Positions 1 to 64,000 of a stretch of DNA of 64,000 bases are shown one piece after another. The notes under the pieces were generated by a model, which did not search any database, was not told the DNA's origin, and saw only the letters and a program-made list of their open reading frames with translations. Location of the stretch: NCBI GenBank assembly GCA_958296225.1, contig OY282456.1:1116001-1180000 (forward strand), in the 5' to 3' direction. Position numbers and translations under genes: made by a program. Position 1 is the first letter of the stretch. Each line of letters starts with the position of its first letter. The DNA is from an uncultured Dehalococcoidia bacterium. GTDB taxonomy: Bacteria; Chloroflexota; Dehalococcoidia; Lucifugimonadales; UBA3495.

Positions 1-1
1 C

Positions 2-562
2 GGCGGCGAGCACATCGCGCCGCAGGCCGCGCGCAACCTGAACATCACCGCCGTCATTATGGACAACGGCGTGTATGGCCTGACCAAGGGCCAGAGCTCG
101 CCCACCACCGAGATGGGCGCCATCACCAGCAGCACGCCCTTCGGCAAGATTGAAGAGGATTTGGACCCGCTGGAACTCTACCTCACGCTGGGCGTGTCGT
201 TCATCGCGTCGGGATTCTCCGGACAACCGCGCGTGCTGGCCAAGCTCATCAACGACGGCATGAACCACCAGGGTATGTCGATGATTCACGTGCAATCGCC
301 GTGCGTCACCTACAACGACACCTACCAGCTCATCAAGGGCAACGCCCGAGAGGGCATCGCTCCGGCCTTGTGGGACATCCCCGAAGACCACGACCCCGGC
401 AGCAAGCAGGCGGCCTACGACCTGGTGCAGCAGGGGGGCCTGCCGGTGGGAATCCTTTACAAGGACGAGACGCGGGCCTCGCTGGAGGCCAATATGGATA
501 CCATCCGCGCCAAGGCGCGGGAGCGCACCATGGAGCAGCTGATGAACGCTTACACGTTCTAA
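2..562 (+). CDS. 2-oxoacid:ferredoxin oxidoreductase, beta subunit (3' part)
   Basis: This is the C-terminal part of the ThDP-binding beta subunit of a 2-oxoacid:ferredoxin oxidoreductase, which decarboxylates a 2-oxo acid such as 2-oxoglutarate or pyruvate to an acyl-CoA and reduces ferredoxin. The frame is open from base 2, so the gene begins outside the window. The visible part starts with GGEHIAPQAARNLNITAV and continues to MDNGVYGLTKGQSSPT, the usual ThDP/metal-binding and active-site region of KorB/PorB. The later HVQSPCVTYND and the stretch around GNAREGIAPALWDIPEDHD are also typical. It ends on TAA after ALMNAYTF-like residues. The partner alpha subunit must lie upstream. The substrate cannot be fixed from this fragment; the 2-oxoglutarate type is my preference. 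Confidence 0.88.
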   Translation, partial: GGEHIAPQAARNLNITAVIMDNGVYGLTKGQSSPTTEMGAITSSTPFGKIEEDLDPLELYLTLGVSFIASGFSGQPRVLAKLINDGMNHQGMSMIHVQSPCVTYNDTYQLIKGNAREGIAPALWDIPEDHDPGSKQAAYDLVQQGGLPVGILYKDETRASLEANMDTIRAKARERTMEQLMNAYTF

Positions 563-623
563 ACCCCGGCGCGCGAATCGGGAACCAATGCGCCCCCGGC
601 GGGATGTGCCAACGGGGGCGTTT

Positions 624-1001
624 CTATTCGGGGAGCGGGGTGATGGCGACCTGGCCGCCATATTCCCAGTCAATGGTCAGCGAGGTTTCCCAGAGCAGGT
701 TGGCGCCAATGAGCGGAAGGTCGCGCGCGGCGATGATTTCGACCCCTCTGGAATTGCCCAGCCACGGCACGGTTGCGGCGTACACATCGGCGTGAACCTC
801 TTGCCCGTCAGCTAAAATTGTCCTGCTGGTGGTAACGAGCGGCAGATTGAGCCGGGTGATGTCGGCAATGGGGAGTTGCAGGTCGCCATTGAACCCGGTG
901 TCGATGACAGGATTGAACCTGGCAAATTGCTGGCCGGCGGGGTTCAGTACGATGATGGGCACCGTGGCCTGCCGGGCCCGGTTGATGCTGCCGTTAATCA
1001 T
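624..1001 (-). CDS. clan AA retropepsin-like aspartic protease
   Basis: A protein of about 125 residues with a single retroviral-type aspartic protease motif, VIDTGFNGDLQLP, where the D-T-G carries the catalytic aspartate; such proteins work as homodimers. A second conserved stretch, IGANLLWETSLTIDW, matches the C-terminal part of the family. I chose the ATG reading MINGSINRARQ because family members start with a similar MIxGxVN strand; ATG at 1010 is an alternative. It overlaps the 3' end of the upstream gene by 8 nt, so the two are translationally coupled. The same two-gene arrangement is, from memory, common in cyanobacteria and Chloroflexota. The target is unknown. Confidence 0.7.
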   Translation of the reverse strand: MINGSINRARQATVPIIVLNPAGQQFARFNPVIDTGFNGDLQLPIADITRLNLPLVTTSRTILADGQEVHADVYAATVPWLGNSRGVEIIAARDLPLIGANLLWETSLTIDWEYGGQVAITPLPE

Positions 1002-1521
1002 TGCCGTCATTCGGCAATACCGTTTCGTAGCCGATGCGGAACAGGATGAGGGGTTTCCCAGGCATTCCCTGGTCAACGTCGAAGCCGGCTTTCATGATGT
1101 CCTCATGGATCCCGTACTCGCCGCTGTCCGGGTCCAGGGCAAGGTATTTGCCACTGTGGAGCGGCTCAACCAGGTGACGGATTTCCGCGTCATAGAGAGC
1201 CCGACCGCGCTCCATGTAATCGCCATATTTGGCCTGGGCTTCGTCAATTTCCTGCTGGGTATAGTCCACCCGCCCACGTACCCCGGTGATGGCGGCTCTA
1301 TGGCCGATGCGGATTACGTGTAGAAACTTGCCGGGCAACTTTGCCCGCAAGTCGAGCGCGGCATCCAAAATCCTGTTTCCGATTTCGTAGCGGCCGCTTT
1401 CCGGTTCGATGGCAATAAACTTGCCGGTGTGCTGCGGCTCGACCAGATGCCGGATGCTGGCCTCATAAACGGCCTGGGCGCGCGGCCCGACATTCTCGCG
1501 GGTTGTGGGCGTATCAAACAT
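994..1521 (-). CDS. conserved protein with two internal repeats, partner of the aspartic protease
   Basis: A 175-residue protein made of two similar halves. The first half carries IRHLVEPQHTGKFIAIEPES and the second IRHLVEPLHSGKYLALDPDS, so the unit of about 70 residues is duplicated within the gene. Single-unit homologues are, to my knowledge, often encoded just upstream of clan AA aspartic proteases, as here. The start at 1521 is preceded by GGAGGTCAGCA, a good ribosome site; a longer frame upstream would run into ccmE and is not used. No catalytic motif, signal peptide or membrane segment is visible. It may be an antitoxin-like or substrate partner of the protease, but that is inference. 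Confidence 0.65.
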   Translation of the reverse strand: MFDTPTTRENVGPRAQAVYEASIRHLVEPQHTGKFIAIEPESGRYEIGNRILDAALDLRAKLPGKFLHVIRIGHRAAITGVRGRVDYTQQEIDEAQAKYGDYMERGRALYDAEIRHLVEPLHSGKYLALDPDSGEYGIHEDIMKAGFDVDQGMPGKPLILFRIGYETVLPNDGND

Positions 1522-1543
1522 TGCTGACCTCCGTTCTCCTTGG

Positions 1544-2104
1544 CTAGTAATTTGCGCCGGGTACTCCCGCGCCGGGGGCCAAGTCCGGGTTTTCCGCCGG
1601 CAGCGACTGGTACTTGGACGGGCATTTGACCAGAATGTTGTCGGTGGCAAAAGTCCGGTGCTCAGCATCATAGCGCCCTTCCAGGATGATTTCCGAGTGC
1701 GGGTTGAAAAACAGGTCGGGCAGCACGCCGACATAGCTGGCTTGGAGGCGGGGGCTGCCGGCGGTCAGGCCGGGGGCGTCGGGCCGTTTGTCGCCCAGGG
1801 CGAAGCGGGAGCGGGTGGAGCCGTCGTCTCTGCGGAAGGTGCCGGGAGCGAGGGCGCCGGCTATGCGGAGCGTTTGCCCGTCTTGCAGCCCGGGGTCGTT
1901 CAGGAACTCGCTGACGGTTACGAAGTAGAGGGCGTTGCCGGGGAAAGCGGCGTAAACCATGTAGGCTACGGCCAGCGCGACTACCCCGGCCAGGATGATG
2001 AGGCGGGTGCGGTGGCTGCGCCAGGCGGAACGGTCTGCGTCGGAGTCTGTCGCGACGGACACCGCGGCAACGGCGGGTTGGTTGGTGTAGTTTTCGGATT
2101 GCAT
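1544..2104 (-). CDS. ccmE: cytochrome c maturation haem chaperone CcmE, CXXXY type
   Basis: CcmE is a membrane-anchored periplasmic OB-fold protein that takes haem from the CcmABCD complex and hands it to the cytochrome c ligase. This 186-residue copy has an N-terminal cytoplasmic tail, one membrane helix (about residues 48-66, IILAGVVALAVAYMVYAAF) and the beta-rich domain. The haem-attachment motif near the C-terminus reads KCPSKY: Cys161 stands where most CcmE have the covalent haem-binding His, and Tyr165 is kept, giving CXXXY rather than HXXXY. This variant is known from some sulfate reducers and archaea whose Ccm systems lack CcmH. It is the last ccm gene of the operon; no ccmF, ccmG or ccmH follows. 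Start is the ATG before QSENYTNQ. Confidence 0.9.
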   Translation of the reverse strand: MQSENYTNQPAVAAVSVATDSDADRSAWRSHRTRLIILAGVVALAVAYMVYAAFPGNALYFVTVSEFLNDPGLQDGQTLRIAGALAPGTFRRDDGSTRSRFALGDKRPDAPGLTAGSPRLQASYVGVLPDLFFNPHSEIILEGRYDAEHRTFATDNILVKCPSKYQSLPAENPDLAPGAGVPGANY

Positions 2105-2144
2105 GATTCCAGGGCACCGTTGGGTTTGGCGTTCTGCCTTCAGA

Positions 2145-2333
2145 TTATACCGCCTCGTCTTTTCCCCCGTCATCGTCGCCGCTTTGGATGGCCACGGTGG
2201 GGGTGGTTTGCAGTTCTTGCAGCTCGCGCTGCACCGACCGGCGGCGCCATGACATATAGGCAGCGTAGATGAAGAACACGGCCCATGCCACACCGAAGGC
2301 GGCGAAGAGGAATGGCAAATGGTGTGGGGTCAT
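2145..2333 (-). CDS. ccmD: CcmD-like small membrane protein
   Basis: A 62-residue protein with one membrane helix (LPFLFAAFGVAWAVFFIYAA) followed by a basic stretch, SWRRRSVQRELQEL, which matches the size, topology and charge pattern of CcmD. CcmD is the small subunit that stabilises the CcmABC-CcmE complex and helps release holo-CcmE. It starts 7 nt after the ccmC stop and lies just before ccmE, the usual position. Sequence conservation in this family is weak, so the assignment rests mainly on topology and gene order. Confidence 0.75.
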   Translation of the reverse strand: MTPHHLPFLFAAFGVAWAVFFIYAAYMSWRRRSVQRELQELQTTPTVAIQSGDDDGGKDEAV

Positions 2334-2340
2334 AGTTGCG

Positions 2341-3075
2341 TTAGTCCACCTGGCGTTCTCGCCGCAGTTGTGACAGTGTATCCTCGACTCCCCGCAGGGC
2401 CATCCGTTCCAATACCAGGTAGGTGAACAAGGCGAGCATCGCCAGCAGCGAGAATACGAGGATGCGCGCCATGATTGGCTCCAGCGCGTCGTCTGCCGCC
2501 TCCGGGCCGATGACCTGCACCGGGTGAATTGACCGCCACCACTGCACCGAATAGTACACGATGGGCACGTCTGCGAAGCCGATGATGCCTACTACCGCCG
2601 ACCAGGCGCGGCCTTGCTGCGGAGTGGGCGCGTAGTGGCGAATCATCAGGTAGGCGACGTAGATGAACCAGAGGATGAGGGTGGTAGTGAGGCGCGGTTC
2701 CCACGTCCACCAGACACCCCACACCGGGCGCGCCCAGATGACGCCGGTGACGAGCGCCAGGGTTACGAAGACTACGCCGACTTCGGCCGCGGCGTGCGCC
2801 AGCCGGTCCCACCGCTCCGTCCGGCGGATGAGGTAGCCGGCTCCGGCGACGGCGCAGACCAGAAAACCGAGGAAGGACAGGATGGAGATGGGGACATGGA
2901 TATAAAATATGCGCTGGATGTGGCCCAGCACCGCATCGGTGGGCGCCACTATGAAAATCAGATAGCCGTCGGCCAGGGTCAGCACTGCCGTCAGCAGCAA
3001 TAACCAGAGGCGCGCGTCCTGTATACCGGCGCGCCAGGCCCCTTTGCGTCGTGGTTGGCCCGCTATCGCCGCCAA
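2341..3075 (-). CDS. ccmC: haem exporter/handling protein CcmC
   Basis: CcmC is a six-helix membrane protein that presents haem to CcmE. The 244-residue product carries the tryptophan-rich WWD motif at about residues 119-130 (WGVWWTWEPRLT) and the two haem-ligand histidines in periplasmic loops, His60 in RIFYIHVP and His184 in WRSIHP. The start is a TTG located 9 nt after the first base of the ccmB stop codon, in the same frame; a GAGGG sequence stands about 10 nt before it and no upstream ATG is available. The gene is tightly linked to ccmB and ccmD. Confidence 0.92.
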   Translation of the reverse strand: MAAIAGQPRRKGAWRAGIQDARLWLLLLTAVLTLADGYLIFIVAPTDAVLGHIQRIFYIHVPISILSFLGFLVCAVAGAGYLIRRTERWDRLAHAAAEVGVVFVTLALVTGVIWARPVWGVWWTWEPRLTTTLILWFIYVAYLMIRHYAPTPQQGRAWSAVVGIIGFADVPIVYYSVQWWRSIHPVQVIGPEAADDALEPIMARILVFSLLAMLALFTYLVLERMALRGVEDTLSQLRRERQVD

Positions 3076-3081
3076 GATATT

Positions 3082-3756
3082 TTATCCCTCGAATACAAAC
3101 CCGAAGATCCACGAACATAGTACCAGAAACAGCGCGTCGAAAACCACCAGCATCGGCGCCCACCGCGTCCATACGGGCGTCATCGGCCCGCCTTGCAACG
3201 CCAGCGCCGATGCTTCCACTGCGGCGATGATGACCGGGACTATCACCGGGAAGAACAGCACCGGCAGCAATATCTCGCGGGAGCGGGTCTGGACGGCGAT
3301 GCCGGCGAAGAAGGTTCCCACCGTGGCGAAACCAACGGTTGCCAGCAGGATGACCAGTCCCAGCGCCGGTGAGAGGGTGGGCAAGCCCAGCATCACGGCA
3401 AACACGGGCAGCAATACCGCCTCGATTACCAGCATGAAGATGAGGCTGCTGAGCATCTTGCCCAGGAAAACGGCGTCGCGGCTGACGGGGGCGGCCAGCA
3501 AACCGTCAAGCCCGCCCTGCTCCATTTCGCGGGTGAAAGCGCGGTTCATCGCCAGCACGCCGATGAATGCGTAGGCTACCCAGAGCAAGCCGGGGGCGAC
3601 GGGAACGAGGCTGCCGGGAGCGCGGTTCAGGCCGAAGTTGAACACTACGACTACAATCAGGCCGAATACCAGCGCCGAGCTGATGGTGTCGCGGGAGCGG
3701 AACTCCAGGCGCACGTCTTTCCAGGCGATGGCTAATGCGGCCCGGAGCAATCCCAT
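3082..3756 (-). CDS. ccmB: haem exporter membrane subunit CcmB
   Basis: CcmB is the membrane subunit that pairs with the ATPase CcmA and, with CcmC, drives release of holo-CcmE. The 224-residue protein has six predicted membrane helices and the family's N-terminal AIAWKDVRLEFRSRD and central FTREMEQGGLDGLLAAPV stretches. Between this gene and ccmA lies an inserted, duplicated membrane-protein gene. About 25 bases around the ccmB start codon have a second, imperfect copy near 4168-4218, a footprint of that duplication. Confidence 0.92.
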   Translation of the reverse strand: MGLLRAALAIAWKDVRLEFRSRDTISSALVFGLIVVVVFNFGLNRAPGSLVPVAPGLLWVAYAFIGVLAMNRAFTREMEQGGLDGLLAAPVSRDAVFLGKMLSSLIFMLVIEAVLLPVFAVMLGLPTLSPALGLVILLATVGFATVGTFFAGIAVQTRSREILLPVLFFPVIVPVIIAAVEASALALQGGPMTPVWTRWAPMLVVFDALFLVLCSWIFGFVFEG

Positions 3757-3798
3757 AGCAAAGCGGCGTCCGCTGTCTGGAATCCGCCTAATCAGCCA

Positions 3799-4171
3799 CT
3801 ACGCGCCGGAATTAAGCGAAGCCATGGCTTCGGGGGTTAGAGTAACTGCGCCCGTTGCCGGGTCTTTCCGTCCAAGTTTGGCGACGGCTTTTTCCCGCGC
3901 TCTCCACAGCATCTTTTCGCGTTGCGCCGCCCTGATTGCCGATGCTTTCTCAAACATCTTTCTCACTCCTTTCAAATAGCCCGGCCAGGGGCAGGATGAA
4001 CGACCAGTACAGGTATTTGGTTGCGATTTCAAAGCTGCGATAGGCCCAGAAATCGGAGCCTTCCCACAATTGCAGAACGGCCACGCTGGCGCAGCCGGCA
4101 ATTGCGAAGCCTCCAACCTGCCACCGGATACTACGTTCTACCAGTTCGCCGGGCAAGTCTGACAAACTCAA
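3799..4171 (-). pseudogene. frameshifted duplicate of the neighbouring small membrane protein
   Basis: This stretch is a degraded copy of the gene at 4233-4688. It reads SLSDLPGELVERSIRWQV and the following membrane segments in one frame, then switches frame at a run of T (+ strand, about 3969-3971): this copy has CTCCTTTCAAA where the intact copy has CTCCTTCAAA. After the shift it continues with LKGVRKMFEKASAIRAAQR and TLTPEAMASL. The ATG of the intact copy is replaced by TTG, and the central GRKAGLREGRKEALTEV section is missing. It is therefore probably non-functional, although a sequencing indel cannot be excluded. Confidence 0.75.
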
Positions 4172-4232
4172 TGCGGCCCGGCAATCCCATAGCAAGGCAG
4201 CATCCGAAGCCCGGAATTTGGCGAAGCAGCCG

Positions 4233-4688
4233 CTAGGCGTCGGATTTGGCCGGTTCGCCAAACAGAGAATCCAGAACTTCGGGGGTAAGAGTTATGGCCC
4301 CGGTCACGGGGTCTTTCTGCCCAAGCTGCTCAGCCGCGCTATTCAGTCGGTTGCGTACTTCTGTGAGCGCCTCTTTGCGTCCTTCTCTGAGTCCCGCTTT
4401 ACGCCCTTTCTCCTGCGCTTTTCGCCACATCTTTTCGCGTTGCGCCGCCCTGATTTCCGATGCTTTCTCAAACATCCTTCTCACTCCTTCAAATAGCCCG
4501 GCCAGGGGCAGGATGAACGACCAGTACAGGTATTTGGTTGCGATTTCAAAGCTGCGATAGGCCCAGAAATCGGAGCCTTCCCACGATTGCAGAACCGCCA
4601 CGCTGGCGCAGCCGGCAATTGCGAAGCCTCCAACCTGCCACCAGATACCGCGTTCTACCAGTTCGCCGGGCAAGTCTGACAAGTTCAT
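4233..4688 (-). CDS. small membrane protein of unknown function between ccmA and ccmB
   Basis: A 151-residue protein I do not recognise. It has two hydrophobic segments, WWQVGGFAIAGCASVAVL (about 16-34) and YLYWSFILPLAGLF (about 54-67), then a charged helical tail rich in Lys, Arg and Glu (MWRKAQEKGRKAGLREGRKE) and a short C-terminal motif, DPVTGAITLTPEVLDSL. The start ATG overlaps the ccmA stop as ATGA, so it is cotranslated with ccmA. A frameshifted copy follows. It may be an accessory of the haem exporter or simply an insertion; nothing in the sequence decides this. Confidence 0.65.
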   Translation of the reverse strand: MNLSDLPGELVERGIWWQVGGFAIAGCASVAVLQSWEGSDFWAYRSFEIATKYLYWSFILPLAGLFEGVRRMFEKASEIRAAQREKMWRKAQEKGRKAGLREGRKEALTEVRNRLNSAAEQLGQKDPVTGAITLTPEVLDSLFGEPAKSDA

Positions 4689-5371
4689 TGTAACACCTCA
4701 TCGGCCGGCCGGTCGTAAGCGAGCCGTCCCCCCGCCAGCCGCAGCGTCCGGTCGGCCCAGGCCCGTCCCGTCTCCGCGCTGTGTGTGGTCAGCAGCGCGG
4801 ACTTGCCGGACGCCGCCCATTCCCGCAAGAGTTCGCCCAGCGTCGCCACCGATGCCGCGTCGAGGCCCGATTCCGGCTCGTCCAGCAGCAGCACGGCCGG
4901 TTCGTGCATGATGGCGCGGGCCATGGACAATCGCTTTTGCATACCGTGGGACAGGGTTCGCACCCGGCGGTCGGCCCGGTCGGACAGGTTCAGTTGTTCC
5001 AGGGCTTGCCCAATGCGGCGATTGGCGTCCCTGACGCCGTAGAGCTTTCCGTAGAAAGCCAGATTTTCGCGGCAGGTCAGGTCGTTGTAGAGTAAGGTTT
5101 GGTGGCCCAGGAAGCCGACCAGGCGACGGGCCGCGTCTCCCCGCCGGTGCATCCGGCGGCCGGCGATGCGGATGTTGCCGCGGTCGGGGCGAGTGAGGCC
5201 GGCGAGGATTCGCAGCAGCGTGGTTTTGCCGGCGCCGTTGGCTCCGAACAGGACGGCGATTTCTCCCCAGGGGAGGGACAGGTCGATGCCGCGCAAGACC
5301 GCGCGGTCGCCGAAATCCTTGTGGATGCCGGCGGCGGATATTGCCGGCGCCCCGGGCTGGGGAACGTTCAT
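4685..5371 (-). CDS. ccmA: haem exporter ATP-binding subunit CcmA
   Basis: CcmA is the ABC ATPase that powers release of haem-loaded CcmE. The 228-residue protein has the Walker A GANGAGKTT (43-51), the signature LSHGMQKRL (140-148), Walker B VLLLDEPESGLD (from 160) and a switch histidine in LLTTHS. The absence of an exporter-type membrane domain and the neighbouring ccmB/C/D/E genes identify it as CcmA rather than another ABC ATPase. It begins 9 nt after the acyl-CoA ligase gene, so the two are probably cotranscribed. Confidence 0.93.
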   Translation of the reverse strand: MNVPQPGAPAISAAGIHKDFGDRAVLRGIDLSLPWGEIAVLFGANGAGKTTLLRILAGLTRPDRGNIRIAGRRMHRRGDAARRLVGFLGHQTLLYNDLTCRENLAFYGKLYGVRDANRRIGQALEQLNLSDRADRRVRTLSHGMQKRLSMARAIMHEPAVLLLDEPESGLDAASVATLGELLREWAASGKSALLTTHSAETGRAWADRTLRLAGGRLAYDRPADEVLQ

Positions 5372-5380
5372 CCGGGCCGG

Positions 5381-6994
5381 TTAGCGATGGCTTTCAAACC
5401 GTTCCCGCAACGCCTTTTTGTCGAATTTGCCGACGCTGGTTTTGGGTATTTCGTCAATGAACACCACGTCGTCAGGCAGCCACCAGCGGGCGAAATTGGG
5501 CTGGATGAAGTCCAGGATTAGATCGCGAGTTAGCGGCGTTGACGTTGCGGAGCGGGGCACCACGCAGGCCAGCGGGCGCTCCTGCCACTGGGGATGCGGA
5601 ATGGCGATTACGGCGGCTTCGAGCACGTCGGGGTGGGCCATGATCGCCGATTCCAGGTCCACCGACGAAATCCACTCGCCGCCGCTTTTCACCATATCTT
5701 TGACGCGGTCGACAATCTGGATGTAGCCGTCGGCGTCGATGGCGGCGATGTCGCCGCTGTGATACCAGCCGTCGCTAAAAGTTTCTCCGCTCCGTTCGTC
5801 GTTGACGTACTCATCGGCAACCCAGGGGCCGCGGAACCACAGCTCGCCGCGCTGCTCGCCGTCCCAATCTATGATTGCGCCGTTCTCGTCCACCAGCTGC
5901 ATCTCGATGCCGGGGGCGATGACGCCCTGCTTGGCGCGGAGGTTCAGCCGTTCCGCTTCGGAGCGGTCATCCAGCCAGCTGCGCCGGCGGTTCACCGAGA
6001 TTAGCGGCGCGGCTTCGGTCATTCCGTAGGCGTGAATCATCTCTACGCCCAGCCGGTCGCGGTAAGCCTGGAGGACGGCCAGGGGCAGGGCCGAACCGCC
6101 GCTGATTATCTGCCGGAGGGATGACAGGTCATACTCCACACCGGAGCGTTGCAGGTAATCCAGTACGCCAATCCAGATGGTGGGGACGCCCGCGCTGAAA
6201 GTGACGCCTTCGTTTGCCACCAGCTCGCAGATAACGCGCGGGTCGGGCCGGGTTCCGGGGAAGATTTGGTCGGCGCCGACCAGGGTGGAGGTGTAGGGCA
6301 GGCCCCAGCAGTTGGCATGGAACATAGGGACGATGGCCATTACCCGGTCGCGCTCGGACAGGGCCAGCACGTCAACCGCCGCCGAGGCCATGGAGTGGAG
6401 GTACACCGCGCGGTGGGAGTAGGCGACTGCTTTCGGCAGGCCGGTGGTGGCCGAAGTGTAGCAGAGGCCCATCGTCGTGTACTCGTCCACCGGCGCGGGG
6501 CGGTATTCGGGCGCGGCGCCGGCCAGCATCGCCTCGTAAGAGATAGCGCCCGGCAGCGTGGCAGCCGCTGCCTCAGGCTCGCCCAGGATTACGAAATGCC
6601 GCACCGTGGTCAGCCGGTCGGCGATAGCCGCAATCAGGGGAACCAGGTCGGGGTCAATCAGCAGGACTTTATCGCCGGCGTGGTTGATGATGTAGGCCAT
6701 GTCGTCGGGGGCCAGGCGGATGTTGATGGTATGCACCACGGCTCCGATGGTGGGCGGCGCGAAGTAGGCTTCCAGATGCCGGTAATTGTTCCAGGCGAAA
6801 GTGCCCACCCGGTCGCCGGCGCCGATGCCCAACTCGCGCAGGGCGTTGCCCAGCCGGGCCGTGCGGACGAACAAATCGGCGTAGGTGTAGCGGTGGACGC
6901 CTTCACCGACGCGAGTGATGATTTGTTTGCGGGGGAATTGGACTGCGGCGCGCTCGAGGATGCGGTGGGCCAGCAAGTCGTATCGCATCGTCAT
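5381..6994 (-). CDS. acyl-CoA ligase (AMP-forming, medium/long-chain type)
   Basis: An ANL-superfamily enzyme of 537 residues that activates a fatty or related carboxylic acid to its CoA thioester through an acyl-adenylate. The P-loop-like motif reads YTSATTGLPKAV, the core motif YGMTEAAPLIS, and the hinge/C-domain motifs WYHSGDIAAIDADGY and GEWISSVDLE; the catalytic lysine is in PKTSVGKFDKKALRE. It is closest to the AlkK-like medium-chain group by these motifs. I took the ATG of MTMRYDLLAHRIL, which has GGGAG upstream; the longer frame upstream overlaps the SDR gene and lacks family similarity. It sits between the SDR and ccmA genes on the same strand. Confidence 0.88.
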   Translation of the reverse strand: MTMRYDLLAHRILERAAVQFPRKQIITRVGEGVHRYTYADLFVRTARLGNALRELGIGAGDRVGTFAWNNYRHLEAYFAPPTIGAVVHTINIRLAPDDMAYIINHAGDKVLLIDPDLVPLIAAIADRLTTVRHFVILGEPEAAAATLPGAISYEAMLAGAAPEYRPAPVDEYTTMGLCYTSATTGLPKAVAYSHRAVYLHSMASAAVDVLALSERDRVMAIVPMFHANCWGLPYTSTLVGADQIFPGTRPDPRVICELVANEGVTFSAGVPTIWIGVLDYLQRSGVEYDLSSLRQIISGGSALPLAVLQAYRDRLGVEMIHAYGMTEAAPLISVNRRRSWLDDRSEAERLNLRAKQGVIAPGIEMQLVDENGAIIDWDGEQRGELWFRGPWVADEYVNDERSGETFSDGWYHSGDIAAIDADGYIQIVDRVKDMVKSGGEWISSVDLESAIMAHPDVLEAAVIAIPHPQWQERPLACVVPRSATSTPLTRDLILDFIQPNFARWWLPDDVVFIDEIPKTSVGKFDKKALRERFESHR

Positions 6995-7025
6995 CGTTAA
7001 ACTCCCAGGCGAGGATGGCAGATTG

Positions 7026-7820
7026 CTACGGGTGCTTGATGCTAACGCCGCCGTCAATGGCCCAGGTCTGTCCGGTGACGTAGGATGCCGCCGGCGAGGC
7101 CAGGTACACGGCCAGATAGCCCACCTCAATTAGCCGGCCCACCCGCGCCAGCGGGACGGTTTCGCCGGCGGAGGCGTCCCGAGCTGCGAAAGCGTCGGCG
7201 GACATCTGCTCCGGGTCAGGGAAAGTGCCCGGTGCGATGGCGTTGCAACGGATGCCGTAGGGCGCCCATTCCTGCGCCACGCACTCGGTGAAGCGCATCA
7301 ATCCGGCTTTGGATGCGTCATACGCGGCCGACAGGGGCCGGCCGCGGAAGGAGGCCCAACCGCTGATGTTAATTACGCTGCCTTGCCCGCGTTCCAGCAG
7401 GTGCGGGCCGACGGCGCGGCAGCCCTGGAAGGCTTCGGTAAGGTTGATGTCAACGATGCTGCGCCACTCTTGTTCGGTCATGCCGGGCAGGTCGCTGCCG
7501 GGCAGTTGGGCTACGGGCTTGCGGATGGCGTCGCCGACGCAGTTCACCAGGGTATCGATGTGGCCGAACTCGGCGATGGTTTGGGCGACAATCGCATCGG
7601 TGTCGGCGGCGGTGGTGGCGTCGCCGGTGAGGGGCAGACACCGGCGGCCCAGAGCGCGCACTTCCGCAGCGACTTTGTTGACGCCCGTGGGGGTTAGTCC
7701 CGTTACCGCTACGTCGGCGCCGGCCTGCGCAAAGGCCAGGGCGATGCCCTTGCCGATGCCGCGCCCGGCGCCCACCAGCAGGACATTCTGGCCGGCAACG
7801 TCGAATATGTCCAGGCTCAT
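7026..7820 (-). CDS. short-chain dehydrogenase/reductase
   Basis: A classical SDR of 264 residues that oxidises or reduces a hydroxyl/carbonyl group with NAD(P)(H). It has the nucleotide-binding GAGRGIG (17-23), the NCVGD variant of the NNAG strand, catalytic Ser153, Tyr167 and Lys171 (YDASK), and the terminal VTGQTWAIDGGVS typical of FabG-like enzymes. The start at 7820 follows a GGAG-type site (AAAGGAGCTTTGAC on the minus strand). The long open frame continuing upstream is only the antisense of the GMC gene. It is probably the first gene of the operon that runs through the acyl-CoA ligase and ccm genes. Confidence 0.9.
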   Translation of the reverse strand: MSLDIFDVAGQNVLLVGAGRGIGKGIALAFAQAGADVAVTGLTPTGVNKVAAEVRALGRRCLPLTGDATTAADTDAIVAQTIAEFGHIDTLVNCVGDAIRKPVAQLPGSDLPGMTEQEWRSIVDINLTEAFQGCRAVGPHLLERGQGSVINISGWASFRGRPLSAAYDASKAGLMRFTECVAQEWAPYGIRCNAIAPGTFPDPEQMSADAFAARDASAGETVPLARVGRLIEVGYLAVYLASPAASYVTGQTWAIDGGVSIKHP

Positions 7821-7882
7821 GTCAAAGCTCCTTTGCAATCCGCCAATTAGTGGCGGTAATGGTGCCACATTCCGGGGCGGCA

Positions 7883-7912
7883 TGGCAAATCCGTCCGTTG
7901 TTGCGGTAAAAT
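7883..7912 (+). promoter_or_regulatory. candidate sigma70-type promoter
   Basis: TGGCAA (7883-7888) and TAAAAT (7907-7912) are separated by 18 bp and lie about 40 bp before the gene at 7953, in the divergent intergenic region with the SDR gene. The -35 match is weak. Confidence 0.35.
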
Positions 7913-7952
7913 CAGGCGACACATTCACGACCGCAGGGATGAGGTGGGCAAG

Positions 7953-8339
7953 ATGCCTAAAGACAGCAACCGGGTGGTGTACCCGCCGGAGGGTTGGGCC
8001 AACTCTTTGACTACTACTTACGTTGGGCCGGAGCAGTTCGGCAACGGTGAAGTTTATGATACTCAGTTGAACGGCGCTCTGCTGGTGCGCCTGGTATTTG
8101 ACCAGCGGGATGACGAAATTACGGTGCGCTGCCTGCAGTGCGCGGAGCAGTCGCAAGCCTTCGGCAGGTTCATGGCCCATCCTATCATCGGCATTGTGAG
8201 CATCAACGCCACGGCGCTGCTGGTGCCGATGAACACGCCGCGCATTATGAGGCACCTGGCCGATACGCACGATGAGATGCTGGGCGGCATAGACGACGTG
8301 GATTTTTACAACTGCCTGCTGGACTGCTGCGGCCTGTAA
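7953..8339 (+). CDS. hypothetical protein
   Basis: A 128-residue protein that I do not recognise. It begins MPKDSNRVVYPPEGWANS and has a cysteine pair in RCLQCAEQ and another near the end (YNCLLDCCGL). There is no signal peptide or membrane segment. The ATG at 7953 is preceded by GAGGTGGGCAAG, a reasonable ribosome site; GTG at 7944 would overlap that site. Codon use matches the neighbours, so it is likely a real gene. It lies divergent to the SDR gene and upstream of the GMC oxidoreductase. Confidence 0.6.
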   Translation: MPKDSNRVVYPPEGWANSLTTTYVGPEQFGNGEVYDTQLNGALLVRLVFDQRDDEITVRCLQCAEQSQAFGRFMAHPIIGIVSINATALLVPMNTPRIMRHLADTHDEMLGGIDDVDFYNCLLDCCGL

Positions 8340-8411
8340 TACGCATGGGGCCGGACTGCAATCACCGGGGCAGCAATCAGCACCGGGCATCAATTCAGAG
8401 GAGATGATTCC

Positions 8412-9962
8412 TTGAAGTATGACTACATCATCGTCGGTGGGGGTTCTGCCGGCTGTACGCTGGCATCGCGGCTGACCGAGGATGCCAACACGTCGGTACT
8501 GCTCCTGGAGGCCGGGCCTGACTACCCGGGCTTCGAGCATCTGCCCATTGACCTGAAAAACGGCAACAATATGTGGCGCTCCGCCTACGGGCCTCACAGC
8601 TGGGGTTTCACGGCCCGGGGAACGCCGCAGCAGGAAGAGGCCATCATTATTCCCCGCGGCAAGGCGATGGGCGGTTCCAGCAGCATCAACGGGCAGGTGC
8701 TGTTTCGCGGGGTGCCGGAGGACTACGACAACTGGGCCGTCTGGGGCAACGACGAATGGTCGTTCACCAAGGTGCTGCCCTACTTCCGGCGCCTGGAAAA
8801 CGACCTGGATTTTGGCGGCGATGACTTCCACGGCAATTCCGGCCCCATTCCGGTGCGCCGCTACCAGCGGGAGGAATGGCTGCCCGTGGCGGCGGCGTTC
8901 TACGACAGCTGCCGGGCGCTGGGGTTTCCCGAAGACCCCGACCAGAATCACCCCGACTCCAACGGCATCGCGGCGCGCCCACTGAATAATATCGACGGGG
9001 TTCGCATGAGCACGTCGCTCACCTACCTGGCTATGTCCCGCCACCGCCTCAACCTGACGGTGCGCGGGAATGTGGTAGCGCGGCGCGTGTTGTTTGAGGA
9101 CAAAACCGCCATCGGCGTCGCGGCGGAAAGCGGCGGGGATGTTTTCGAGGTCTTTGGCGACCAGATTATCCTCAGCGGCGGGGCGATTGCTTCCCCCCAG
9201 ATATTGATGCTGTCGGGCGTGGGGCCGGCCAGTCATCTCCGGGAGATGGGGATTCCGGTGGTTCACGACTTGTCCGGCGTGGGTGAGAATCTGCGGGACC
9301 ATCCCGCCGTGTTCAGCCTCTTTCGCGGTATTGGCGACCCGCCGGAACTTGACGCGCCGAGCATTCAGGTCGGCTTGCGCTACAGCCCGGAGGGTACGGG
9401 CACGCGCGGCGATATTCAGCTGTCGCCGATTCTGATGACCAGTGAGCATCGCCCGGCCAGCGTGAACATTGAGTCGGACGATTTCCACTTCGGGTTCAGC
9501 GCCGCCTTGCAGAATGCCGCCACCGCGGGCCGGCTGCGGCTGGCGTCCACCGACCCGCACGCGCAGCCCGACTTGTTCTACGATTACCTGTCCGACCCCG
9601 TTGACCGTCAGAAAATGCGCGCCGCCGTGCGGCTAGGCTTGCAGATTGCCGAGCAGCCCACGTTCCGGCAATTCGTGGCGGAGCGCCTGTCTCCCACCGA
9701 CGAAGACCTGGCATCCGATGCGGCGCTGGACCAATGGATGCTGCGCAACGCATACACCCAGCACCACTCCTCGGGGACTTGCAAGATGGGGCCGGGTTCG
9801 GACCTGGACTCGGTAGTGGACCAGTATTGCCGCGTGTACGGTATGCGCAACCTGCGCGTGGTGGACGCCTCCGTGATGCCCGACGTTATCCGCGCCAACA
9901 CCAACGCCACCACCATTATGATCGCCGAGCGGGTGGCAGAGTTTATCAAGGAAGGCAAATAG
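8412..9962 (+). CDS. GMC-family FAD-dependent oxidoreductase (choline dehydrogenase-like)
   Basis: A 516-residue glucose-methanol-choline oxidoreductase that oxidises a primary or secondary alcohol using FAD. It has the N-terminal dinucleotide motif IIVGGGSAGC, the GMC signature 1 GGSSSINGQVLFRG, signature 2 GGAIASPQILMLSGVGP, and the C-terminal active-site region QHHSSGTCKMG with the catalytic His near residue 450 and the Asn in RANTNATTIM. It begins at a TTG (TTGAAGTATGAC) with GAGGAG about 8 nt upstream; the FAD motif leaves no room for a later start. The substrate is not evident. The Uma2 array starts 13 nt after its stop. Confidence 0.92.
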   Translation: MKYDYIIVGGGSAGCTLASRLTEDANTSVLLLEAGPDYPGFEHLPIDLKNGNNMWRSAYGPHSWGFTARGTPQQEEAIIIPRGKAMGGSSSINGQVLFRGVPEDYDNWAVWGNDEWSFTKVLPYFRRLENDLDFGGDDFHGNSGPIPVRRYQREEWLPVAAAFYDSCRALGFPEDPDQNHPDSNGIAARPLNNIDGVRMSTSLTYLAMSRHRLNLTVRGNVVARRVLFEDKTAIGVAAESGGDVFEVFGDQIILSGGAIASPQILMLSGVGPASHLREMGIPVVHDLSGVGENLRDHPAVFSLFRGIGDPPELDAPSIQVGLRYSPEGTGTRGDIQLSPILMTSEHRPASVNIESDDFHFGFSAALQNAATAGRLRLASTDPHAQPDLFYDYLSDPVDRQKMRAAVRLGLQIAEQPTFRQFVAERLSPTDEDLASDAALDQWMLRNAYTQHHSSGTCKMGPGSDLDSVVDQYCRVYGMRNLRVVDASVMPDVIRANTNATTIMIAERVAEFIKEGK

Positions 9963-9975
9963 CCGGAGGTCTCTG

Positions 9976-10812
9976 ATGACTACTCCCACCGCTGCCGCCA
10001 GAGCTGTCGGCGCAGTCAAAATGCTGCCCTACCGCAAGCAGGGCGAAATCGACTACGCCAGCCTGGACTTTGACCCCGACGTGCCGGTACGCAAGCCTGA
10101 CGCTATGGAACAGAACCTAGAGCAGGACGAAATCCTCGGCCTCCTGCGCGCCTACATCACCGATTTTAACCGGCGTCCCGACATCTTTCTGGACCGGGAC
10201 ACCAACATTTGCTATGACCCTGGCAATTTGAACGTCCGCATCTCGCCGGACATCTACCTGGCCTTTGGCGTTGACGCCCGCGCCATCCGCCCCCGTAAGC
10301 TGTACCTGCCCTGGGAGGTGGGCAAGCCGCCCGACCTGGCTCTGGAAGTGGCCTCGTCCAGCACCGGGCGGGAGGATGTCAACCGCAAACCGGGCATCTA
10401 CGCCCGAATCGGCATCCCGGAATACTGGCGCTTTGACCCTAGCGACGGCAATTATCACGACGCGCCGTTGACCGGGCTGCGTCTGGTCAACGGCGTTTAT
10501 CAGCCCATAGAACTGACCACCGAACCCGACGGCGTGCTGAAAGGGTACAGCGCGGTGCTGGGGCTGAGCATCTGCTGGGATGAGGGCTGGCCGCGGCTGT
10601 ATGACCCGGCCACCAGAACCTACCTGGAGAACTGGCGGCAAATGGCGGCGGCCCGGCAGACTGCCGAGGCGGAGCGCGATTCCGCTTTAGCCCGAGAGCT
10701 GGTTGCCGAGGCGGAGCGGGATGCTGCCCGCGCCGGAGAGCAGCAGGCCCAGGCAGAAGTTGAACGGCTCCGGGAAAGACTGCGCCGCCTGGAATCGGAA
10801 AGGGAGAACTAG
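9976..10812 (+). CDS. Uma2-family PD-(D/E)XK-like protein, array copy 1
   Basis: A 278-residue member of the Uma2 (DUF820) family, a restriction-endonuclease-like fold of unknown biological role that is expanded in cyanobacteria and Chloroflexota. The candidate active site is present: SPD in VRISPDIYLAF, the EVASSS strand, and the Lys in the NRKPGIYARIG helix followed by EYWRFDP. The C-terminal 50 residues form a charged coiled coil (RELVAEAERDAARAGEQQ). The N-terminus (TTPTAAARAVGAV) differs from the other three copies. GGAGGT lies 6 nt before the ATG. It is the first of four tandem copies and may be cotranscribed with the GMC gene. Confidence 0.85.
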   Translation: MTTPTAAARAVGAVKMLPYRKQGEIDYASLDFDPDVPVRKPDAMEQNLEQDEILGLLRAYITDFNRRPDIFLDRDTNICYDPGNLNVRISPDIYLAFGVDARAIRPRKLYLPWEVGKPPDLALEVASSSTGREDVNRKPGIYARIGIPEYWRFDPSDGNYHDAPLTGLRLVNGVYQPIELTTEPDGVLKGYSAVLGLSICWDEGWPRLYDPATRTYLENWRQMAAARQTAEAERDSALARELVAEAERDAARAGEQQAQAEVERLRERLRRLESEREN

Positions 10813-11005
10813 CGCCGCCGGCGTTGCCCGGCCAGGCATTGGGGTTTTTATGGACGGGAAGAAAGGAGAGACGTACACTCTCCGCTCCGGCGAACCGGCG
10901 TCAATAGTTGTAGCACGGCCTGCAAACGGCAGCCTCCCGCGCCGTTGCCAGATTGTTGTTCCCGCCCTGATGGACGGTAAGTAACCCTGCCCGGAGGTCT
11001 GTAAA

Positions 11006-11821
11006 ATGACCATCGCAACCGAAATCAAAATGCTGCCCTACCGCAAGCAGGGCGCAATCGACTACGCCAGCCTGGACTTTGACCCCGATGTGCCGGTACG
11101 CAAGCCTGACGCTATGGAACAGAACCTAGAGCAGGACGAAATCCTCGGCCTCCTGCGCGCCTACATCACCGATTTTAACCAGCGTCCCGACATCTTTCTG
11201 GATCGGGACACCAACATTTGCTATGACCCTGGCAATTTGAACGTCCGTATCTCGCCGGACATTTACCTGGCCTTTGGGGTTGACGCCCGAGCCATCCGCC
11301 CCCGCAAGCTGTACCTGCCCTGGGAGGTGGGCAAGCCGCCCGACCTGGCGCTGGAAGTGGCCTCGTCCAGCACCGGGCGCGAGGATGTCAACCGCAAACC
11401 GGGCATCTACGCCCGAATCGGCATCCCGGAATACTGGCGCTTTGACCCTAGCGACGGCAATTATCACGACGCGCCGTTGACCGGGCTGCGTCTGGTCAAC
11501 GGCGTTTATCAGCCCATAGAACTGACCACCGAACCCGACGGCGTGCTGAAAGGGTACAGCGCGGTGCTGGGGCTGAGCATCTGCTGGGATGAGGGCTGGC
11601 CGCGGCTGTATGACCCGGCCACCAGAACCTACCTGGAGAACTGGCGGCAAATGGCGGCGGCCCGGCAGACTGCCGAGGCGGAGCGCGATTCCGCTTTAGC
11701 CCGAGAGCTGGTTGCCGAGGCGGAGCGGGATGCTGCCCGCGCCGGAGAGCAGCAGGCCCAGGCAGAAGTTGAACGGCTCCGGGAAAGACTGCGCCGCCTG
11801 GAATCGGAAAGGGAGAACTAG
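11006..11821 (+). CDS. Uma2-family PD-(D/E)XK-like protein, array copy 2
   Basis: A 271-residue protein almost identical to copy 1 from the MLPYRKQG motif onward. The putative catalytic residues are Asp85 (SPDIYL), Glu117 (LALEVAS) and Lys131 (NRKPGIY), with EYW at 142-144. The coiled-coil tail has the two-repeat form ERDSALARELVAEAERDAAR. It is preceded by CGGAGGTCTGTAAA, a good ribosome site that is itself repeated before copies 3 and 4. Confidence 0.85.
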   Translation: MTIATEIKMLPYRKQGAIDYASLDFDPDVPVRKPDAMEQNLEQDEILGLLRAYITDFNQRPDIFLDRDTNICYDPGNLNVRISPDIYLAFGVDARAIRPRKLYLPWEVGKPPDLALEVASSSTGREDVNRKPGIYARIGIPEYWRFDPSDGNYHDAPLTGLRLVNGVYQPIELTTEPDGVLKGYSAVLGLSICWDEGWPRLYDPATRTYLENWRQMAAARQTAEAERDSALARELVAEAERDAARAGEQQAQAEVERLRERLRRLESEREN

Positions 11822-12014
11822 CGCCGCCGGCGTTGCCCGGCCAGGCATTGGGGTTTTTATGGACGGGAAGAAAGGAGAGACGTACACTCTCCGCTCCGGC
11901 GAACCGGCGTCAATAGTTGTAGCACGGCCTGCAAACGGCAGCCTCCCGCGCCGTTGCCAGATTGTTGTTCCCGCCCTGATGGACGGTAAGTAACCCTGCC
12001 CGGAGGTCTGTAAA

Positions 12015-12788
12015 ATGACCATCGCAACCGAAATCAAAATGCTGCCCTACCGCAAGCAGGGCGCAATCGACTACGCCAGCCTGGACTTTGACCCCGATGT
12101 GCCGGTACGCAAGCCTGACGCTATGGAACAGAACCTAGAGCAGGACGAAATCCTCGGCCTCCTGCGCGCCTACATCACCGATTTTAACCAGCGTCCCGAC
12201 ATCTTTCTGGATCGGGACACCAACATTTGCTATGACCCTGGCAATTTGAACGTCCGTATCTCGCCGGACATTTACCTGGCCTTTGGGGTTGACGCCCGAG
12301 CCATCCGCCCCCGCAAGCTGTACCTGCCCTGGGAGGTGGGCAAGCCGCCCGACCTGGCGCTGGAAGTGGCCTCGTCCAGCACCGGGCGCGAGGATGTCAA
12401 CCGCAAACCGGGCATCTACGCCCGAATCGGCATCCCGGAATACTGGCGCTTTGACCCTAGCGACGGCAATTATCACGACGCGCCGTTGACCGGGCTGCGT
12501 CTGGTCAACGGCGTTTATCAGCCCATAGAACTGACCACCGAACCCGACGGCGTGCTGAAAGGGTACAGCGCGGTGCTGGGGCTGAGCATCTGCTGGGATG
12601 AGGGCTGGCCGCGGCTGTATGACCCGGCCACCAGAACCTACCTGGAGAACTGGCGGCAAATGGCGGCGGCCCGGCAGACTGCCGAGGCGGAGCGGGATGC
12701 TGCTCGCGCCGGAGAGCAGAACGCCCAGGCAGAAGCTGAACGGCTCCGGGAAAGACTGCGCCGCCTGGAATCGGAAAGGGAGAACTAG
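12015..12788 (+). CDS. Uma2-family PD-(D/E)XK-like protein, array copy 3
   Basis: A 257-residue copy that is essentially identical to copy 2 up to the coiled coil, where 42 bp (14 residues, one of the two ERD-type repeats) are missing, and which has small substitutions in the tail (QNAQAEAERLRE). The loss keeps the frame. The Asp85, Glu117 and Lys131 site is intact. Confidence 0.85.
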   Translation: MTIATEIKMLPYRKQGAIDYASLDFDPDVPVRKPDAMEQNLEQDEILGLLRAYITDFNQRPDIFLDRDTNICYDPGNLNVRISPDIYLAFGVDARAIRPRKLYLPWEVGKPPDLALEVASSSTGREDVNRKPGIYARIGIPEYWRFDPSDGNYHDAPLTGLRLVNGVYQPIELTTEPDGVLKGYSAVLGLSICWDEGWPRLYDPATRTYLENWRQMAAARQTAEAERDAARAGEQNAQAEAERLRERLRRLESEREN

Positions 12789-12981
12789 CGCCGCCGGCGT
12801 TGCCCGGCCAGGCATTGGGGTTTTTATGGACGGGAAGAAAGGAGAGACGTACACTCTCCGCTCCGGCGAACCAGCGTCAATAGTTGTAGAACGGCCTGCA
12901 AACGGCAACCTCCCGCGCCGTTGCCAGACTGTTGTTCCCGCCCTGATGGACGGTAAGTAACCCTGCCCGGAGGTCTGTAGA

Positions 12982-13797
12982 ATGACCATCGCAACCGAAA
13001 TCAAAATGCTGCCCTACCGCAAGCAGGGCGAAATCGACTACGCCAGCCTGGACTTTGACCCCGATGAGCGGGAGGTGCCGCCGGACGCTATGGAACAAAA
13101 TCTCGAGCTGGTGGAATTTTTTGGCCTCCTCAACGCCCGTTTCACGGATTTCAACGCCCGGCCCGACGTCTTTCTCGATTTTGAGACGTTTATCTGCTAC
13201 GACCCCGGCAACCTCAACGTCCGCATCTCCCCGGACATCTACCTGGCCTTTGGGGTTGACGCGCGGGCCATCCGCCCCCGCAAGCTGTACCTGCCCTGGG
13301 AGGTGGGCAAGCCGCCGGATTTGGCCATAGAAATCGCATCGGAAAGCACCGCTCGCGTGGATGTTCGCCGGAAGCCGACCATCTATGCCCGAATCGGTGT
13401 GCGGGAATACTGGCGCTTTGACCCGACGGGGGGCCGGTATCACGGGCGGCCTATGGCAGGCGAGCGGCTGGTTGACGGCGTTTATCAGCCCATAGAACTG
13501 ACCACCGAACCCGACGGCGTGCTGAAAGGGTACAGCGCGGTGCTGGGGCTGAGCATCTGCTGGGATGAGGGCTGGCCGCGGCTGTATGACCCGGCCACCA
13601 GAACCTACCTGGAGAACTGGCGGCAAATGGCGGCGGCCCGGCAGACTGCCGAGGCAGAGCGGGATTCCGCTTTAGCCCGAGAGCTGGTTGCCGAGGCGGA
13701 GCGGGATGCTGCCCGCGCCGGAGAGCAGCAGGCCCAGGCAGAAGTTGAACGGCTCCGGGAAAGACTGCGCCGCCTGGAATCGGACGCCGTAGATTAG
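12982..13797 (+). CDS. Uma2-family PD-(D/E)XK-like protein, array copy 4 (mosaic)
   Basis: A 271-residue mosaic paralogue. Its first 28 residues match the other copies. The next ~45 then diverge (for example LELVEFFGLLNARFTDF). CYDPGNLNVRISPDIYLAF to PPDL is again identical, a second divergent block follows (AIEIASESTARVDVRRKPT, then YHGRPMAGERLV), and from DGVYQPIELTTEPDG to near the C-terminus it is identical again; it ends in SDAVD instead of SEREN. The putative active site is kept. The alternating pattern points to gene conversion or block-wise recombination between paralogues. Confidence 0.85.
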   Translation: MTIATEIKMLPYRKQGEIDYASLDFDPDEREVPPDAMEQNLELVEFFGLLNARFTDFNARPDVFLDFETFICYDPGNLNVRISPDIYLAFGVDARAIRPRKLYLPWEVGKPPDLAIEIASESTARVDVRRKPTIYARIGVREYWRFDPTGGRYHGRPMAGERLVDGVYQPIELTTEPDGVLKGYSAVLGLSICWDEGWPRLYDPATRTYLENWRQMAAARQTAEAERDSALARELVAEAERDAARAGEQQAQAEVERLRERLRRLESDAVD

Positions 13798-13993
13798 CAG
13801 CAGAAATTTGCTACCCTAGATATTCCCATTGCCAATAGAACCGGATGTCCTGGGCAGTGAAAATCCCCGGCGCGGCCAGCAGGCGGCAATGACTGCCCCA
13901 CGGCCGGCCAACCGGCGTCGCCCCGGCGTTTTCCGGTGGGCTGCTTTTCAGGCAGACCAATCACCTATCTTACACAGAGGATGGCATCGAAAA

Positions 13994-15409
13994 ATGACTA
14001 CCCACAACACCCGTATTGAACGCGACTCCATGGGCGAGATGCAGGTTCCCGCCGACGCGCTTTACGGCGCATCCACCATGCGGGCCGTGCTCAATTTTCC
14101 CATTAGCGACCTCCGCTTTCCCCGACAGTTTATCCGCGCCCTGGGCCTCATCAAGCTGGCCGCCGCCCGCACCAATATGGATTTGGGCGTGCTGGACTTT
14201 GCGGTGGGCGAGGCCATCGTGCAGGCGGCGCAGGAAGTGGCGGACGGCAAGCACGATGCGCATTTTGTCCTGGATATTTTCCAGACCGGTTCCGGCACGT
14301 CCACCAACACCAACGCCAACGAAGTAATTGCCAACCGCGCCTCGCAAATCATGGGCGGCGACCTCGGCTCGCGGCTGGTTCATCCTAACGACAACGTGAA
14401 TTTGGGCCAGTCATCCAACGACGTTATCCCTACTGCCATCCACCTGGCCGCTCTGCTGGGCATCCAGGAGGATTTGATTCCGGCTCTGGAGCTGCTGCGT
14501 GGCGCGTTGCAGGAGAAGGCGGACGACTTTTGGCCCATCATCAAAACCGGGCGGACGCATTTGCAGGACGCTACGCCAGTGCGATTGGGGCAGGAGTTCA
14601 GCGGGTACGCCGGGCAAGCGGCATACAGCGTCGCCCGGGCGCGGCGGGCGCAGGATGCGCTGGCCGAGGTTGCGCTGGGCGGCACCGCCGTGGGCACGGG
14701 CGTCAATACGCACCCGGAGTTTTCGGAGCGAACCTGCGCCCGGCTGGGCGAGATGACCGGAGTGAGCATCCGGGAGACGAGCAATCATTTTCAGGCGCAA
14801 TCGGCTTTGGACGGCATCGTGGAGGCCAGCGGACAGTTGAAGACGGTGGCAATCAGCCTGCACAAGATAGCCAACGACATCCGGTTCCTGGGCTGCGGGC
14901 CGCGGGCCGGTCTGGGTGAGATTAACGTCCCCGAAGTGCAGCCGGGGAGCAGTATTATGCCGGGCAAGGTCAACCCGGTGATTTCGGAGTCGGTAATCCA
15001 GGTGGCGGCGCACGTGGTGGGCAACGATGCGGCGGTGGCGCTGGCCGGGGCCGGGGGGTATTTTGAGCTGAACACCATGATGCCGCTGGCGGCGTACAAC
15101 CTGCTGCAATCGGTGTCCCTGCTGGCGGCCTCGGCCCGCAACTTTGCCGACCAGTGCGTGGTTGGCATTACGGCCACCGGCACCGGGCCGGCGATGGTGG
15201 AAAAGGGGTTGATGCTGGGCACGGCGCTGGCGCCGTCCATTGGGTACGACGCCGCCGCCGGGATTGCCAAGAAAGCGGCGGAAACCGGGCAAACCATCCG
15301 GGACATTGCCCGCACCGATACATCCCTGAGCGAGGCCGAGCTGGACGCGCTGCTCAATCCCGCAGAGATGACCAAGCCCAGCCTAGAGGTTCGCGGCGGT
15401 GGCGGGTGA
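13994..15409 (+). CDS. fumC: class II fumarate hydratase
   Basis: Fumarase C interconverts fumarate and L-malate in the citric acid cycle. The 471-residue protein has the superfamily signature GSSIMPGKVNPV, the substrate-site stretches GSGTSTNTNANEVIANRA and GRTHLQDATPVRLGQEF, and HPNDNVNLGQSSND. GRTHLQDATP favours fumarase over aspartase, which usually has GRTQLQDA. The ATG at 13994 starts MTTHNTRIERDSMGEMQVP, the normal N-terminus; the frame upstream has no family similarity. The preceding 196 bp hold no other gene. Confidence 0.9.
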   Translation: MTTHNTRIERDSMGEMQVPADALYGASTMRAVLNFPISDLRFPRQFIRALGLIKLAAARTNMDLGVLDFAVGEAIVQAAQEVADGKHDAHFVLDIFQTGSGTSTNTNANEVIANRASQIMGGDLGSRLVHPNDNVNLGQSSNDVIPTAIHLAALLGIQEDLIPALELLRGALQEKADDFWPIIKTGRTHLQDATPVRLGQEFSGYAGQAAYSVARARRAQDALAEVALGGTAVGTGVNTHPEFSERTCARLGEMTGVSIRETSNHFQAQSALDGIVEASGQLKTVAISLHKIANDIRFLGCGPRAGLGEINVPEVQPGSSIMPGKVNPVISESVIQVAAHVVGNDAAVALAGAGGYFELNTMMPLAAYNLLQSVSLLAASARNFADQCVVGITATGTGPAMVEKGLMLGTALAPSIGYDAAAGIAKKAAETGQTIRDIARTDTSLSEAELDALLNPAEMTKPSLEVRGGGG

Positions 15410-15464
15410 TTGAGAACCGCAGCGGTGTAAAAGAGCTCAGGACCAAAGTCACTGATTCCTGACC

Positions 15465-15607
15465 GGTAGCGTTGCAATTCAGGTGGTTTGAGTCCGTTTT
15501 TTACAGCGATGGACAGGATGGACAGGATTTTTCCGATTGGGATATGGTGGATTCTGGCTTGTGCCGGAATGACGGCAAGGTACGACCACCTACATTGCAA
15601 CGCTACC
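15465..15607 (+). mobile_element. MITE-like element, full copy A
   Basis: A 143-bp element with terminal inverted repeats of about 23 bp: the left end reads GGTAGCGTTGCAATTCAGG and the right end, reversed, GGTAGCGTTGCAATGTAGG. The interior contains a poly-T run, ACAGCGATGGACAGGATGG and a GGAATGACGG section. The same interior is found, inverted, at 33000-33147. It has no coding capacity. It sits in the 338-bp gap between fumC and the molybdenum hydroxylase gene. Confidence 0.8.
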
Positions 15608-15661
15608 TTCCTGGTAAAAGCACTCTACACTCCGGGCTGCCGGGCGGATTGCGCCGGCGAT

Positions 15662-15730
15662 AACCTATCCCGCCGTTGCGGGCGCAGCGCGGCAATCCCA
15701 CTGCATCTCTCGCAACGGCGGGGTAAGGTT
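15662..15730. terminator. large hairpin after the molybdenum hydroxylase gene
   Basis: AACCTATCCCGCCGTTGCG (15662-15680) pairs with CGCAACGGCGGGGTAAGGTT (15711-15730) across a ~30-nt loop. It lies 18 nt past the stop of the minus-strand gene, so it could end that transcript; there is no clear T-tract, and it may instead be a palindromic repeat. Confidence 0.5.
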
Positions 15731-15747
15731 GTGTCAGTAACGTCGCG

Positions 15748-18087
15748 TTACTTTTCCCACAGCGCTTCCAGCACGGCCCCCGGGTTCATCGGCAGGTTTT
15801 CCAGCCGCGCCCCCGTGGCGCGGGCGATGGCGTTGCCCAAGGCGGCCATGGGCGGCACCAGGGATACCTCGCCGACACCCCGCACGCCCAGCGGGTGGCC
15901 GGGGTTGGGGACTTCCACGATGACGGTGTCAATCATGGGCAGGTCCAGCGCGGTGGGCATCCGGTAGTCCAGGAATGAGGAGTTGAGCATCTCGCCGTTG
16001 TCGTCGAAGAAATACTCTTCGTTGAGGGCCCAGCCGATGCCCTGGACGGCGCCGCCCTGAATCTGGCCCTCAACGTAGCTGGGGTGGATGGCCTTGCCGC
16101 AGTCCTGCACTGCCGTAAAGCGCAGCAGGTCCACCTTGCCGGTCTCCGGGTCAACTTCCACGTCGGCGATGTTGATGGCAAAGGCGTTGCCGACGCCGGC
16201 CGGGTTGGCAGTGGCGCGCCCGACGATGGGGCCGCCGGTGCCGTTGAGGCGGCGGGCCAGCTGGTCAAAGGTCATCCGCAAGGCGTCGTCGGAACGGTGG
16301 GCGAGGGCGCCGTCGGGCTGGTATTCCACATCCTCTACGGGGACGTCCCAGATGCGGGCGGCGCGTTCAACCATCTGACGGCGCACGTCCTCGCCGGCCT
16401 GATAGACGGCGGTGCCCATCTTGAAGGTAACGCCGCTGCCGCCGGCGCCGCTGCTGTAGCCGATGCTGTCGGTATCGACGATGGAGGGCTTGATGCGTTC
16501 GGCGGGCAGGCCCAGCACTTCGGCCAGGTGCATCGCCATGGCGGCGCGGGAGCCGCCGATGTCGGGGGAGCCTTCGATGAGGCTAACGGTGCCGTCGGGC
16601 ATAACGCTGGCGACGGCGCTGGCCGGGCCGGTGCCGTTGAACCAAGCACCGGCGGCGATGCCCCGTCCGGTTACGCGACCGGGCGCGGAGGGTTCCGGGA
16701 CGGGCGCGGCCAGGTGCGGGTGCTCCTGGGTAGCCTGCAGGATTTCCACCATCCCGATGCGCCGGAAAGTGGGGCCGGCGACCTGGCGGGTGCCCTCTTT
16801 GGAGGCGTTCTTAATGCGGAACTCCAGCGGGTCAACGCCCAGCTTTTCGCACAGCTCGTCGATGGCCTGCTCGGCGGCGAAAGAGGCGGCCGGCGAGCCG
16901 GGAGCGCGGTAGGCGGCGGCCTTGGGCACGTTGGTAACTACGTCGTAGCCTTCGACGAAACCGTTGGGCACGTCGTAAGGAGCGAACATGGTGCGGCAGC
17001 CGCTGGGCACGGGCGAGCCGGGAAAGGCGCCGGCTTCATAGACCAGGCTGGCTTGGGCCGCCGTGAACCGTCCGTCGCGGGTGCCGCCGACTTTGACCTT
17101 GATATGGCTGCCGGAGGTGGGGCCGGTGCCGGTAAAGACCTCGGTGCGGGTCATGGCGATTTTGACGGGGCGGCCAACCTTGCGGGCCAGCGCGGCGACC
17201 ACCGGCTCCAGATAGCAGCCGCCTTGCCCTTTCCCTCCGAAGCCGCCGCCAATCTCCATAGGAATGACGTTGAGCTGGCCGACGGAGATGCCCAGGATGC
17301 GGCTGGTGTGGTCGCGCAGGGCAAAATGGCCCTGGCTGCTGGCCCACACGGTAACGGTGTCGTCGTTGTTCCAGCGGGCGGTAGCCGAATGGGGTTCGAT
17401 GTAACCCTGATGCACCTGGCGGGTGTGGTATTCCCGCTCGACAATCTCATCGGCCTCAGCGAATCCGGCTTCCGGGTCGCCGAGGCTGAACTGGAAGTGG
17501 TTGGAGACGTTGGAGCCGTCGCCGGCGTCTTCCTCAGACCAACCGCCGGAGCGCAGCGCCGGGTTGGACAGGGTAACGAGACGCTCGTGGACTATGGAGG
17601 CGCCGGGCGCCATGGCCTCGTCTGCGGTAAGCACGGCGGGCAGCACTTCGTAGTCCACGTCAATCAGGGCCAGCGCTTCCTCTGCTAGGTGGGGCGAGTC
17701 GGCGGCGATGGCGGCGACGGCGTGGCCGCGATACAAAGCCTTTTCACGGGCCATGACGTTGCGGCTGTAAAAGCCGTAGTTGACGGTGGCGCCTTCTTCC
17801 TGGTCCTTGATTTCGGCGGATACGTCGGGGAAATCAGCCGCGGTAACCACGACGTGGACACCGGGCCGGGCCAAAGCGCGGCTGGCGTCAATGCTGCGGA
17901 TGCGGGCATGGGCGTGGGGGCTGCGCAGGATTTTGCCGTGGAGCATCCCCGGCAAATGGATGTCGGCGGCGTAACGGGCGCGGCCCATCACCTTGTCCGG
18001 CCCATCATGGCGGACGGGACGAGTGCCGACGACACGGTAATTTTCATCGGGGTCGGAGAGGACAATGTTGGGTTTGTAGTCAAGCAT
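15748..18087 (-). CDS. xanthine dehydrogenase-family molybdopterin-binding subunit
   Basis: The large catalytic subunit (779 residues) of a molybdenum hydroxylase such as an aldehyde, carbon monoxide or xanthine dehydrogenase-like enzyme. It has the N-terminal hammerhead domain (VVGTRPVRHDGPDKVMGRARY), the molybdopterin-contact GGGFGGKGQGG, the RAPGSPAASFAAEQA stretch, and the C-terminal GVGEVSL with the conserved active-site Glu. No FAD or 2Fe-2S subunit gene is adjacent, which is unusual because the three are normally encoded together. The active-site loop does not show the CO dehydrogenase signature, so substrate is unknown. Start is the ATG of MLDYKPNIVLSD; the longer frame is antisense to the next gene. 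Confidence 0.88.
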   Translation of the reverse strand: MLDYKPNIVLSDPDENYRVVGTRPVRHDGPDKVMGRARYAADIHLPGMLHGKILRSPHAHARIRSIDASRALARPGVHVVVTAADFPDVSAEIKDQEEGATVNYGFYSRNVMAREKALYRGHAVAAIAADSPHLAEEALALIDVDYEVLPAVLTADEAMAPGASIVHERLVTLSNPALRSGGWSEEDAGDGSNVSNHFQFSLGDPEAGFAEADEIVEREYHTRQVHQGYIEPHSATARWNNDDTVTVWASSQGHFALRDHTSRILGISVGQLNVIPMEIGGGFGGKGQGGCYLEPVVAALARKVGRPVKIAMTRTEVFTGTGPTSGSHIKVKVGGTRDGRFTAAQASLVYEAGAFPGSPVPSGCRTMFAPYDVPNGFVEGYDVVTNVPKAAAYRAPGSPAASFAAEQAIDELCEKLGVDPLEFRIKNASKEGTRQVAGPTFRRIGMVEILQATQEHPHLAAPVPEPSAPGRVTGRGIAAGAWFNGTGPASAVASVMPDGTVSLIEGSPDIGGSRAAMAMHLAEVLGLPAERIKPSIVDTDSIGYSSGAGGSGVTFKMGTAVYQAGEDVRRQMVERAARIWDVPVEDVEYQPDGALAHRSDDALRMTFDQLARRLNGTGGPIVGRATANPAGVGNAFAINIADVEVDPETGKVDLLRFTAVQDCGKAIHPSYVEGQIQGGAVQGIGWALNEEYFFDDNGEMLNSSFLDYRMPTALDLPMIDTVIVEVPNPGHPLGVRGVGEVSLVPPMAALGNAIARATGARLENLPMNPGAVLEALWEK

Positions 18088-18237
18088 AAAACTGCGACCT
18101 CCGTGGCGGCAGGGCGGGGGTAAGCGGTGCAGGTAATTTACCACAATCGGACGATGGCGGCAGGGGGTATATGTATAATGTATTTCCGATGCGAGACGGC
18201 TTTGGCAAAGGTAGGCAGCCGGCCGGGGAGAAGGGTA

Positions 18238-18666
18238 ATGACTACCAGCGCAAACAGCTTTACCGAGACTACCACCGCCGCGGGCGTTCCGGTGCGCCTT
18301 GTTCCCAATGGGTGGCGGCCGGTTGAGGATTGCCTGACATTGGCAGAGGACGAACTGGCGTGGCTGGACCGGTTCCGGGAGCAGCTGCTGGAGCAGTATC
18401 CGGGCTTGGTAGATGACATCATCGTCTATGGCTTTCGCGCCCGCGGCCTGGCCGACTTGGACCTGCGAATGGATGTGCTGGTAGTGATTAGCGAAGGAGT
18501 CCAGGAAATCGGAAAGGAAATCGGGCACCTGGGGTATGACATCTCGCTGGAGACTGGCGCTTTCCCTATGACGCACACCTTGACCGGTGAGCAATGGGAC
18601 GAGATAAAGCGTACCAGACCATCTTTTTATCTGGCGGCTCTTGATGAGAGTATCAGCGTGCTATGA
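18238..18666 (+). CDS. MNT-type nucleotidyltransferase-like protein (degenerate active site), likely antitoxin
   Basis: A 142-residue protein resembling minimal nucleotidyltransferases of HEPN/MNT modules. The core reads YGFRARGLADLDLRMDVLVV. Compared with the usual GSRARG...DSDxD, the Ser of the GS motif is Phe66 and the middle aspartate is Arg77, while Asp75 and Asp79 remain, so transferase activity is doubtful. It overlaps the downstream HEPN gene by ATGA, the usual tight coupling of such pairs. In studied HEPN/MNT systems the MNT partner neutralises the HEPN RNase; that role is inferred here. The ATG at 18238 begins MTTSANSF. Confidence 0.7.
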   Translation: MTTSANSFTETTTAAGVPVRLVPNGWRPVEDCLTLAEDELAWLDRFREQLLEQYPGLVDDIIVYGFRARGLADLDLRMDVLVVISEGVQEIGKEIGHLGYDISLETGAFPMTHTLTGEQWDEIKRTRPSFYLAALDESISVL

Positions 18667-19067
18667 GTCAGGCCGGCGCGATATCGGAATGGCAGCGGGC
18701 GCGGGCCGCCCTGGGCGCAGCGGGTTCGTGCCGGCGAGACGGGTACTACGCGGACGCGATTTCACGTGCTTACTACGCTGTCCTGCACGCTGCCAGAGCG
18801 GCGCTGGAACTCTATGGATTTCCCACCAAAACCCACACTGCAACCAACAATACTTTTGGCTTGCGTATGGTAAGAACCGGCCGCGTCGAATCTCCATTTG
18901 GCAGTATGATTACCGATTTGTCGGATGCCAGGTTGAAAGCAGATTACGAAGTCGGTTTGACGTTCACCGTGGCTGATGCCGATGCCGCCTATATGCAAGC
19001 CGAGGCATTTCTGGACCGTATCCAGGCAGTGCTCGCGGCGGCTGTTCCGGCCGAGCAGCTGCGTTGA
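18663..19067 (+). CDS. HEPN-domain protein, likely RNase toxin
   Basis: A 134-residue HEPN protein. The motif SRAYYAVLHAARAAL contains the R-X6-H arrangement (Arg35, His42), which is the RNase site of toxic HEPN proteins. The spacing of later motifs (KTHTATNNTFG and RLKADYEVG) fits the classic prokaryotic HEPN family. It overlaps the MNT-like gene by 4 nt. The intact R-X6-H suggests it could be an active toxin even though the partner's nucleotidyltransferase site looks damaged. Confidence 0.8.
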   Translation: MSQAGAISEWQRARAALGAAGSCRRDGYYADAISRAYYAVLHAARAALELYGFPTKTHTATNNTFGLRMVRTGRVESPFGSMITDLSDARLKADYEVGLTFTVADADAAYMQAEAFLDRIQAVLAAAVPAEQLR

Positions 19068-19093
19068 CGACCCGCGCCGCCGCTGTCTATAAT
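19064..19093 (+). promoter_or_regulatory. candidate sigma70 promoter
   Basis: TTGACG (19064-19069) and TATAAT (19088-19093) with an 18-bp spacer, about 40 bp before the gene at 19134. The -35 box overlaps the HEPN stop codon. Confidence 0.55.
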
Positions 19094-19133
19094 CCCGGCC
19101 ATTACCCTGCGAATTGACGAGGTATTGCCAGCG

Positions 19134-19436
19134 ATGAACCTGAAAACCGGACAGCGTTACGTCGGGCCCGGCGGCGCGGAGATGATTGTGAGCAAGGCCA
19201 GCGGCGACGGCGACTTGACCGACGGCGAGGTGCTGCTGCAAATCAAAGGCCCCGGCGTTGATTTCGCCGGCGCAACGTCGCCGGACGATGCGCCGGAGGT
19301 TACGATGGGCAAGCGCCTGTCGTCTGCCGATGGGAGTGTGTCGGTGCTCATCACCAAGGCCGGCAAGTGCGACCTGCGCCTGAACGGCGAGCCGATGGAG
19401 TTGCAGGAGGCCAAGCAGCTGCCGTCGTCGGATTGA
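19134..19436 (+). CDS. small hypothetical protein
   Basis: A 100-residue protein starting MNLKTGQRYVGPGGAEMIV and ending GEPMELQEAKQLPSSD. The layout resembles small desulforedoxin/rubredoxin-like proteins that start with a similar VGxxYxCxxCG strand and end CGxPMxLKEAK, but the cysteines are absent here, so metal binding by that site is lost if the relation is real. A good promoter is visible upstream. TTG at 19125 is an alternative start. I am unsure of any function. Confidence 0.55.
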   Translation: MNLKTGQRYVGPGGAEMIVSKASGDGDLTDGEVLLQIKGPGVDFAGATSPDDAPEVTMGKRLSSADGSVSVLITKAGKCDLRLNGEPMELQEAKQLPSSD

Positions 19437-19467
19437 CGATGAAATATCCGTTTGGCATCGCGAATTA

Positions 19468-19496
19468 GCAGGGGCAGGCTTGAAACCTGCCCCTGC
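19468..19496. terminator. bidirectional hairpin between convergent genes
   Basis: GCAGGGGCAGGCT and AACCTGCCCCTGC pair around a short TGA loop. It lies between the + gene ending at 19436 and the - gene ending at 19505. It resembles the hairpins at 24797 and 29427. Confidence 0.6.
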
Positions 19497-19504
19497 CGGC
19501 CAGC

Positions 19505-20575
19505 CTACAGGAAGTGCGGTATCACATACTTCCCGAAGAGGCGGATGCTGTTCATTATGTTGCTGTGGGGCAGGTTGCCCATCTGCATAAAGCAGAGCAT
19601 CTGGTCAACGCCGGCCTCGCGGTATTTTTCCAGGGTCTTGATTACCGTTTCGGGGCTGCCCATGGCGAAGGCGCCGGATGCTATGTGGTCGTCGGCGGTT
19701 TTATCAACACGCTCCTCCTGGACGGCGTTGACGGCGAAGCGATAGCTGTCGGGCACGTTGCGGCCGGCCCAGGGCGCGTACAGTTCCTCGGCTTTGCCCA
19801 CGAACCACTCACCCTCGCGGGCGGCGGCGGCGTAGGCTTCCGCGTCGGTTTCGGCGACGTGCACCATGCACAGGGCGGCGATGTTGTCGTTGACCATGCT
19901 GCCGATGGGCTGGGCGTTCCTGACCGCCGCGCGGTAAATCCCTACCCGTTCCACCAGCTGCTCGTGGCCGCCCAGGTTGAAGCAGAGCACGCCCACGCCC
20001 AGCTCGCCGGCCTCGCCGAAGGATGCCGGCTGGCTGCAGGCCATCCACATTGGCGGGTGCGGGTCTTGCACCGGCTTGGGGATTACCGAGCGGGGCGGGA
20101 TGTTGTAGAACTCGCCGGCGTGGGAGAAGGGGTCTTCCGTCCACATTCGGGGAATCATGCCGATGGCCTCGCGCCACTGGGACTTGGTGGTCTCCGGGTC
20201 AACCTCAAAGCCGTCCATCTCGATTAGGGTGGTGGAGCGTCCGGTGCCCAGGTCCATGCGCCCGTCGCTGACGATGTCGAGGACGGCGGCGCGCTCGGCG
20301 ACGCGCACGGGATGGTTGTAGGCGCCGGGCAGCAGGGCGACGGCGTGGCCGATGCGGATGCGCTTGGTGCGCTGGGAGATGGCGCCGTACAACACCTCCG
20401 GCGCGGAGCAGTGAGAGAACTCCCGCAGGAAGTGGTGCTCCACCGTCCAGAAGTAGTCAAAGCCAACGTCGTCGGCCAGCTCCACCTGAGCCATGACCTG
20501 CTTGTAGCGGTCGGCCTCGACGCCGGGATAGTGGGGTTCCGGCACCTGGATTTCGTACATCAATCCGAATTTCAT
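19505..20575 (-). CDS. LLM-class flavin-dependent oxidoreductase
   Basis: A 356-residue luciferase-like monooxygenase of the F420/FMN TIM-barrel family. Recognisable stretches are DYFWTVEHHFLREFSHCSAPEV, in which His and Glu line the active site, RIRIGHAVALLPG, the GRMDLGTGRSTT loop and a C-terminal MGSPETVIKTLEKY. AAGGAG precedes the ATG of MKFGLMYEIQ by 8 nt; the longer upstream frame has no similarity to the family. Such enzymes are greatly expanded in SAR202 Chloroflexota, where they are thought to attack recalcitrant organic carbon; substrate here is unknown. Confidence 0.88.
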   Translation of the reverse strand: MKFGLMYEIQVPEPHYPGVEADRYKQVMAQVELADDVGFDYFWTVEHHFLREFSHCSAPEVLYGAISQRTKRIRIGHAVALLPGAYNHPVRVAERAAVLDIVSDGRMDLGTGRSTTLIEMDGFEVDPETTKSQWREAIGMIPRMWTEDPFSHAGEFYNIPPRSVIPKPVQDPHPPMWMACSQPASFGEAGELGVGVLCFNLGGHEQLVERVGIYRAAVRNAQPIGSMVNDNIAALCMVHVAETDAEAYAAAAREGEWFVGKAEELYAPWAGRNVPDSYRFAVNAVQEERVDKTADDHIASGAFAMGSPETVIKTLEKYREAGVDQMLCFMQMGNLPHSNIMNSIRLFGKYVIPHFL

Positions 20576-20615
20576 TGCGTGCTCCTTGTGGTGTGAGGTG
20601 ATGCAGCGTTGGCAG

Positions 20616-20975
20616 TTAATTCGCTGTGTCGCTGGCCTTGCCGCCGCCGGCCCAACCGGGAATGTCATCCGGGGTAATCCGGGGAGTGATTTGGGCGGCG
20701 ATGGCGGCGCCATGCTTTTGCTCCGCGATTTGGAGGTCGTAGGCGTTTTGCAAGTCCATCCAGAACCGGGCCGAAGTGCCGAAGCACTGCGCCAGGCGCA
20801 AAGCCAGTTCGGGAGTTACGCCGATGCGCCGGGCCAGCAGGGCTTGAGCAGTACCTGCGGGAATGGACAACACGGCGGCAAATTCGGCGGAGGACATAAC
20901 GAGTTCCGCCAGTTCATCGGCCAGTATTTTGCCCGGATGCACGGGGGCCGCATCATCATTATTACTGTTGCTCAT
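20616..20975 (-). CDS. higA: HigA-family antitoxin (copy a)
   Basis: A 119-residue addiction-module antidote with the family's N-terminal VHPGKILADEL and an XRE-type helix-turn-helix (AEFAAVLSIPAGTAQALLARRIGVTPELALRLAQCFG), then FWMDLQNAYDLQIAE. HigA proteins bind the operon promoter and neutralise HigB. It starts 10 nt after the higB stop, in the higB-higA order. It is the last gene of a five-gene minus-strand HigA/HigB cluster. Confidence 0.88.
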   Translation of the reverse strand: MSNSNNDDAAPVHPGKILADELAELVMSSAEFAAVLSIPAGTAQALLARRIGVTPELALRLAQCFGTSARFWMDLQNAYDLQIAEQKHGAAIAAQITPRITPDDIPGWAGGGKASDTAN

Positions 20976-20985
20976 AGCGCCTCCC

Positions 20986-21264
20986 TCAGTGGTAGTCCAC
21001 TATTTCAACATCGTGGGGGCCGTCATCCGTCCAGCGAAAACAGATGCGCCACTGGCGGTTGATTCGGATGCTGTGCTGCCCGTCGCGGTTGCCGGAAAGC
21101 GCTTCCAGCCGATTGCTGCGCCGGTGCGTCAAGTCCATCAGGACATTTGCATTGTTCAGGTCATGCAACCGGACTAACGCCCGTTGTGCGAAACTCTGGA
21201 ATGCTGGCACTCGCTCTCCGAAAAATAGCCTACTGGTGTCTCGGTCCCGGAAGTTGACGATCAT
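20986..21264 (-). CDS. higB: HigB-family mRNA interferase toxin (intact copy)
   Basis: A 92-residue RelE/ParE-superfamily toxin of the HigB type, a ribosome-associated mRNA endonuclease. It shows the full family pattern: MIVNFRDRDTSRLFFGE, a central RLEALSGNRDGQHSIRINRQ, then WRICFRWTDDGPHDVEIVDYH at the end. It is flanked on both sides by higA genes; its ATG overlaps the upstream higA stop by one base (TGATG). Confidence 0.88.
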   Translation of the reverse strand: MIVNFRDRDTSRLFFGERVPAFQSFAQRALVRLHDLNNANVLMDLTHRRSNRLEALSGNRDGQHSIRINRQWRICFRWTDDGPHDVEIVDYH

Positions 21265-21629
21265 CAGTCGGCGGCCTTGCTGACGCCGGAAGCATCGTAG
21301 GGGACGCTGCCATAATCCACTAGAGGCCGAACTTGCACGGCGATAGTTTGGCCGTGCTTGCGTCCAACAACTTTAAGTTCGTAGCTGGCCTGCAGGTTCA
21401 GCCAGAGCTGCGCCGTTGTGCCGAAATAGCGGGCCAGGCGCAAAGCCAGCTCCGGGGTAATGTCGATGCACTCGTCCAACAGCAGAGCCGTGGTGCCGGG
21501 GCAGAGGGACAGCGCAGCGTCAAACTCCCACAAGGGCATCTTCATCTCCGCAATGTCTTCCGCAAGGAATTCTCCCGGATGTATCGGGGGCAACCCGTCC
21601 TTGAGGGGCCGCTTCTCTTCTTTAATCAT
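21264..21629 (-). CDS. higA: HigA-family antitoxin (copy b)
   Basis: A 121-residue HigA protein (IHPGEFLAEDIAEMKMPLWE, then an HTH with LDECIDITPELALRLARYFG and LWLNLQASYELKV). It precedes an intact higB, which itself is followed by another higA, so the local order is higA-higB-higA. The start at 21629 is supported by GAGGAGATAGC directly upstream; a second ATG lies at 21647. Confidence 0.85.
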   Translation of the reverse strand: MIKEEKRPLKDGLPPIHPGEFLAEDIAEMKMPLWEFDAALSLCPGTTALLLDECIDITPELALRLARYFGTTAQLWLNLQASYELKVVGRKHGQTIAVQVRPLVDYGSVPYDASGVSKAAD

Positions 21630-21690
21630 GGCTATCTCCTCAATCAAATCCCGGAACAGGGTTAACGCGCAACGGATTGCGGTGCGGTGG

Positions 21691-22035
21691 CTACTCGGTC
21701 GCAGCCGGCTCCGGCTCCAGCCGAGTGCGGATTGGATTGTGTGGGCACGGGGTGATTTGGGCGGCGATAGCGGCGCCCAATTTGCGTTCCGCGACTTTCA
21801 GGTCGTAGGAAACCTGGAGGTTCATCCAAAGTCGTTCCCCGGCGCCAAGGTAGCGGGAAAGCCGCGGCGCAAATTCGGCATCGATGTTCCGCCGCTCTTC
21901 CAATACTGCGGCGACAGTTCCAGAGGGAACTGCCAGAATCTTATCAAATTCGTCCGCAGACAGCCCCAACTCTTCCAGTTCTTCGGCCAGAATCTCGCCG
22001 GGATGTATGGGTCTCATGCGATTCTTGGGAGGCAT
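21691..22035 (-). CDS. higA: HigA-family antitoxin (copy c)
   Basis: A 114-residue HigA protein (MRPIHPGEILAEELEELGLS, HTH around AVPSGTVAAVLEERRNIDAE, then LWMNLQVSYDLKVAE). Its partner toxin upstream is broken, so this gene may persist as a free antitoxin or regulator. ATG at 22035 has a GAGG site 7 nt upstream; GTG at 22041 is the alternative. Confidence 0.82.
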   Translation of the reverse strand: MPPKNRMRPIHPGEILAEELEELGLSADEFDKILAVPSGTVAAVLEERRNIDAEFAPRLSRYLGAGERLWMNLQVSYDLKVAERKLGAAIAAQITPCPHNPIRTRLEPEPAATE

Positions 22036-22061
22036 AGGCACACCTCAGTTGTGGTAGTCCA

Positions 22062-22283
22062 CTATTCTACGTCGTGCGAAGCGCCATCAATCCAGCGAAA
22101 ACAGATTCGCCATTGCCGGTTAATGCCGATTGCTGCGGACGCTTTGCAGTTCTTGCAACGACGTGGCATCGTCGAGGTTTGCAGCCTACGCAACGCCTGG
22201 TCAGCAAATCCCTCAAACCGCCGGACATATTCTCGATTGAACAATCGCTCGGCGCTCCGGTCTGTGAATGAACGTATTGTCAC
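22062..22283 (-). pseudogene. decayed higB toxin
   Basis: A broken HigB. The N-terminal IRSFTDRSAERLF and the later INRQWRICFRWIDGASHDVE match the intact copy at 20986-21264, but the middle is out of frame: the expected LDDATSLQELQSVRSNR is found in another frame, the LEALSGNRDGQHSI section is deleted, and a missing A after the final GAA codon removes the conserved IVDYH end. The antitoxin downstream is intact. Confidence 0.8.
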
Positions 22284-22298
22284 TGGTTTCTTACTCGG

Positions 22299-22340
22299 CT
22301 AGGAAACTAGCATAGCGCGGGTTATTCCGGTTTGGCGGTG
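22299..22340 (-). pseudogene. orphan 3' end of a zinc alcohol dehydrogenase gene
   Basis: The minus-strand sequence encodes RQTGITRAMLVS followed by a stop, nearly the same as RQTEITRAMLVP at the end of the alcohol dehydrogenase at 23503-24609. No other part of a dehydrogenase is present. The GIY-YIG gene lies between this remnant and the intact gene. Confidence 0.6.
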
Positions 22341-22419
22341 TGCCACTTCTTGCGTAAGCACTGGAATTGGATTGGCGGCTGGTGGGTGTACGCTGGGGCC
22401 CGTTCCTTTGGCGGTAGCC

Positions 22420-23430
22420 TCACCGGCGGCGGGTTGACGGCGGCGCCACACCGCCATAGGGCAGGGGGCGTTCCTGGACGGTATTTTCAGTCGCCGGGCG
22501 GTGCGGCGTGTAATCCAGCTGGACAGCCAGTCTCTTGAAATCGGCAACCAATCGGGTTATTTTCCGGCGGTCGGTGGGGTTGGAGTTCAGTTTTTGAAGT
22601 TCCAATTCCAAGTCAGCCGCCTGGCTGCGTGTATCAACTGTGGTGAACCACTGTAGCTTGGGTTCTCTGCCTTTAGTGCTTTGGCTCATGTTGTTGCGAT
22701 GCTCGTGCATCCGCTCGTCTATCTCCCTGGTTTGTCCAATGTAGTACTCTCCGCCGGTTAGCAGCAGGATGTACACGAAAAACCTATCGGCTTCCTTGTC
22801 CGCTGGAAATTCCCGGTTGTCCCTCTGTACTGTGGAGGGGCGTGGGGGCGGTTGCCGGTGTTCCTTTACGGGGGGTTCCGGCACGGACTCGCGTATCACA
22901 TAGAGAAAGTCCGGGCCGTACCGTTCCAGTTTAGTCGGCCCGACGCCGTTGATTGCCAACATTGCTTCCGGACTCATCGGGCGAACCGCTGCCATTTCCG
23001 CCAGCGTTTCGTTGCTGAACACCATATAGTCTTGCAGGCTGTATGCCCTCGCCAAGTTGCGGCGCAGGGCGCGCAATTCCTCGAACAGGGCTTCGTCGGG
23101 TTGGCCGCCTGGTGGCGCGGGGGCGGAGCGTGAGGGTGACCGTGCCTCTGCTGCCTGACGATTGCAGTTGAGGCAGACGTCGTACTCGTCGACATCCTCG
23201 TAACTCCCGCAAAATTGGCACTGGTCAATTGCTCCCACTTCGTATTCAACGTAGTGGTCGTGGCAGTTGAGGCAGACGTCATCCTCGGCATCCTTGTAGC
23301 TCCCGCACGCTGGGCACTGGTCAATGAATCCTGCCAGGTATTCATCGTAGTGCTCTCCGCAAAGGAAGTGATGATCTCTGCGAACTGTTTCGTCGCATTC
23401 CCAGAATTGGCACTGGTTCGGTGTACTCAT
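22420..23430 (-). CDS. zinc-ribbon/HRDC/GIY-YIG fusion protein
   Basis: A 336-residue protein with three parts. Residues 1-90 hold an N-terminal Cys/His cluster and two zinc-ribbon-like repeats (C39-x2-C42...C53-x2-C56 and C71-x2-C74...C86-x2-C89). Residues ~112-183 form an HRDC-like domain (ALFEELRALRRNLARAYSLQ to NGVGPTKLERYGPDFLYVI), as in RecQ helicases and RNase D. Residues ~217-285 form a GIY-YIG nuclease domain (FFVYILLLTGGEYYIGQT, with a later Glu in AADLELELQKL). This combination is unfamiliar to me. Start at 23430 is preceded by GGAG. It lies next to the HigBA cluster and may act in DNA processing or defence, which is inference. Confidence 0.78.
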   Translation of the reverse strand: MSTPNQCQFWECDETVRRDHHFLCGEHYDEYLAGFIDQCPACGSYKDAEDDVCLNCHDHYVEYEVGAIDQCQFCGSYEDVDEYDVCLNCNRQAAEARSPSRSAPAPPGGQPDEALFEELRALRRNLARAYSLQDYMVFSNETLAEMAAVRPMSPEAMLAINGVGPTKLERYGPDFLYVIRESVPEPPVKEHRQPPPRPSTVQRDNREFPADKEADRFFVYILLLTGGEYYIGQTREIDERMHEHRNNMSQSTKGREPKLQWFTTVDTRSQAADLELELQKLNSNPTDRRKITRLVADFKRLAVQLDYTPHRPATENTVQERPLPYGGVAPPSTRRR

Positions 23431-23502
23431 TGCTTTTCTCCATCCGGCCGGCGTGGACCGTTTGCTCACGCCGGCCGGTTCAATATGCAACGCTACGGCC
23501 GG

Positions 23503-24609
23503 CTACGGCACCAGCATGGCCCGCGTTATCTCCGTTTGGCGCTGGCTCCATTCGGCCTGGGCGAAGGCTTCGTTGACTTCGGCCAGGGGGAAAGTGTGGG
23601 ACACCAGTTTATTGAAGGGCAGTTTGTCCTGGTTGCGCACCAGGAAGTCCAGCAGTTCGGGCAGCAGCGCGGGGCGATACATCAGGCTGCCGACAATGTT
23701 CTTGCCCTGCAACAGTTTGGACGGGTCGATGGACACTTCCTGCCCGCGCACGATGTCGCCGATTTCGACGAAAGTGCCGCCGTTGGACAGCATATCGATG
23801 CCTTCTTTGAGCAGGTCGGCGCGGCCCACCAGTTCCATCACCACGTCGGCGCCCCGGCCGCGGGTCAGCTCGCGGACGCGGCGGACGCGGGTTTCGGGGG
23901 TGTTGAACTCCTCAATGTTGATGGTGTGGTCGGCGCCGAACTCCTCGGCCAGGGTCAGGCGGTTCTCCAGGCGGTCAAGGACGATGACGCGGTCGGCGCC
24001 GCGCTCTTTGGCCATGGCGGTGGCGTGGAGGCCCAGGCCGCCGGCGCCCATGATGACCACCGACTGGCCGTGGGTCATGTTGGCGCGCTCCAGGCCGGTG
24101 GTTACGGTGCCCATGGCGCAGTTGACCGGGCCCAGCAGGTTGTCGGGCAGTGCGTCGGGGACGCGGAAAAAGGGATGACGGGGCGGCAGGTAGAGGAAAT
24201 CGCCGTAGGTGCCGGTGAAGTAGGGCCAGTTGCCGGCGGCGGGGTACTGGCGGTTGGCGCACCAGTTGGTGGCGCCGCGCAGGCACATATGGCAGTGGTA
24301 GCAGGGGAACACGGCGGCGTACACCACCCGGTCGCCTTCCTGCACGTCGTTGCCGTAGTAATCTGAGGTAATGCCGTCGCCGAGATGCTCGATGACGCCG
24401 GTGCCTTCGTGTCCCATGACGCGGCCGGTGGCCGGCAAGGGGGAGTGTTCCTGGGTCTGGTCGCTGCGCCAGGTGTGCAGGTCGGAGCCACAGATGCCGG
24501 CCTGGGTCATGCGGAGCAGCACTGCGCCGGGTTCGGGTTCCGGCACATCGTATTCCTGAATTTCAAAAGGCTGACCGTACTCTTTGACGACAACGATGCG
24601 TCCTTTCAT
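23503..24609 (-). CDS. zinc-dependent medium-chain alcohol dehydrogenase
   Basis: A 368-residue MDR-family dehydrogenase. Catalytic zinc ligands are Cys40 in GICGSDLH and the GHE motif at 66-68; structural zinc ligands are the C103/C106/C109/C117 set in PCYHCHMCLRGATNWC. The Rossmann motif is VVIMGAGGLGLHA. It oxidises an alcohol or polyol with NAD(P)+; substrate not determined. The gene stands alone on the minus strand, and a 12-codon copy of its 3' end is found 1.2 kb away at 22299. Confidence 0.9.
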   Translation of the reverse strand: MKGRIVVVKEYGQPFEIQEYDVPEPEPGAVLLRMTQAGICGSDLHTWRSDQTQEHSPLPATGRVMGHEGTGVIEHLGDGITSDYYGNDVQEGDRVVYAAVFPCYHCHMCLRGATNWCANRQYPAAGNWPYFTGTYGDFLYLPPRHPFFRVPDALPDNLLGPVNCAMGTVTTGLERANMTHGQSVVIMGAGGLGLHATAMAKERGADRVIVLDRLENRLTLAEEFGADHTINIEEFNTPETRVRRVRELTRGRGADVVMELVGRADLLKEGIDMLSNGGTFVEIGDIVRGQEVSIDPSKLLQGKNIVGSLMYRPALLPELLDFLVRNQDKLPFNKLVSHTFPLAEVNEAFAQAEWSQRQTEITRAMLVP

Positions 24610-24796
24610 AATTTTCCCTCCGGTTGTGCAGTATTGCTGATGGCCGGTATCCTAGCACAACAGGATAGTATAGGTAAGTACGGAGCCGGAACCGCCTGGC
24701 CTGGCCATAGCGCCAATGTCTTTGCGCGCGAAACGGCGCGGGAATGACCGCCGGCGAGGTCAAGAAAACTGGAATACGCCGGCGCCTCCATAATGT

Positions 24797-24825
24797 GTAG
24801 GGGCGGGTTTGAAACCCGCCCCCAC
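24797..24825. terminator. hairpin after hsp20
   Basis: A GGGGCGGGTTT / AACCCGCCCC palindrome about 30 nt beyond the hsp20 stop. It is positioned to end the minus-strand hsp20 transcript. The sequence resembles hairpins at 19468 and 29427. Confidence 0.55.
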
Positions 24826-24853
24826 TGCGTACCCGCCGGAGTCCGGCCGGCCT

Positions 24854-25333
24854 TTACGCGCCGTCGGTCGTCGCAGCGCCCCCGATGGGTAGGCGCCGGG
24901 TCTGCGCCGTTCCGGCCACCGGCACGGTTACGGTAAGCACGCCGTGCTCCAGGCCCACGGCGGCGGCGTCCAGGTCCAGGTCGCCGGGGAGGCGGACGGC
25001 CCGGGCGAAGCTGCCGGAGCGGCGCTCCCGCATCAGGTACTCCTCGGACTCGCGGGTTACTTCCGACTGGCGCGACGCCTTGACCGACAGCACCCGGTCG
25101 GGGCTGATGGACACGTCCACGTCCGCGGCGGCAAAGCCGGGCAGCGAGGCGTGCACCGTCAGCTGCTGGTCGTCGCGGCGCACGTCCATAGGGATGCGCC
25201 ACGCCGCGGCGGACTCCACCTCATCGTGTTCCAACGGGTCGCCCCAGCGCTGGCTGGCCCACAGGGGGCTGTTCAGCAGGCGGCTGAAGTGGCGCATTTC
25301 GCGGAAGGGGTCAAATCGCTGCATACTCGTCAT
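24854..25333 (-). CDS. Hsp20/alpha-crystallin small heat-shock protein
   Basis: A 159-residue small heat-shock protein that holds unfolding proteins in refoldable form. It starts MTSMQRFDPFREMRHFSRLL, has the alpha-crystallin domain from about residue 45 (WRIPMDVRRDDQQLTVHASL, VSISPDRVLSVKASRQSE, SGSFARAVRLPGDLD) and ends its core with GLEHGVLTVTVPV. GGAGG lies 8 nt before the ATG at 25333. It is divergent from dnaJ and has a clear promoter upstream. Confidence 0.9.
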   Translation of the reverse strand: MTSMQRFDPFREMRHFSRLLNSPLWASQRWGDPLEHDEVESAAAWRIPMDVRRDDQQLTVHASLPGFAAADVDVSISPDRVLSVKASRQSEVTRESEEYLMRERRSGSFARAVRLPGDLDLDAAAVGLEHGVLTVTVPVAGTAQTRRLPIGGAATTDGA

Positions 25334-25405
25334 CGTCAATCCTCCATTGGCGCCGGCGCGTTGGCCGGGGATGTGATTTGCCGGTTGCTCCGGCTGTTGC
25401 AACCC

Positions 25406-25434
25406 ACTATACAAACTTGATTGGCTCTTGTCAA
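25406..25434 (-). promoter_or_regulatory. hsp20 promoter with overlapping inverted repeat (HspR-like operator)
   Basis: On the minus strand TTGACA (25434-25429) and TATAGT (25411-25406) are separated by exactly 17 bp, a strong sigma70 promoter, about 70 bp before hsp20. The spacer and the -35 box contain CTTGA (25416-25420) and TCAAC (25431-25435) in inverted orientation, resembling the CTTGA...TCAAG half-sites of HAIR elements bound by HspR. An HspR gene is encoded 1.2 kb away. Confidence 0.6.
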
Positions 25435-25461
25435 CTATCTGCTGAAAATCACCGCAGCATA

Positions 25462-25490
25462 TTGACGGCGGCATCGTCAGGGCTTACGAT
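25462..25490 (+). promoter_or_regulatory. dnaJ-hspR-clpC promoter candidate
   Basis: TTGACG (25462-25467) and TACGAT (25485-25490) with a 17-bp spacer, ~37 bp before the dnaJ start. It lies in the same divergent region as the hsp20 promoter, so one operator could control both directions. Confidence 0.5.
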
Positions 25491-25526
25491 GGTAGCATCA
25501 TCAATTTTATGCAGGCAGGCGCTGCA

Positions 25527-26417
25527 ATGGCCGATTACTACGACATCCTGGGCGTATCCCGCACCGCCGACGAGAAGGAAATCCGGCAGGCGTACCGCCG
25601 GCTGGCCCGTCAGCATCACCCCGACGTGAACCCCGGCGACGCCGACGCCGCCGAGCGGTTCAAGTCGATTAACGCCGCCTACGAAGTGCTGTCCGACGCC
25701 GACAAGCGGGCCAAGTACGACCGCTATGGCGACCGCTGGGAGCAGGCCGAACATTTTGAGTCGGCCGGCGGGGGATTTTCGCAGTTCTTCCGCGGCGGCG
25801 ACTTTGGCGGCGGACGGGGCGGTTTCACTTTCACCACCGGCGGGGGCGGCTCTCTGTCCGACCTGCTGGGCGGGTTCGCCGGCGGCTTTGGGGGCGCGGG
25901 CGAGCATTTCCGCGCCCGCCCCGCCGACGTGCCGGTGGACATTACGCTGGAGGAAGCCGACGCCGGCGCCGCCCGTCTGGTCAACCTGCCCGACGGGCGC
26001 CGTCTGGAAGTCAAAATCCCCGCCGGCATCGCCGACGGCGGCCGGGTTCACATCGCTGCCGGCAACGGCGCCGGCGGCGAGTTCAACCTGCTGGTAACGA
26101 CGCAGCCCCATCAACTGTTTGAACGGGAGGGAGACGACCTGCGTACTACAGTGGATGTTCCCCTGCTGGACGCAGTGCTGGGCGGCAAGGTTACGGTGAA
26201 AACCCTGCGCGGCCAGATTGAGCTGACCCTGCCGCCCGAAACGCAGAACGGCCGGCGGTTCCGCCTGGCCGGGCAGGGCATGGCGCGGTTGAACGACCCC
26301 GCCCGGCGCGGCGACCTTTACGCCACGGTCAACGTGGCGCTGCCGACCGGCCTCACCGACGGGCAGCGTCGCCTGTTTGAACAGCTGCGCGACGCCGGGG
26401 CCGCCGGCGATAACTAG
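25527..26417 (+). CDS. DnaJ-class co-chaperone (CbpA type, no zinc finger)
   Basis: A 296-residue J-domain protein. The J domain (residues 1-70) has YYDILGVSRTADEKEIRQAY and the essential HPD in RQHHPDVNPGD; it is followed by a Gly/Phe-rich linker (GGGFSQFFRGGDFGGG) and two substrate-binding beta domains (LEVKIPAGIADGGRVHIA, and LLDAVLGGKVTVKTLRGQIEL). The cysteine-rich zinc finger of DnaJ is absent. It stimulates DnaK ATPase activity. I chose ATG 25527 (MADYYDILG) rather than the in-frame ATG at 25509. hspR and clpC follow. Confidence 0.9.
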   Translation: MADYYDILGVSRTADEKEIRQAYRRLARQHHPDVNPGDADAAERFKSINAAYEVLSDADKRAKYDRYGDRWEQAEHFESAGGGFSQFFRGGDFGGGRGGFTFTTGGGGSLSDLLGGFAGGFGGAGEHFRARPADVPVDITLEEADAGAARLVNLPDGRRLEVKIPAGIADGGRVHIAAGNGAGGEFNLLVTTQPHQLFEREGDDLRTTVDVPLLDAVLGGKVTVKTLRGQIELTLPPETQNGRRFRLAGQGMARLNDPARRGDLYATVNVALPTGLTDGQRRLFEQLRDAGAAGDN

Positions 26418-26575
26418 GGCCTGTTGACATTTATTGTCGTCCCGGCGCGAGTCGTAATCATGGCAGCAGACACCGCGCCGGAGCGGCAAAATCTTAACGC
26501 AGAGACACAAAGGTTCCCGGATTCCCGCTGGCGCGGGAGTGACGAATGAAATCTCCAAATGTCAACGGAACCTGA
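26418..26575. mobile_element. MITE-like element between dnaJ and hspR
   Basis: The ~155-bp spacer has imperfect inverted ends, CTGTTGACATTT (26421-26432) and, reversed at the other end, CCGTTGACATTT (26567-26556). Inside is a palindrome ATTCCCGCTGGCGCGGGAGT, similar to one inside the element at 54287. The family differs from the GGTAGCG elements. Confidence 0.5.
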
Positions 26576-26590
26576 CCAGGAGCAATCGCA

Positions 26591-26938
26591 ATGACGCCGG
26601 ACGGCAATTTTACCAACGAACCCTGTTTCGTCATCAGCGTGGCGGCCCGGATGGTGGGCCTGCACGCCCAAACCCTGCGCTACTACGAGCGCGTCGGCCT
26701 GGTGATGCCCTCCCGTTCCGGGGGCCGCCAGCGGCTGTACTCCATGGCCGACGTGGAACGGCTGCGACGTATCAAGACCTTTACCGACGAGATGGGCGTT
26801 AACCTGGCCGGCGCCGAAATCGCCCTGAAACTGATTGACCGCATCCGGGAGCTGGAAGCCCAGGTTGAAGCCCTGACCGGCGAAGTGGCCCGGCTGCGCG
26901 CCGCCCGGAGCGCCGGCAGCCCCGGCGAAAGGAGGTAG
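26591..26938 (+). CDS. hspR: MerR-family heat-shock repressor HspR
   Basis: A 115-residue MerR-type regulator with an N-terminal winged helix (FVISVAARMVGLHAQTLRYY then ERVGLVMPSRSGGRQRLYS) and a C-terminal coiled coil (LIDRIRELEAQVEALTGEV). ISVAARMVGLHAQTLRYYE and the short length are typical of HspR, which represses dnaK/clpB-type operons through HAIR sites. Its location between dnaJ and clpC supports the name. The stop codon lies inside the AAAGGAGGTAG ribosome site of clpC, so the two are coupled. Confidence 0.88.
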   Translation: MTPDGNFTNEPCFVISVAARMVGLHAQTLRYYERVGLVMPSRSGGRQRLYSMADVERLRRIKTFTDEMGVNLAGAEIALKLIDRIRELEAQVEALTGEVARLRAARSAGSPGERR

Positions 26939-26942
26939 CAAT

Positions 26943-29417
26943 ATGGTTATGAGTGCTGAAAAATTCACCCGCCAGGCCCAGGAAGCTCTGCAGCGTTCCC
27001 AGGAGCTGGTACGCAACTATCGCCACAGCCAGTGGGACGTGGAACACGTGCTGCTGGCCCTGGTCGCCCTGGACGGCGGCCTGCCGGAGCAAATTTTCCG
27101 CGAGCTGGGCGTTGACCCGGAAACTGTCAAATCGCGGCTGCACCAGTCGCTGGAAGCGCAGGCCCGGCTGGTTGGGGATACGCAGCAAATCTTTATCACG
27201 CCCCGGCTGCAGCGGATGCTGCAAGTATCCGACGCGGAGGCGCAGCGGCTCAAGGACCAGTTCATCAGCGTGGAGCATCTGCTGGTGGCGGCGGCGCGGG
27301 AAAGCGCCGGCGACTCGGCCCGCGTGCTCCGGGATTTGGGAATCAATCAGGAAATGGTCTATCAGGCGATGCAAAAGCTGCGCGGCGCGCACCGCGTTGA
27401 CGACCCCAACGCCGAGCAGCGTTACCGCTCGCTGGAAAAGTACAGCGTGGACCTTACCGAGTTGGCCCGCGTCGGCAAGCTGGACCCGGTGGTAGGCCGG
27501 GACAACGAAATCCGTCAGGTGATGCAGACCCTCACCCGGCGCACCAAGAACAACCCGGTGCTCATCGGCGACGCCGGCGTGGGCAAGACCGCCATCGCCG
27601 AGGGGCTGGCCAGCAAAATCATCTGCGACGACGTGCCCGACTCCCTGCACAACAAGCGGGTGATGGCGCTGGATATGGGCCGGCTGGTGGCCGGGGCCAA
27701 GTTTCGCGGCGAGTTTGAGGAACGGCTGAAGTCGGTCATTGACGAGGTTACGTCGTCCAACGGCGAGGTCATCATCTTTCTGGACGAGATGCACACGCTG
27801 GTGGGGGCCGGCGCCGGCGAGGGCGGCCTGGACGCCAGCAATATGCTGAAGCCGGCGCTGGCGCGGGGCGAACTGCAGGCCATCGGCTCCACCACGCTGG
27901 ACGAATACCGGAAGCACATTGAGCGCGACCCGGCCCTGGCGCGGCGGTTCCATCCCGTGTACGTGGACGAACCGACGGCGGAGGAAACCCGGTCCATCCT
28001 GCAAGCGTTGAAGCCCCGCTACGAAGCCCACCACAAGGTGACCATCAGCGACGCCGCGCTGCAGGCGGCGGTGCGCCTCAGCAGCCGCTATGTCACCGAC
28101 CGGCGGCTGCCCGACAAGGCCATTGACTTTATCGACGAAGCGGCCAGCAAGGTACGCATTGACGCCGGCTCCCTGCCGCCCCGGGTGCAGGAAATGGAGA
28201 ACCGGCGGCGGGAGCTGCTTGACCTGGAGGAACGGGCCAACCAGCTGTCCGACTACGAGCGTTCCGCCGGGCATCGCACCGAGCGGCTGCGCCTGGAATC
28301 CGAGCTGAACGCGGAGCGGGAGGCCATTGAGCACACCACCGGCCCCGATTTGGTGGTCAACGAAAAAGACATTGCCGAGCTGGTCTCCAACTGGACGGGC
28401 ATCCCGGTGGGCCGACTGCTGGAGGGCGAGGCGGAACGGCTGCTTAATATGGAGGAGCAGCTGCATCGCCGGGTCATCGGCCAGGAGGAAGCCGTGGCCG
28501 CCGTGGCGGATACCGTCCGCCGCGCCCGCTCCGGCCTGAACGACCCGCGCCGTCCCTTTGGCAGTTTCATCTTTCTCGGCCCCACCGGCGTGGGCAAGAC
28601 CGAGTTGAGCCGGGCGCTGGCCGAGTTCCTGTTCAACGACGAGGACAGTATGGTGCGGCTGGATATGTCGGAGTACGGCGAGCGGCATACCGTGTCCCGG
28701 CTCATTGGCGCGCCGCCGGGTTACGTGGGCTACGACGACGCCGGCCAGCTGACGGAAGCGGTGCGCCGCCGCCCCCATCGCGTCATCCTGTTCGACGAAA
28801 TTGAAAAGGCCCACCCCGACGTGTTCAACCTGCTGCTGCAGATTCTGGAGGATGGCCGCCTCACCGACGGGCAAGGGCGCACCGTTGATTTCCGTAACAC
28901 GGTAGTCATTATGACCAGCAACTTGGGTACGGGGGATTTGTCCCTGCGGCCCTTCGGCTTCAACCCGGCGGGTGGCCCGGAGCAGGATGCCGGCAAGGTT
29001 ACGCCGGAACTGGCCCGCTCCGTCCAGGACGCCCTGCGGCGCACCTTCCGCCCCGAGCTGCTCAACCGCATCGACGAAACCATCGTGTTTCACCCCCTCA
29101 GCCGCACGCAAATCGGCCAGATTGTGGAGCTGATGGTTGGAGAGGTACAGGAACGGTTGGCGGAACGGGAGATTACCTGCGAGTTGACCGGGGCCGCTTG
29201 CGACTGGCTGGTGAACGAAGGGTTTAACATCACCTACGGCGCGCGCCCGCTGCGCCGGGCCATCCAACGGCATCTGGAGAACGCGCTTTCCCGGGGCGTC
29301 TTGTCCGGTGAGTTCAAGGCCGGCGGCCATGTAGTCGCCGATGTCAACGCCGCCGGCGACGGGCTGGAGCTGTCGGTGGCGGCTGTTGCCGAACCGGAGT
29401 TGGCCCGAGTAGCGTGA
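26943..29417 (+). CDS. clpC: Clp AAA+ unfoldase, ClpC-like
   Basis: An 824-residue Hsp100 protein. It has an N-terminal Clp repeat domain ([19 protein letters not shown]), NBD1 with Walker A GDAGVGKT and [11 protein letters not shown], a short middle segment of ~50 residues ([19 protein letters not shown]), and NBD2 with GPTGVGKT and a C-terminal D2 domain. The short middle domain and a PFGF tripeptide at the place of the ClpP-contacting loop favour ClpC (protease partner) over ClpB (disaggregase). No clpP gene is in the window. It starts 4 nt after hspR and is followed by a hairpin. Confidence 0.88.
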
Positions 29418-29426
29418 GGCGACCGG

Positions 29427-29454
29427 GTAGGGGCGGATGATTATTCGCCCCTAC
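29427..29454. terminator. hairpin between clpC and a convergent gene
   Basis: GTAGGGGCGGATGA and TTATTCGCCCCTAC form a near-perfect palindrome between the clpC stop and the end of the minus-strand gene at 29456. Confidence 0.65.
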
Positions 29455-29455
29455 A

Positions 29456-29818
29456 TTATGGCAGCGGCGGCAGGGACAGCAAGTTGGAGATTAAGCCTTG
29501 AGTGTGACGCCAGGCGTCGCGCACCTGGCGTTCTTGCCGGTGGCCACGGTAAAAGTGGCGGTGCAACATTTCCGCTCTGCCAAAGTCGCTGCTCAGACGT
29601 AACTCCGGGTATTCATTGTTCAACCGTCTGACGGCCAGTCGCACGTGGTCGTGGCCGTAGGTGGGCAGATTCGAGTGTTGGTGCGCCACGAACTTTACCG
29701 CGTGAACCGCCGCGCCCCAGGCCATTTCCGCCCCGCTTACCAGACGCTGCGCCGCGAATTCCCGCTCCGCCAACTCCGAGCAAATGTCCACCCAGGCGCG
29801 ATGCCGGTCAGGTTCCAT
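29456..29818 (-). CDS. HEPN-like (PaREP1-like) small protein
   Basis: A 120-residue helical protein with a core like HEPN/PaREP1 proteins: AEREFAAQRLVSGAEMAWGA then AVHAVKFVAHQHSN and a C-terminal QVRDAWRHTQGLISNL. The ATG at 29818 (MEPDRHRAWVDIC) starts 5 nt after the upstream gene's stop at 29823; a TTG at 29848 would overlap that gene. Together with the DUF433-containing gene it looks like a two-component toxin-antitoxin-like pair. Family assignment is by pattern only. Confidence 0.55.
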   Translation of the reverse strand: MEPDRHRAWVDICSELAEREFAAQRLVSGAEMAWGAAVHAVKFVAHQHSNLPTYGHDHVRLAVRRLNNEYPELRLSSDFGRAEMLHRHFYRGHRQERQVRDAWRHTQGLISNLLSLPPLP

Positions 29819-29822
29819 ACGG

Positions 29823-30428
29823 TCAGGCCGGCGCTCCCGCCGCCGCAAAGATGCTTGCGATAAAGGGCGGCATCAGCTCGGCGTAAAATTCTGCTTCGCC
29901 TGGTGAGAGATATTGACCATCGGCGTTGTCCCGGACTTCCAGGGCGTTTCCAAATCCTGCAATCAGGTGGAACTTTTCGTTTTCGTCATTGGCTTCATCT
30001 CCCAGCCGTTCTATGGTCTGCTCCAGCTCCCTCTCGTTCCCGGCCAGCCAACCGCGCCGGGCGGCAACGTCCTTGATGGCCCATTCCACCGCTTGCCACA
30101 GCAGCAGCGAACCCGCGCCGAAGTCGTAGCGCTGGAACCGCTCATCCGCCTTGACCAGTATCGCCCGCGCCTCCTGCGGGATGGACTCGCCGGCAATCAG
30201 ATTGCTAATCGGGGAAACCTTCTGCGGCGCTATACGCTCGCTGGCGTAGCGCAGACAGGCCCGTATGTCCGCCGCACCTAGCTGAGGGTAGGCGGCCAGA
30301 ATGTCCGCTTCGCCGGAGCGGGCGGCCAGCAGGTCCAGGATGAGCGACACGGACAGCCCGGTTCCTTTGACCGCCGGCTGTCCGGACAATATCTCCGGGT
30401 TCGTAACGATGCGCTCTTTCCATTCCAT
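29823..30428 (-). CDS. DUF433 domain fused to a HEPN-like helical domain
   Basis: A 201-residue fusion. Residues 1-65 match DUF433, an antitoxin-like HTH family (RIVTNPEILSGQPAVKGTGL, then SVSLILDLLAARSGEADILA). Residues ~85-200 are helical with ADERFQRYDFGAGSLLLWQA and VEWAIKDVAARRGWLAGNER, resembling HEPN/PaREP1 proteins like the gene just downstream. DUF433 proteins commonly partner PIN or DUF5615-type toxins, so linkage to a HEPN-like domain is notable. Start MEWKERIV fits DUF433 N-termini. The exact role is unknown. Confidence 0.65.
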   Translation of the reverse strand: MEWKERIVTNPEILSGQPAVKGTGLSVSLILDLLAARSGEADILAAYPQLGAADIRACLRYASERIAPQKVSPISNLIAGESIPQEARAILVKADERFQRYDFGAGSLLLWQAVEWAIKDVAARRGWLAGNERELEQTIERLGDEANDENEKFHLIAGFGNALEVRDNADGQYLSPGEAEFYAELMPPFIASIFAAAGAPA

Positions 30429-30461
30429 AACAACGAGCCTAACACTGCGGCGTCTGCTCCG

Positions 30462-31370
30462 TCAATTAAGCACCAGCACCGCCCCGGCTGCCACCATCCA
30501 GGCCGCGATGGCGATGAGCAGCGGCGCATCTCGCAGCATCAGCAGCTCCGGCGATTCGGCGTCCCGGCTGTGGTTCAGCAGGTAGAGGTAGCGGAAGAGG
30601 CCGAAAATTACCGGCGGCACCGTGAGCAGCATCATGTTGTTGTCGGGCAGGTTGTCCGCTTCCACGGCGTATAGCGTGTAGCTGACCAGCGCCGCCGCCG
30701 CCGCCAGCATCAGCAGCTGCCCGCCCAGCGGGGGGCCGTAGTGTCCCAGCGTGGCCCGCTGCTTTTCCGGGTCGTCGCCGGCCAGCCGCGCCTCGGCGTA
30801 GCGGCGTCCAATGACGATGAACAACGCGCCGGAGGCGGTAACGGCGTAGAGCCAGGGGGACGGGGCCGCGCCGACGGCCACGGCCCCGGCCACGGCCCGC
30901 AGCACGTAGCCGCCGGCCACCAGCATCACGTCAACCAGGGCCACGCGCTTGAGCCGCAGGGAGTAGCCCACGTTGAGCAGCAGATAGACGCCGCCGAGCA
31001 GCGCCAAAACCCGGAACGGCGGAGCGGATATGCTGTACAGGCCAAACATTCCCGCCACGGCCAGCAGCGTGAGCGTCAGCCATGCCAGCCACGCCGGCAG
31101 GCGTCCCGATGCGATGGGGCGGTGGCGCTTGGTAGGGTGCCGGCGGTCGGCGCTGCGGTCGGCCAGGTCGTTGATGATGTAGATGGCGGAGGACAGGGCG
31201 CAGAAGGCGACGAAGAGTATCGCCAGCCCCGAAAGGTACGGCAGCAGGGTCGTCAAGTCGTCGGGCGACCATACCAGGTCCACGGCGAACAGCAGGGGCA
31301 GGAACACCAGCAGGTTCTTTACCCACTGGCGCGGGCGCGCCGTCCGGAGCAATCCTTTAAGCCGGTTCAT
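30462..31370 (-). CDS. UbiA-family prenyltransferase, decaprenyl-phosphate phosphoribosyltransferase-like
   Basis: A 302-residue UbiA-superfamily membrane enzyme with about eight helices. RPRQWVKNLLVFLPLLF at the N-terminus, the first Asp motif NDLADRSADRRHPTKRHRPI and the second, LKRVALVDVMLVAGGY, are as in enzymes that transfer phosphoribose onto polyprenyl phosphate for decaprenyl-phospho-arabinose synthesis. The reaction is inferred from those motifs. Its start overlaps the end of the upstream flippase-like gene by 14 nt, so they are translated together and may serve the same cell-envelope glycolipid. Confidence 0.82.
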   Translation of the reverse strand: MNRLKGLLRTARPRQWVKNLLVFLPLLFAVDLVWSPDDLTTLLPYLSGLAILFVAFCALSSAIYIINDLADRSADRRHPTKRHRPIASGRLPAWLAWLTLTLLAVAGMFGLYSISAPPFRVLALLGGVYLLLNVGYSLRLKRVALVDVMLVAGGYVLRAVAGAVAVGAAPSPWLYAVTASGALFIVIGRRYAEARLAGDDPEKQRATLGHYGPPLGGQLLMLAAAAALVSYTLYAVEADNLPDNNMMLLTVPPVIFGLFRYLYLLNHSRDAESPELLMLRDAPLLIAIAAWMVAAGAVLVLN

Positions 31371-32289
31371 CGGTCGTTGGCGGTCCCGTCCGGCTTAGCC
31401 ACAGCCAGGCCAGCAGGCCAATCAGCACGGCCAGCCAGAGCGTGGCCAGCCGGGTCAGCAAGGTTGCCAGCGCCGCTGCGGATGCGGACAGTCCGGCCTG
31501 ACCCAGCAGGGCGACCATGCTCCCCTCGAACCCGACTAACCCGCCGGGCAGCGCGGTTACCGCTCCCACCAGCGCCGCCGCCGCCGACACCGGCAGGGCA
31601 ATCTCCGGCGCGACGTACTCGCCCAGCCCGATGATGATTACCCACAGCGCCACGCCCTCGGCGGCCCAGGCGAAAAATCCCAGCGTCACCGCCGCCGTCA
31701 ACAGCCGCGGCGACATCAGGCGGCGCAACCCCTCCTGCGATTGCGCCAGCGGTTCCTGCCACCGCCGCAGGAGTGGGAGCCGGAGCATCATTGCGCCGTA
31801 GCGGGACGCCGCCAATGCTCCCAATGCCAGGCCCACCGCCAATAGCGCTACGATTACTGCGGCGATGGCCGCCGGCAGCAGCAGAACTCCGGTCAAGCCC
31901 AGCAGGGCTACCGATATAACGTCGGTGAGCCGCTCCATCACCACCGCCGGCGCCGATGCGGCGACGGGGACGCCGGCCCGCCGGTTCAGCCACACGCTTT
32001 TGAGCAGCTCGCCCACTTTGCCCGGCGTGATGGACAAGGCCAGCCCCGCCACGAATACCGGCAGACTGACCGACCGCGGCACGCGAATGTCCAGCGCCCG
32101 CAGGTACATTGACCATCGCAAATAGCGCAGCGCGTAATTGAGCACCGCCAAACCGGCGGCGGCGGCGAACCATAGCGGCGGGAACCCGGTCAGCAATCCG
32201 CCGATTTGCCGCAAATCGCCGTAGGCCAGCAGCCCGGCGAATACCGCCGCAATCAGGAATGCCAGCAACAGCCAACGGCGTATGGTCAT
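31357..32289 (-). CDS. lysylphosphatidylglycerol synthase/flippase-like membrane protein
   Basis: A 310-residue protein with about eight membrane helices belonging to the LPG synthase TM region family (UPF0104, AglD/MprF flippase-like). Typical stretches are RYLRWSMYLRALDIRVP, the ALSITPGKVGELLKSVWL motif, VVMERLTDVISVALLG and TALPGGLVGFEGSMVALL. The ATG at 32289 starts MTIRRWLLLAFLIA; the frame upstream is not membrane-like. It is upstream of and overlaps the prenyltransferase gene. Confidence 0.82.
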   Translation of the reverse strand: MTIRRWLLLAFLIAAVFAGLLAYGDLRQIGGLLTGFPPLWFAAAAGLAVLNYALRYLRWSMYLRALDIRVPRSVSLPVFVAGLALSITPGKVGELLKSVWLNRRAGVPVAASAPAVVMERLTDVISVALLGLTGVLLLPAAIAAVIVALLAVGLALGALAASRYGAMMLRLPLLRRWQEPLAQSQEGLRRLMSPRLLTAAVTLGFFAWAAEGVALWVIIIGLGEYVAPEIALPVSAAAALVGAVTALPGGLVGFEGSMVALLGQAGLSASAAALATLLTRLATLWLAVLIGLLAWLWLSRTGPPTTDEPA

Positions 32290-33236
32290 AAGGGCGCGGC
32301 CTGGACTACCTGGCAGATTGCGCGCATCGCGTCGACAAAGGTCATTGCACTGGTATTCCTGGGGGCGTCGGCAGTACGGGGCGGCTTTCGGGTAGTGTTG
32401 CAATGCAGGTGGTTTAACATTCGGAACGGCAGGGGCGACCATGGGTCGCCCCATGCCCGCCGCCAAAACGATGGCGTAGCGTCTCAAACCGCCGAAAACG
32501 ATAGGCTGCCTCTGAGGCGCGCGTACCCGCCTGGTCATAATGACGGGGGCAACTGAGTAAGTCCTCTAGCAATGGCGGTTCCTCCGGGGGATTTGGGATT
32601 GGGGTTTTGGGGGTGTCAGGCGATTTACGGTTTCGGGCGGCGTCGGGGCACGGCCAACACCATTTTTATGCAGAGCATTTTGTACACCATTTTTCCGTGT
32701 CCCGGACAGGCCGGCTAATGAGACCGGCCGGGCCCGGCACGGGGCGCTGGCACTAACGCTGGCCCCGGACGGCCCGCCCCGTTGAAGCAATAAGCGGGTC
32801 ATGCCGTCGCAAAGGCATTCTGCGAGATAACCGACAGGCCGTTACCGGCCCGAAACCGTATTCGCCGTATTCGGATTTTGATTTGGCGATGCCGCTGCGC
32901 GGGCGGCGGGTTCGGCGCGGTTCGCGGGGCCGCGCCGAGTTGCCTGACACAGTTATGATAGAACAACTGTACGCTGGACGCAAGGGTTTGGCGTCATCCG
33001 GTAGGGTTGCAATTCAGGTGGTCGTACCCTGCTGTCATTCCGACGCAAGCCGGAATCCACCATATCCCAATCGGAAAAACCCGGTCCATCCTTTCCATTC
33101 CATCGCTGTAAAAAACGGACTCAAACCACCTGAATTGCAACGCTACCCGGCTTTTGGTGGTCCCGGCTCATAGCGTAAGGGGATAACATTTTACCATTGC
33201 GCGCGTCGGCCCCGGCGGATACTCCGCACGCCGCTG
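32290..33236. other. gene-poor region, 947 bp
   Basis: No convincing gene is seen. It holds a single MITE end near 32390-32417 (GGTAGTGTTGCAATGCAGG), a small hairpin GGGGCGACCATGGGTCGCCCC (32430-32450), long G/C-rich direct and inverted stretches, and the full MITE copy at 33000-33147. Open frames present (for example 32566-32802, minus) have no family-like features. Confidence 0.6.
33000..33147 (-). mobile_element. MITE-like element, full copy B
   Basis: A 148-bp element, inverted relative to copy A at 15465. Ends are GGTAGGGTTGCAATTCAGG and, reversed, GGTAGCGTTGCAATTCAGG. The interior matches copy A when reversed: TTTTTTACAGCGATGG, a purine-rich AGGATGG section, TCCGATTGGGATATGGTGG and a GGAATGACAGCAGGG section. 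Confidence 0.8.
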
Positions 33237-35270
33237 CTACCGCTCAAAATGGTACTCGCCCTGCCAGAGTTCCCCGTCCTCCGTATACTGGCCGGTTCTG
33301 ATGGCGGCGATGTCATACCCCGGCAGTTCGCGCGCGGCGACGCACCGGCCGCCTCCGCGACTGCCGGCGTCAAAATCCGCGAAAAGGAAATCCCGGTTTT
33401 CAAAGCCGTACTCTTTGCTGCGCTCCGGCAGGTCGCTGACGTCACGCGGGACCAGGTGCAGAAAGAAGGCCACGTCGGTATTCGCGCATTCGTCGCTAAC
33501 GTAAATCAGGCTGCCATATTTGAAGTGAACGTTCCAGTCGGCTGCAATTATCGGGCTGCCCAGCGTCGCTGCGTCATACAGCCCGTCGTAAATGGCCCGG
33601 TCATACAGGAAAACCCGCCGGTTGTCCGGCGTCAGCAGGGCCGGGCCGGGCAGGCGCCGGGGCATAATGATGTAGTCGGCCCTGGCCCGATGCTCGGGAA
33701 TCTGGCGGGTAAGCCGCGTCGCAAAGTTGGAGTAGTCAAACACGATGACGTTTCCGGCAAGGAAGTAGCTTGACGCCAACGCCGCCCCGCCTAACTCAGG
33801 GTTGGCCTGTCCTGACGGGACATAAACCACCCCATCGTCATCGTCCACCAGACTGCGGATAACCGCAAAGTCCTGCATCATTTCTTGCTCCGCTTCGACT
33901 TCGGCGTAGCGCTGCCCAACGCCGGCCATGTCGGCCGCCGACACCACAAATGCCGCCAGCGCGGCGACGGCAAAGACGGCAGCCAGTTGCGGGCCCGACA
34001 GTTTGCGCAGGTATAGCATAATCAAAGAGAACGCCGCCAACGGTATGCCGATGTAAAACAGAGCCTGAAAGTCGTGGAACACCGACCAGTTCCGCAACGG
34101 CAGCAGCCACAGGAAGCCGGCCAGCAGCGGGGCCGCCAGCAGCGCTTTATGACGGACGAAAATCAGCCCGATGCAGCCGACCGCCAGCGCCAGCGCGCCG
34201 GTAATCAGGCCCAGATAATCCCGGTCCGCATAAACCCCGCCGCTGTCAAAAGGACTCATCCAGTACGGCTGGGTCATCTGCCCAATGCGGTAAAACTGCT
34301 GCTCTAGAAACGCTCCCCACTTGATGGCTGCGGCAAATTCCTCAATAGGCTCTCCGCTGAAATGAAACCTCGCGCTATTGAAGGTAGGCAGTTGCGCCAG
34401 GGGAAGCTGCCGGTCAAAGGCAAAGTATTCGTTGGCAACGTTGAAGGCCAGTACCGCGCTGCCAAACCACAGCGCAACCACGCCCAGCGTCAGATAACGA
34501 CTGGACAGCAGCGCCGCGCCGCAACTCTTGATTTGACCGGCCAAACTCAGGAGAGGGGCAGAATTGCCGGCACGGGCCTGGAACAGCTCACGCGCCAGCC
34601 CGAAAACGATAAAGGGCAGCAGCAGGGCATATACCTGCCAGCACAGCAGCAACGCCAGGCACGCCTTGACCAGCAGCGGCCGGTAACGCCCCTCCCGCTC
34701 AAATATAACCATGCCGTGAAAGGCCAGCAGCGCCCCGAACAAGCCCGGCACGGCGTCGGGAGCGAAAGCGTCGTTATAGTACAGACAATGATAGGACGAA
34801 AAGGCCAGCAGCGTCGCCGTCAGCGCCACCCAGCCATCGCCCGTGAGCCGGGCCAGCGCCAGGTAGGCCAGCACGGCGCTGCCGGCAAAAAGCAGCAGCA
34901 TCACAATGCGGGCCGCATAGATACGCGCCGCAAAATTATCCCCGAATGGCAGCGTAGCCAGTTTAACCAGGGCGTAGCTCCCTACGGGCCAACGCGCGTA
35001 AGTTTTGTAAGTAGGTTCCCCGTCAACATCCAGGGTACGGTTAACGAACAGCAGGAAATTGTGCTCCGGCGACAGGTTCACCGCCTGCGCCAAGTGCTGC
35101 GATGTTAGCCAGTCATGGTGGCCGCTCCGGTAAAAATGGCCCCGGTCGTTGCCGAACAGAAACACCGTGGCCAGGGCCAGCAACAGCAGGATGAGCGGCA
35201 ACGCCGCCGGCTGCGTAAAAAATTGCAGCCGGCCCCTCAGCCAGGCCGCCATCAGGGCAGCGTTCTGCAT
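33237..35270 (-). CDS. multi-spanning membrane protein, GT-C glycosyltransferase-like (paralogue 1)
   Basis: A 677-residue membrane protein with about ten helices, which looks like a GT-C (ArnT/PMT-like) glycosyltransferase using a polyprenyl-phosphate sugar. Near the N-terminus, a motif with acidic and aromatic residues (GHFYRSGHHDWLTSQHLA) and further on YYNDAFAPDAVPGLFGALLA fit that type of active-site loop. The last ~190 residues form a soluble domain. The gene at 35527-37575 is a paralogue with near-identical 5' and 3' ends. The exact sugar and acceptor are unknown. Confidence 0.6.
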   Translation of the reverse strand: MQNAALMAAWLRGRLQFFTQPAALPLILLLLALATVFLFGNDRGHFYRSGHHDWLTSQHLAQAVNLSPEHNFLLFVNRTLDVDGEPTYKTYARWPVGSYALVKLATLPFGDNFAARIYAARIVMLLLFAGSAVLAYLALARLTGDGWVALTATLLAFSSYHCLYYNDAFAPDAVPGLFGALLAFHGMVIFEREGRYRPLLVKACLALLLCWQVYALLLPFIVFGLARELFQARAGNSAPLLSLAGQIKSCGAALLSSRYLTLGVVALWFGSAVLAFNVANEYFAFDRQLPLAQLPTFNSARFHFSGEPIEEFAAAIKWGAFLEQQFYRIGQMTQPYWMSPFDSGGVYADRDYLGLITGALALAVGCIGLIFVRHKALLAAPLLAGFLWLLPLRNWSVFHDFQALFYIGIPLAAFSLIMLYLRKLSGPQLAAVFAVAALAAFVVSAADMAGVGQRYAEVEAEQEMMQDFAVIRSLVDDDDGVVYVPSGQANPELGGAALASSYFLAGNVIVFDYSNFATRLTRQIPEHRARADYIIMPRRLPGPALLTPDNRRVFLYDRAIYDGLYDAATLGSPIIAADWNVHFKYGSLIYVSDECANTDVAFFLHLVPRDVSDLPERSKEYGFENRDFLFADFDAGSRGGGRCVAARELPGYDIAAIRTGQYTEDGELWQGEYHFER

Positions 35271-35348
35271 CGCGTCATCCTTATCAACATCAACGCTGAT
35301 AAGTACCTACTTTGATAAAGTCGCAATTTGCTGCCTCCGGCGGCGCGC

Positions 35349-35432
35349 CGTCATTCCCGGTTGCGCCGGAATCCGGTAAAGCTCAATCAGCAAAATCCGG
35401 TCTATCCTGTGCATCCCTGTAAATTCGTAACT
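35349..35432. repeat. MITE interior fragment without ends
   Basis: CCGTCATTCCCGGTTGCGCC, then a GGAATCCGG section and AATCCGGTCTATCCTGTGCA followed by CCCTGTAAA match the interior of copy B (GTCATTCCGACGCAAGCC to CCATCGCTGTAAAAAA). No terminal repeats flank it. It lies in the 256-bp gap between the two paralogous membrane-protein genes. Confidence 0.5.
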
Positions 35433-35526
35433 CCCGACCTTGACTTTGCGCCGGCACCGGTTCTGCCGGGCCGGTTCATTTTACCATTGCGCGCGTCGGC
35501 CCCGGCGGACACGCCGCACGCCGCTG

Positions 35527-37575
35527 CTACCGCTCAAAATGGTACTCGCCCTGCCAGAGTTGCCCGTCCTCCGTATACTGGCCGGTTCTGATGGCGGCGA
35601 TGTCATACCCCGGCAGTTCGCGCGCGGCGACGCACGGGGCACCGCTGCGCACGACAAAGTCGCCGAAACCAAAGTCCAGGTTGTCAAAGCCGTACTCTTT
35701 GCTGCGCTCCGGCAGGTCATTTACGTCAAGGGGGACAATATGCAGAAAGAACGGGGTATCCGTGTTCGCGCACTCCTCGCCAGTGTAGATGAGGCTGCCG
35801 TCCTTGAGATAAACGTTCCAGTCGGACGTGATTAGCGGGCTGCCCAGCGTCGCCTCGTCATACTGCCCGTCGTAAATGGCCCGGTCATACAGGAAAACCC
35901 GCCGGTTGCCCGGCGTCAGCAGGGCCGGGCTATCTTCACGATGGCGCTCAATGAGAAAGTTGACCAGGTTCCCGTCCCCCCTGATATTCTCGTATATGAT
36001 GACGTTGCCGGCGAGGAAGTAAGGCATCGCCCACGGCGCGCCGCCAAACTGGTCAGCCTGGCTCGACCACGGCTTGGCTTCCAGGGGAGCGGAAACAACG
36101 CTGCCCTCGCCCACTATGGCGCGAATAACCTTAAAGTCCTGGACCATCTCGGCATCGGCGGCGGCCTCGCCGTCGTCGTGGCCGATGCGGGCCATCTCGG
36201 CGGCAGACAGAACAAACAGCAGCAGCGCGGCTACGGCCACGGCGGCGATGGACTGCCGACTCGACAGTTTGCGCAGGTACAACGTAATCAAGGCGAAAAA
36301 TACCAACGGAATGCCGACGTAAAATACCGTCTCAAAATCATGGAAGGCAACAGAATTGCGCAGCGGCAAGGCCCAGCAAAAGCCCGAAATCGCCAGGGTT
36401 GCCAGCAGCATTTTGTGCTTGATGGGGGCGAAAACCAGCCCGATATAACAAACGGTTAACGCCAATGCTCCGGCAGCAACGGCCAGGGAGTCGCGCGCTT
36501 TGTCGACTCCCCAGCTGTTGTCAAAGGGGCTCAGCAAGAACGGATACAGCATCTGGCCCATGCGGTAGAACTGGTTTTCCAGAAAGGCCCCCCAGGCCAG
36601 ATGCTCGGCATACTCGTCATTAAACTCCGCATCAGTTCCCAGACGGTACATTGCCGACTCGACTGAGGGCAGCTGGCGCAGCGGCACTTTCCCGTCCAGC
36701 GCAAAGTACTCGCCGGCAAAGTTAAAGGCCAATATGGCCACGCCCACCAGCAGGGCGACAACGCCCAACACCAGGTAGCGGCTGGACAGCAGGGCAGTTC
36801 CCCACTGCCTGATTTGAGACGTCAAACCCGGGGAGGGCATAATGCCGGCGCGCGCCTGGAACAGTTCACCGGCCAGGCCAAAAATGATAAAGGGCAGCAA
36901 GAAGGCATAGACGTGCCAGCCCAGCAGCAACGCCAGGCACGCCTTGACCAGCAGCTGCCGGAAGCGGCCCTCCTGCACGAATACGACCATACCGTGAAAG
37001 GCCAGCATTACGGCGAAAAGGTCAATTGTCACTTCGTTGGAAATCTTGTCGCTGTAGTACAGGATGTAATACGACGAGAACGCCAGCGCCGTCGCCGTCA
37101 ACGCAACCCAGCCGCTGCCCACCAGCCGGGCCAGGGCCAGATAAGCCAGCGTTGCGGCGGCCGTAAATAGCAGCAGCATCAGCACCCGGGCGGCGTAGAT
37201 TTTCGCTCCGAAGTTATCCCCAAAGGGCAGAATGGCCAGCTTGATTAAGGCATAGCCACCTTTCGGAAATCGGTTGTACAGTCCTTTATAGTAGTGGTTT
37301 CCGTCCTTATCTAAAGATTGATAATGAAACGCCAGCAGGCCGTGTTGGAAAGAAAGATTCTCTGCGAAAGCCAGGCTCTGTGAAGAGTTCCAGTCATGGG
37401 CCCCGCCCCGGTAAAAATGGCCCCGGTCGTTGCCCAACAGAAACACCGTGGCCATGGCCAGCAGCAGCAGGACCAGAGGCAGCGCCGCCGGCTGCGTAAA
37501 AAATTGCAGCCGGCCGCTCAGCCAGGCCGCCATCAGGGCAGCGTTCTGCTTTAGATGGTTCCTGTGATGCGTCAT
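35527..37575 (-). CDS. multi-spanning membrane protein, GT-C glycosyltransferase-like (paralogue 2)
   Basis: A 682-residue paralogue of the gene at 33237. It shares the N-terminal AALMAAWLSGRLQFFTQPAA and the motif GHFYRGGAHDWNSSQSLA, a YYSDKISNEVTIDLFAVMLA loop and a near-identical C-terminal IAAIRTGQYTEDGQLWQGEY. The middle of the soluble part differs more. Start is uncertain: I use ATG 37575 (MTHHRNHLKQNAALMAAWL); a TTG at 37638 would overlap larB by 19 nt. The pair and larB lie on the same strand. Confidence 0.6.
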   Translation of the reverse strand: MTHHRNHLKQNAALMAAWLSGRLQFFTQPAALPLVLLLLAMATVFLLGNDRGHFYRGGAHDWNSSQSLAFAENLSFQHGLLAFHYQSLDKDGNHYYKGLYNRFPKGGYALIKLAILPFGDNFGAKIYAARVLMLLLFTAAATLAYLALARLVGSGWVALTATALAFSSYYILYYSDKISNEVTIDLFAVMLAFHGMVVFVQEGRFRQLLVKACLALLLGWHVYAFLLPFIIFGLAGELFQARAGIMPSPGLTSQIRQWGTALLSSRYLVLGVVALLVGVAILAFNFAGEYFALDGKVPLRQLPSVESAMYRLGTDAEFNDEYAEHLAWGAFLENQFYRMGQMLYPFLLSPFDNSWGVDKARDSLAVAAGALALTVCYIGLVFAPIKHKMLLATLAISGFCWALPLRNSVAFHDFETVFYVGIPLVFFALITLYLRKLSSRQSIAAVAVAALLLFVLSAAEMARIGHDDGEAAADAEMVQDFKVIRAIVGEGSVVSAPLEAKPWSSQADQFGGAPWAMPYFLAGNVIIYENIRGDGNLVNFLIERHREDSPALLTPGNRRVFLYDRAIYDGQYDEATLGSPLITSDWNVYLKDGSLIYTGEECANTDTPFFLHIVPLDVNDLPERSKEYGFDNLDFGFGDFVVRSGAPCVAARELPGYDIAAIRTGQYTEDGQLWQGEYHFER

Positions 37576-37619
37576 CTCCGACCCGGATTGGGATGTGACA
37601 AACTGCCGGCTTGGAAAGG

Positions 37620-38375
37620 CTAGCGCGGCATCCGGCAAATCTGCGCCGCCAGGTAGCCGGCGCCAAACCCGTTGTCAATGTTGACCACGCCCACCCCCGG
37701 CGCGCAGGAGTTCAGCATCCCCAGCAGAGCCGCCAGCCCGCCGAAGCTGGCGCCGTAGCCCACGCTGGTCGGCACGGCGATGACCGGCGCCGATACCAGG
37801 CCGGATACCACCGAGGCCAGCGCCGCCTCCATCCCGGCCACCACCACGATGACCCGCGCTTGCAGCAGCCGCTCCCGCTGGGCCAAAAGCCGGTGCAGCC
37901 CGGCCACGCCCACGTCGTTCAGCCGCTCCGGCCGGCAGCCCATCAGCTCTGCGGTCAGGGCCGCCTCCTCGGCCACTGGCAGGTCGGCGGTGCCGCCGGT
38001 GACGATGAGCAGCCCGTTATCATGCCGGCCCTCCGGTTCGCCACCGGGCACGACGATGCAGCGGGCTAACTCGTGATATTCTGCCGCCGGAACCGCGGCG
38101 GCGGCGGCGGCGTACATCTCCGGCGTGGCGCGGGTCACCAGCACCGGATGGCCGCGTCCGGCCATTGCCGCCACGATGCCGGACACCTGGGCCGTGGTCT
38201 TGCCCGCGCCCAGCACCACCTCCGGCCAGCCGGTACGCAGGGGCCGGTGGTGGTCCAACCGCGCGTAGTCCAAATCCTGGTAGGGTAAATCCGCCAGGGC
38301 CGCGGCGGCGTCGGCAACGGCGATGCTGCCGTCGCGCACCCCGGCCAACAGTCGCCGCAGGGCCGCCGCGTCCAC
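37620..38375 (-). CDS. larB: nickel-pincer cofactor biosynthesis protein LarB
   Basis: LarB carboxylates and hydrolyses nicotinic acid adenine dinucleotide in the first step to the nickel-pincer nucleotide of lactate racemase. The 251-residue protein has the PurE-like core: VLGAGKTTAQVSGIVAAM, VTGGTADLPVAEEAALTAEL, VVVAGMEAALASVVSGLV and the strongly conserved VPTSVGYGASFGGLAALLGM then LNSCAPGVGVVNIDNGFGAG. Start is GTG at 38375, 3 nt past the upstream stop. No larC, larE or larA is present in the window, so its partners must be elsewhere. Confidence 0.88.
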   Translation of the reverse strand: MDAAALRRLLAGVRDGSIAVADAAAALADLPYQDLDYARLDHHRPLRTGWPEVVLGAGKTTAQVSGIVAAMAGRGHPVLVTRATPEMYAAAAAAVPAAEYHELARCIVVPGGEPEGRHDNGLLIVTGGTADLPVAEEAALTAELMGCRPERLNDVGVAGLHRLLAQRERLLQARVIVVVAGMEAALASVVSGLVSAPVIAVPTSVGYGASFGGLAALLGMLNSCAPGVGVVNIDNGFGAGYLAAQICRMPR

Positions 38376-38378
38376 GGG

Positions 38379-38759
38379 CTAACCCGCCGCCGCAACCGGC
38401 GCGGAGGATGCCGGCGGCATTTTCAGCAGGCGATACAGGCCGCCCAGCGTACTCATTCCGGCGACGTAAGCGGCGAATACCACCACCGCAATCCACGTGA
38501 GGATGATGAACTTGTCGGGCATTGGCACTGCGAACATCAGGATGACGGCAATCACCGCCAGAATCGCAGCCGAAACAATTCCGACGACGCAGCCAAACCG
38601 GGCCGCGGCTACCAAAGGCCGGTCGGCATCCGTTGCCACCGAACGGATGCCGAAGTAGGCCCCCAGAAACGGGCCAAAGGGGGCCAGCAAAACCTGGGCG
38701 ACGGGTATCACCGTGCAAATCAGCATCACGGCCAGGGCGGTAAGTAATCCTTTGGTCAT
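38379..38759 (-). CDS. small membrane protein of unknown function
   Basis: A 126-residue protein with about four hydrophobic segments: MTKGLLTALAVMLICTVIPV, LAPFGPFLGAYFGIRSVAT, VGIVSAAILAVIAVILMFAV and ILTWIAVVVFAAYVAGMSTL. It ends SSAPVAAAG. The start at 38759 fits the first helix; the longer frame upstream looks non-coding. It is the first gene of the minus-strand set leading to larB, from which it is separated by 3 nt. I do not recognise a family. Confidence 0.6.
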   Translation of the reverse strand: MTKGLLTALAVMLICTVIPVAQVLLAPFGPFLGAYFGIRSVATDADRPLVAAARFGCVVGIVSAAILAVIAVILMFAVPMPDKFIILTWIAVVVFAAYVAGMSTLGGLYRLLKMPPASSAPVAAAG

Positions 38760-38866
38760 TGCGGTATCGGCATCCGGCGCCGGCGGCGCGAGGCAATTGA
38801 GGCAATTAGCACTGGTCAACCAGTATAGCGGGTGGCGGCCGGTGATGCACCGGGCGGCGACGGTAT

Positions 38867-38893
38867 GGCAGCGCTGCAATTCAGGTGGTTTGG
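38867..38893 (+). repeat. single MITE end in a 423-bp intergenic region
   Basis: GGCAGCGCTGCAATTCAGG followed by TGGTTTGG matches one end of the GGTAGCG element family; no opposite end was found nearby. The rest of the 38760-39182 divergent region, apart from the promoter near 39155, shows nothing I can name. Confidence 0.5.
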
Positions 38894-39154
38894 TTTATCA
38901 GGGAACCCCTTTCATCTTGCGCCGCCGTGTCGGCGGCTGCCTCCGCAGCGGACGGGTGAAAGCGTCATGGGCCGGAGCCTAGGGCGATTCCGGTTGGCTG
39001 GAGCACAAGTGAAAACCCGCCGGGCCGCCGCCACAAAGTGGATGCAATCCGGGGCTGTGGCACCGAGTTGGGTTCGTTCTCATTCACCATCCCTTGCGTA
39101 ACTGCTATGACAGTGGGAAAGTGACGCCGGCAATGACAGATGGCGGCGGCGGCG

Positions 39155-39163
39155 TGCTAAAAT
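39155..39163 (+). promoter_or_regulatory. extended -10 promoter candidate
   Basis: TGCTAAAAT, an extended -10 box, with ATGACA about 19 bp upstream, 20 bp before the hydrolase start. Confidence 0.4.
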
Positions 39164-39182
39164 GCCGCCAGGAGAGTTGCCT

Positions 39183-40058
39183 ATGTCCACCCCACATGAT
39201 TGCTATATTGACTTGCGCGGCCTGCCGTTCCATTACCGGGACTGGGGCGGCGACGGGCAGCCGGTGCTGCTGCTGCACGGGCTGGCGTCCACTTGCCGGA
39301 TCTGGGATTTGGTCGCGCCCATACTTGCCGCCGATTTTCGCATCGCTGCCCTGGACCAGCGGGGGCATGGGTTGTCGGCGCAGGTTGACGACGGGTTTGA
39401 CTTTGCCACGGTGTCCGGCGATGCGGCGGCATTTATCTCGGCGATGGGCTGGCAGCGGCCCGTTGTCGTGGGCCACTCGTGGGGTGCGGACGTAGCGCTG
39501 GAGCTGGCCGCCGCACAGCCCGACCTGACCCGTGGGCTGATATTTGTGGACGGCGGCACCATCGAGCCGTCGGCGCGGCCCGGCTGGTCGCCGGAGCAGG
39601 CGCGGCAGGACATGGCGCCGCCGATTTTCACCGGCTTTACTCTTGACATGATGCGGGAACGGGTGGAGTCGAATGGCCGTTTCGGCCCCGACGCGCCCCC
39701 GGCGGTGACGGAAGCGGTCCTCGCCAACTTTCGCACGCTGGAGGACGGCACCATCCAGGCTCACCTGCGCCGGGAGAACCACTTGCGCATCATCGACGCC
39801 CTGTGGGAGCACAAACCGTCGCAGCTCTACCCTACGCTGCAATGCCCGGTACTGATGCTGCCGGCCCGCCAGTCCAGCCCCGACGCCCACGACCGCCGGT
39901 TCCGCCGCGAAGAGTCCATCGGCAGGGCCGCGTCGCTGCTGCCCCGCAGCAAGACGGTGTGGCTGGAAGACAGCATCCACGACGTGCCCCTGCAACGGCC
40001 GGCGCTGGTGGCGGATACGATTCGCGAGCATATCCGGGGCGGGTTTTTTGACGGCTGA
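39183..40058 (+). CDS. alpha/beta hydrolase
   Basis: A 291-residue alpha/beta-hydrolase fold enzyme of unknown substrate. It has the oxyanion-hole HG in VLLLHGLASTCRIWD, DQRGHGLS, the nucleophile elbow VVGHSWG, and a C-terminal DSIHDVPLQRP with the likely catalytic His. AGGAG is 8 nt before ATG 39183; the ATG-like start at 39162 is less likely. It is followed by a separate gene with its own promoter. Confidence 0.85.
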   Translation: MSTPHDCYIDLRGLPFHYRDWGGDGQPVLLLHGLASTCRIWDLVAPILAADFRIAALDQRGHGLSAQVDDGFDFATVSGDAAAFISAMGWQRPVVVGHSWGADVALELAAAQPDLTRGLIFVDGGTIEPSARPGWSPEQARQDMAPPIFTGFTLDMMRERVESNGRFGPDAPPAVTEAVLANFRTLEDGTIQAHLRRENHLRIIDALWEHKPSQLYPTLQCPVLMLPARQSSPDAHDRRFRREESIGRAASLLPRSKTVWLEDSIHDVPLQRPALVADTIREHIRGGFFDG

Positions 40059-40082
40059 CGCCGGCGATAGGTCTGCTAGAAT
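40055..40082 (+). promoter_or_regulatory. promoter candidate for the coiled-coil gene
   Basis: CTGACG (40055-40060) and TAGAAT (40077-40082), 16 bp apart, with a TGC extension before the -10 box; ~42 bp before the gene. Confidence 0.4.
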
Positions 40083-40123
40083 GGGCCAACTTATCCGGCC
40101 ACACCAGTTACAGCAGGTTAGCA

Positions 40124-41116
40124 ATGGCGCCCATCACAATCATTTTATTCGCTCTGTACGGAGGCTTGGTCACCGCCGTCGTCGCCGGATTTACTGCCAT
40201 CTGGGCCCGGATTACGGGTATCGCCAAAGACCAGGGCGATATGCAGGGCCAACTGGCCGGCATCCAGCAGCAGCTGAACAAAATCAGCTACGAATTGGGC
40301 CGGCTCAGCGGAGAGATGGGTCGGCTGGACGGCAAGATTGACAGCAGTATTGGCCGGCTGGACAGCAAAATTGACAGTCGGATTGACCAGTTGGTCAGTA
40401 CGATTGGCCGGTTGGACAGCAAAATGGACAGTCGGATTGACCAGTTGGTCAGTACGATTGGCCGGCTGGACAGCAAAATGGACAGCCGGATTGACCAGGT
40501 GAACGGCCGGATTGACCAGCTGGACAGTACGCTTGACCGGCTGGACAGCAAAATGGACAGCCGGCTGGACAGCAAAATGGACGGCCGGATTGACCAGCTG
40601 GACAGTACGCTTGACCGGCTGGACAGCAAGCTGGACAACCGGATTGACCAGGTGAACGGCCGGATTGACCAGGTGGACAGTAAGATTGACCAGCTGGACG
40701 GCAAGATTGACAGCCGGATTGACCAGGTGAACGGCAAGATTGACAGCCGGATTGACCAGGTGAACGGCAAGATTGACCAGCTGGACGGCAAGATTGACAG
40801 TCGGATTGACCAGCTAGACGGCAAGATTGACAGTCGGATTGACCAGCTAGACGGCAAGATTGACAGCCGGATTGACCAGGTGAACGGCAAGATTGACCAG
40901 CTGGACGGCAAGATTGACAGCCGGATTGACCAGGTGAACGGCCGGATTGACCAACTGGACAGCAAGATTGACCAGTTCCGGGAAGAGATGAGAACTGAAA
41001 TGCGCCGCAACACCGACCGCATAATGCTGGCACTTATCAACCACAGCCACGGCGATGGCACGCCGCCGGTCTTCACTATTCCGCCTGAGGCTGAGCCAGC
41101 GGTTGCCGACGACTGA
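40124..41116 (+). CDS. membrane-anchored heptad-repeat coiled-coil protein
   Basis: A 330-residue protein. Residues 3-28 form one membrane helix (ITIILFALYGGLVTAVVAGF). From about residue 60 to 290 it is a highly regular 7-residue repeat built from KIDSRID, QLDGKID and QVNGKID-type units, with Ile/Leu/Val at a and d positions and Asp, Arg, Lys and Gln elsewhere, a long parallel coiled coil. The last 40 residues (EEMRTEMRRNTDRIMLALIN) are less regular and end in an acidic tail. It probably forms a membrane-tethered rod; function is unknown. Copy number may vary because the DNA repeat is near-perfect. Confidence 0.7.
   Translation: MAPITIILFALYGGLVTAVVAGFTAIWARITGIAKDQGDMQGQLAGIQQQLNKISYELGRLSGEMGRLDGKIDSSIGRLDSKIDSRIDQLVSTIGRLDSKMDSRIDQLVSTIGRLDSKMDSRIDQVNGRIDQLDSTLDRLDSKMDSRLDSKMDGRIDQLDSTLDRLDSKLDNRIDQVNGRIDQVDSKIDQLDGKIDSRIDQVNGKIDSRIDQVNGKIDQLDGKIDSRIDQLDGKIDSRIDQLDGKIDSRIDQVNGKIDQLDGKIDSRIDQVNGRIDQLDSKIDQFREEMRTEMRRNTDRIMLALINHSHGDGTPPVFTIPPEAEPAVADD
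40320..40980 (+). repeat. 21-bp-multiple tandem DNA repeat within the coiled-coil gene
   Basis: Units such as CGGATTGACCAGCTGGACGG and GGCAAGATTGACAGCCGG repeat at 21, 42 and 63 bp. Because the period is a multiple of three, long open frames also appear on the opposite strand; they are artefacts. Confidence 0.85.
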
Positions 41117-41162
41117 CGCCGGCGACCGCAAGGCTGGCCCACTACCGAAAGGAGAAACGATT

Positions 41163-42038
41163 ATGACTACCGTAGGTTCCGGCAAGTACAGCTACGTTCT
41201 AGAAGAGCATTGGGCGCAACTGCCTGAGGGGATGACCATGGGCAACGCATCCGCCGTTGCCACCGACTCCCAGCACCGGGTTTATGTGTTCCAGCGCAAA
41301 GACCCGCCGGTGCTCATATTCGGGCCGGGGGGCAACTATCTCGGCTCCTGGGGGCTGCGCGCCATTGACGAGGCGCATGGCATCTACATCCAGGACGACA
41401 TCGTTTATCTTACCGACCGCACCGATTCGGTCTGCGTGATTTACACGCTGGACGGGAAGCCGCTGCAAGTTATCGGAGAGCGCGGCGTCCACTCCGATAC
41501 CGGCTGCGAGGTTCCCGGCGAGCTTTGCCCCCGCTCGGCCGGCCCCTTCAACTACCCTACCGAGCTGGTGCCGGCGCCCAATGGCGACCTGTACGTGTCC
41601 GACGGCTACCGCAATGCCCGGGTGCATCGCTTCTCCCGCGATGGGCAGCTGAAGGCGTCCTGGGGCGAGCCGGGCAAGGGCGGCCCCGGTGAGTTTCACC
41701 TGCCCCACAGCATCGTGGCCCATCCCAACGGCAACCTGTACCTGTGCGACCGGGAAAACAGCCGCATCCAGGTCTATTCTCCCGATGGCGACTACATCAC
41801 TATGTGGGAAGACCTGCGCCGTCCCCTGGACATCTCGGTGGACAGCGAGGGGGCGCTGGTCATCAGCGAGGGCGGCGTCAACGGCACGTCCCCGCGAGTG
41901 AGCATCATGGACGCCGACGGCGGCGTGCTGGCCCGTTGGGATTCCCAGTCGGCGCACGGCAGCTGGGTGGACGCCAACGGCAACATCTATATGGCGCTGG
42001 GGGCGCAGGAGCGGGTGGACAAGTACGTGCGGCAGTAA
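41163..42038 (+). CDS. NHL-repeat beta-propeller protein (peptidylamidoglycolate lyase-like)
   Basis: A 291-residue protein with six-bladed NHL-type repeats: ASAVATDSQHRVYVFQRKDP, AHGIYIQDDIVYLTDRTDSV, FNYPTELVPAPNGDLYVSDG, LPHSIVAHPNGNLYLCDREN and LDISVDSEGALVISEGG. The pattern is closest to the peptidyl-alpha-hydroxyglycine lyase group. No signal peptide is seen. AAAGGAG is 8 nt before the ATG. Homologues are common in SAR202 genomes; the substrate is unknown. Confidence 0.82.
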   Translation: MTTVGSGKYSYVLEEHWAQLPEGMTMGNASAVATDSQHRVYVFQRKDPPVLIFGPGGNYLGSWGLRAIDEAHGIYIQDDIVYLTDRTDSVCVIYTLDGKPLQVIGERGVHSDTGCEVPGELCPRSAGPFNYPTELVPAPNGDLYVSDGYRNARVHRFSRDGQLKASWGEPGKGGPGEFHLPHSIVAHPNGNLYLCDRENSRIQVYSPDGDYITMWEDLRRPLDISVDSEGALVISEGGVNGTSPRVSIMDADGGVLARWDSQSAHGSWVDANGNIYMALGAQERVDKYVRQ

Positions 42039-42067
42039 GACCCGGAAAATCCTCCGCCGGCAAGACC

Positions 42068-42109
42068 GGCGACTGAAATCCGGGCGACTGAAATCCGGGC
42101 GACTGAAAT
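42068..42109 (+). repeat. short tandem repeat, 15 bp x 3
   Basis: GCGACTGAAATCCGG occurs three times with a 15-bp period. The surrounding 366-bp region (42039-42404) contains otherwise only the rplS promoter; the open frame at 42113-42370 has no family-like content. Confidence 0.7.
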
Positions 42110-42325
42110 ACCATGGTGGCCGGTTCAGACTGGGCGGGGATTAAGCAACAGTTGGCGGAAAATCCCCGCCGGGTTCCGTTGCACACGGACTTCGTTTCCG
42201 ACCGGCGTGTAATCACTTATGCCGGCAAAGTGAGGATTTGGCGCTGCATCATGGAAAACGCCCCCGCATTGTCTCCGGGCGGTGACCATAGCCGGCGGCC
42301 GACTGCCCAGACCATTCGCACCCTG

Positions 42326-42334
42326 TGCTATAAT
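42326..42334 (+). promoter_or_regulatory. rplS extended -10 promoter
   Basis: TGCTATAAT, a perfect extended -10 box, ~70 bp before rplS. The -35 region is poor. Confidence 0.6.
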
Positions 42335-42404
42335 CGGCATCCATCGCCGAGAGCCGGCGGCAAATCCTGATTGCGTACTGCGGGCGCATTGTGACGAATT
42401 TACC

Positions 42405-42764
42405 ATGAAAGCATCCGAACTCATTTCCCCCGAAGTCAACGAACGCATCCCCGAATTCGGCCCCGGGGATACCGTCCGAGTCAACTTTCGCATCCGCGAG
42501 GGGACGCGGGAGCGGGTGCAAGCCTTTCAGGGGGTTTGCATCCGGCGCACCCATGGCAAGGGGCCGGCGGCCAATTTCACCGTGCGGCGCGTTACTGCCG
42601 GCATTGGTATCGAGCGGGTGTTTCCCCTGCACTCGCCGCTGATTGAATCGCTGGAAGTTACCCGGCGGGGCAAGGTGCGCCGGGCCAAGCTGTATTACCT
42701 GCGGGGTCGTCAGGGTCGCGCCGCCCGGATCAAGGAGCGGACCACTTATCGAACCAATCGGTAA
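42405..42764 (+). CDS. rplS: 50S ribosomal protein L19
   Basis: A 119-residue L19 that lies at the 30S-50S interface. Diagnostic stretches are [52 protein letters not shown] and [20 protein letters not shown]. Length is normal (115-120). The ATG at 42405 matches the usual N-terminus ([20 protein letters not shown]); longer in-frame sequence upstream includes the promoter and is not translated. It lies 108 bp before priA, without the usual rimM/trmD partners. Confidence 0.95.
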
Positions 42765-42872
42765 TCCGCGATACCGAATCACCAACCGCCGCCCGCTGGC
42801 TTCCCCGGCACGGATGCGGCGGTTTCGCATTTTGGCGCTCGTGCGACGACTCACTCCGCCGGAGGTCGCGCT

Positions 42873-45341
42873 GTGAATTATGCCGACGTAGCCATTGACG
42901 CCGACTGGATTCCGCCCGGCAAAACCTTCTCCTACCGCATCCCGCGAGGCCTGGCGGTGGAGCCGGGTCAGTTGGTATGGGTGCAGTTTGGCCGCAACAT
43001 CGTGCAGGGCGTGGCGCTGCGGCTGGCCGACGCCTCGGCGGTCTCCGAGGAGGAGACGCGGGACATCCTCCATCCGGTGGAGCCGTCGCCGCTGGTCAGT
43101 ACGCTGGGGCTGGAGCTGGCGGACTGGCTGGGGCAGACCTATCGCTGCTCGCCTTTTGAGTCGGTGGCGCCCCTGCTGCCGCCGGGGTTTCGCGCCCACC
43201 AGCGCTCGCAGCTCACCGCGGTCTCCGGCCCGGATGATGATGCCGACCTGGCGGCTTTCCGCGAGGCCACCCGCAATGCCTGGCTGGAACTGGCGGCATC
43301 GGGCAAACCCGGCGAGGAAGCGGACTTCCTCAAACGGATTGACGCTAACCGTCCCAGCATTGCCCGCCGCGAGCTACAACGGCTGGTTGACCGGGGGATG
43401 GTGCATAAAGAGGTCAGTCTCCCCCGCCCGCGCACTCATCGTTATCGCCGTCTTTTAATCCCCGTCCCGGTCCTGCCTGATGCCGGCGATGCGCCCAATC
43501 CGGGGGGCAACAGCCAACGCCAAACGGAACTGCTGGCCGCAGTGCGTGAGACCGGCGCCGGCTACGACACTACCGGCATTATTGCCCAACTCGGCGCCTC
43601 CGTGGCTGCCTTGCTACAGCGCGGCCTCATCGCCGAGGAATGGCAGCGGGTTGAGCCGGCGATTCCGTCCGGCGTGCCGCCCGTCAATCCGCCGCCCGCG
43701 GCGCTGACGCCGGCCCAGGCCGACGCCGTAGCGCGCATCACCGACACATTGGACGACGCTGACGCTGCGCCCCGCAGTTTTCTGCTGCACGGCGTTACCG
43801 GCAGCGGCAAGACCGAGGTGTATCTGCGGGTCATCGCCCACGCCGTCGCCCGTGGCCGGCAAGCCATCTACCTGGTGCCGGAGATTGCGTTGACTCCGCA
43901 GACGGTGGGGGCGGTCAACGACCGGTTTCCCGGACGCGCCGCCGTGCTGCACCACCGGCTCACCGACGGGCAGCGGTTTGACCAGTGGTGGCGCATCCGC
44001 GATGGGCTGGCCGACGTGGTGGTAGGGCCGCGCAGCGCGTTGTTCGCTCCGGCGCCCAATCCCGGAGTCATCATCGTGGATGAAGAGCACGAGCCATCCT
44101 ACAAGCAGGCCGACAACGCGCCCCACTATCACGCCCGCGACGCCGCCCTGGCCCTGGCCCGTCGCTGCGGCGCCGTCGTGGTGATGGGGTCGGCGACGCC
44201 GGACGTTGGCACCTACTACGACGCCGAACGGGGGCGCCACCGCCTGTTGCGGCTGCCCGACCGCATCGGCTTTGTCCCTAATGGCGCGACCGGAGCCGAC
44301 AGCGCCCCGATACCTCTTGCCGACACCCGGATAGTTGATATGCGGCGGGAACTGCGGGAGGGCAACCGCAGCGTGTTCAGCCGGAGCCTGGCCGCCGCCC
44401 TGGACGCCACTATCGCCGCCGGGCAGCAAGCCATCCTGTTTCTCAACCGCCGGGGCAGCGCCGCCTTTATGCAGTGCCGGGATTGCGGCTGCGTCATTGC
44501 CTGCAGCCGCTGCTCCGTCGCCTACGCCTATCACGACGATACGGGCCGCCTCCTTTGCCACTACTGCAACCGGACGCGCCGCCGGCCGCGGGCCTGTCCC
44601 CAGTGCCGGCAGGGCAACATCCGGCCTATGGGCGCCGGCACGGAGGCGGTGGCGGCGCAGCTGACCGCGCGCTATCCCGACGTTGCCGTTGAGCGCTGGG
44701 ACTCGGACGTGGTGCGGGACCCGGTGGCGTTGGAGCGCGCCATGTCCCGCCTGGCCGACGGCGCAGCGCAGGTTCTCGTCGGCACCCAAATGGTGGCGCG
44801 CGGCCTGGACTTGCCCAACGTAACCCTGTCCGCTGTTGTGCTGGCCGATTTGGGCCTGAACCGGCCCGACTTCCGCGCCGGCGAGCGCGCCTTTGCGCTG
44901 CTGTGCCAGGTAGCCGGCCGCGCGGGACGGGGCGGACAGCCGGGCCGGGCCATCATACAAACCTACCAGCCCGACCACTACGCCATCGCAGCGGCGGCGG
45001 CTCAGGACTACATGGCGTTCTACCGCACCGAAATCAGCGCCCGACAGAGCCAGGGCAACCCGCCCTTCAGTCGATTGACCCAGGTAATCTGCGCCGACCT
45101 GAGCGTCCGCGCCGTGCAGCAAACCCTGGGCGAGTTGGCGGAGCGCTGGCGCAACCGCGCCGTCCGGCTGGGCCGCACCGACGTAGAAATCATCGGCCCC
45201 ACGCCCTGCCTGCCGGAGCGCGTGCGGGGCCGCTATCGCTGGCGGCTGTTATTACGCGGCCGCCGCCTGTGGCAATTCCTGGACGGTGAGAACATTCCGG
45301 GCAACTGCCGGGTGGAGGTTGACCCGCTGCGGCTGGATTAA
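42873..45341 (+). CDS. priA: primosomal replication protein PriA
   Basis: PriA is the superfamily 2 helicase that reloads the replisome at stalled forks. The 822-residue protein has the N-terminal 3'-DNA-binding domain (VAIDADWIPPGKTFSYRIPR), Walker A GVTGSGKTEVY, the DEEH box in IIVDEEHEPSYKQ, helicase motif stretch VMGSATPDVGTYY, zinc-binding cysteines in CRDCGCVIACSRC and CHYCN/CPQC, and LVGTQMVARGLDLPNVTL. Start is GTG (GTGAATTATGCC) with GGAGG 7 nt upstream. Confidence 0.94.
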   Translation: MNYADVAIDADWIPPGKTFSYRIPRGLAVEPGQLVWVQFGRNIVQGVALRLADASAVSEEETRDILHPVEPSPLVSTLGLELADWLGQTYRCSPFESVAPLLPPGFRAHQRSQLTAVSGPDDDADLAAFREATRNAWLELAASGKPGEEADFLKRIDANRPSIARRELQRLVDRGMVHKEVSLPRPRTHRYRRLLIPVPVLPDAGDAPNPGGNSQRQTELLAAVRETGAGYDTTGIIAQLGASVAALLQRGLIAEEWQRVEPAIPSGVPPVNPPPAALTPAQADAVARITDTLDDADAAPRSFLLHGVTGSGKTEVYLRVIAHAVARGRQAIYLVPEIALTPQTVGAVNDRFPGRAAVLHHRLTDGQRFDQWWRIRDGLADVVVGPRSALFAPAPNPGVIIVDEEHEPSYKQADNAPHYHARDAALALARRCGAVVVMGSATPDVGTYYDAERGRHRLLRLPDRIGFVPNGATGADSAPIPLADTRIVDMRRELREGNRSVFSRSLAAALDATIAAGQQAILFLNRRGSAAFMQCRDCGCVIACSRCSVAYAYHDDTGRLLCHYCNRTRRRPRACPQCRQGNIRPMGAGTEAVAAQLTARYPDVAVERWDSDVVRDPVALERAMSRLADGAAQVLVGTQMVARGLDLPNVTLSAVVLADLGLNRPDFRAGERAFALLCQVAGRAGRGGQPGRAIIQTYQPDHYAIAAAAAQDYMAFYRTEISARQSQGNPPFSRLTQVICADLSVRAVQQTLGELAERWRNRAVRLGRTDVEIIGPTPCLPERVRGRYRWRLLLRGRRLWQFLDGENIPGNCRVEVDPLRLD

Positions 45342-45452
45342 TACATTTCAGTTCCTCCAGTAGCCAACAATAGCCGAATCAAATTACCGCCCGATTTGCC
45401 GGCCCGCCGCCGCGCCTTTACACTGCCGCCATCATCACCGGAGGGATGCCTT

Positions 45453-46487
45453 ATGAAAGCGGTTTACATCAACGAGTTGGGCGGTACTGACGTGCTCACC
45501 CACGGCGACCGCCCCGAACCTGAAATCAGTCCTGGCGAGGTTCTGCTGCGGGTTCACGCCAGCGCGCTGAACCATCTGGACTTGAACCTGCGGGCCAGCA
45601 ACTGCCGGCGTTTTCCCCATATTCTGGGGTGCGATTTGGCCGGCGAGGTGGTGCAAATCAGCCCTGACGCCGGCACGGACTTGAAGGTTGGCGACCGGGT
45701 GCTGGTGGACAACCGGGTGAAGTGCGGCGGCATCAATCTCTGCGAACACTGCGCGTCGGGCAACGACCAGTGGTGCGCCCGTCAGCAGCGCATCGGCGTT
45801 GACCGGGACGGCGGCCATGCCGACTATGTGGTGGCTCCCGCCATCAACGCCTACACCATTCCCGACGCGATGCCCTTTACCGAGGCGGCGGCGCTGCCGA
45901 TCGCGGCGCATACGGCCTGGCACTGCCTCATCACCCAGGCGCAGCTGCAGCCCTGGGACGACGTGCTGGTGCAGGCGGCCGGCTCCGGCGTGGGCAGCAT
46001 GGGCATCCAGATTGCCAAGATGATGGGCTGCCGGGTCATCACCACCGCCGGCAGCGACTGGAAGCTGGACGAGGCCAAAAAGCTGGGCGCCGATGCAGTC
46101 ATCAACTATCGTGAGACCGCCAGCATCAGCCAGGCCGTGCGCGAGATGACCGACGGCAAGGGCGTGGACGTGGTGTTCGACTGCGTGGGCGCGGACGTTT
46201 GGGAGGAGAATATGCTCTGTCTCAAGCCGCAGGGACGGCTGGTTATCACCGGCGTTACGTCGGGCAGCCGGTCGAGCATTGACCTGTCCATCCTGCAAGG
46301 TCGCCCGCTGCATCTGATTGGCAGCGGCGGGCGCAGCCGGCGCTCCATGGCCGACGTGATGAAGATGGTGAATCAGGGCGCGCTGCACGGCATCGTGGGC
46401 CGCACTTTCCCGATGGCGGGCGTGGCCGAGGCGCACCAGGCGATGCACGACCGGGACTTCTTTGGCAAGCTGGTCATTGAGCACTGA
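45453..46487 (+). CDS. zinc-type (MDR) dehydrogenase / quinone oxidoreductase-like
   Basis: A 344-residue medium-chain dehydrogenase. It keeps Asp and the structural zinc cysteines (CGGINLCEHCASGNDQWC) but lacks the usual catalytic GHE motif; it has LGCDLAGEVV instead, so it is nearer to crotonyl-CoA reductase or quinone oxidoreductase-type enzymes. The cofactor site is VLVQAAGSGVGSMGIQIAK. GGAGG precedes the ATG at 45453; the segment from 45396 to that ATG is not similar to the family. The FAH-family gene follows. Confidence 0.85.
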   Translation: MKAVYINELGGTDVLTHGDRPEPEISPGEVLLRVHASALNHLDLNLRASNCRRFPHILGCDLAGEVVQISPDAGTDLKVGDRVLVDNRVKCGGINLCEHCASGNDQWCARQQRIGVDRDGGHADYVVAPAINAYTIPDAMPFTEAAALPIAAHTAWHCLITQAQLQPWDDVLVQAAGSGVGSMGIQIAKMMGCRVITTAGSDWKLDEAKKLGADAVINYRETASISQAVREMTDGKGVDVVFDCVGADVWEENMLCLKPQGRLVITGVTSGSRSSIDLSILQGRPLHLIGSGGRSRRSMADVMKMVNQGALHGIVGRTFPMAGVAEAHQAMHDRDFFGKLVIEH

Positions 46488-46502
46488 ACGCGCGCGCGCC
46501 GG

Positions 46503-46511
46503 TGGTACAAT
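46503..46511 (+). promoter_or_regulatory. extended -10 promoter candidate
   Basis: TGGTACAAT upstream of the FAH-family gene, ~47 bp before its start; -35 region weak. Confidence 0.4.
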
Positions 46512-46557
46512 ATGGCACGCAGAATCAAACCTGACATTCGCAACGGAGGAATCCGCT

Positions 46558-47331
46558 ATGAAAATTGCCCGCTACATCGCTCATGGCTCTGAGCATTACG
46601 GCGTCGTCGATGGCGACAACGTTACCGCCATTGACGGCAGCATCTTCGACTCGCCCATCAAACTTACTGACCACACCCACGCCCTATCGGATGTGAAGCT
46701 GCTGGCCCCGGTGCAGCCGGGGAAAATCCTGGCGATGGGTCTGAACTACACCAGCCACGTGGGCGACCGGCCGGCTCCCGAGTACCCGATGATTTTCCAC
46801 AAGACGCCCACCAGCGTCATCGGCCCCGAGGAAGCCATCATCCGCCCCAAAGAGGTGCAGCGGTTTGACGCCGAGGGCGAGATGGTGGTGGTCATCAAGG
46901 ACAAATGCCGGTACGTGTCGCAGGACGACGCGCTGAACCACGTGCTGGGCTACACCTGCGGCAACGACGTGAGCGCCCGCGACTGGCAGCAGAAAGACCG
47001 CCGGGAGAACAACTCCGACTGGTGGCGCGCCAAGTCCGCCGACACCTTTTCGCCCATGGGCCCCTGGATTGAAACCGAGACCGACCCCCACGCCCAGCAC
47101 CTGCGCACGCGGGTCAACGGCAACGAGGAACAGAACGAAACCACCGACCACCTCCTCTTTGACGTGCCCACGATGATTGAGTTCATCACCCGCTTCGTTA
47201 CGCTGGAGGCGGGCGACTGCATCTTTACCGGCACGCCGGGCACCACGTCCGATATGGCCGACGGGGCCATCTGCGAGATTGACATCAGCGGGATTGGCGT
47301 GCTGCGCAACCCGGTGCGGCTGGAAGCATAA
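46558..47331 (+). CDS. fumarylacetoacetate hydrolase-family protein
   Basis: A 257-residue FAH-fold enzyme, a family that hydrolyses or decarboxylates acyl-pyruvate-type compounds with a divalent metal. The fold core reads ILAMGLNYTSHVGDR, IFHKTPTSVIGPEEAI, the metal-ligand region RFDAEGEMVVVIKDKCRYVS, and the DVSARDWQQKD and FTGTPGTTSDMADG stretches. AACGGAGGAATCCGCT precedes the ATG. Many homologues act in aromatic degradation; the specific substrate is unknown. Confidence 0.87.
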   Translation: MKIARYIAHGSEHYGVVDGDNVTAIDGSIFDSPIKLTDHTHALSDVKLLAPVQPGKILAMGLNYTSHVGDRPAPEYPMIFHKTPTSVIGPEEAIIRPKEVQRFDAEGEMVVVIKDKCRYVSQDDALNHVLGYTCGNDVSARDWQQKDRRENNSDWWRAKSADTFSPMGPWIETETDPHAQHLRTRVNGNEEQNETTDHLLFDVPTMIEFITRFVTLEAGDCIFTGTPGTTSDMADGAICEIDISGIGVLRNPVRLEA

Positions 47332-47365
47332 CGAGACGCCTTCGCCCCTGCTTCGTGCTCATTTA

Positions 47366-47392
47366 GCGCCCCGGACGCCAGCCCCGGGGCGC
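47366..47392. terminator. bidirectional hairpin between convergent genes
   Basis: GCGCCCCGG (47366-47374) pairs with CCGGGGCGC (47384-47392). It separates the + FAH gene from the - hicB-like gene. Confidence 0.6.
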
Positions 47393-47401
47393 ACTGGGGC
47401 A

Positions 47402-47707
47402 TTAAATGACAATCCGCACCGTTGCCACTTCTACTTGGAAGCCGTCGGTGGTGAACTCCTCAATCAGACGCTCTTGCTCACCCGCCGGCGATGCCGGACG
47501 TGTATAAGGGGGGGCCAGATGGCAAGCAATCGCTTCCGCGGCCATTGCCAGCGCATCATCCCAGTCGTCCCCCTGTGAAAAGCAGCCGGGCAACGCCGGG
47601 CAAAGCACCCCATATCCAGGTTCCAGATCGTCGGATATTAAGAGTACCTCAAAATCCTCGCCAATGGTTGGGCCGGTATCCTGGCGAGTTGCAGATGAGG
47701 TAGTCAT
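47402..47707 (-). CDS. HicB-family protein without HicA partner
   Basis: A 101-residue HicB-type antitoxin-like protein: the partly degraded RNase-H-like fold reads YGVLCPALPGCFSQGDDWDD followed by ALAMAAEAIACHL. GGAGG lies 8 nt before the ATG of MTTSSATRQD. No HicA (double-stranded RNA-binding toxin) gene is adjacent, so it may be an orphan or act as a solitary regulator. A hairpin follows it. Confidence 0.75.
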   Translation of the reverse strand: MTTSSATRQDTGPTIGEDFEVLLISDDLEPGYGVLCPALPGCFSQGDDWDDALAMAAEAIACHLAPPYTRPASPAGEQERLIEEFTTDGFQVEVATVRIVI

Positions 47708-47761
47708 AGATTTGTCCTCCGGTCCAGCGTGCGCTCTCGCAATGCAGCACGATTGCCGTCC

Positions 47762-48907
47762 TCAAAACGGCCAGCGCAGTTCGCCTTCCGCCACCTCCGG
47801 CGGCCACACCACTACCTTGCGGCCACCCTGCCGTTGCACCAGCGATACTGAGCGGCCTACCTGCCGGCCGGTGTCGTCAATCCGAAACCGCCCGTAGAAG
47901 GTGGTGAAATCGGCAGCGGACGCGGCGCGGCGCGGCGAGTCGTCATCCAAAGCGCCGGCCTCGGCAAGGCAGCGCTCCGCCACCAGTCCGGCGGCAAATG
48001 CCTGCGCCATCGGGTAATCTACGGGCACGCCATACGTCCGTGCGGCCCCTTCCAGCAGCGACAACGCTTCGTGGGAGGCCGGGCCGAAGTCGGGCGACGC
48101 GACGGCGGCCTGGGGTTCCCACTGGCTGGGGCCGATGAACCCGTCGGCGGCGGGGCCGAGGGCGTCGGCGAAGGCGGCGATGGGAGTTGCCACCACCACC
48201 GCCAGGCCGATGCGGTTCCGGTTGGGCAGGCTGGCCAACGCCCCCGCCGTGGCGATGTCGTGGGGGATACGGCCCACGGCTGCCACCAGGTCCGGCTCCA
48301 GGTCAGCGACGGCGCGGGCAATCTCGGCAAAGCGGAACTGGGTGGGACGATAGCGCAAGTCCAGGGCGGTGGTAAAGCCCAGCTCGTGGGCCGCCGATTC
48401 CACCCCGCGCGCGACAATCCTGGCGAATGCGCCGGTGTCGATGCGCAGGATGACCAGCTTGCGGGCGTCCGGGTTGGCCTGACGGGCCAGGGCGGGCGCG
48501 CCGACCAGGTAGCGGTCGGCGGTGGTCAGGACGCCGACGACGTTGCGATAGCCGCGGGCGTAGAGGGCATCGCCGGCGCCGCCGTGATTCCATAACAGCT
48601 TGCCGTGGGACTCGGCGACTTCGGCGGCCGCGGTGGTCAGGCCGGCGGAGTAGGGGCCGAAGAGGAGGTCAACTTCGTCCTGGCGGATGAGGCATTCGGT
48701 GTTACGGCGGGCGCCGTCGGCAAGGCTGGCGTCGTCGTAATGGGTTATGGTTAGCGGATGCTGCCGTCCGGCCAGCGGCAGGCCGCCGCGTCCGTTGACG
48801 TAATCGACCCAAGCGGAAAGGCCGGCCAGGGCCTGCCGTCCCTGGGTGGCGAACTGGCCGGTCAGGGATGCGGAGAGGCCGGCTTTGATAGGGGCATAGG
48901 TAGTCAT
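47762..48907 (-). CDS. LivJ/AmiC-like substrate-binding protein without signal peptide
   Basis: A 381-residue type 1 periplasmic-binding-fold protein, like branched-chain amino acid or amide binding proteins (IKAGLSASLTGQFATQGRQA, YDDASLADGARRNTECLI, VDLLFGPYSAGLTTAAAEVA, LLWNHGGAGDALY). It begins MTTYAPIKAGLSAS with no export signal, so it should remain in the cytosol, like the regulator AmiC. The next gene is a FIST-domain protein; the pair may form an intracellular amino-acid/amide sensor. No ABC permease or ATPase genes are adjacent. Confidence 0.78.
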   Translation of the reverse strand: MTTYAPIKAGLSASLTGQFATQGRQALAGLSAWVDYVNGRGGLPLAGRQHPLTITHYDDASLADGARRNTECLIRQDEVDLLFGPYSAGLTTAAAEVAESHGKLLWNHGGAGDALYARGYRNVVGVLTTADRYLVGAPALARQANPDARKLVILRIDTGAFARIVARGVESAAHELGFTTALDLRYRPTQFRFAEIARAVADLEPDLVAAVGRIPHDIATAGALASLPNRNRIGLAVVVATPIAAFADALGPAADGFIGPSQWEPQAAVASPDFGPASHEALSLLEGAARTYGVPVDYPMAQAFAAGLVAERCLAEAGALDDDSPRRAASAADFTTFYGRFRIDDTGRQVGRSVSLVQRQGGRKVVVWPPEVAEGELRWPF

Positions 48908-48964
48908 AGAACGTCAGCCGTCACCGGGCCCTCTCCCGGAGGGAGCAGGAGTTTGAGGATGCGC

Positions 48965-50155
<1,191 letters not shown>

Positions 50156-50266
50156 AATAACACCTCACAAGCCGGACGGGCGGGCTAGGTGAGGCGATTA
50201 TAGCATAGGGGGTGGGTGCGCCGTATGGTAGAATTAACGTCGGCGTGGTGGTATGTGGTATGTAGC

Positions 50267-50563
50267 ATGATGCGGATTCTTACCGAAAGGACGCTCCGGG
50301 AATTCTGGCAGCGTCATCCCGATGCGGAACTGCCGTTACGAGCCTGGATTAAAGCAGTCAAAAGAGCAGACTGGCGCTCTCCCTCCGACATCAGGGCAAT
50401 ATACTCTAGTGCCAGCATCGTCCCCGGCAACCGGATGGTGTTCAACATCAAGGGCAACACCTACCGGCTGGTGGTCGGGATTGATTATCATTACCAGACG
50501 GTTTATATCCGGTTTATCGGCACACACGCCGATTACGACCGTATCAACGCCGCAGAGGTGTAG
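50267..50563 (+). CDS. higB: HigB-type mRNA interferase toxin
   Basis: A 98-residue HigB_toxin-family protein (MRILTERTLREFWQRHPDA, then WRSPSDIRAIYSSASIVPGN, FNIKGNTYRLVVGIDYHYQ, YIRFIGTHADYDRINA). This branch of RelE-like RNases (PF09907 type) is distinct from the HigB at 20986. Start is at one of two adjacent ATGs (50267 or 50270). Its antitoxin gene starts 3 nt past its stop. Confidence 0.86.
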   Translation: MMRILTERTLREFWQRHPDAELPLRAWIKAVKRADWRSPSDIRAIYSSASIVPGNRMVFNIKGNTYRLVVGIDYHYQTVYIRFIGTHADYDRINAAEV

Positions 50564-50565
50564 AA

Positions 50566-50958
50566 ATGTGCAACATCAAGCCGATACGGACGGAAGGGGA
50601 ATACCAAGCCGCCTTGGCCCGCGTCTATACGCTGATGCACTCCGAACCCGGCACGCTGGAGGGCGAGGAGTTTGACCTGCTGGCCGATTTGGTGGACCTT
50701 TACGAATACCGCTACGAGCCGATTCCCGACCCGGACACGGCGTCAATGATTGAATTCTGGCTGGACCAAAAGGGCTGGACCGTGCCGGGTTTCAACGCGC
50801 TGCTGGGCGGCCAAGGGGACATTGGAGCGGTGATTGCCGGCAAGCAGGAGCTAACGATGCCGATGGCGCAGTTGCTGTACGAGCAGGTTGGCGTTCCCGC
50901 CGCCGACCTGCTCAAAAGTACCGTCTCGCACCCCAAGATGCGCCAGCCGCTCGTTTAG
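50566..50958 (+). CDS. higA: HigA-type helix-turn-helix antitoxin
   Basis: A 130-residue protein of the COG5499-type HigA group: IKPIRTEGEYQAALARVYTL at the N-terminus, LDQKGWTVPGFNALLGGQG, and the helix-turn-helix region around VIAGKQELTMPMAQLLYEQV. It is the partner of the preceding HigB. Its 3' end overlaps the 3' end of the convergent methyltransferase gene by 4 nt. Confidence 0.85.
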   Translation: MCNIKPIRTEGEYQAALARVYTLMHSEPGTLEGEEFDLLADLVDLYEYRYEPIPDPDTASMIEFWLDQKGWTVPGFNALLGGQGDIGAVIAGKQELTMPMAQLLYEQVGVPAADLLKSTVSHPKMRQPLV

Positions 50959-53900
50959 CCGAACAGCCCGCCAGCCGCGGCCAGCGCCTCGTCCACCTCC
51001 GCCATTAGGATGGTTGCGGCGATGGCCGCCGTCATCCGCCGGTAGTGTTCCTGGTCGTCAAAGGACAGGACGCGGCCTTGTCGGTCTTTCAGCCATCTGT
51101 CCATCGGCTGGTAGCCGCCAATGCGGAACCTCCACACTGCCGGCGCAATGCCCTCAAAATACTGGCCCCGATTGATATAGACGCGGCCCGGCGCAACGTT
51201 GCCGACCCCGCCGGGCGGCGGCGCGCCGGGAGCGACATATTTCGGATAGCTCTTGGCAATGGCGTTGCCGCCGGGGACGGGGAAGCGCGCCAGGGAGTTG
51301 GCAACGTCCGGCCCGCGCAACAGGTGCGCGTCAACCAGCCGCTGCCCCAGACCGGCCAGGGCGCAGAACAGCGCGGCGTCGCCCGGCAGCGGCACCCGGG
51401 GAAAGTCGGCCCGTAGAAACTGGCCGTAGCGTTCCCGGTAGGCTGGCGAATGGAACACGGCGTAGATATATTGCAGCACATCCTCCGGCCCGAAAGTGTC
51501 TTGCAGGTCGCCCGGCCCGTCGGGGATAAATTGCAAGCCGACGCTGCTGGCCAAAGCGGTGGTGAAAGCGGGCGATAAGTTAGGCTCCCGGTGGTCTGCT
51601 GGGTAGAGGCCAGCGGCGATTTCTTGCCCTGACGGGTACAGGTAAAGCGGAAACAGTGTATTCCCATCTTGTGCAGCGCAAGATTTATGGCCGCATATAT
51701 GGTGTGCTGCCAGTACACCCCATTTGTCGGTAGTCTGGCGAGTGGCAATCAAACCTACATTGTCGCCTGATAAGAGATGCCGCATTACTTTGTTCCTGGG
51801 ATAAGACATAAAGCCTTTCCCTTCTCCAGTGTAATAAGTGTGCCGAATATCGAAGGGACGATACAGGATTGGCGTAGCAAGTTCGTCCCTTATCCCGGAT
51901 TTGTGCAAGTCATCCTGTGCTAACTGGACTTTCCAGTCCCGGGAATCAGCACCTAACTGGTACTCATCCCTAGCTGCCTCCGATTCCAAAACAGCAAAAC
52001 CGCTTACTACTTGCATGACATCATCTTTTGACCAGCGAACAGTCAATTTGTCGCGGCCAGTTACTATACCAAGCAAATGGTGGGGCATAATCTCGGTGAT
52101 TTTCGGCCACTGCTGATATTCGCCCTCCAGTTCCTTACCCCAGGGCTTGAAACGGAAATCAGGCGACTCCGGTTCTATCACTTCCCAATCGGTATTCGAC
52201 ATATCCAGCTCAGACAGACTGTCATACTTGGCATCCCGCGTTCCCCACAAATCGGCATGGCGAACCTTTGCCGGCCCCAACTGGTCCGCCTCTTTGACGA
52301 ATATCGCTATGGCGACGCCTTGCTGAATGTCAAAGACATTTTCATCGGAACCACCGTCAGGCGCTCTCTCTTTGGTGCGTGAGTTGCCGTGCAAATCCAG
52401 CAGGTATATGTCAGTGAAAGTGTCCCGCAACTGCTGGCGCATCCCGCGAAAAGTGGGTTTGTTCAGATAGGCATGATTGGTGATAAACGCCAAAATGCCC
52501 GCCCCGGACTGCTGGATACGCCACTGCCCGAACCGGATGAACTTCACATAGTCATCTTGCAGCCACTTGCTGTTGCGCTCTCCGAGAGGTTGACCGTCAA
52601 CTTGCTTGTAGTCGTTGATTAGTCCTCCAATCCACTCGCCCTTATTGGCAGAATGTCCGGAATAAGGCGGATTGCCCAGCACCACCATAATAGGCAGGTC
52701 GCGCTTGATGGCGGCTGCGGCGTTAGCCTCGTCGGTAATGGCGCGCAAGGGGCCGAACAGCGTTGCCGCCTGCTGTTCCGTGTGTTCCAAAGAGTTGGTG
52801 AGGTACACCCCCAGCCTTTCTTTGGCGTCAAACTGGTAGGCCCAATCCGCCCGCTGCGCCTCGGGCAGGTCCTGTGCCGCCAGCTGCATACCAAGTTTGA
52901 GGTGGGCCATCGCGTAGGGCGCCATCAGCAGCTCAAACCCGAATATGCGGGACAGCAGGTGGTCTTTGACGTAGCCGTCCCACATACCGCCCAGCCCGGC
53001 GCGGCTGTAGTATTCCCGGATGTAGTCAACTACGGCATAGAGAAAGGAGCCGGTGCCGCAGGCCGGGTCCAGCACCAGGACGCGGTGCGACTGCTTTTGC
53101 GCCGTTGCAATGCTGCCGTCAGCCCCCGGTTCAACAACTTCATAGGTGGTCGTGCCGAAATCGGCCAGCCCGGTGGGGCAGTGGAACCGCTCCCGCAACA
53201 AATAGTCCACGGAGCGGACGATATAGTTGACCACCGGCTCCGGCGTGTAATAAACGCCGCGCTGCTCCCGCAGTGCCGGGTCGTAGGCCGCCAGAAAAGT
53301 CTCGTAAAAGTGCATTATCGGGTCCTGGCGGACGGTCCTTTTGCCAAAGTCGGCCAGGATGGCCGCCATATCGGAACCGCCCAGCAGTTGCGTCAGGTCG
53401 TCAACGAAACTGACAAAAGGCTCGTGGTCCAGCCCCGGGCCGGCGACGGTATAAAATATCTGCTGGATAAAGGGGTTGGTCGGCGGAATCTGGTGGGCGG
53501 CGTAATGGCGGCTGAATTGGCCGGAATGATGATTGACGCGGGCGGCGAACAGGCCGGAGGCCAGCGTCTGGGCAAACATATCGGCGAAAGTGTCGGCGGA
53601 CAAGTCAGGAACCAAAGCCTCCCGCGATGCGTTGTACAAATCGCGCACATTTGCCGAAACCTTGTCCTGCTCAAAGCTCTGCCGCACCACATCGCGAATG
53701 ATGTGCGTCAGCCGGGCCATTCGCCGCACTAGCTCCTCCGAGTCATCCACCGGCTCGGGGCTGCGCTGCAGAAAATCGCCCAGCAGCAGCCCGACATGGG
53801 CAATGCCGTTGCCGGCGACGGACAAGTGGTGGTTGCCGCCCGGATGTGCCAGTGTGGCCGTGGCGCGCAATGCGCCTTCCACATACCAACGAAATTCGGT

Positions 53901-54212
53901 GTAGTTGGTAAGTATTAGGCTGGGCAAAGCGGTTCGGTAGCGTTTGAGCTGGTCATCCCTCTCCACGCTGTCGAGGTTGGCGCCGATGTCTTTGGTCTCG
54001 ATGTAGCCGATGACCAGCGGGTTGGCACCGGCCTTGGTGATGACAAAATCAGGTGCACCGCAGGCAACCCGTGTCGGCTCGTTAGTCGCAGTGACGCCGG
54101 CAGTCTCCAGCAACGACTGCAACGCCGGGCGATGGGTATGCTCGGTAGCGTTGCCCAAGGCTAAGTTGCCACGCTGGGTTTGGAGGTAGTTGTGGAAGTT
54201 GGTTGGAGTCAT
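50955..54212 (-). CDS. fused PD-(D/E)XK nuclease and N6-adenine methyltransferase (type ISP-like, no helicase)
   Basis: A 1085-residue single-chain restriction-modification protein. The N-terminal ~150 residues hold a PD-(D/E)XK-like site: Asp55 in ACGAPDFVITKAG, then IGYIETKD with Glu72 and Lys74. A gamma-type methyltransferase core follows with motif I VLDPACGTGSF (~379-390) and the catalytic NPPY in VVLGNPPYSGHS (~513-520). The last ~400 residues resemble the target-recognition and type ISP C-terminal domain (RPFDIRHTYYTGEGKGFMSY, LFPLYLYP). The helicase module of type ISP enzymes is missing, making it closer to type IIG. ATG 54212 is used; a HigBA gene pair runs towards it on the opposite strand. 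Confidence 0.82.
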   Translation of the reverse strand: MTPTNFHNYLQTQRGNLALGNATEHTHRPALQSLLETAGVTATNEPTRVACGAPDFVITKAGANPLVIGYIETKDIGANLDSVERDDQLKRYRTALPSLILTNYTEFRWYVEGALRATATLAHPGGNHHLSVAGNGIAHVGLLLGDFLQRSPEPVDDSEELVRRMARLTHIIRDVVRQSFEQDKVSANVRDLYNASREALVPDLSADTFADMFAQTLASGLFAARVNHHSGQFSRHYAAHQIPPTNPFIQQIFYTVAGPGLDHEPFVSFVDDLTQLLGGSDMAAILADFGKRTVRQDPIMHFYETFLAAYDPALREQRGVYYTPEPVVNYIVRSVDYLLRERFHCPTGLADFGTTTYEVVEPGADGSIATAQKQSHRVLVLDPACGTGSFLYAVVDYIREYYSRAGLGGMWDGYVKDHLLSRIFGFELLMAPYAMAHLKLGMQLAAQDLPEAQRADWAYQFDAKERLGVYLTNSLEHTEQQAATLFGPLRAITDEANAAAAIKRDLPIMVVLGNPPYSGHSANKGEWIGGLINDYKQVDGQPLGERNSKWLQDDYVKFIRFGQWRIQQSGAGILAFITNHAYLNKPTFRGMRQQLRDTFTDIYLLDLHGNSRTKERAPDGGSDENVFDIQQGVAIAIFVKEADQLGPAKVRHADLWGTRDAKYDSLSELDMSNTDWEVIEPESPDFRFKPWGKELEGEYQQWPKITEIMPHHLLGIVTGRDKLTVRWSKDDVMQVVSGFAVLESEAARDEYQLGADSRDWKVQLAQDDLHKSGIRDELATPILYRPFDIRHTYYTGEGKGFMSYPRNKVMRHLLSGDNVGLIATRQTTDKWGVLAAHHICGHKSCAAQDGNTLFPLYLYPSGQEIAAGLYPADHREPNLSPAFTTALASSVGLQFIPDGPGDLQDTFGPEDVLQYIYAVFHSPAYRERYGQFLRADFPRVPLPGDAALFCALAGLGQRLVDAHLLRGPDVANSLARFPVPGGNAIAKSYPKYVAPGAPPPGGVGNVAPGRVYINRGQYFEGIAPAVWRFRIGGYQPMDRWLKDRQGRVLSFDDQEHYRRMTAAIAATILMAEVDEALAAAGGLFG

Positions 54213-54286
54213 CAAGTAACATCCGTATGGTAGAAAGATAGGGCGGGCACCAACCCGCATATTGTAGCAAATGCGCCAGGTAATCG

Positions 54287-54407
54287 GGTAGCGTTCCGTT
54301 TAGGTGGTCGGGGCTTTTCAAAGTCAGGGATGCCGCTCTTGCCGTTCCTGGATTCCCGCTTTCGCGGGAATGGAGAATAATCAAACCACCTGAAACAGAA
54401 CGCTACC
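54287..54407 (+). mobile_element. MITE-like element, short copy D
   Basis: A 121-bp element. Ends GGTAGCGTTCCGTTTAGG and, reversed, GGTAGCGTTCTGTTTCAGG form inverted repeats. Its interior is shorter than copies A and B and contains ATTCCCGCTTTCGCGGGAAT. It fills most of the 298-bp gap before the ThDP enzyme genes. Confidence 0.75.
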
Positions 54408-54510
54408 ATGTAATCGCCCGCCAGTTGACGCCATCCCCGCCTGCCGGGTATATCTGTTGCCGGCATCCCCGGCTGCCGGATGCCCGAATCATCAGGAGGT
54501 AATCATTCCT

Positions 54511-55020
54511 ATGGCCGAGTTAAGCCCCGCCCGCGTGCTGGCCGAATTGAAAAAGAACGGCGCAACCCACGTCGTCTGGCTGCCCGACAGCGAAACCAAC
54601 TTCCTTTACGTGCTGATGCGCGACGACCCGACCATTGACCTGGTGCCGGTGAGCCGGGAGGGACACGCCTTTGCCACCGCGGCCGGCCTGGCCGCCGGCG
54701 GCCAGAAGCCGGTTATCCTCATCCAGAACACCGGGATGATGGAGTCGGGCGACTCGCTGCGCGGCTGGGGCCTGGGGATGAATACCCCGGTGGTGATGAT
54801 GGTGGGCTACCGGGGCTGGACGCGCCACGGCGTCATCAACGACACCGCCGCCTTTTACACCGAGCGGTTTCTGCACGCCTTCAACATCAACTATTACCTG
54901 GTGGAGTCGGACGAAGACGCCGACCGCATCTCGATAGCTTTTGCCGAAGCGCAGCGGGAAAAGCGGCCGGTGGCCGTGCTGGTGGGCGACGAATATCACG
55001 GCTTCAACGTCAGCCGCTGA
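54511..55020 (+). CDS. ThDP-dependent decarboxylase, N-terminal (PYR) subunit
   Basis: A 169-residue subunit resembling ComD or the N-terminal half of phosphonopyruvate/sulfopyruvate decarboxylase: VWLPDSETNFLYVLMRDDPT, PVSREGHAFATAAGLAAGGQ with the ThDP-activating Glu, and IQNTGMMESGDSLRGWGLGM. GGAGG lies 12 nt before ATG 54511. The next gene encodes the complementary ThDP-pyrophosphate-binding subunit, so the two form a heteromeric 2-oxoacid decarboxylase. The substrate (sulfopyruvate, phosphonopyruvate or another) cannot be fixed. Confidence 0.83.
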   Translation: MAELSPARVLAELKKNGATHVVWLPDSETNFLYVLMRDDPTIDLVPVSREGHAFATAAGLAAGGQKPVILIQNTGMMESGDSLRGWGLGMNTPVVMMVGYRGWTRHGVINDTAAFYTERFLHAFNINYYLVESDEDADRISIAFAEAQREKRPVAVLVGDEYHGFNVSR

Positions 55021-55068
55021 GCAAGGCGATCCCGGTAAAAACACACCGTGGGAAAGGAAGTGACTGTT

Positions 55069-55662
55069 ATGATGAAGACAGCGGAAATGCTGGAAGTGTT
55101 CAATGGGCAGCGCGGCGACGCCATCGTGATACCGGGGCGCGGCGGGCGGTTTTGGGTGGAGCTGAGCGACCGGCCCGACCGGGACCTGCCCCTGGGGGAC
55201 CCGGCCATGGGCGGCCACGCCTCTTTTGCGCTGGGCCTGGCGCTGGCCCTGCCGGAGCAGCGGGTGGTGCTGTTCGACTCGGAGGGCGACGTGCTGATGG
55301 GCATGGGGGCGCTGCCCACCATCGCCGAGAAAGCGCCCGCCAACCTGTACCACTTTATGCTGGACAACGGCGTGTACGCCACCACCGGCGGCCAGCCCGT
55401 GCCCAACGCCGCGCAGATGGCCTACGACGTGGTGGCCCAGGGCTGCGGCTACCCGGCCACCTACGCCATTGACAACCTGGAGGATTTTGCGAGCCGGATT
55501 GGAGAGATTCTGAGCCAGCCCGGCCCGGTGTTCGTGGCGCTGAAAATCGACCCGGAGGTCATCAACGAACCTATCAACGCCCGCCCCCAGTGGCAGCGCA
55601 AAACGCGCAACCAGGCGGTGGCCGATATGCAGGCGGAGCTGGGGATTGCAGGGGCGGGGTAG
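55069..55662 (+). CDS. ThDP-dependent decarboxylase, C-terminal (PP) subunit
   Basis: A 197-residue subunit resembling ComE. It contains the ThDP-binding region DSEGDVLMGMGALPTIAEKA then NLYHFMLDNGVYATTGGQP, where Gly-Asp-Val and the NG/Y residues bind metal-ThDP. GGAAAGGAAGTG lies before ATG 55069 (MMKTAEM). It follows the PYR-domain subunit by 48 nt and completes a sulfopyruvate decarboxylase-like enzyme. Confidence 0.83.
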   Translation: MMKTAEMLEVFNGQRGDAIVIPGRGGRFWVELSDRPDRDLPLGDPAMGGHASFALGLALALPEQRVVLFDSEGDVLMGMGALPTIAEKAPANLYHFMLDNGVYATTGGQPVPNAAQMAYDVVAQGCGYPATYAIDNLEDFASRIGEILSQPGPVFVALKIDPEVINEPINARPQWQRKTRNQAVADMQAELGIAGAG

Positions 55663-55737
55663 CCGGTTGGCGCCGGGATACCCTGGCGCGAACCCCGACG
55701 TCGGCTTGCCGGTCAATTGCATCAGCGGAGGAATCTA

Positions 55738-56157
55738 ATGACTACTACCAACTTTGCGGCCGCCCAGCACGACCCGGCTACGGCCGGAGCCGTTCCGGCC
55801 TGGTTAGCCGCGGCTCAACAGGAACTTGCCGAGGTTGCCGCTGAGGCGCGCGAGAAGGATTTTCCGGTTCCTTCCGAGCTGGCTTTTGAGAACGCCAGGC
55901 GTTTGTTGCCGCAGATATACCGACTTTCACCCCGCCCCATTGCGGTCTATCCGATGCCGGACCGGGAGATTGTCATTGACATTCCCGGCGGATTTGGCCG
56001 GTCGGTTGGCGTGTACTGCGAATCCGACGGCGGCGCGCTGTGCCTGGTGAACATCTCCGGCGAGCACCGCCGCGCCCGTTACGCGACAACTCGCACGCTG
56101 CCCGACGGATTTATCCGCGAGGCCCTGGAGGAATTGGAGGAACAACCGACCGGATGA
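55738..56157 (+). CDS. conserved protein of an unknown two-gene cassette, gene 1
   Basis: A 139-residue protein with no recognised catalytic motif. It has ENARRLLPQIYRLSPRPIAV, EIVIDIPGGFGRSVGVYCES, GALCLVNISGEHRRARY and LPDGFIREALEELEEQ. It is preceded by AGCGGAGGAATCTA and overlaps the next gene by ATGA. I recall the pair as recurring together in other bacteria, which would suggest a toxin-antitoxin-like or regulatory cassette, but I cannot confirm this here. Confidence 0.6.
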   Translation: MTTTNFAAAQHDPATAGAVPAWLAAAQQELAEVAAEAREKDFPVPSELAFENARRLLPQIYRLSPRPIAVYPMPDREIVIDIPGGFGRSVGVYCESDGGALCLVNISGEHRRARYATTRTLPDGFIREALEELEEQPTG

Positions 56158-56582
56158 CTTTATCTAATCCCGACACCGACGATGTGCCGAGCCATATTGC
56201 GCCAGCAGAAGAGTTGGGGCGCGGCGTATTTTCGAGTCGAGATGCCAGACGCTCAAAAATCCCTGACTCGGTGTTTCTGGAAAGACGCGGTATCAGGGAA
56301 ATATCGGTTGACCGACTCACTTATGCAACGCCGGATACGGCAGCCGAAATCGCAGACCAGGCGGCAACCGCTCGCGGCCGGACATTCTACGGGTGGGCCG
56401 TCGTCACAGCCGCCGGCGCAGCGCAAAGCGGTCGTTGCATATCAGCAAGTCCTTTGCCCGACGGCGCCAATCCCTTTCATGCGGACATCATTCTGCCGGC
56501 ATCCGCCATTGCGGATTGGGATGAGCAAAAGCGGCACGCCCGAGAGCTGGCCGATGCCTCACGCTGGCGCCGCCGCCCCTAA
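56154..56582 (+). CDS. conserved protein of an unknown two-gene cassette, gene 2
   Basis: A 142-residue protein that overlaps gene 1 by 4 nt. Features are SNPDTDDVPSHIAPAEELGR, PDSVFLERRGIREISVDRLT, ARGRTFYGWAVVTAAGA, NPFHADIILPASA and ELADASRWRRRP. The FYGWAVV and N-P-(F/Y)-H-A-D motifs, with a His/Asp that could be functional, look conserved. It ends 6 nt before a convergent hydrolase gene. Confidence 0.6.
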   Translation: MTLSNPDTDDVPSHIAPAEELGRGVFSSRDARRSKIPDSVFLERRGIREISVDRLTYATPDTAAEIADQAATARGRTFYGWAVVTAAGAAQSGRCISASPLPDGANPFHADIILPASAIADWDEQKRHARELADASRWRRRP

Positions 56583-56588
56583 CCCGTC

Positions 56589-57401
56589 TCACCCTTGCTC
56601 CCCCAGAAACTCCCGCATCCGCGCCACGCACCATTCGGGGTAAATCACGTTGACCCCGTGGCCCAGGCCGGGCCACACCGTTAGCCGGCTGTTGGGTATC
56701 TCTGCCGCCATAAACTCCTGCTGCGCCATGCTGGTGGTCAGCGACTCATCCCCGGTCAACAGCAGCGTGGGTACGGTAATATCTTTCAGGTGGGGGCCAA
56801 AGTCCAGGCTGTCCAGGTAACTGTGCAGGGCCTGGCCGATGCCGGCGGGGGTTTTGTCCATCTCGGCGATGTACCAGTCTTTCAGGCCCGCGGCGGCGTG
56901 GCGCAGGTCCAGGCGGTAGTTGATGGTGGCCGCCGACCAGGCGCCGATGCCGCCCTGCTCCATCGTCGCCAGCCAGCTGCCGCCGGGGGTGGCATTCTCC
57001 CGGCGGGTGAGGCGGCAGGGCGAGTTGCACAGCACCAGCGCACGGCAGCGCTCCGGGTAGTCGTGGGCGAACTGCATCCCCATGATGCCGCCGAAGGACT
57101 CGCCAACGTACACCGCCTGGGCGACGCCTTCCTGGTCCAGGATGGCCAGCAGGTCGGCCAGCAGCACGTCCAGCGTAGGCGCGTAGCGCTCCGGGTCAAC
57201 GGTGGACTGGCCCATGCCCCGCAGGTCGGGCCGGATGACGCGGTACTCCCGGCCCAACAGCGGCGGCCAGTTGTACCAGAACCGGCCGTTCCGCGAAAAG
57301 CCGTGCTGCAGCACGACGGCGTCGGGAGACGCCCGCCAGGGGTCGGTGAAATCGTCCAGGTAGTAATGCAGTTGGGCGTCGCCGCGCCGGATGGTGGGCA
57401 T
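56589..57401 (-). CDS. alpha/beta hydrolase
   Basis: A 270-residue alpha/beta-hydrolase. It shows VVLQHGFSRNGRFWYNWPPL, RPDLRGMGQST, the nucleophile elbow YVGESFGGIMGMQF (Ser in G-E-S-F-G), LLLTGDESLTTSM and WPGLGHGVNVIYPEW with the catalytic His. Start MPTIRRGDAQLHYYLDD is the ATG at 57401, with GAGG 8 nt upstream. About 70 bp covering this start are repeated, imperfectly, at 59654-59725. Substrate unknown. Confidence 0.85.
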   Translation of the reverse strand: MPTIRRGDAQLHYYLDDFTDPWRASPDAVVLQHGFSRNGRFWYNWPPLLGREYRVIRPDLRGMGQSTVDPERYAPTLDVLLADLLAILDQEGVAQAVYVGESFGGIMGMQFAHDYPERCRALVLCNSPCRLTRRENATPGGSWLATMEQGGIGAWSAATINYRLDLRHAAAGLKDWYIAEMDKTPAGIGQALHSYLDSLDFGPHLKDITVPTLLLTGDESLTTSMAQQEFMAAEIPNSRLTVWPGLGHGVNVIYPEWCVARMREFLGEQG

Positions 57402-57538
57402 AGGGTGACCTCGCGCGCATTGCGGTTTCCGCTGATATACCACAACCCGGCCGGGCCGGCAAATCCGGCCCGGCGGCGGGAGGCGCGCCCACCGGATTTG
57501 CGCCGGCTGACACCCGCCGGCCGGCGCGTGCGGAAAAG

Positions 57539-58819
57539 CTAGTCGCCGTGGTAGATTGCCAGCAGCATCCGCTCCACGTGGGACGGGAACGCGGTGTCGT
57601 AGTTCGCCCAACTCTGATACTTGGGCAGCTCCAGCGTCTGCGGCAGCGTGTTGTACAGCCCATAGGCGCCGAAAGCGCCGCCGGCCTGGGCAATGGCGGC
57701 GTCCACGACGGGCTTGACCGCATCGTAGAGGTCGTTGTAGTAGGCCACGTTTTCCATCAGGTCAACCGGGTCGGTTCCCGTCGAGTGGGCGTTGATGGCG
57801 TGCTTGATGTCCCACTTGCTGATGGTGTTGAGGATGTGGCGGGTGCCGGTAAAGTGCTTGTCATGAACCCAGTTCTTCTCGGTCAGGGATCGCGGCTCGT
57901 ACATATCGGCGGTGGCGATAATCTGCTCCGCCGGCATATAGACGATGGTGGTGGCATCTCCGTCGCCGGGGCCGAGGTAGCGCAGCTGCACGGTTTTGCC
58001 GCCGACGGTGAGGTCCAGCCGGTCGCTAAAGGTGCGGTCGACTTCGGGGACGTCGCCCAGAGTGTCCAGGTCAAAGTTGGCCTGGCAGTTGATATGGCAG
58101 ATAACTTCGGCGTCGGGGAACACGCCGGTGCCGCCCACGTGGTCGTAATGCTCGTGGGAGAGAACGATGGTGGTGACGGGGGCGCTGGTGATTTTGGCGA
58201 TTTCGGCTTTGAGCGACTGCCCGCGTCCGTTGTTGCTGGGGTCGGTGACCAGCACGCCGTCATCGCCGACCACCACCAGGCTGCTGGTGAAGAAGCCGAA
58301 ATAGTGATACACGCCGTCGTCCAGCATCGTCATCGTGGGCATTTGCATTGCCGGAGGGGCCGGCGCCGGCTTGATGGGGGGCCAGTAGATTGCCCACGGC
58401 GTCCAGACGAATTTCCCGTCGCTAATCTGGAGGCTGGTATGGCCGTACACATACTCCTTGGCGGGGTCCAAATTTTCGACGAGCAGGGTTCCGGCGCTGC
58501 CGCTCAACAGCTGTGCGGCATAACGGAAGGTGCTGCTGTCGATGCTCTGGCCTGTGTTGGGCGCGTCGGGGCTGACTTTGTCGGCGACGAAAATCCACTG
58601 GTAGGACGGCTGCGTGGGCGGCGTCCAGGTGAGGGTAGCCGATGTTCCGTCGGCGCTGCGCGTGGCGGACAGCCCGACGTCTTCCGATGGCGCGCCGGTT
58701 TGCGCGTAAGCCCGCCCGGCGGCGACGGTGACGCACGCCAGCAGAAGCAGTACAATGGCGGCCAGGATAATTGGCCGGGCCGCCGGCGGGATGTGTGGCA
58801 GTGTGTTAGCGTTTGGCAT
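57539..58819 (-). CDS. exported metallo-beta-lactamase-fold hydrolase
   Basis: A 426-residue secreted protein. Residues 1-40 form a signal peptide (IILAAIVLLLLACVTVAAGR then AYAQTG). A fibronectin III-like beta domain follows (ATLTWTPPTQPSYQWIFVAD), then the MBL fold with HxHxDH in LSHEHYDHVGGTG and further metal-ligand candidates His in ICHINCQ and Asp in ATADMYEPRS. GGAGG lies before ATG 58819. It may be a lactonase- or sulfatase-type hydrolase; substrate unknown. Confidence 0.82.
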   Translation of the reverse strand: MPNANTLPHIPPAARPIILAAIVLLLLACVTVAAGRAYAQTGAPSEDVGLSATRSADGTSATLTWTPPTQPSYQWIFVADKVSPDAPNTGQSIDSSTFRYAAQLLSGSAGTLLVENLDPAKEYVYGHTSLQISDGKFVWTPWAIYWPPIKPAPAPPAMQMPTMTMLDDGVYHYFGFFTSSLVVVGDDGVLVTDPSNNGRGQSLKAEIAKITSAPVTTIVLSHEHYDHVGGTGVFPDAEVICHINCQANFDLDTLGDVPEVDRTFSDRLDLTVGGKTVQLRYLGPGDGDATTIVYMPAEQIIATADMYEPRSLTEKNWVHDKHFTGTRHILNTISKWDIKHAINAHSTGTDPVDLMENVAYYNDLYDAVKPVVDAAIAQAGGAFGAYGLYNTLPQTLELPKYQSWANYDTAFPSHVERMLLAIYHGD

Positions 58820-58971
58820 TTCCCGGAGCCTCCTGTATCCGTTGCGGTGGGCCGTCTGGGCCCGTTTGCGACAGCGACGGGCCGGGCCGCCGCCGGATTG
58901 CGCCGGCCCGCAGTCGCCGGCGGCATCATATCACACTGCATAACGCCGCCGCAGGGCGCGCCCGCGTGGAC

Positions 58972-59556
58972 GGCAGCGTTCCGTTTCAGGTGGTTTGGTT
59001 GTTCCTCATGAGGTGGTGGTGAGGTGGTGGGCTGGGTTCACCGGCGATGCTCCTTGCTGGTTCAGGTGGTCGGGGTTACGGTTCAGGCTATCGGGGTTCA
59101 AGTGGTTGGCGGGATACGGTGGGCGAGCCAGAGGTTACCGGTCATTGTCAGCCCCACGGCCGGGGGTTTTACGCAAAGTTTTGCTCCGATGGTTCGTGAA
59201 CTGCGCTTGAAGGCGCAGCCACGCAGCGCGGTGGCAGTCGCTGTTAGCCGGTTAGACCGTTCTCGCGTAAGCATTGGACGAGGGGTCTCCAAGACGCCGG
59301 TATGCGATTTTTATGCTGACTGGCCGTTGACGACCGGTTGACCTCTGGCTGGACTGGGATTCACGTGATAGATTGCAGTATAGTACCGATGTTCGCTGTT
59401 GTCAAAGGGGGGGTTGTCAGTGGGCAGGGGCAAAGTGCGGGCGGCGGGTTTTGCGGGCGGCGGAGCGGGAGGGCTGCCCCTCTCCCAACCCTCTCCCACA
59501 GGGGGAGGGGGCTTTAATGACTTTGCAAAGCCCCGACCGCCGGCAACGGAACGCTG
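58972..59556. repeat. opposed MITE ends bounding ~585 bp
   Basis: The left end reads GGCAGCGTTCCGTTTCAGG and the right end, reversed, GGCAGCGTTCCGTTGCCGG. They could be two separate degraded elements or one enlarged element; the interior has no transposase. Confidence 0.4.
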
Positions 59557-59653
59557 CCCCGCGTGGAGACGGCGTTCCTTATCTGGCGGTCAAGCATTGG
59601 GGTTGGGAACGTTACTTTTACGGGGATAGGCAAAATGGACAGGATTTTGGATT

Positions 59654-59725
59654 TGCCGCGCCGGATGGCGGGCATAAGGTGACGGCGCGCGCATTGCGGT
59701 TTTGGCGGATATGCCATAACCTTAA
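59654..59725 (-). repeat. copy of the 5' end and leader of the hydrolase gene
   Basis: GCCGCGCCGGATGGCGGGCA then TAAGGTGACG and GCGCGCATTGCGGTTTT match the region at 57381-57452 containing the start of the alpha/beta hydrolase (MPTIRRG); here the frame would read MPAIRRG and then stops resembling it. Confidence 0.55.
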
Positions 59726-59802
59726 CCTTGCATTGCCAGCCAATCCGCACCGCCCGCACCCCGGCGGACGAATGCACCCCCACCGGAGCCGCAAATATCC
59801 CT

Positions 59803-60366
59803 ATGACTACCGCCCTTGACCCGTCGCCGGCGGAAATCCAGGCCCGCCGCGACCGCCTGCTGAGCGACATTCACGCCGTCACCCGCCAGCAGGTTGGCTA
59901 TCCGGTCAACCAGGATTTTGACTATACGCCGCTGCTGCCCTTGATGCAGTATTCCGTTAACAATGTGGGCGACCCTTTTCATCCCAGCAATTTCCGGGGC
60001 AACACCCACGAAATCGAGCGGGAAGTCATCCACCGTTTCGCCGGCCTGCTGCGTATTGCGCCGGCGGACGCCTGGGGCTATGTCACCTCCGGCGGCGTCG
60101 AGGGCAATAGGTACGGGCTTTATCCGGCCCGTGAGCTCTTTCCCAACGCAATGTTTTACTTTTCCGAGGAAACCCATTACAGCGTCCTCAAAAACGTGCG
60201 CGTCCTCAACGCCCGCCACATTATGATTCGGCGGCAGGACAACGGCGAAATTGACTACAGGGAGGAACGTTCCAATGACCGCAATCGACCCGGTGAACCG
60301 CATCATCGTGATGGCGGACAACGCGGTAGGCGTCATCGCCGAGATTACCAAGGCCCTGGCCGATGA
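59803..60366 (+). pseudogene. truncated histidine decarboxylase-like gene (PLP type)
   Basis: The first ~150 residues match PLP-dependent (group II) histidine decarboxylase: VGYPVNQDFDYTPLLPLMQY, SVNNVGDPFHPSNFRGNTHE, WGYVTSGGVEGNRYG, FYFSEETHYSVLKNVRVLNA and RQDNGEIDY. Just after EIDY, at about 60258, the similarity stops and the sequence is the ribosome site and start of the ACT-protein gene; the remaining ~35 codons to 60366 are out-of-frame with that gene. The PLP-binding lysine and the whole C-terminal half are absent, so the product should be inactive. Confidence 0.8.
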
Positions 60367-60685
60367 GGAAATCAACGTCGAATCCATCAACGCCCAGGTT
60401 GTTGGCGAGCAGGGCACGATTATCCTGACCGCCGACCATTACGACCGCGCCCTCTTTGTACTGAACAAGGCCGGTTTCAAGGCCGTCAGCGACGACGCCC
60501 TGGTGCTGCACCTGCCCGACCGGCCGGGCGCGCTGGCCGACGTGGCCGACCGGCTGAAGCAGGCCGGGGTCAACATTGAGAGTCTGCACATCCTGAACCG
60601 GCAGGCCGGCCACGCGATGATTGCGCTGAAAACGGACAACAAGGCCGGCGCGGTGGCCGCCATCGGCAGCGAGGCCATCGTCTGA
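60275..60685 (+). CDS. two-ACT-domain regulatory protein
   Basis: A 136-residue protein made of two ACT domains: NRIIVMADNAVGVIAEITKA with LADEEINVESINAQVVG, and VLHLPDRPGALADVADRLKQ with AGVNIESLHILNRQAGHAM. Such proteins bind amino acids and regulate enzymes or act alone. GGGAGG (60259-60264) is 10 nt before ATG 60275 and sits exactly at the join with the truncated histidine decarboxylase. Confidence 0.85.
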   Translation: MTAIDPVNRIIVMADNAVGVIAEITKALADEEINVESINAQVVGEQGTIILTADHYDRALFVLNKAGFKAVSDDALVLHLPDRPGALADVADRLKQAGVNIESLHILNRQAGHAMIALKTDNKAGAVAAIGSEAIV

Positions 60686-60848
60686 ACCCGCCAGCCGGCG
60701 CCGGAACCACGCCGGCAAGACTCTGACCGATTCCCGTCAGAACATTGACATGAATGTTGGGGAGACCTACACTCCACGCAAATCAAGTTGCTCTTTTCGT
60801 TGGATGGGGCAGGTTGAAATCGGCAAAATCGTCGTTGGAGGTAACTGT

Positions 60849-62525
60849 ATGCCAGAGTTTGATTTGGTAATTCGCGGCGGCACCGTAATCGACGGCACCG
60901 GCCTGCCCCGTATCCGCGCCGACATCGGGATTAAGGACGGGCGCGTGGCCATGATTAGCGGGCGGATACCCTCCGGGGGCGCCAGAGAACTGGATGCCAG
61001 CGGCTGCATCGTGGCGCCGGGGGCGGTGGACCTGCACACGCACTATGACGCGCAGCTCAACTGGGACCCCTATGCGTCCCTGTCCGGGTGGTTTGGCGTA
61101 ACCTCCCTGACCGTCGGGCAGTGCGGCTTCGGGTTTGCGCCAACGCGGGCTGCGGATCGCGACCTGAATATGCGGATGATGAACCGCATTGAGGCGATAC
61201 CGCTGGAGTCAATGCGGCTGGGGATGCGCTGGGACTGGGAGACCTTCCCGGAATACATGGACAGCCTGGACCGCCAGGGCCTGGGAGTCAACGTTGGCGC
61301 GCTGGTGCCTTTCTCGCCGCTGCGCGGCTATGTCCTGGGGATGATACCGGCCCGGGAACGGACTTCGGTCACCGAGGCCGAGCTGAACCAGATGAAGCAG
61401 ATTCTGTACGACTCCATGAAGGCCGGGGCCTTCGGGTTGTCCGCCGACAAGAACCTGGAGGACAGGCCCGAAGACGGCAGCTGGCTGCCCAGCCATGTGG
61501 CGTCTCCGCAGGAATTCTACGCGCTAGCGCAGGTTTTGAGCGAGTTCGGCGTGGGGCACCTGGGTTGGACCATCGGCATCTCGGATGACCGGCCCGGCCA
61601 GCGGGAAATGCTGGCGGAGATGGTCCGCATGAGTGGGCGCCCGCTGCACGTGGCTCTGGGGGACGAAGAGGGCTACGAATGGTTGCAGGAAGTCCGGGCG
61701 GAGGGACTCCCGGTTCTGGCGCAGCAGGGGTCGGTGCCGACCATCGCCGAGTTCAAGCTTTCCGAATACAACCTGTTCGACTATATGCCCAACTGGGTGC
61801 AGCCGCTGGTGGGCAGCAAGGAGGAGCGCATTGCCAAGCTGTCTGAGGACGGCATTCGCCCCGGCATGAAGCGCGATGTTCTGGAGCGCCCGCACGCCCG
61901 GACGGACTGGACGCAGGTGCAGGTGGTGGAGGTGGCCCTGGAACGGAACCTCAAATACGAAGGGCTGTCCATCGCCGACATCGCCGCAGCCGAGGGCAAG
62001 CACCCGCTGGATGCGTTCCTGGACATTGCCCTGGACGAGGATTTGGAAACCGAATTCGCTCACCCGGCCGGGGGGCAGGGGGACGACGCCCGCGCCGAAA
62101 GGCTGGTCAATCCCTTCGTACACATCTCGGTGTCCGACGGCGGCGCCCACACCCGGTTCCTGGTCAACAGCGTGTGGCCCGTTTATTTCCTGGGCCACTG
62201 GATTCGCGACAACGAGCTGATGACGCTGGAGGAAGCCCACCAGAAGATGAGCGCGCTGCCGGCGTGGTTCTCCGATATGAAGGGCCGCGGCACCCTGCGC
62301 GTCGGCGACTGGGCCGACGTTATGATTTACAACATGGAAGAGCTGGGGCTGCTGTACGACAAGCCCCGGTTCGAGACGGACTTCCCCGGCGGCGAGAAGC
62401 GGTTGGTGCAAAAGCCCACCGGCATCCGCTACATTCTGGTCAACGGCGCCGTTACCTTTGTGGAAAACGAATGCACCGGCGCGCTGCCCGGCAAACTGCT
62501 TCGCAGCTATGATATGGTAGGCTAG
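60849..62525 (+). CDS. N-acyl-D-amino-acid deacylase-like amidohydrolase
   Basis: A 558-residue metal-dependent amidohydrolase. It begins FDLVIRGGTVIDGTGLPRIR, has the HxH metal site in VDLHTHYDAQLNWDP, the QCGFGFAPTRAADRD loop typical of D-aminoacylases and the late Asp in SVSDGGAHTRFL, then DWADVMIYNMEELG. This group hydrolyses N-acyl-D-amino acids or related amides. GGAGG precedes ATG 60849; the upstream ATG at 60750 adds residues without similarity. A stable hairpin follows. Confidence 0.86.
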   Translation: MPEFDLVIRGGTVIDGTGLPRIRADIGIKDGRVAMISGRIPSGGARELDASGCIVAPGAVDLHTHYDAQLNWDPYASLSGWFGVTSLTVGQCGFGFAPTRAADRDLNMRMMNRIEAIPLESMRLGMRWDWETFPEYMDSLDRQGLGVNVGALVPFSPLRGYVLGMIPARERTSVTEAELNQMKQILYDSMKAGAFGLSADKNLEDRPEDGSWLPSHVASPQEFYALAQVLSEFGVGHLGWTIGISDDRPGQREMLAEMVRMSGRPLHVALGDEEGYEWLQEVRAEGLPVLAQQGSVPTIAEFKLSEYNLFDYMPNWVQPLVGSKEERIAKLSEDGIRPGMKRDVLERPHARTDWTQVQVVEVALERNLKYEGLSIADIAAAEGKHPLDAFLDIALDEDLETEFAHPAGGQGDDARAERLVNPFVHISVSDGGAHTRFLVNSVWPVYFLGHWIRDNELMTLEEAHQKMSALPAWFSDMKGRGTLRVGDWADVMIYNMEELGLLYDKPRFETDFPGGEKRLVQKPTGIRYILVNGAVTFVENECTGALPGKLLRSYDMVG

Positions 62526-62555
62526 TCCTGCCCCGGACGTTCTCCCGGTGAACGC

Positions 62556-62586
62556 CCCGCCCCGGGAATTCAAACCCCGGGGCGGG
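62556..62586. terminator. bidirectional hairpin between convergent genes
   Basis: CCCGCCCCGGG (62556-62566) pairs with CCCGGGGCGGG (62576-62586), an 11-bp G/C stem. It separates the amidohydrolase and Rieske genes. Confidence 0.7.
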
Positions 62587-62594
62587 ATTCTATG

Positions 62595-62963
62595 CTACTC
62601 GTCGGGCACTAATGCGACCAGGTGGTCGTTTTGCAGAGTAACCAAAAACGCCTTCATGCGGAAATCGGGGCGATTGGCGCAGGTGCCTTCGGTCTTTTCG
62701 TACTGCCAGCCGTGCCCGTCGCAGACGAACAACTCGTCGCCCTCGTCTTCAATCTGCCCGCCTTGATGCGGGCAGATCGTGGACAATAGCTTGTAGCCGT
62801 CACGCCCGCGCACCAGAAAATACGACGCATCCCCCACTTTCACGGGAGCGGGAAAGGTATCAAACGCAGATTCCGCTCCCAAGTCCACTCTTACTTTTCT
62901 GGACCGGGCGGAGCCACTGACCTGGCGAAGGGTAACGGTCCCTCGGCGACGTTCGGTAGTCAT
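62595..62963 (-). CDS. Rieske [2Fe-2S] ferredoxin-like protein
   Basis: A 122-residue Rieske-domain protein. The cluster ligands are C64-P-H66 in STICPHQGG and C81-x2-H84 in FVCDGHGWQY. It lacks a catalytic mononuclear iron domain, so it is an electron-transfer partner, for example of a dioxygenase or of some other redox enzyme. The ATG at 62963 starts MTTERRRGTV. It is convergent with the amidohydrolase gene. Confidence 0.85.
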   Translation of the reverse strand: MTTERRRGTVTLRQVSGSARSRKVRVDLGAESAFDTFPAPVKVGDASYFLVRGRDGYKLLSTICPHQGGQIEDEGDELFVCDGHGWQYEKTEGTCANRPDFRMKAFLVTLQNDHLVALVPDE

Positions 62964-63060
62964 CGTAAATGTCCTTGTTGTCGTGACGGAGTTTTGACTA
63001 TGGGGAGTGGCTGCCCAATTATAGCACCACCACGTGGGCAGCTACTCGGCAATAAAGCCC

Positions 63061-63185
63061 GGCAGCGTTCCGTTTCCGGTGGCATTTTTACAGCGCCGGA
63101 CAGGATGAATAGGATTTTTGCGATTGGGGTTTGGCGGATTCCGGCCCCGTATCAAGTGCGGGGTGACGTTCTTTCGCGGGAATGA
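63061..63185 (+). mobile_element. MITE-like element, partial copy C (one end)
   Basis: Left end GGCAGCGTTCCGTTTCCGG is followed by the family interior (TTTTTACAGCGCCGGACAGG, ATAGGATTTTTGCGATTGGG, TTGGCGGATTCCGG) and GCGGGAATGACCGG. The right terminal repeat is not recognisable. It fills most of the 328-bp gap upstream of the last gene. Confidence 0.6.
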
Positions 63186-63245
63186 CCGGAGCAAATTGCC
63201 CCTGGCGAGATTGCCCGGGCAGTGGTGGCGGCGCGATGGACATAA

Positions 63246-63254
63246 TGCTACACT
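63246..63254 (+). promoter_or_regulatory. extended -10 promoter candidate
   Basis: TGCTACACT, an extended -10-like box, about 38 bp before the last gene; -35 region weak. Confidence 0.35.
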
Positions 63255-63291
63255 AACCTGAATGCAAGCTGCAAAAGCGCTGGAGGTTGTG

Positions 63292-64000
63292 ATGGTTGAT
63301 TACGCAACCGCAACAAGTCGGTCGGATTATGGTCTGGAAATCGGCACGCCGGCAATCAAGTCGGTGGGGCCGCTGGCCTTTGGCCCGGAGGGAATACTGT
63401 TCGTCGGGGACAACGTGGGGGCGGCCATTTTCGCCATCGACGTTGGCGACTCCGACGCGGGCGGCGGTTCGCACGCCGTGAGCGTGGACAATTTCGACAC
63501 CGCGCTGGCGTCCTACCTGGGCTGCAACCGGGAGGACGTAACCATTCGGGATATGGCGGTTCACCCCGTCTCCGACAACCTGTACTTTTCCGTCATGCGG
63601 GGCAGCGGGGACGCCGCCGTTCCGGTGCTAATCAAGGTCTCCGGCGGCGGGGCCATCAGCGACGTGTCCCTGGAGGGAGTGGCCTTCTCCCAATACGACA
63701 TCACGGACGCGGCCGCTGCGGACGACCCGCGCCTGGTTACCCGGCTAAAGTTGCGGACGGTGACGGTGACCGATATGTCCTACGTGGACGGGCTGCTGCT
63801 GGTGGCCGGGACTTCCAATGAGGAGTTCTCCTCCACATTGCGGCGCATCCCCTTCCCCTTCAATGGTGAGGCCGAGTCCAACTCGCTGGAGATATTCCAC
63901 GTGTCCCACGGCCAGTACGAAACGGCGGCCCCCATCCGCGCCTTCGTTCCCTACCAGGGGAACGCGAGCATTCTGGCCAGTTATACCTGCACTCCGGTAG
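63292..64000 (+). CDS. hypothetical protein, beta-propeller-like (5' part)
   Basis: An open frame of 236 codons from ATG 63292 (MVDYATATSRSDYGLEIGTP) to the window edge, with GGAGG 5 nt upstream. The sequence is rich in short beta strands (VGPLAFGPEGILFVGDNVGA, AIFAIDVGDSDAGGGSHAVS, MAVHPVSDNLYFSVMRGSGD), like NHL or similar propeller proteins, but I do not recognise a family. No signal peptide. The 3' end is outside the window. Confidence 0.7.
   Translation, partial: MVDYATATSRSDYGLEIGTPAIKSVGPLAFGPEGILFVGDNVGAAIFAIDVGDSDAGGGSHAVSVDNFDTALASYLGCNREDVTIRDMAVHPVSDNLYFSVMRGSGDAAVPVLIKVSGGGAISDVSLEGVAFSQYDITDAAAADDPRLVTRLKLRTVTVTDMSYVDGLLLVAGTSNEEFSSTLRRIPFPFNGEAESNSLEIFHVSHGQYETAAPIRAFVPYQGNASILASYTCTPV

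What the first reader, a model, noticed from the sequence alone, without database searches (positions are those of the whole stretch)
9976..13797. Mosaic tandem array of four Uma2-family genes
Four Uma2 genes sit on units of 1009, 1009 and 967 bp. Three are almost identical including the spacers; the fourth alternates identical and diverged blocks, as expected from gene conversion. The blocks that vary flank the putative active site, and the coiled coil varies by 14-residue deletion. Uma2 proteins have no proven role; a recombining array with modular variation is reminiscent of diversifying or dosage-amplified systems.
Basis: partly seen in the sequence, partly recalled or inferred. Interest (0 to 1): 0.75.

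Follow-up and report, generated by a model that had tools for sequence, protein, structure and literature searches.

The report
Tandem nuclease genes with coil ladders
A sponge-associated SAR202 bacterium carries about 150 copies of one family of DNA-cutting-enzyme genes, many in tandem arrays that grow, shrink and recombine at fixed chromosomal sites, and one class of them changes the length of its coiled-coil arm in seven-residue steps, a pattern that resembles an antiphage nuclease family whose arm length decides which partner it binds.

Summary
The array is real: four intact Uma2 (PF05685) genes, unit spacing 1009/1009/967. It is one of about 34 Uma2 arrays in this SAR202-type genome (154 genes, 88 loci). 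Copy 2 is a perfect hybrid (copy 3 up to 11380, copy 1 from 11671), the signature of unequal crossing-over. Copy 4 is a mosaic with identical ends and one diverged tract over the whole catalytic core; its catalytic residues are kept. At matching sites in related species the same neighbours hold 0-7 copies. Nearest relatives are same-site genes (46/47), so arrays expand and contract in place rather than hop. Selection is purifying (median dN/dS 0.26, none above 1), so the catalytic domain is not diversifying. What diversifies is the C-terminal helix: between tandem copies 35/40 tail indels are multiples of 7 residues (N-terminal 3/26), replicated in relatives (25/30 vs 1/14). Best reading: solo PD-(D/E)XK nucleases under birth-and-death evolution with a heptad-tuned oligomerisation arm, working like the antiphage Rpn nucleases (four-residue helix repeats) without being members. 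Anti-element function is inferred, not shown. Uma2 arrays are known; the heptad ladder was not found described in the papers searched.

The parts
8412..9962 (+). GMC oxidoreductase, upstream flank of the array
   Evidence: Pfam GMC_oxred_N/C; orthologues adjacent to fumarase in same-genus genomes
9976..10812 (+). Uma2 copy 1 (278 aa), with its own 5' end, 13 bp after the GMC stop codon
   Evidence: PF05685 E 1.9e-16
11006..11821 (+). Uma2 copy 2 (271 aa): hybrid, copy-3-like 5' part and copy-1-like 3' part
   Evidence: 105 positions where copies 1 and 3 differ: 55/55 match copy 3 up to 11380, 50/50 match copy 1 from 11671
11381..11670 (+). interval holding the unequal crossover in copy 2
12015..12788 (+). 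Uma2 copy 3 (257 aa), coil two heptads shorter
12982..13797 (+). Uma2 copy 4 (271 aa), mosaic
13060..13491 (+). diverged tract of copy 4 (codons 27-170), spans the catalytic core
   Evidence: dS 0.45-1.05, dN/dS 0.19 and 0.43 in its two main blocks
13475..13784 (+). 3' identity tract of copy 4 with copy 2 (CDS nt 494-803, with a short break)
   Evidence: permutation, 0 of 2000
13269..13314 (+). possible short internal conversion tract in copy 4
   Evidence: p 0.003-0.015
11642..11815 (+). C-terminal helix/coil of copy 2 (residues 213-270)
   Evidence: AlphaFold2, pLDDT mostly 92-98 over the helix
11671..11754 (+). two 42-bp direct repeats (two heptads each) in the coil, collapsed to one in copy 3
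10850..10984 (+). spacer 1: degraded 44-codon fragment resembling part of the HicB-fused ORF that occupies this junction in G005
   Evidence: 49% identity over 39 aa, E 2e-7 for the single comparison
11859..11993 (+). spacer 2, same fragment
12826..12960 (+). spacer 3, same fragment
13994..15409 (+). class II fumarate hydratase, downstream flank
   Evidence: Pfam Lyase_1 and FumaraseC_C

Best explanation
A site-bound tandem array of solo Uma2 nucleases with a PD-(D/E)XK fold. SHOWN from sequence: the genes are intact, keep the active site and evolve under purifying selection. The array grows and shrinks in place by unequal crossing-over and is homogenised by gene conversion. The C-terminal helix changes length by gain or loss of 21-bp (7-residue) units, so near-identical catalytic domains in one array usually carry coils of different length. 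INFERRED: the helix is an oligomerisation arm whose length favours matched-length partners, and the nucleases act against incoming DNA such as phages or mobile elements, with array size tuning dosage and coil length separating paralogues. In this way it would work like Rpn nucleases, in which repeat number in a C-terminal helix decides which partner inhibits the nuclease.
For: 154 Uma2 genes at 88 loci, 100 of them tandem. Copy 2 a perfect hybrid; copy 4 a mosaic. Copy number 0-7 at matching sites in relatives; 46/47 relatives' genes nearest to the same-site gene, 95/100 tandem genes nearest to their own array. Median dN/dS 0.26, none >1; D85 151/154, E117 151/154, K131 146/154. Tail indels multiples of 7: 35/40 against 3/26 N-terminal, replicated 25/30 against 1/14. 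Of 39 coil-class pairs at >=88% aa identity, 35 differ in tail length, 34 by a multiple of 7; compact class 0/14. Period 21/42-nt repeats: 41 of 64 inside Uma2 genes, all in the C-terminal fifth, against 9 of about 99 outside. Continuous C-terminal helix predicted. Fold matches Uma2 crystal structures. Rpn precedent: PMC10327210. Weak matches to PADLOC candidate PDC-S03.
Against: No assay of any kind. The array lies between metabolic genes, not in a defence island. No methyltransferase or antitoxin gene is adjacent. The focal genes' internal Met at the coil start has no Shine-Dalgarno match, so an Rpn-style intragenic inhibitor is not supported there. Coil slippage could be neutral. Dimerisation through the helix was not modelled. 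Reads were not available.
Confidence: 0.5

Rival explanations
1. Neutral birth-and-death: tandem duplication and slippage of 21-bp repeats happen passively, and the nuclease does an ordinary housekeeping job such as DNA repair or processing. Coil length has no meaning as long as the helix is kept.
For: Unequal crossing-over and slippage explain all the variation seen; purifying selection fits any function; a 21-bp repeat unit gives multiples of 7 automatically.
Against: Different loci carry different heptad sequences (QRDDAVA, RLAERRA, AREVAED) yet share the period, which suggests selection for heptads. About 150 copies and the very uneven distribution (52 of 147 genomes in the order have any) are unusual for housekeeping.
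Confidence: 0.3
2. Selfish nuclease genes that spread like free-standing homing endonucleases: they cut empty alleles and are copied into the gap.
For: Empty sites with intact neighbours in relatives; no transposase, inverted repeats or target duplications seen; active sites conserved.
Against: 46/47 relatives' genes are nearest to the same-site gene, so little hopping between sites. No insertion-point signature was found. Homing into the allelic empty site, with copying between strains, was not tested.
Confidence: 0.1
3. Toxin half of a toxin-antitoxin module whose antitoxin has decayed: the spacer fragment is what remains of a HicB-type partner.
For: The same junction holds HicAB in G005 and the spacers keep a fragment like part of that HicB-fused ORF. 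Uma2 was proposed as a likely solo toxin (PMC2701414).
Against: The fragment has no homologue at E <= 0.001 at other sites of this genome or in the 30 relatives searched, and three of its four differences between units are non-synonymous. Many other arrays have spacers too short for a partner gene.
Confidence: 0.07
4. Assembly expansion artefact.
For: Copies 1-3 are near-identical; no reads were available.
Against: The genome is one contig; copies differ in a structured way (hybrid, deletion, mosaic); relatives assembled separately show different copy numbers at the same sites.
Confidence: 0.03

Closest known systems
Uma2 / DUF820 / COG4636 family (PF05685; structures 1WDJ, 3OT2, 6OKH, 9Y1L)
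   Same: Pfam match over cut-off and predicted fold match; known to be expanded: 15 copies in Thermus thermophilus (PMC1274311), 15-17 in some Thermosynechococcus (PMC9403480), 'cassettes of paralogous genes' in cyanobacteria (PMC2701414).
   Different: About 150 copies in one genome; a coil-bearing class with heptad length ladders, whereas the matched solved chains are compact (145-190 residues); evolution at fixed sites resolved by comparing species.
Rpn (recombination-promoting nuclease, COG5464 / PF04754)
   Same: PD-(D/E)XK nuclease domain, C-terminal helix varying by short in-frame repeats, tandem arrays, gain and loss without terminal repeats or target duplications (PMC10327210).
   Different: Different family; 7-residue instead of 4-residue steps; intragenic small inhibitor not supported for the focal genes; antiphage activity untested.
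EcoR124I/EcoR124II specificity subunits (Type I restriction)
   Same: Helical repeat number varies in whole repeat units (TAEL repeats, as discussed in PMC10327210).
   Different: No methyltransferase or specificity subunit beside the array; repeat number there sets DNA spacing.

Membership tests
Uma2 (PF05685) | profile match over the curated cut-off | tested here: met
   53.8-60.7 bits against 27
Uma2 (PF05685) | PD-(D/E)XK fold like solved Uma2 structures | tested here: met
   AlphaFold2 pLDDT 92.9; Foldseek 9Y1L, 6OKH, 3OT2, 1WDJ at E <= 6e-5
Uma2 (PF05685) | conserved catalytic D/E/K residues | tested here: met
   D85, D113, E117, K131 invariant in an alignment of 45; kept in 129-151 of 154 paralogues
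Uma2 (PF05685) | DNA cleavage activity | not testable with these tools
   no assay
Rpn (COG5464) | belongs to PF04754 | tested here: not met
   only Uma2 matched in Pfam
Rpn (COG5464) | C-terminal helix varying by whole short repeats | tested here: met
   as an analogue: 7-residue units instead of 4
Rpn (COG5464) | internal translation start giving a small inhibitor | tested here: inconclusive
   focal internal ATG has no SD match; coil class 23/65 against 13.4 expected, with non-independent paralogues
Rpn (COG5464) | antiphage activity | not testable with these tools
   no assay
Type II toxin-antitoxin | adjacent antitoxin gene | tested here: not met
   spacers hold only a degraded fragment
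Restriction-modification | cognate methyltransferase beside the nuclease | tested here: not met
   immediate neighbours are a GMC oxidoreductase and a fumarase; an orphan methyltransferase elsewhere was not sought
Transposon or insertion sequence | terminal inverted repeats or target-site duplications | tested here: not met
   none seen by eye in empty/occupied comparisons at four sites
Free-standing homing endonuclease | spread into allelic empty sites | tested here: inconclusive
   empty sites exist but genes stay with their site; within-species alleles unavailable

The most novel reading that the evidence does not exclude
Coil length is a pairing code: in each array, near-identical nucleases are kept apart from one another by heptad-step differences in a coiled-coil arm, so that duplicated solo nucleases form separate homotypic complexes with separate control. 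Repeat-number specificity like that of Rpn would then have evolved independently in the Uma2 family, spread through the coil-bearing genes (about 65) of one genome.
Probability: 0.2. Interest if true: 0.8.

Novelty: new variant of a known kind. Interest (0 to 1): 0.6.

Why it matters
Uma2 is a common, much-expanded nuclease family of unknown function. The heptad-step ladder is a concrete, testable property that points to partner selection through the coil, by analogy with Rpn, where repeat number was shown to decide inhibition. The copy-number table at matching sites gives a ready set of alleles, empty, single and multiple, for testing dosage and defence.

Tried and rejected
Donor search for copy 4's diverged blocks: no fetched sequence above about 79% DNA identity, so a recent import from another locus of this genome is not supported. 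Spacer peptide as a conserved small gene: no match at E <= 0.001 in 30 relatives, differences mostly non-synonymous. Simple hopping between sites: rejected by the tree. Diversifying selection on the catalytic domain: rejected at domain level; site-by-site tests were not run. Rpn-type internal start as a general feature: focal ATG without SD; excess in the coil class not independent enough to claim. Tail length modulo 7 across different loci: no single phase, and the regex caught only 24 genes. Viral and plasmid searches gave few matches. NCBIfam gave no match. The sigma-70 scan found no promoter-like site in the array. One script failed on a file name.

Full report
OBSERVATION. The four genes, their coordinates and their spacing are as reported, and all four match Uma2 over the Pfam cut-off. 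Between copies 1 and 2 every difference lies in the 5' part; the 3' parts and spacers are identical. Between copies 2 and 3 the 5' parts are identical and the differences lie in the coil and spacer. At the 105 positions where copies 1 and 3 differ, copy 2 matches copy 3 at all 55 up to 11380 and copy 1 at all 50 from 11671. A single unequal crossover between 11381 and 11670 explains this. Copy 4 shares its first ~26 codons and its last ~100 with copies 1-3; codons 27-170 are diverged. Two runs of identity in the 3' part exceed every permutation. The quiet stretch inside the diverged tract still has dS 0.45, so it is mostly protein constraint, with at most a short conversion tract.

GENOME. The window lies at 1116001-1180000 of a one-contig genome of 3.97 Mb. 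The named relatives found with copy 3 are Dehalococcoidia/SAR202 and other Chloroflexota metagenome genomes. Same-genus genome G001 has a contig of the same length (365149) as MPNC01000004.1, SAR202 bin87, which PMC5649159 lists among its bins from the sponge Aplysina aerophoba. That this window's own organism is a sponge symbiont is inferred from these relatives. Stretches around the hits were fetched; after removing antisense shadow ORFs, 154 Uma2 genes remain at 88 loci, 100 of them in 34 arrays, most with within-array DNA identity of 75-100%. In a sample of 147 genomes of the order, 52 have any Uma2, and this genome has the most first-look candidates (170; the next has 125).

RELATED SPECIES. 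The GMC and fumarase genes are neighbours in the same-genus genomes. The gap is 5-121 bp in 11 of them, 895 bp with one Uma2 in G008, and 998 bp with a HicAB pair in G005. Flank peptides of twelve other Uma2 loci were searched in six relatives, and gap regions of nine of them were fetched. Uma2 copy number at these matching sites ranges from 0 to 7; for example G000 4, G010 3, G004 3, G012 2, G001 1, G003 0, G008 0 at one site, and G000 7 against 1 in five relatives at another. In a tree of 201 genes, 46 of 47 relatives' genes have the same-site gene as nearest G000 gene, and 95 of 100 G000 tandem genes are nearest to a gene of their own array. The flank-gene tree makes G003, which lacks the focal array, the sister of G000, so clean loss, transfer or independent gain must have occurred. 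Four empty/occupied comparisons show no inverted repeats or target duplications by eye.

PROTEIN. AlphaFold2 gives a confident model, pLDDT 92.9, with a continuous C-terminal helix at residues 213-270. The eight Foldseek matches at E <= 0.001 are putative nuclease or uncharacterised chains, among them the Uma2/DUF820 structures 9Y1L, 6OKH, 3OT2 and 1WDJ. D85, D113, E117 and K131 are invariant in an alignment of 45 proteins; in the 154 paralogues D85 is kept in 151, E117 in 151, K131 in 146 and D113 in 129. dN/dS in 113 informative within-array pairs has median 0.26 and maximum 0.62.

COIL LADDER. Indels between tandem copies were sized. In the C-terminal third 35 of 40 are multiples of 7 residues; upstream 3 of 26 are. 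In loci of relatives the figures are 25 of 30 and 1 of 14. Pairs within one array share history, so these counts are not fully independent; by array, multiples of 7 occur in 11 G000 arrays. Of 39 coil-class pairs at 88% amino-acid identity or more, 35 differ in tail length, 34 of them by a multiple of 7, against 0 of 14 in the compact class. Tandem Repeats Finder places 41 repeats of period 21 or 42 inside Uma2 genes, at 0.80-0.96 of gene length, and 9 in 2.5 times as much other DNA. The repeat sequences differ between loci, so the period was reached more than once or is held by selection. In the array at 3137535-3141137 the tails are 101, 87, 59 and 66 residues long on genes 97-98% identical at DNA level. 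Coil tails also occur in a Uma2 protein from another Chloroflexota genome (L325) and on a Leptolyngbya plasmid.

MECHANISM. Shown: duplication by unequal crossing-over, homogenisation by conversion, heptad-step length change, functional constraint. Inferred: the helix mediates oligomerisation, length affects pairing, and the nuclease acts against foreign DNA. The closest precedent is Rpn: PD-(D/E)XK nucleases whose C-terminal helix varies by four-residue repeats, where only matched repeat number allows inhibition, and some of which block phages; rpn genes are gained and lost and form tandem arrays without terminal repeats or target duplications (PMC10327210). Uma2 is not Rpn: it belongs to another family and the intragenic start is not supported in the focal genes. 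Uma2 was earlier called a likely solo toxin forming cassettes of paralogous genes (PMC2701414), and expansions are known in Thermus and Thermosynechococcus (PMC1274311, PMC9403480). In the ten paper searches I found no description of heptad-step coil variation in Uma2; papers outside that library may have one.

LIMITS. No reads, no strains of the same species, no expression data. Gene starts and gene calls outside Uma2 are my own codon-score predictions. Whether coil variation is selected or passive is open.

Noticed in passing
L155, about 3090-4000 (G005, same GMC-fumarase junction): A HicAB toxin-antitoxin pair, with a long N-terminal extension on HicB, sits where this genome has the Uma2 array, so the junction accepts different small modules.
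   Followed up: partly
window 10850-10984, 11859-11993, 12826-12960: Degraded 44-codon fragment in each spacer, similar to part of the G005 HicB-fused ORF.
   Followed up: partly
L264, intergenic stretch around 290-400 (G003, empty site): A near-perfect inverted repeat (TGTCATTCTGAGCGTAGCGAAGAATCTC ... GAGATTCTTCGCTACGCTCAGAATGACA), MITE- or REP-like, occupies an intergenic site that holds four Uma2 genes in this genome.
   Followed up: no
window 47411-47671, minus strand: Another HicB-like reading frame.
   Followed up: no
G000:C1:2307449-2310552: Five-copy compact Uma2 array in which copies 2/4 and 3/5 are near-identical, as if a pair had been duplicated.
   Followed up: no
G133 (same family, other genus): A second genome with very many Uma2 candidates (125 in the first look), including an array with about 700-bp spacing.
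   Followed up: no
L348 (Leptolyngbya sp. BL0902 plasmid NZ_CP046160.1): Four consecutive Uma2 genes on a 26-kb plasmid, two of them with coil-like tails of different length.
   Followed up: partly
window 9976-10040: Copy 1 has a different first ~20 codons from the other three copies and starts 13 bp after the GMC stop codon.
   Followed up: no
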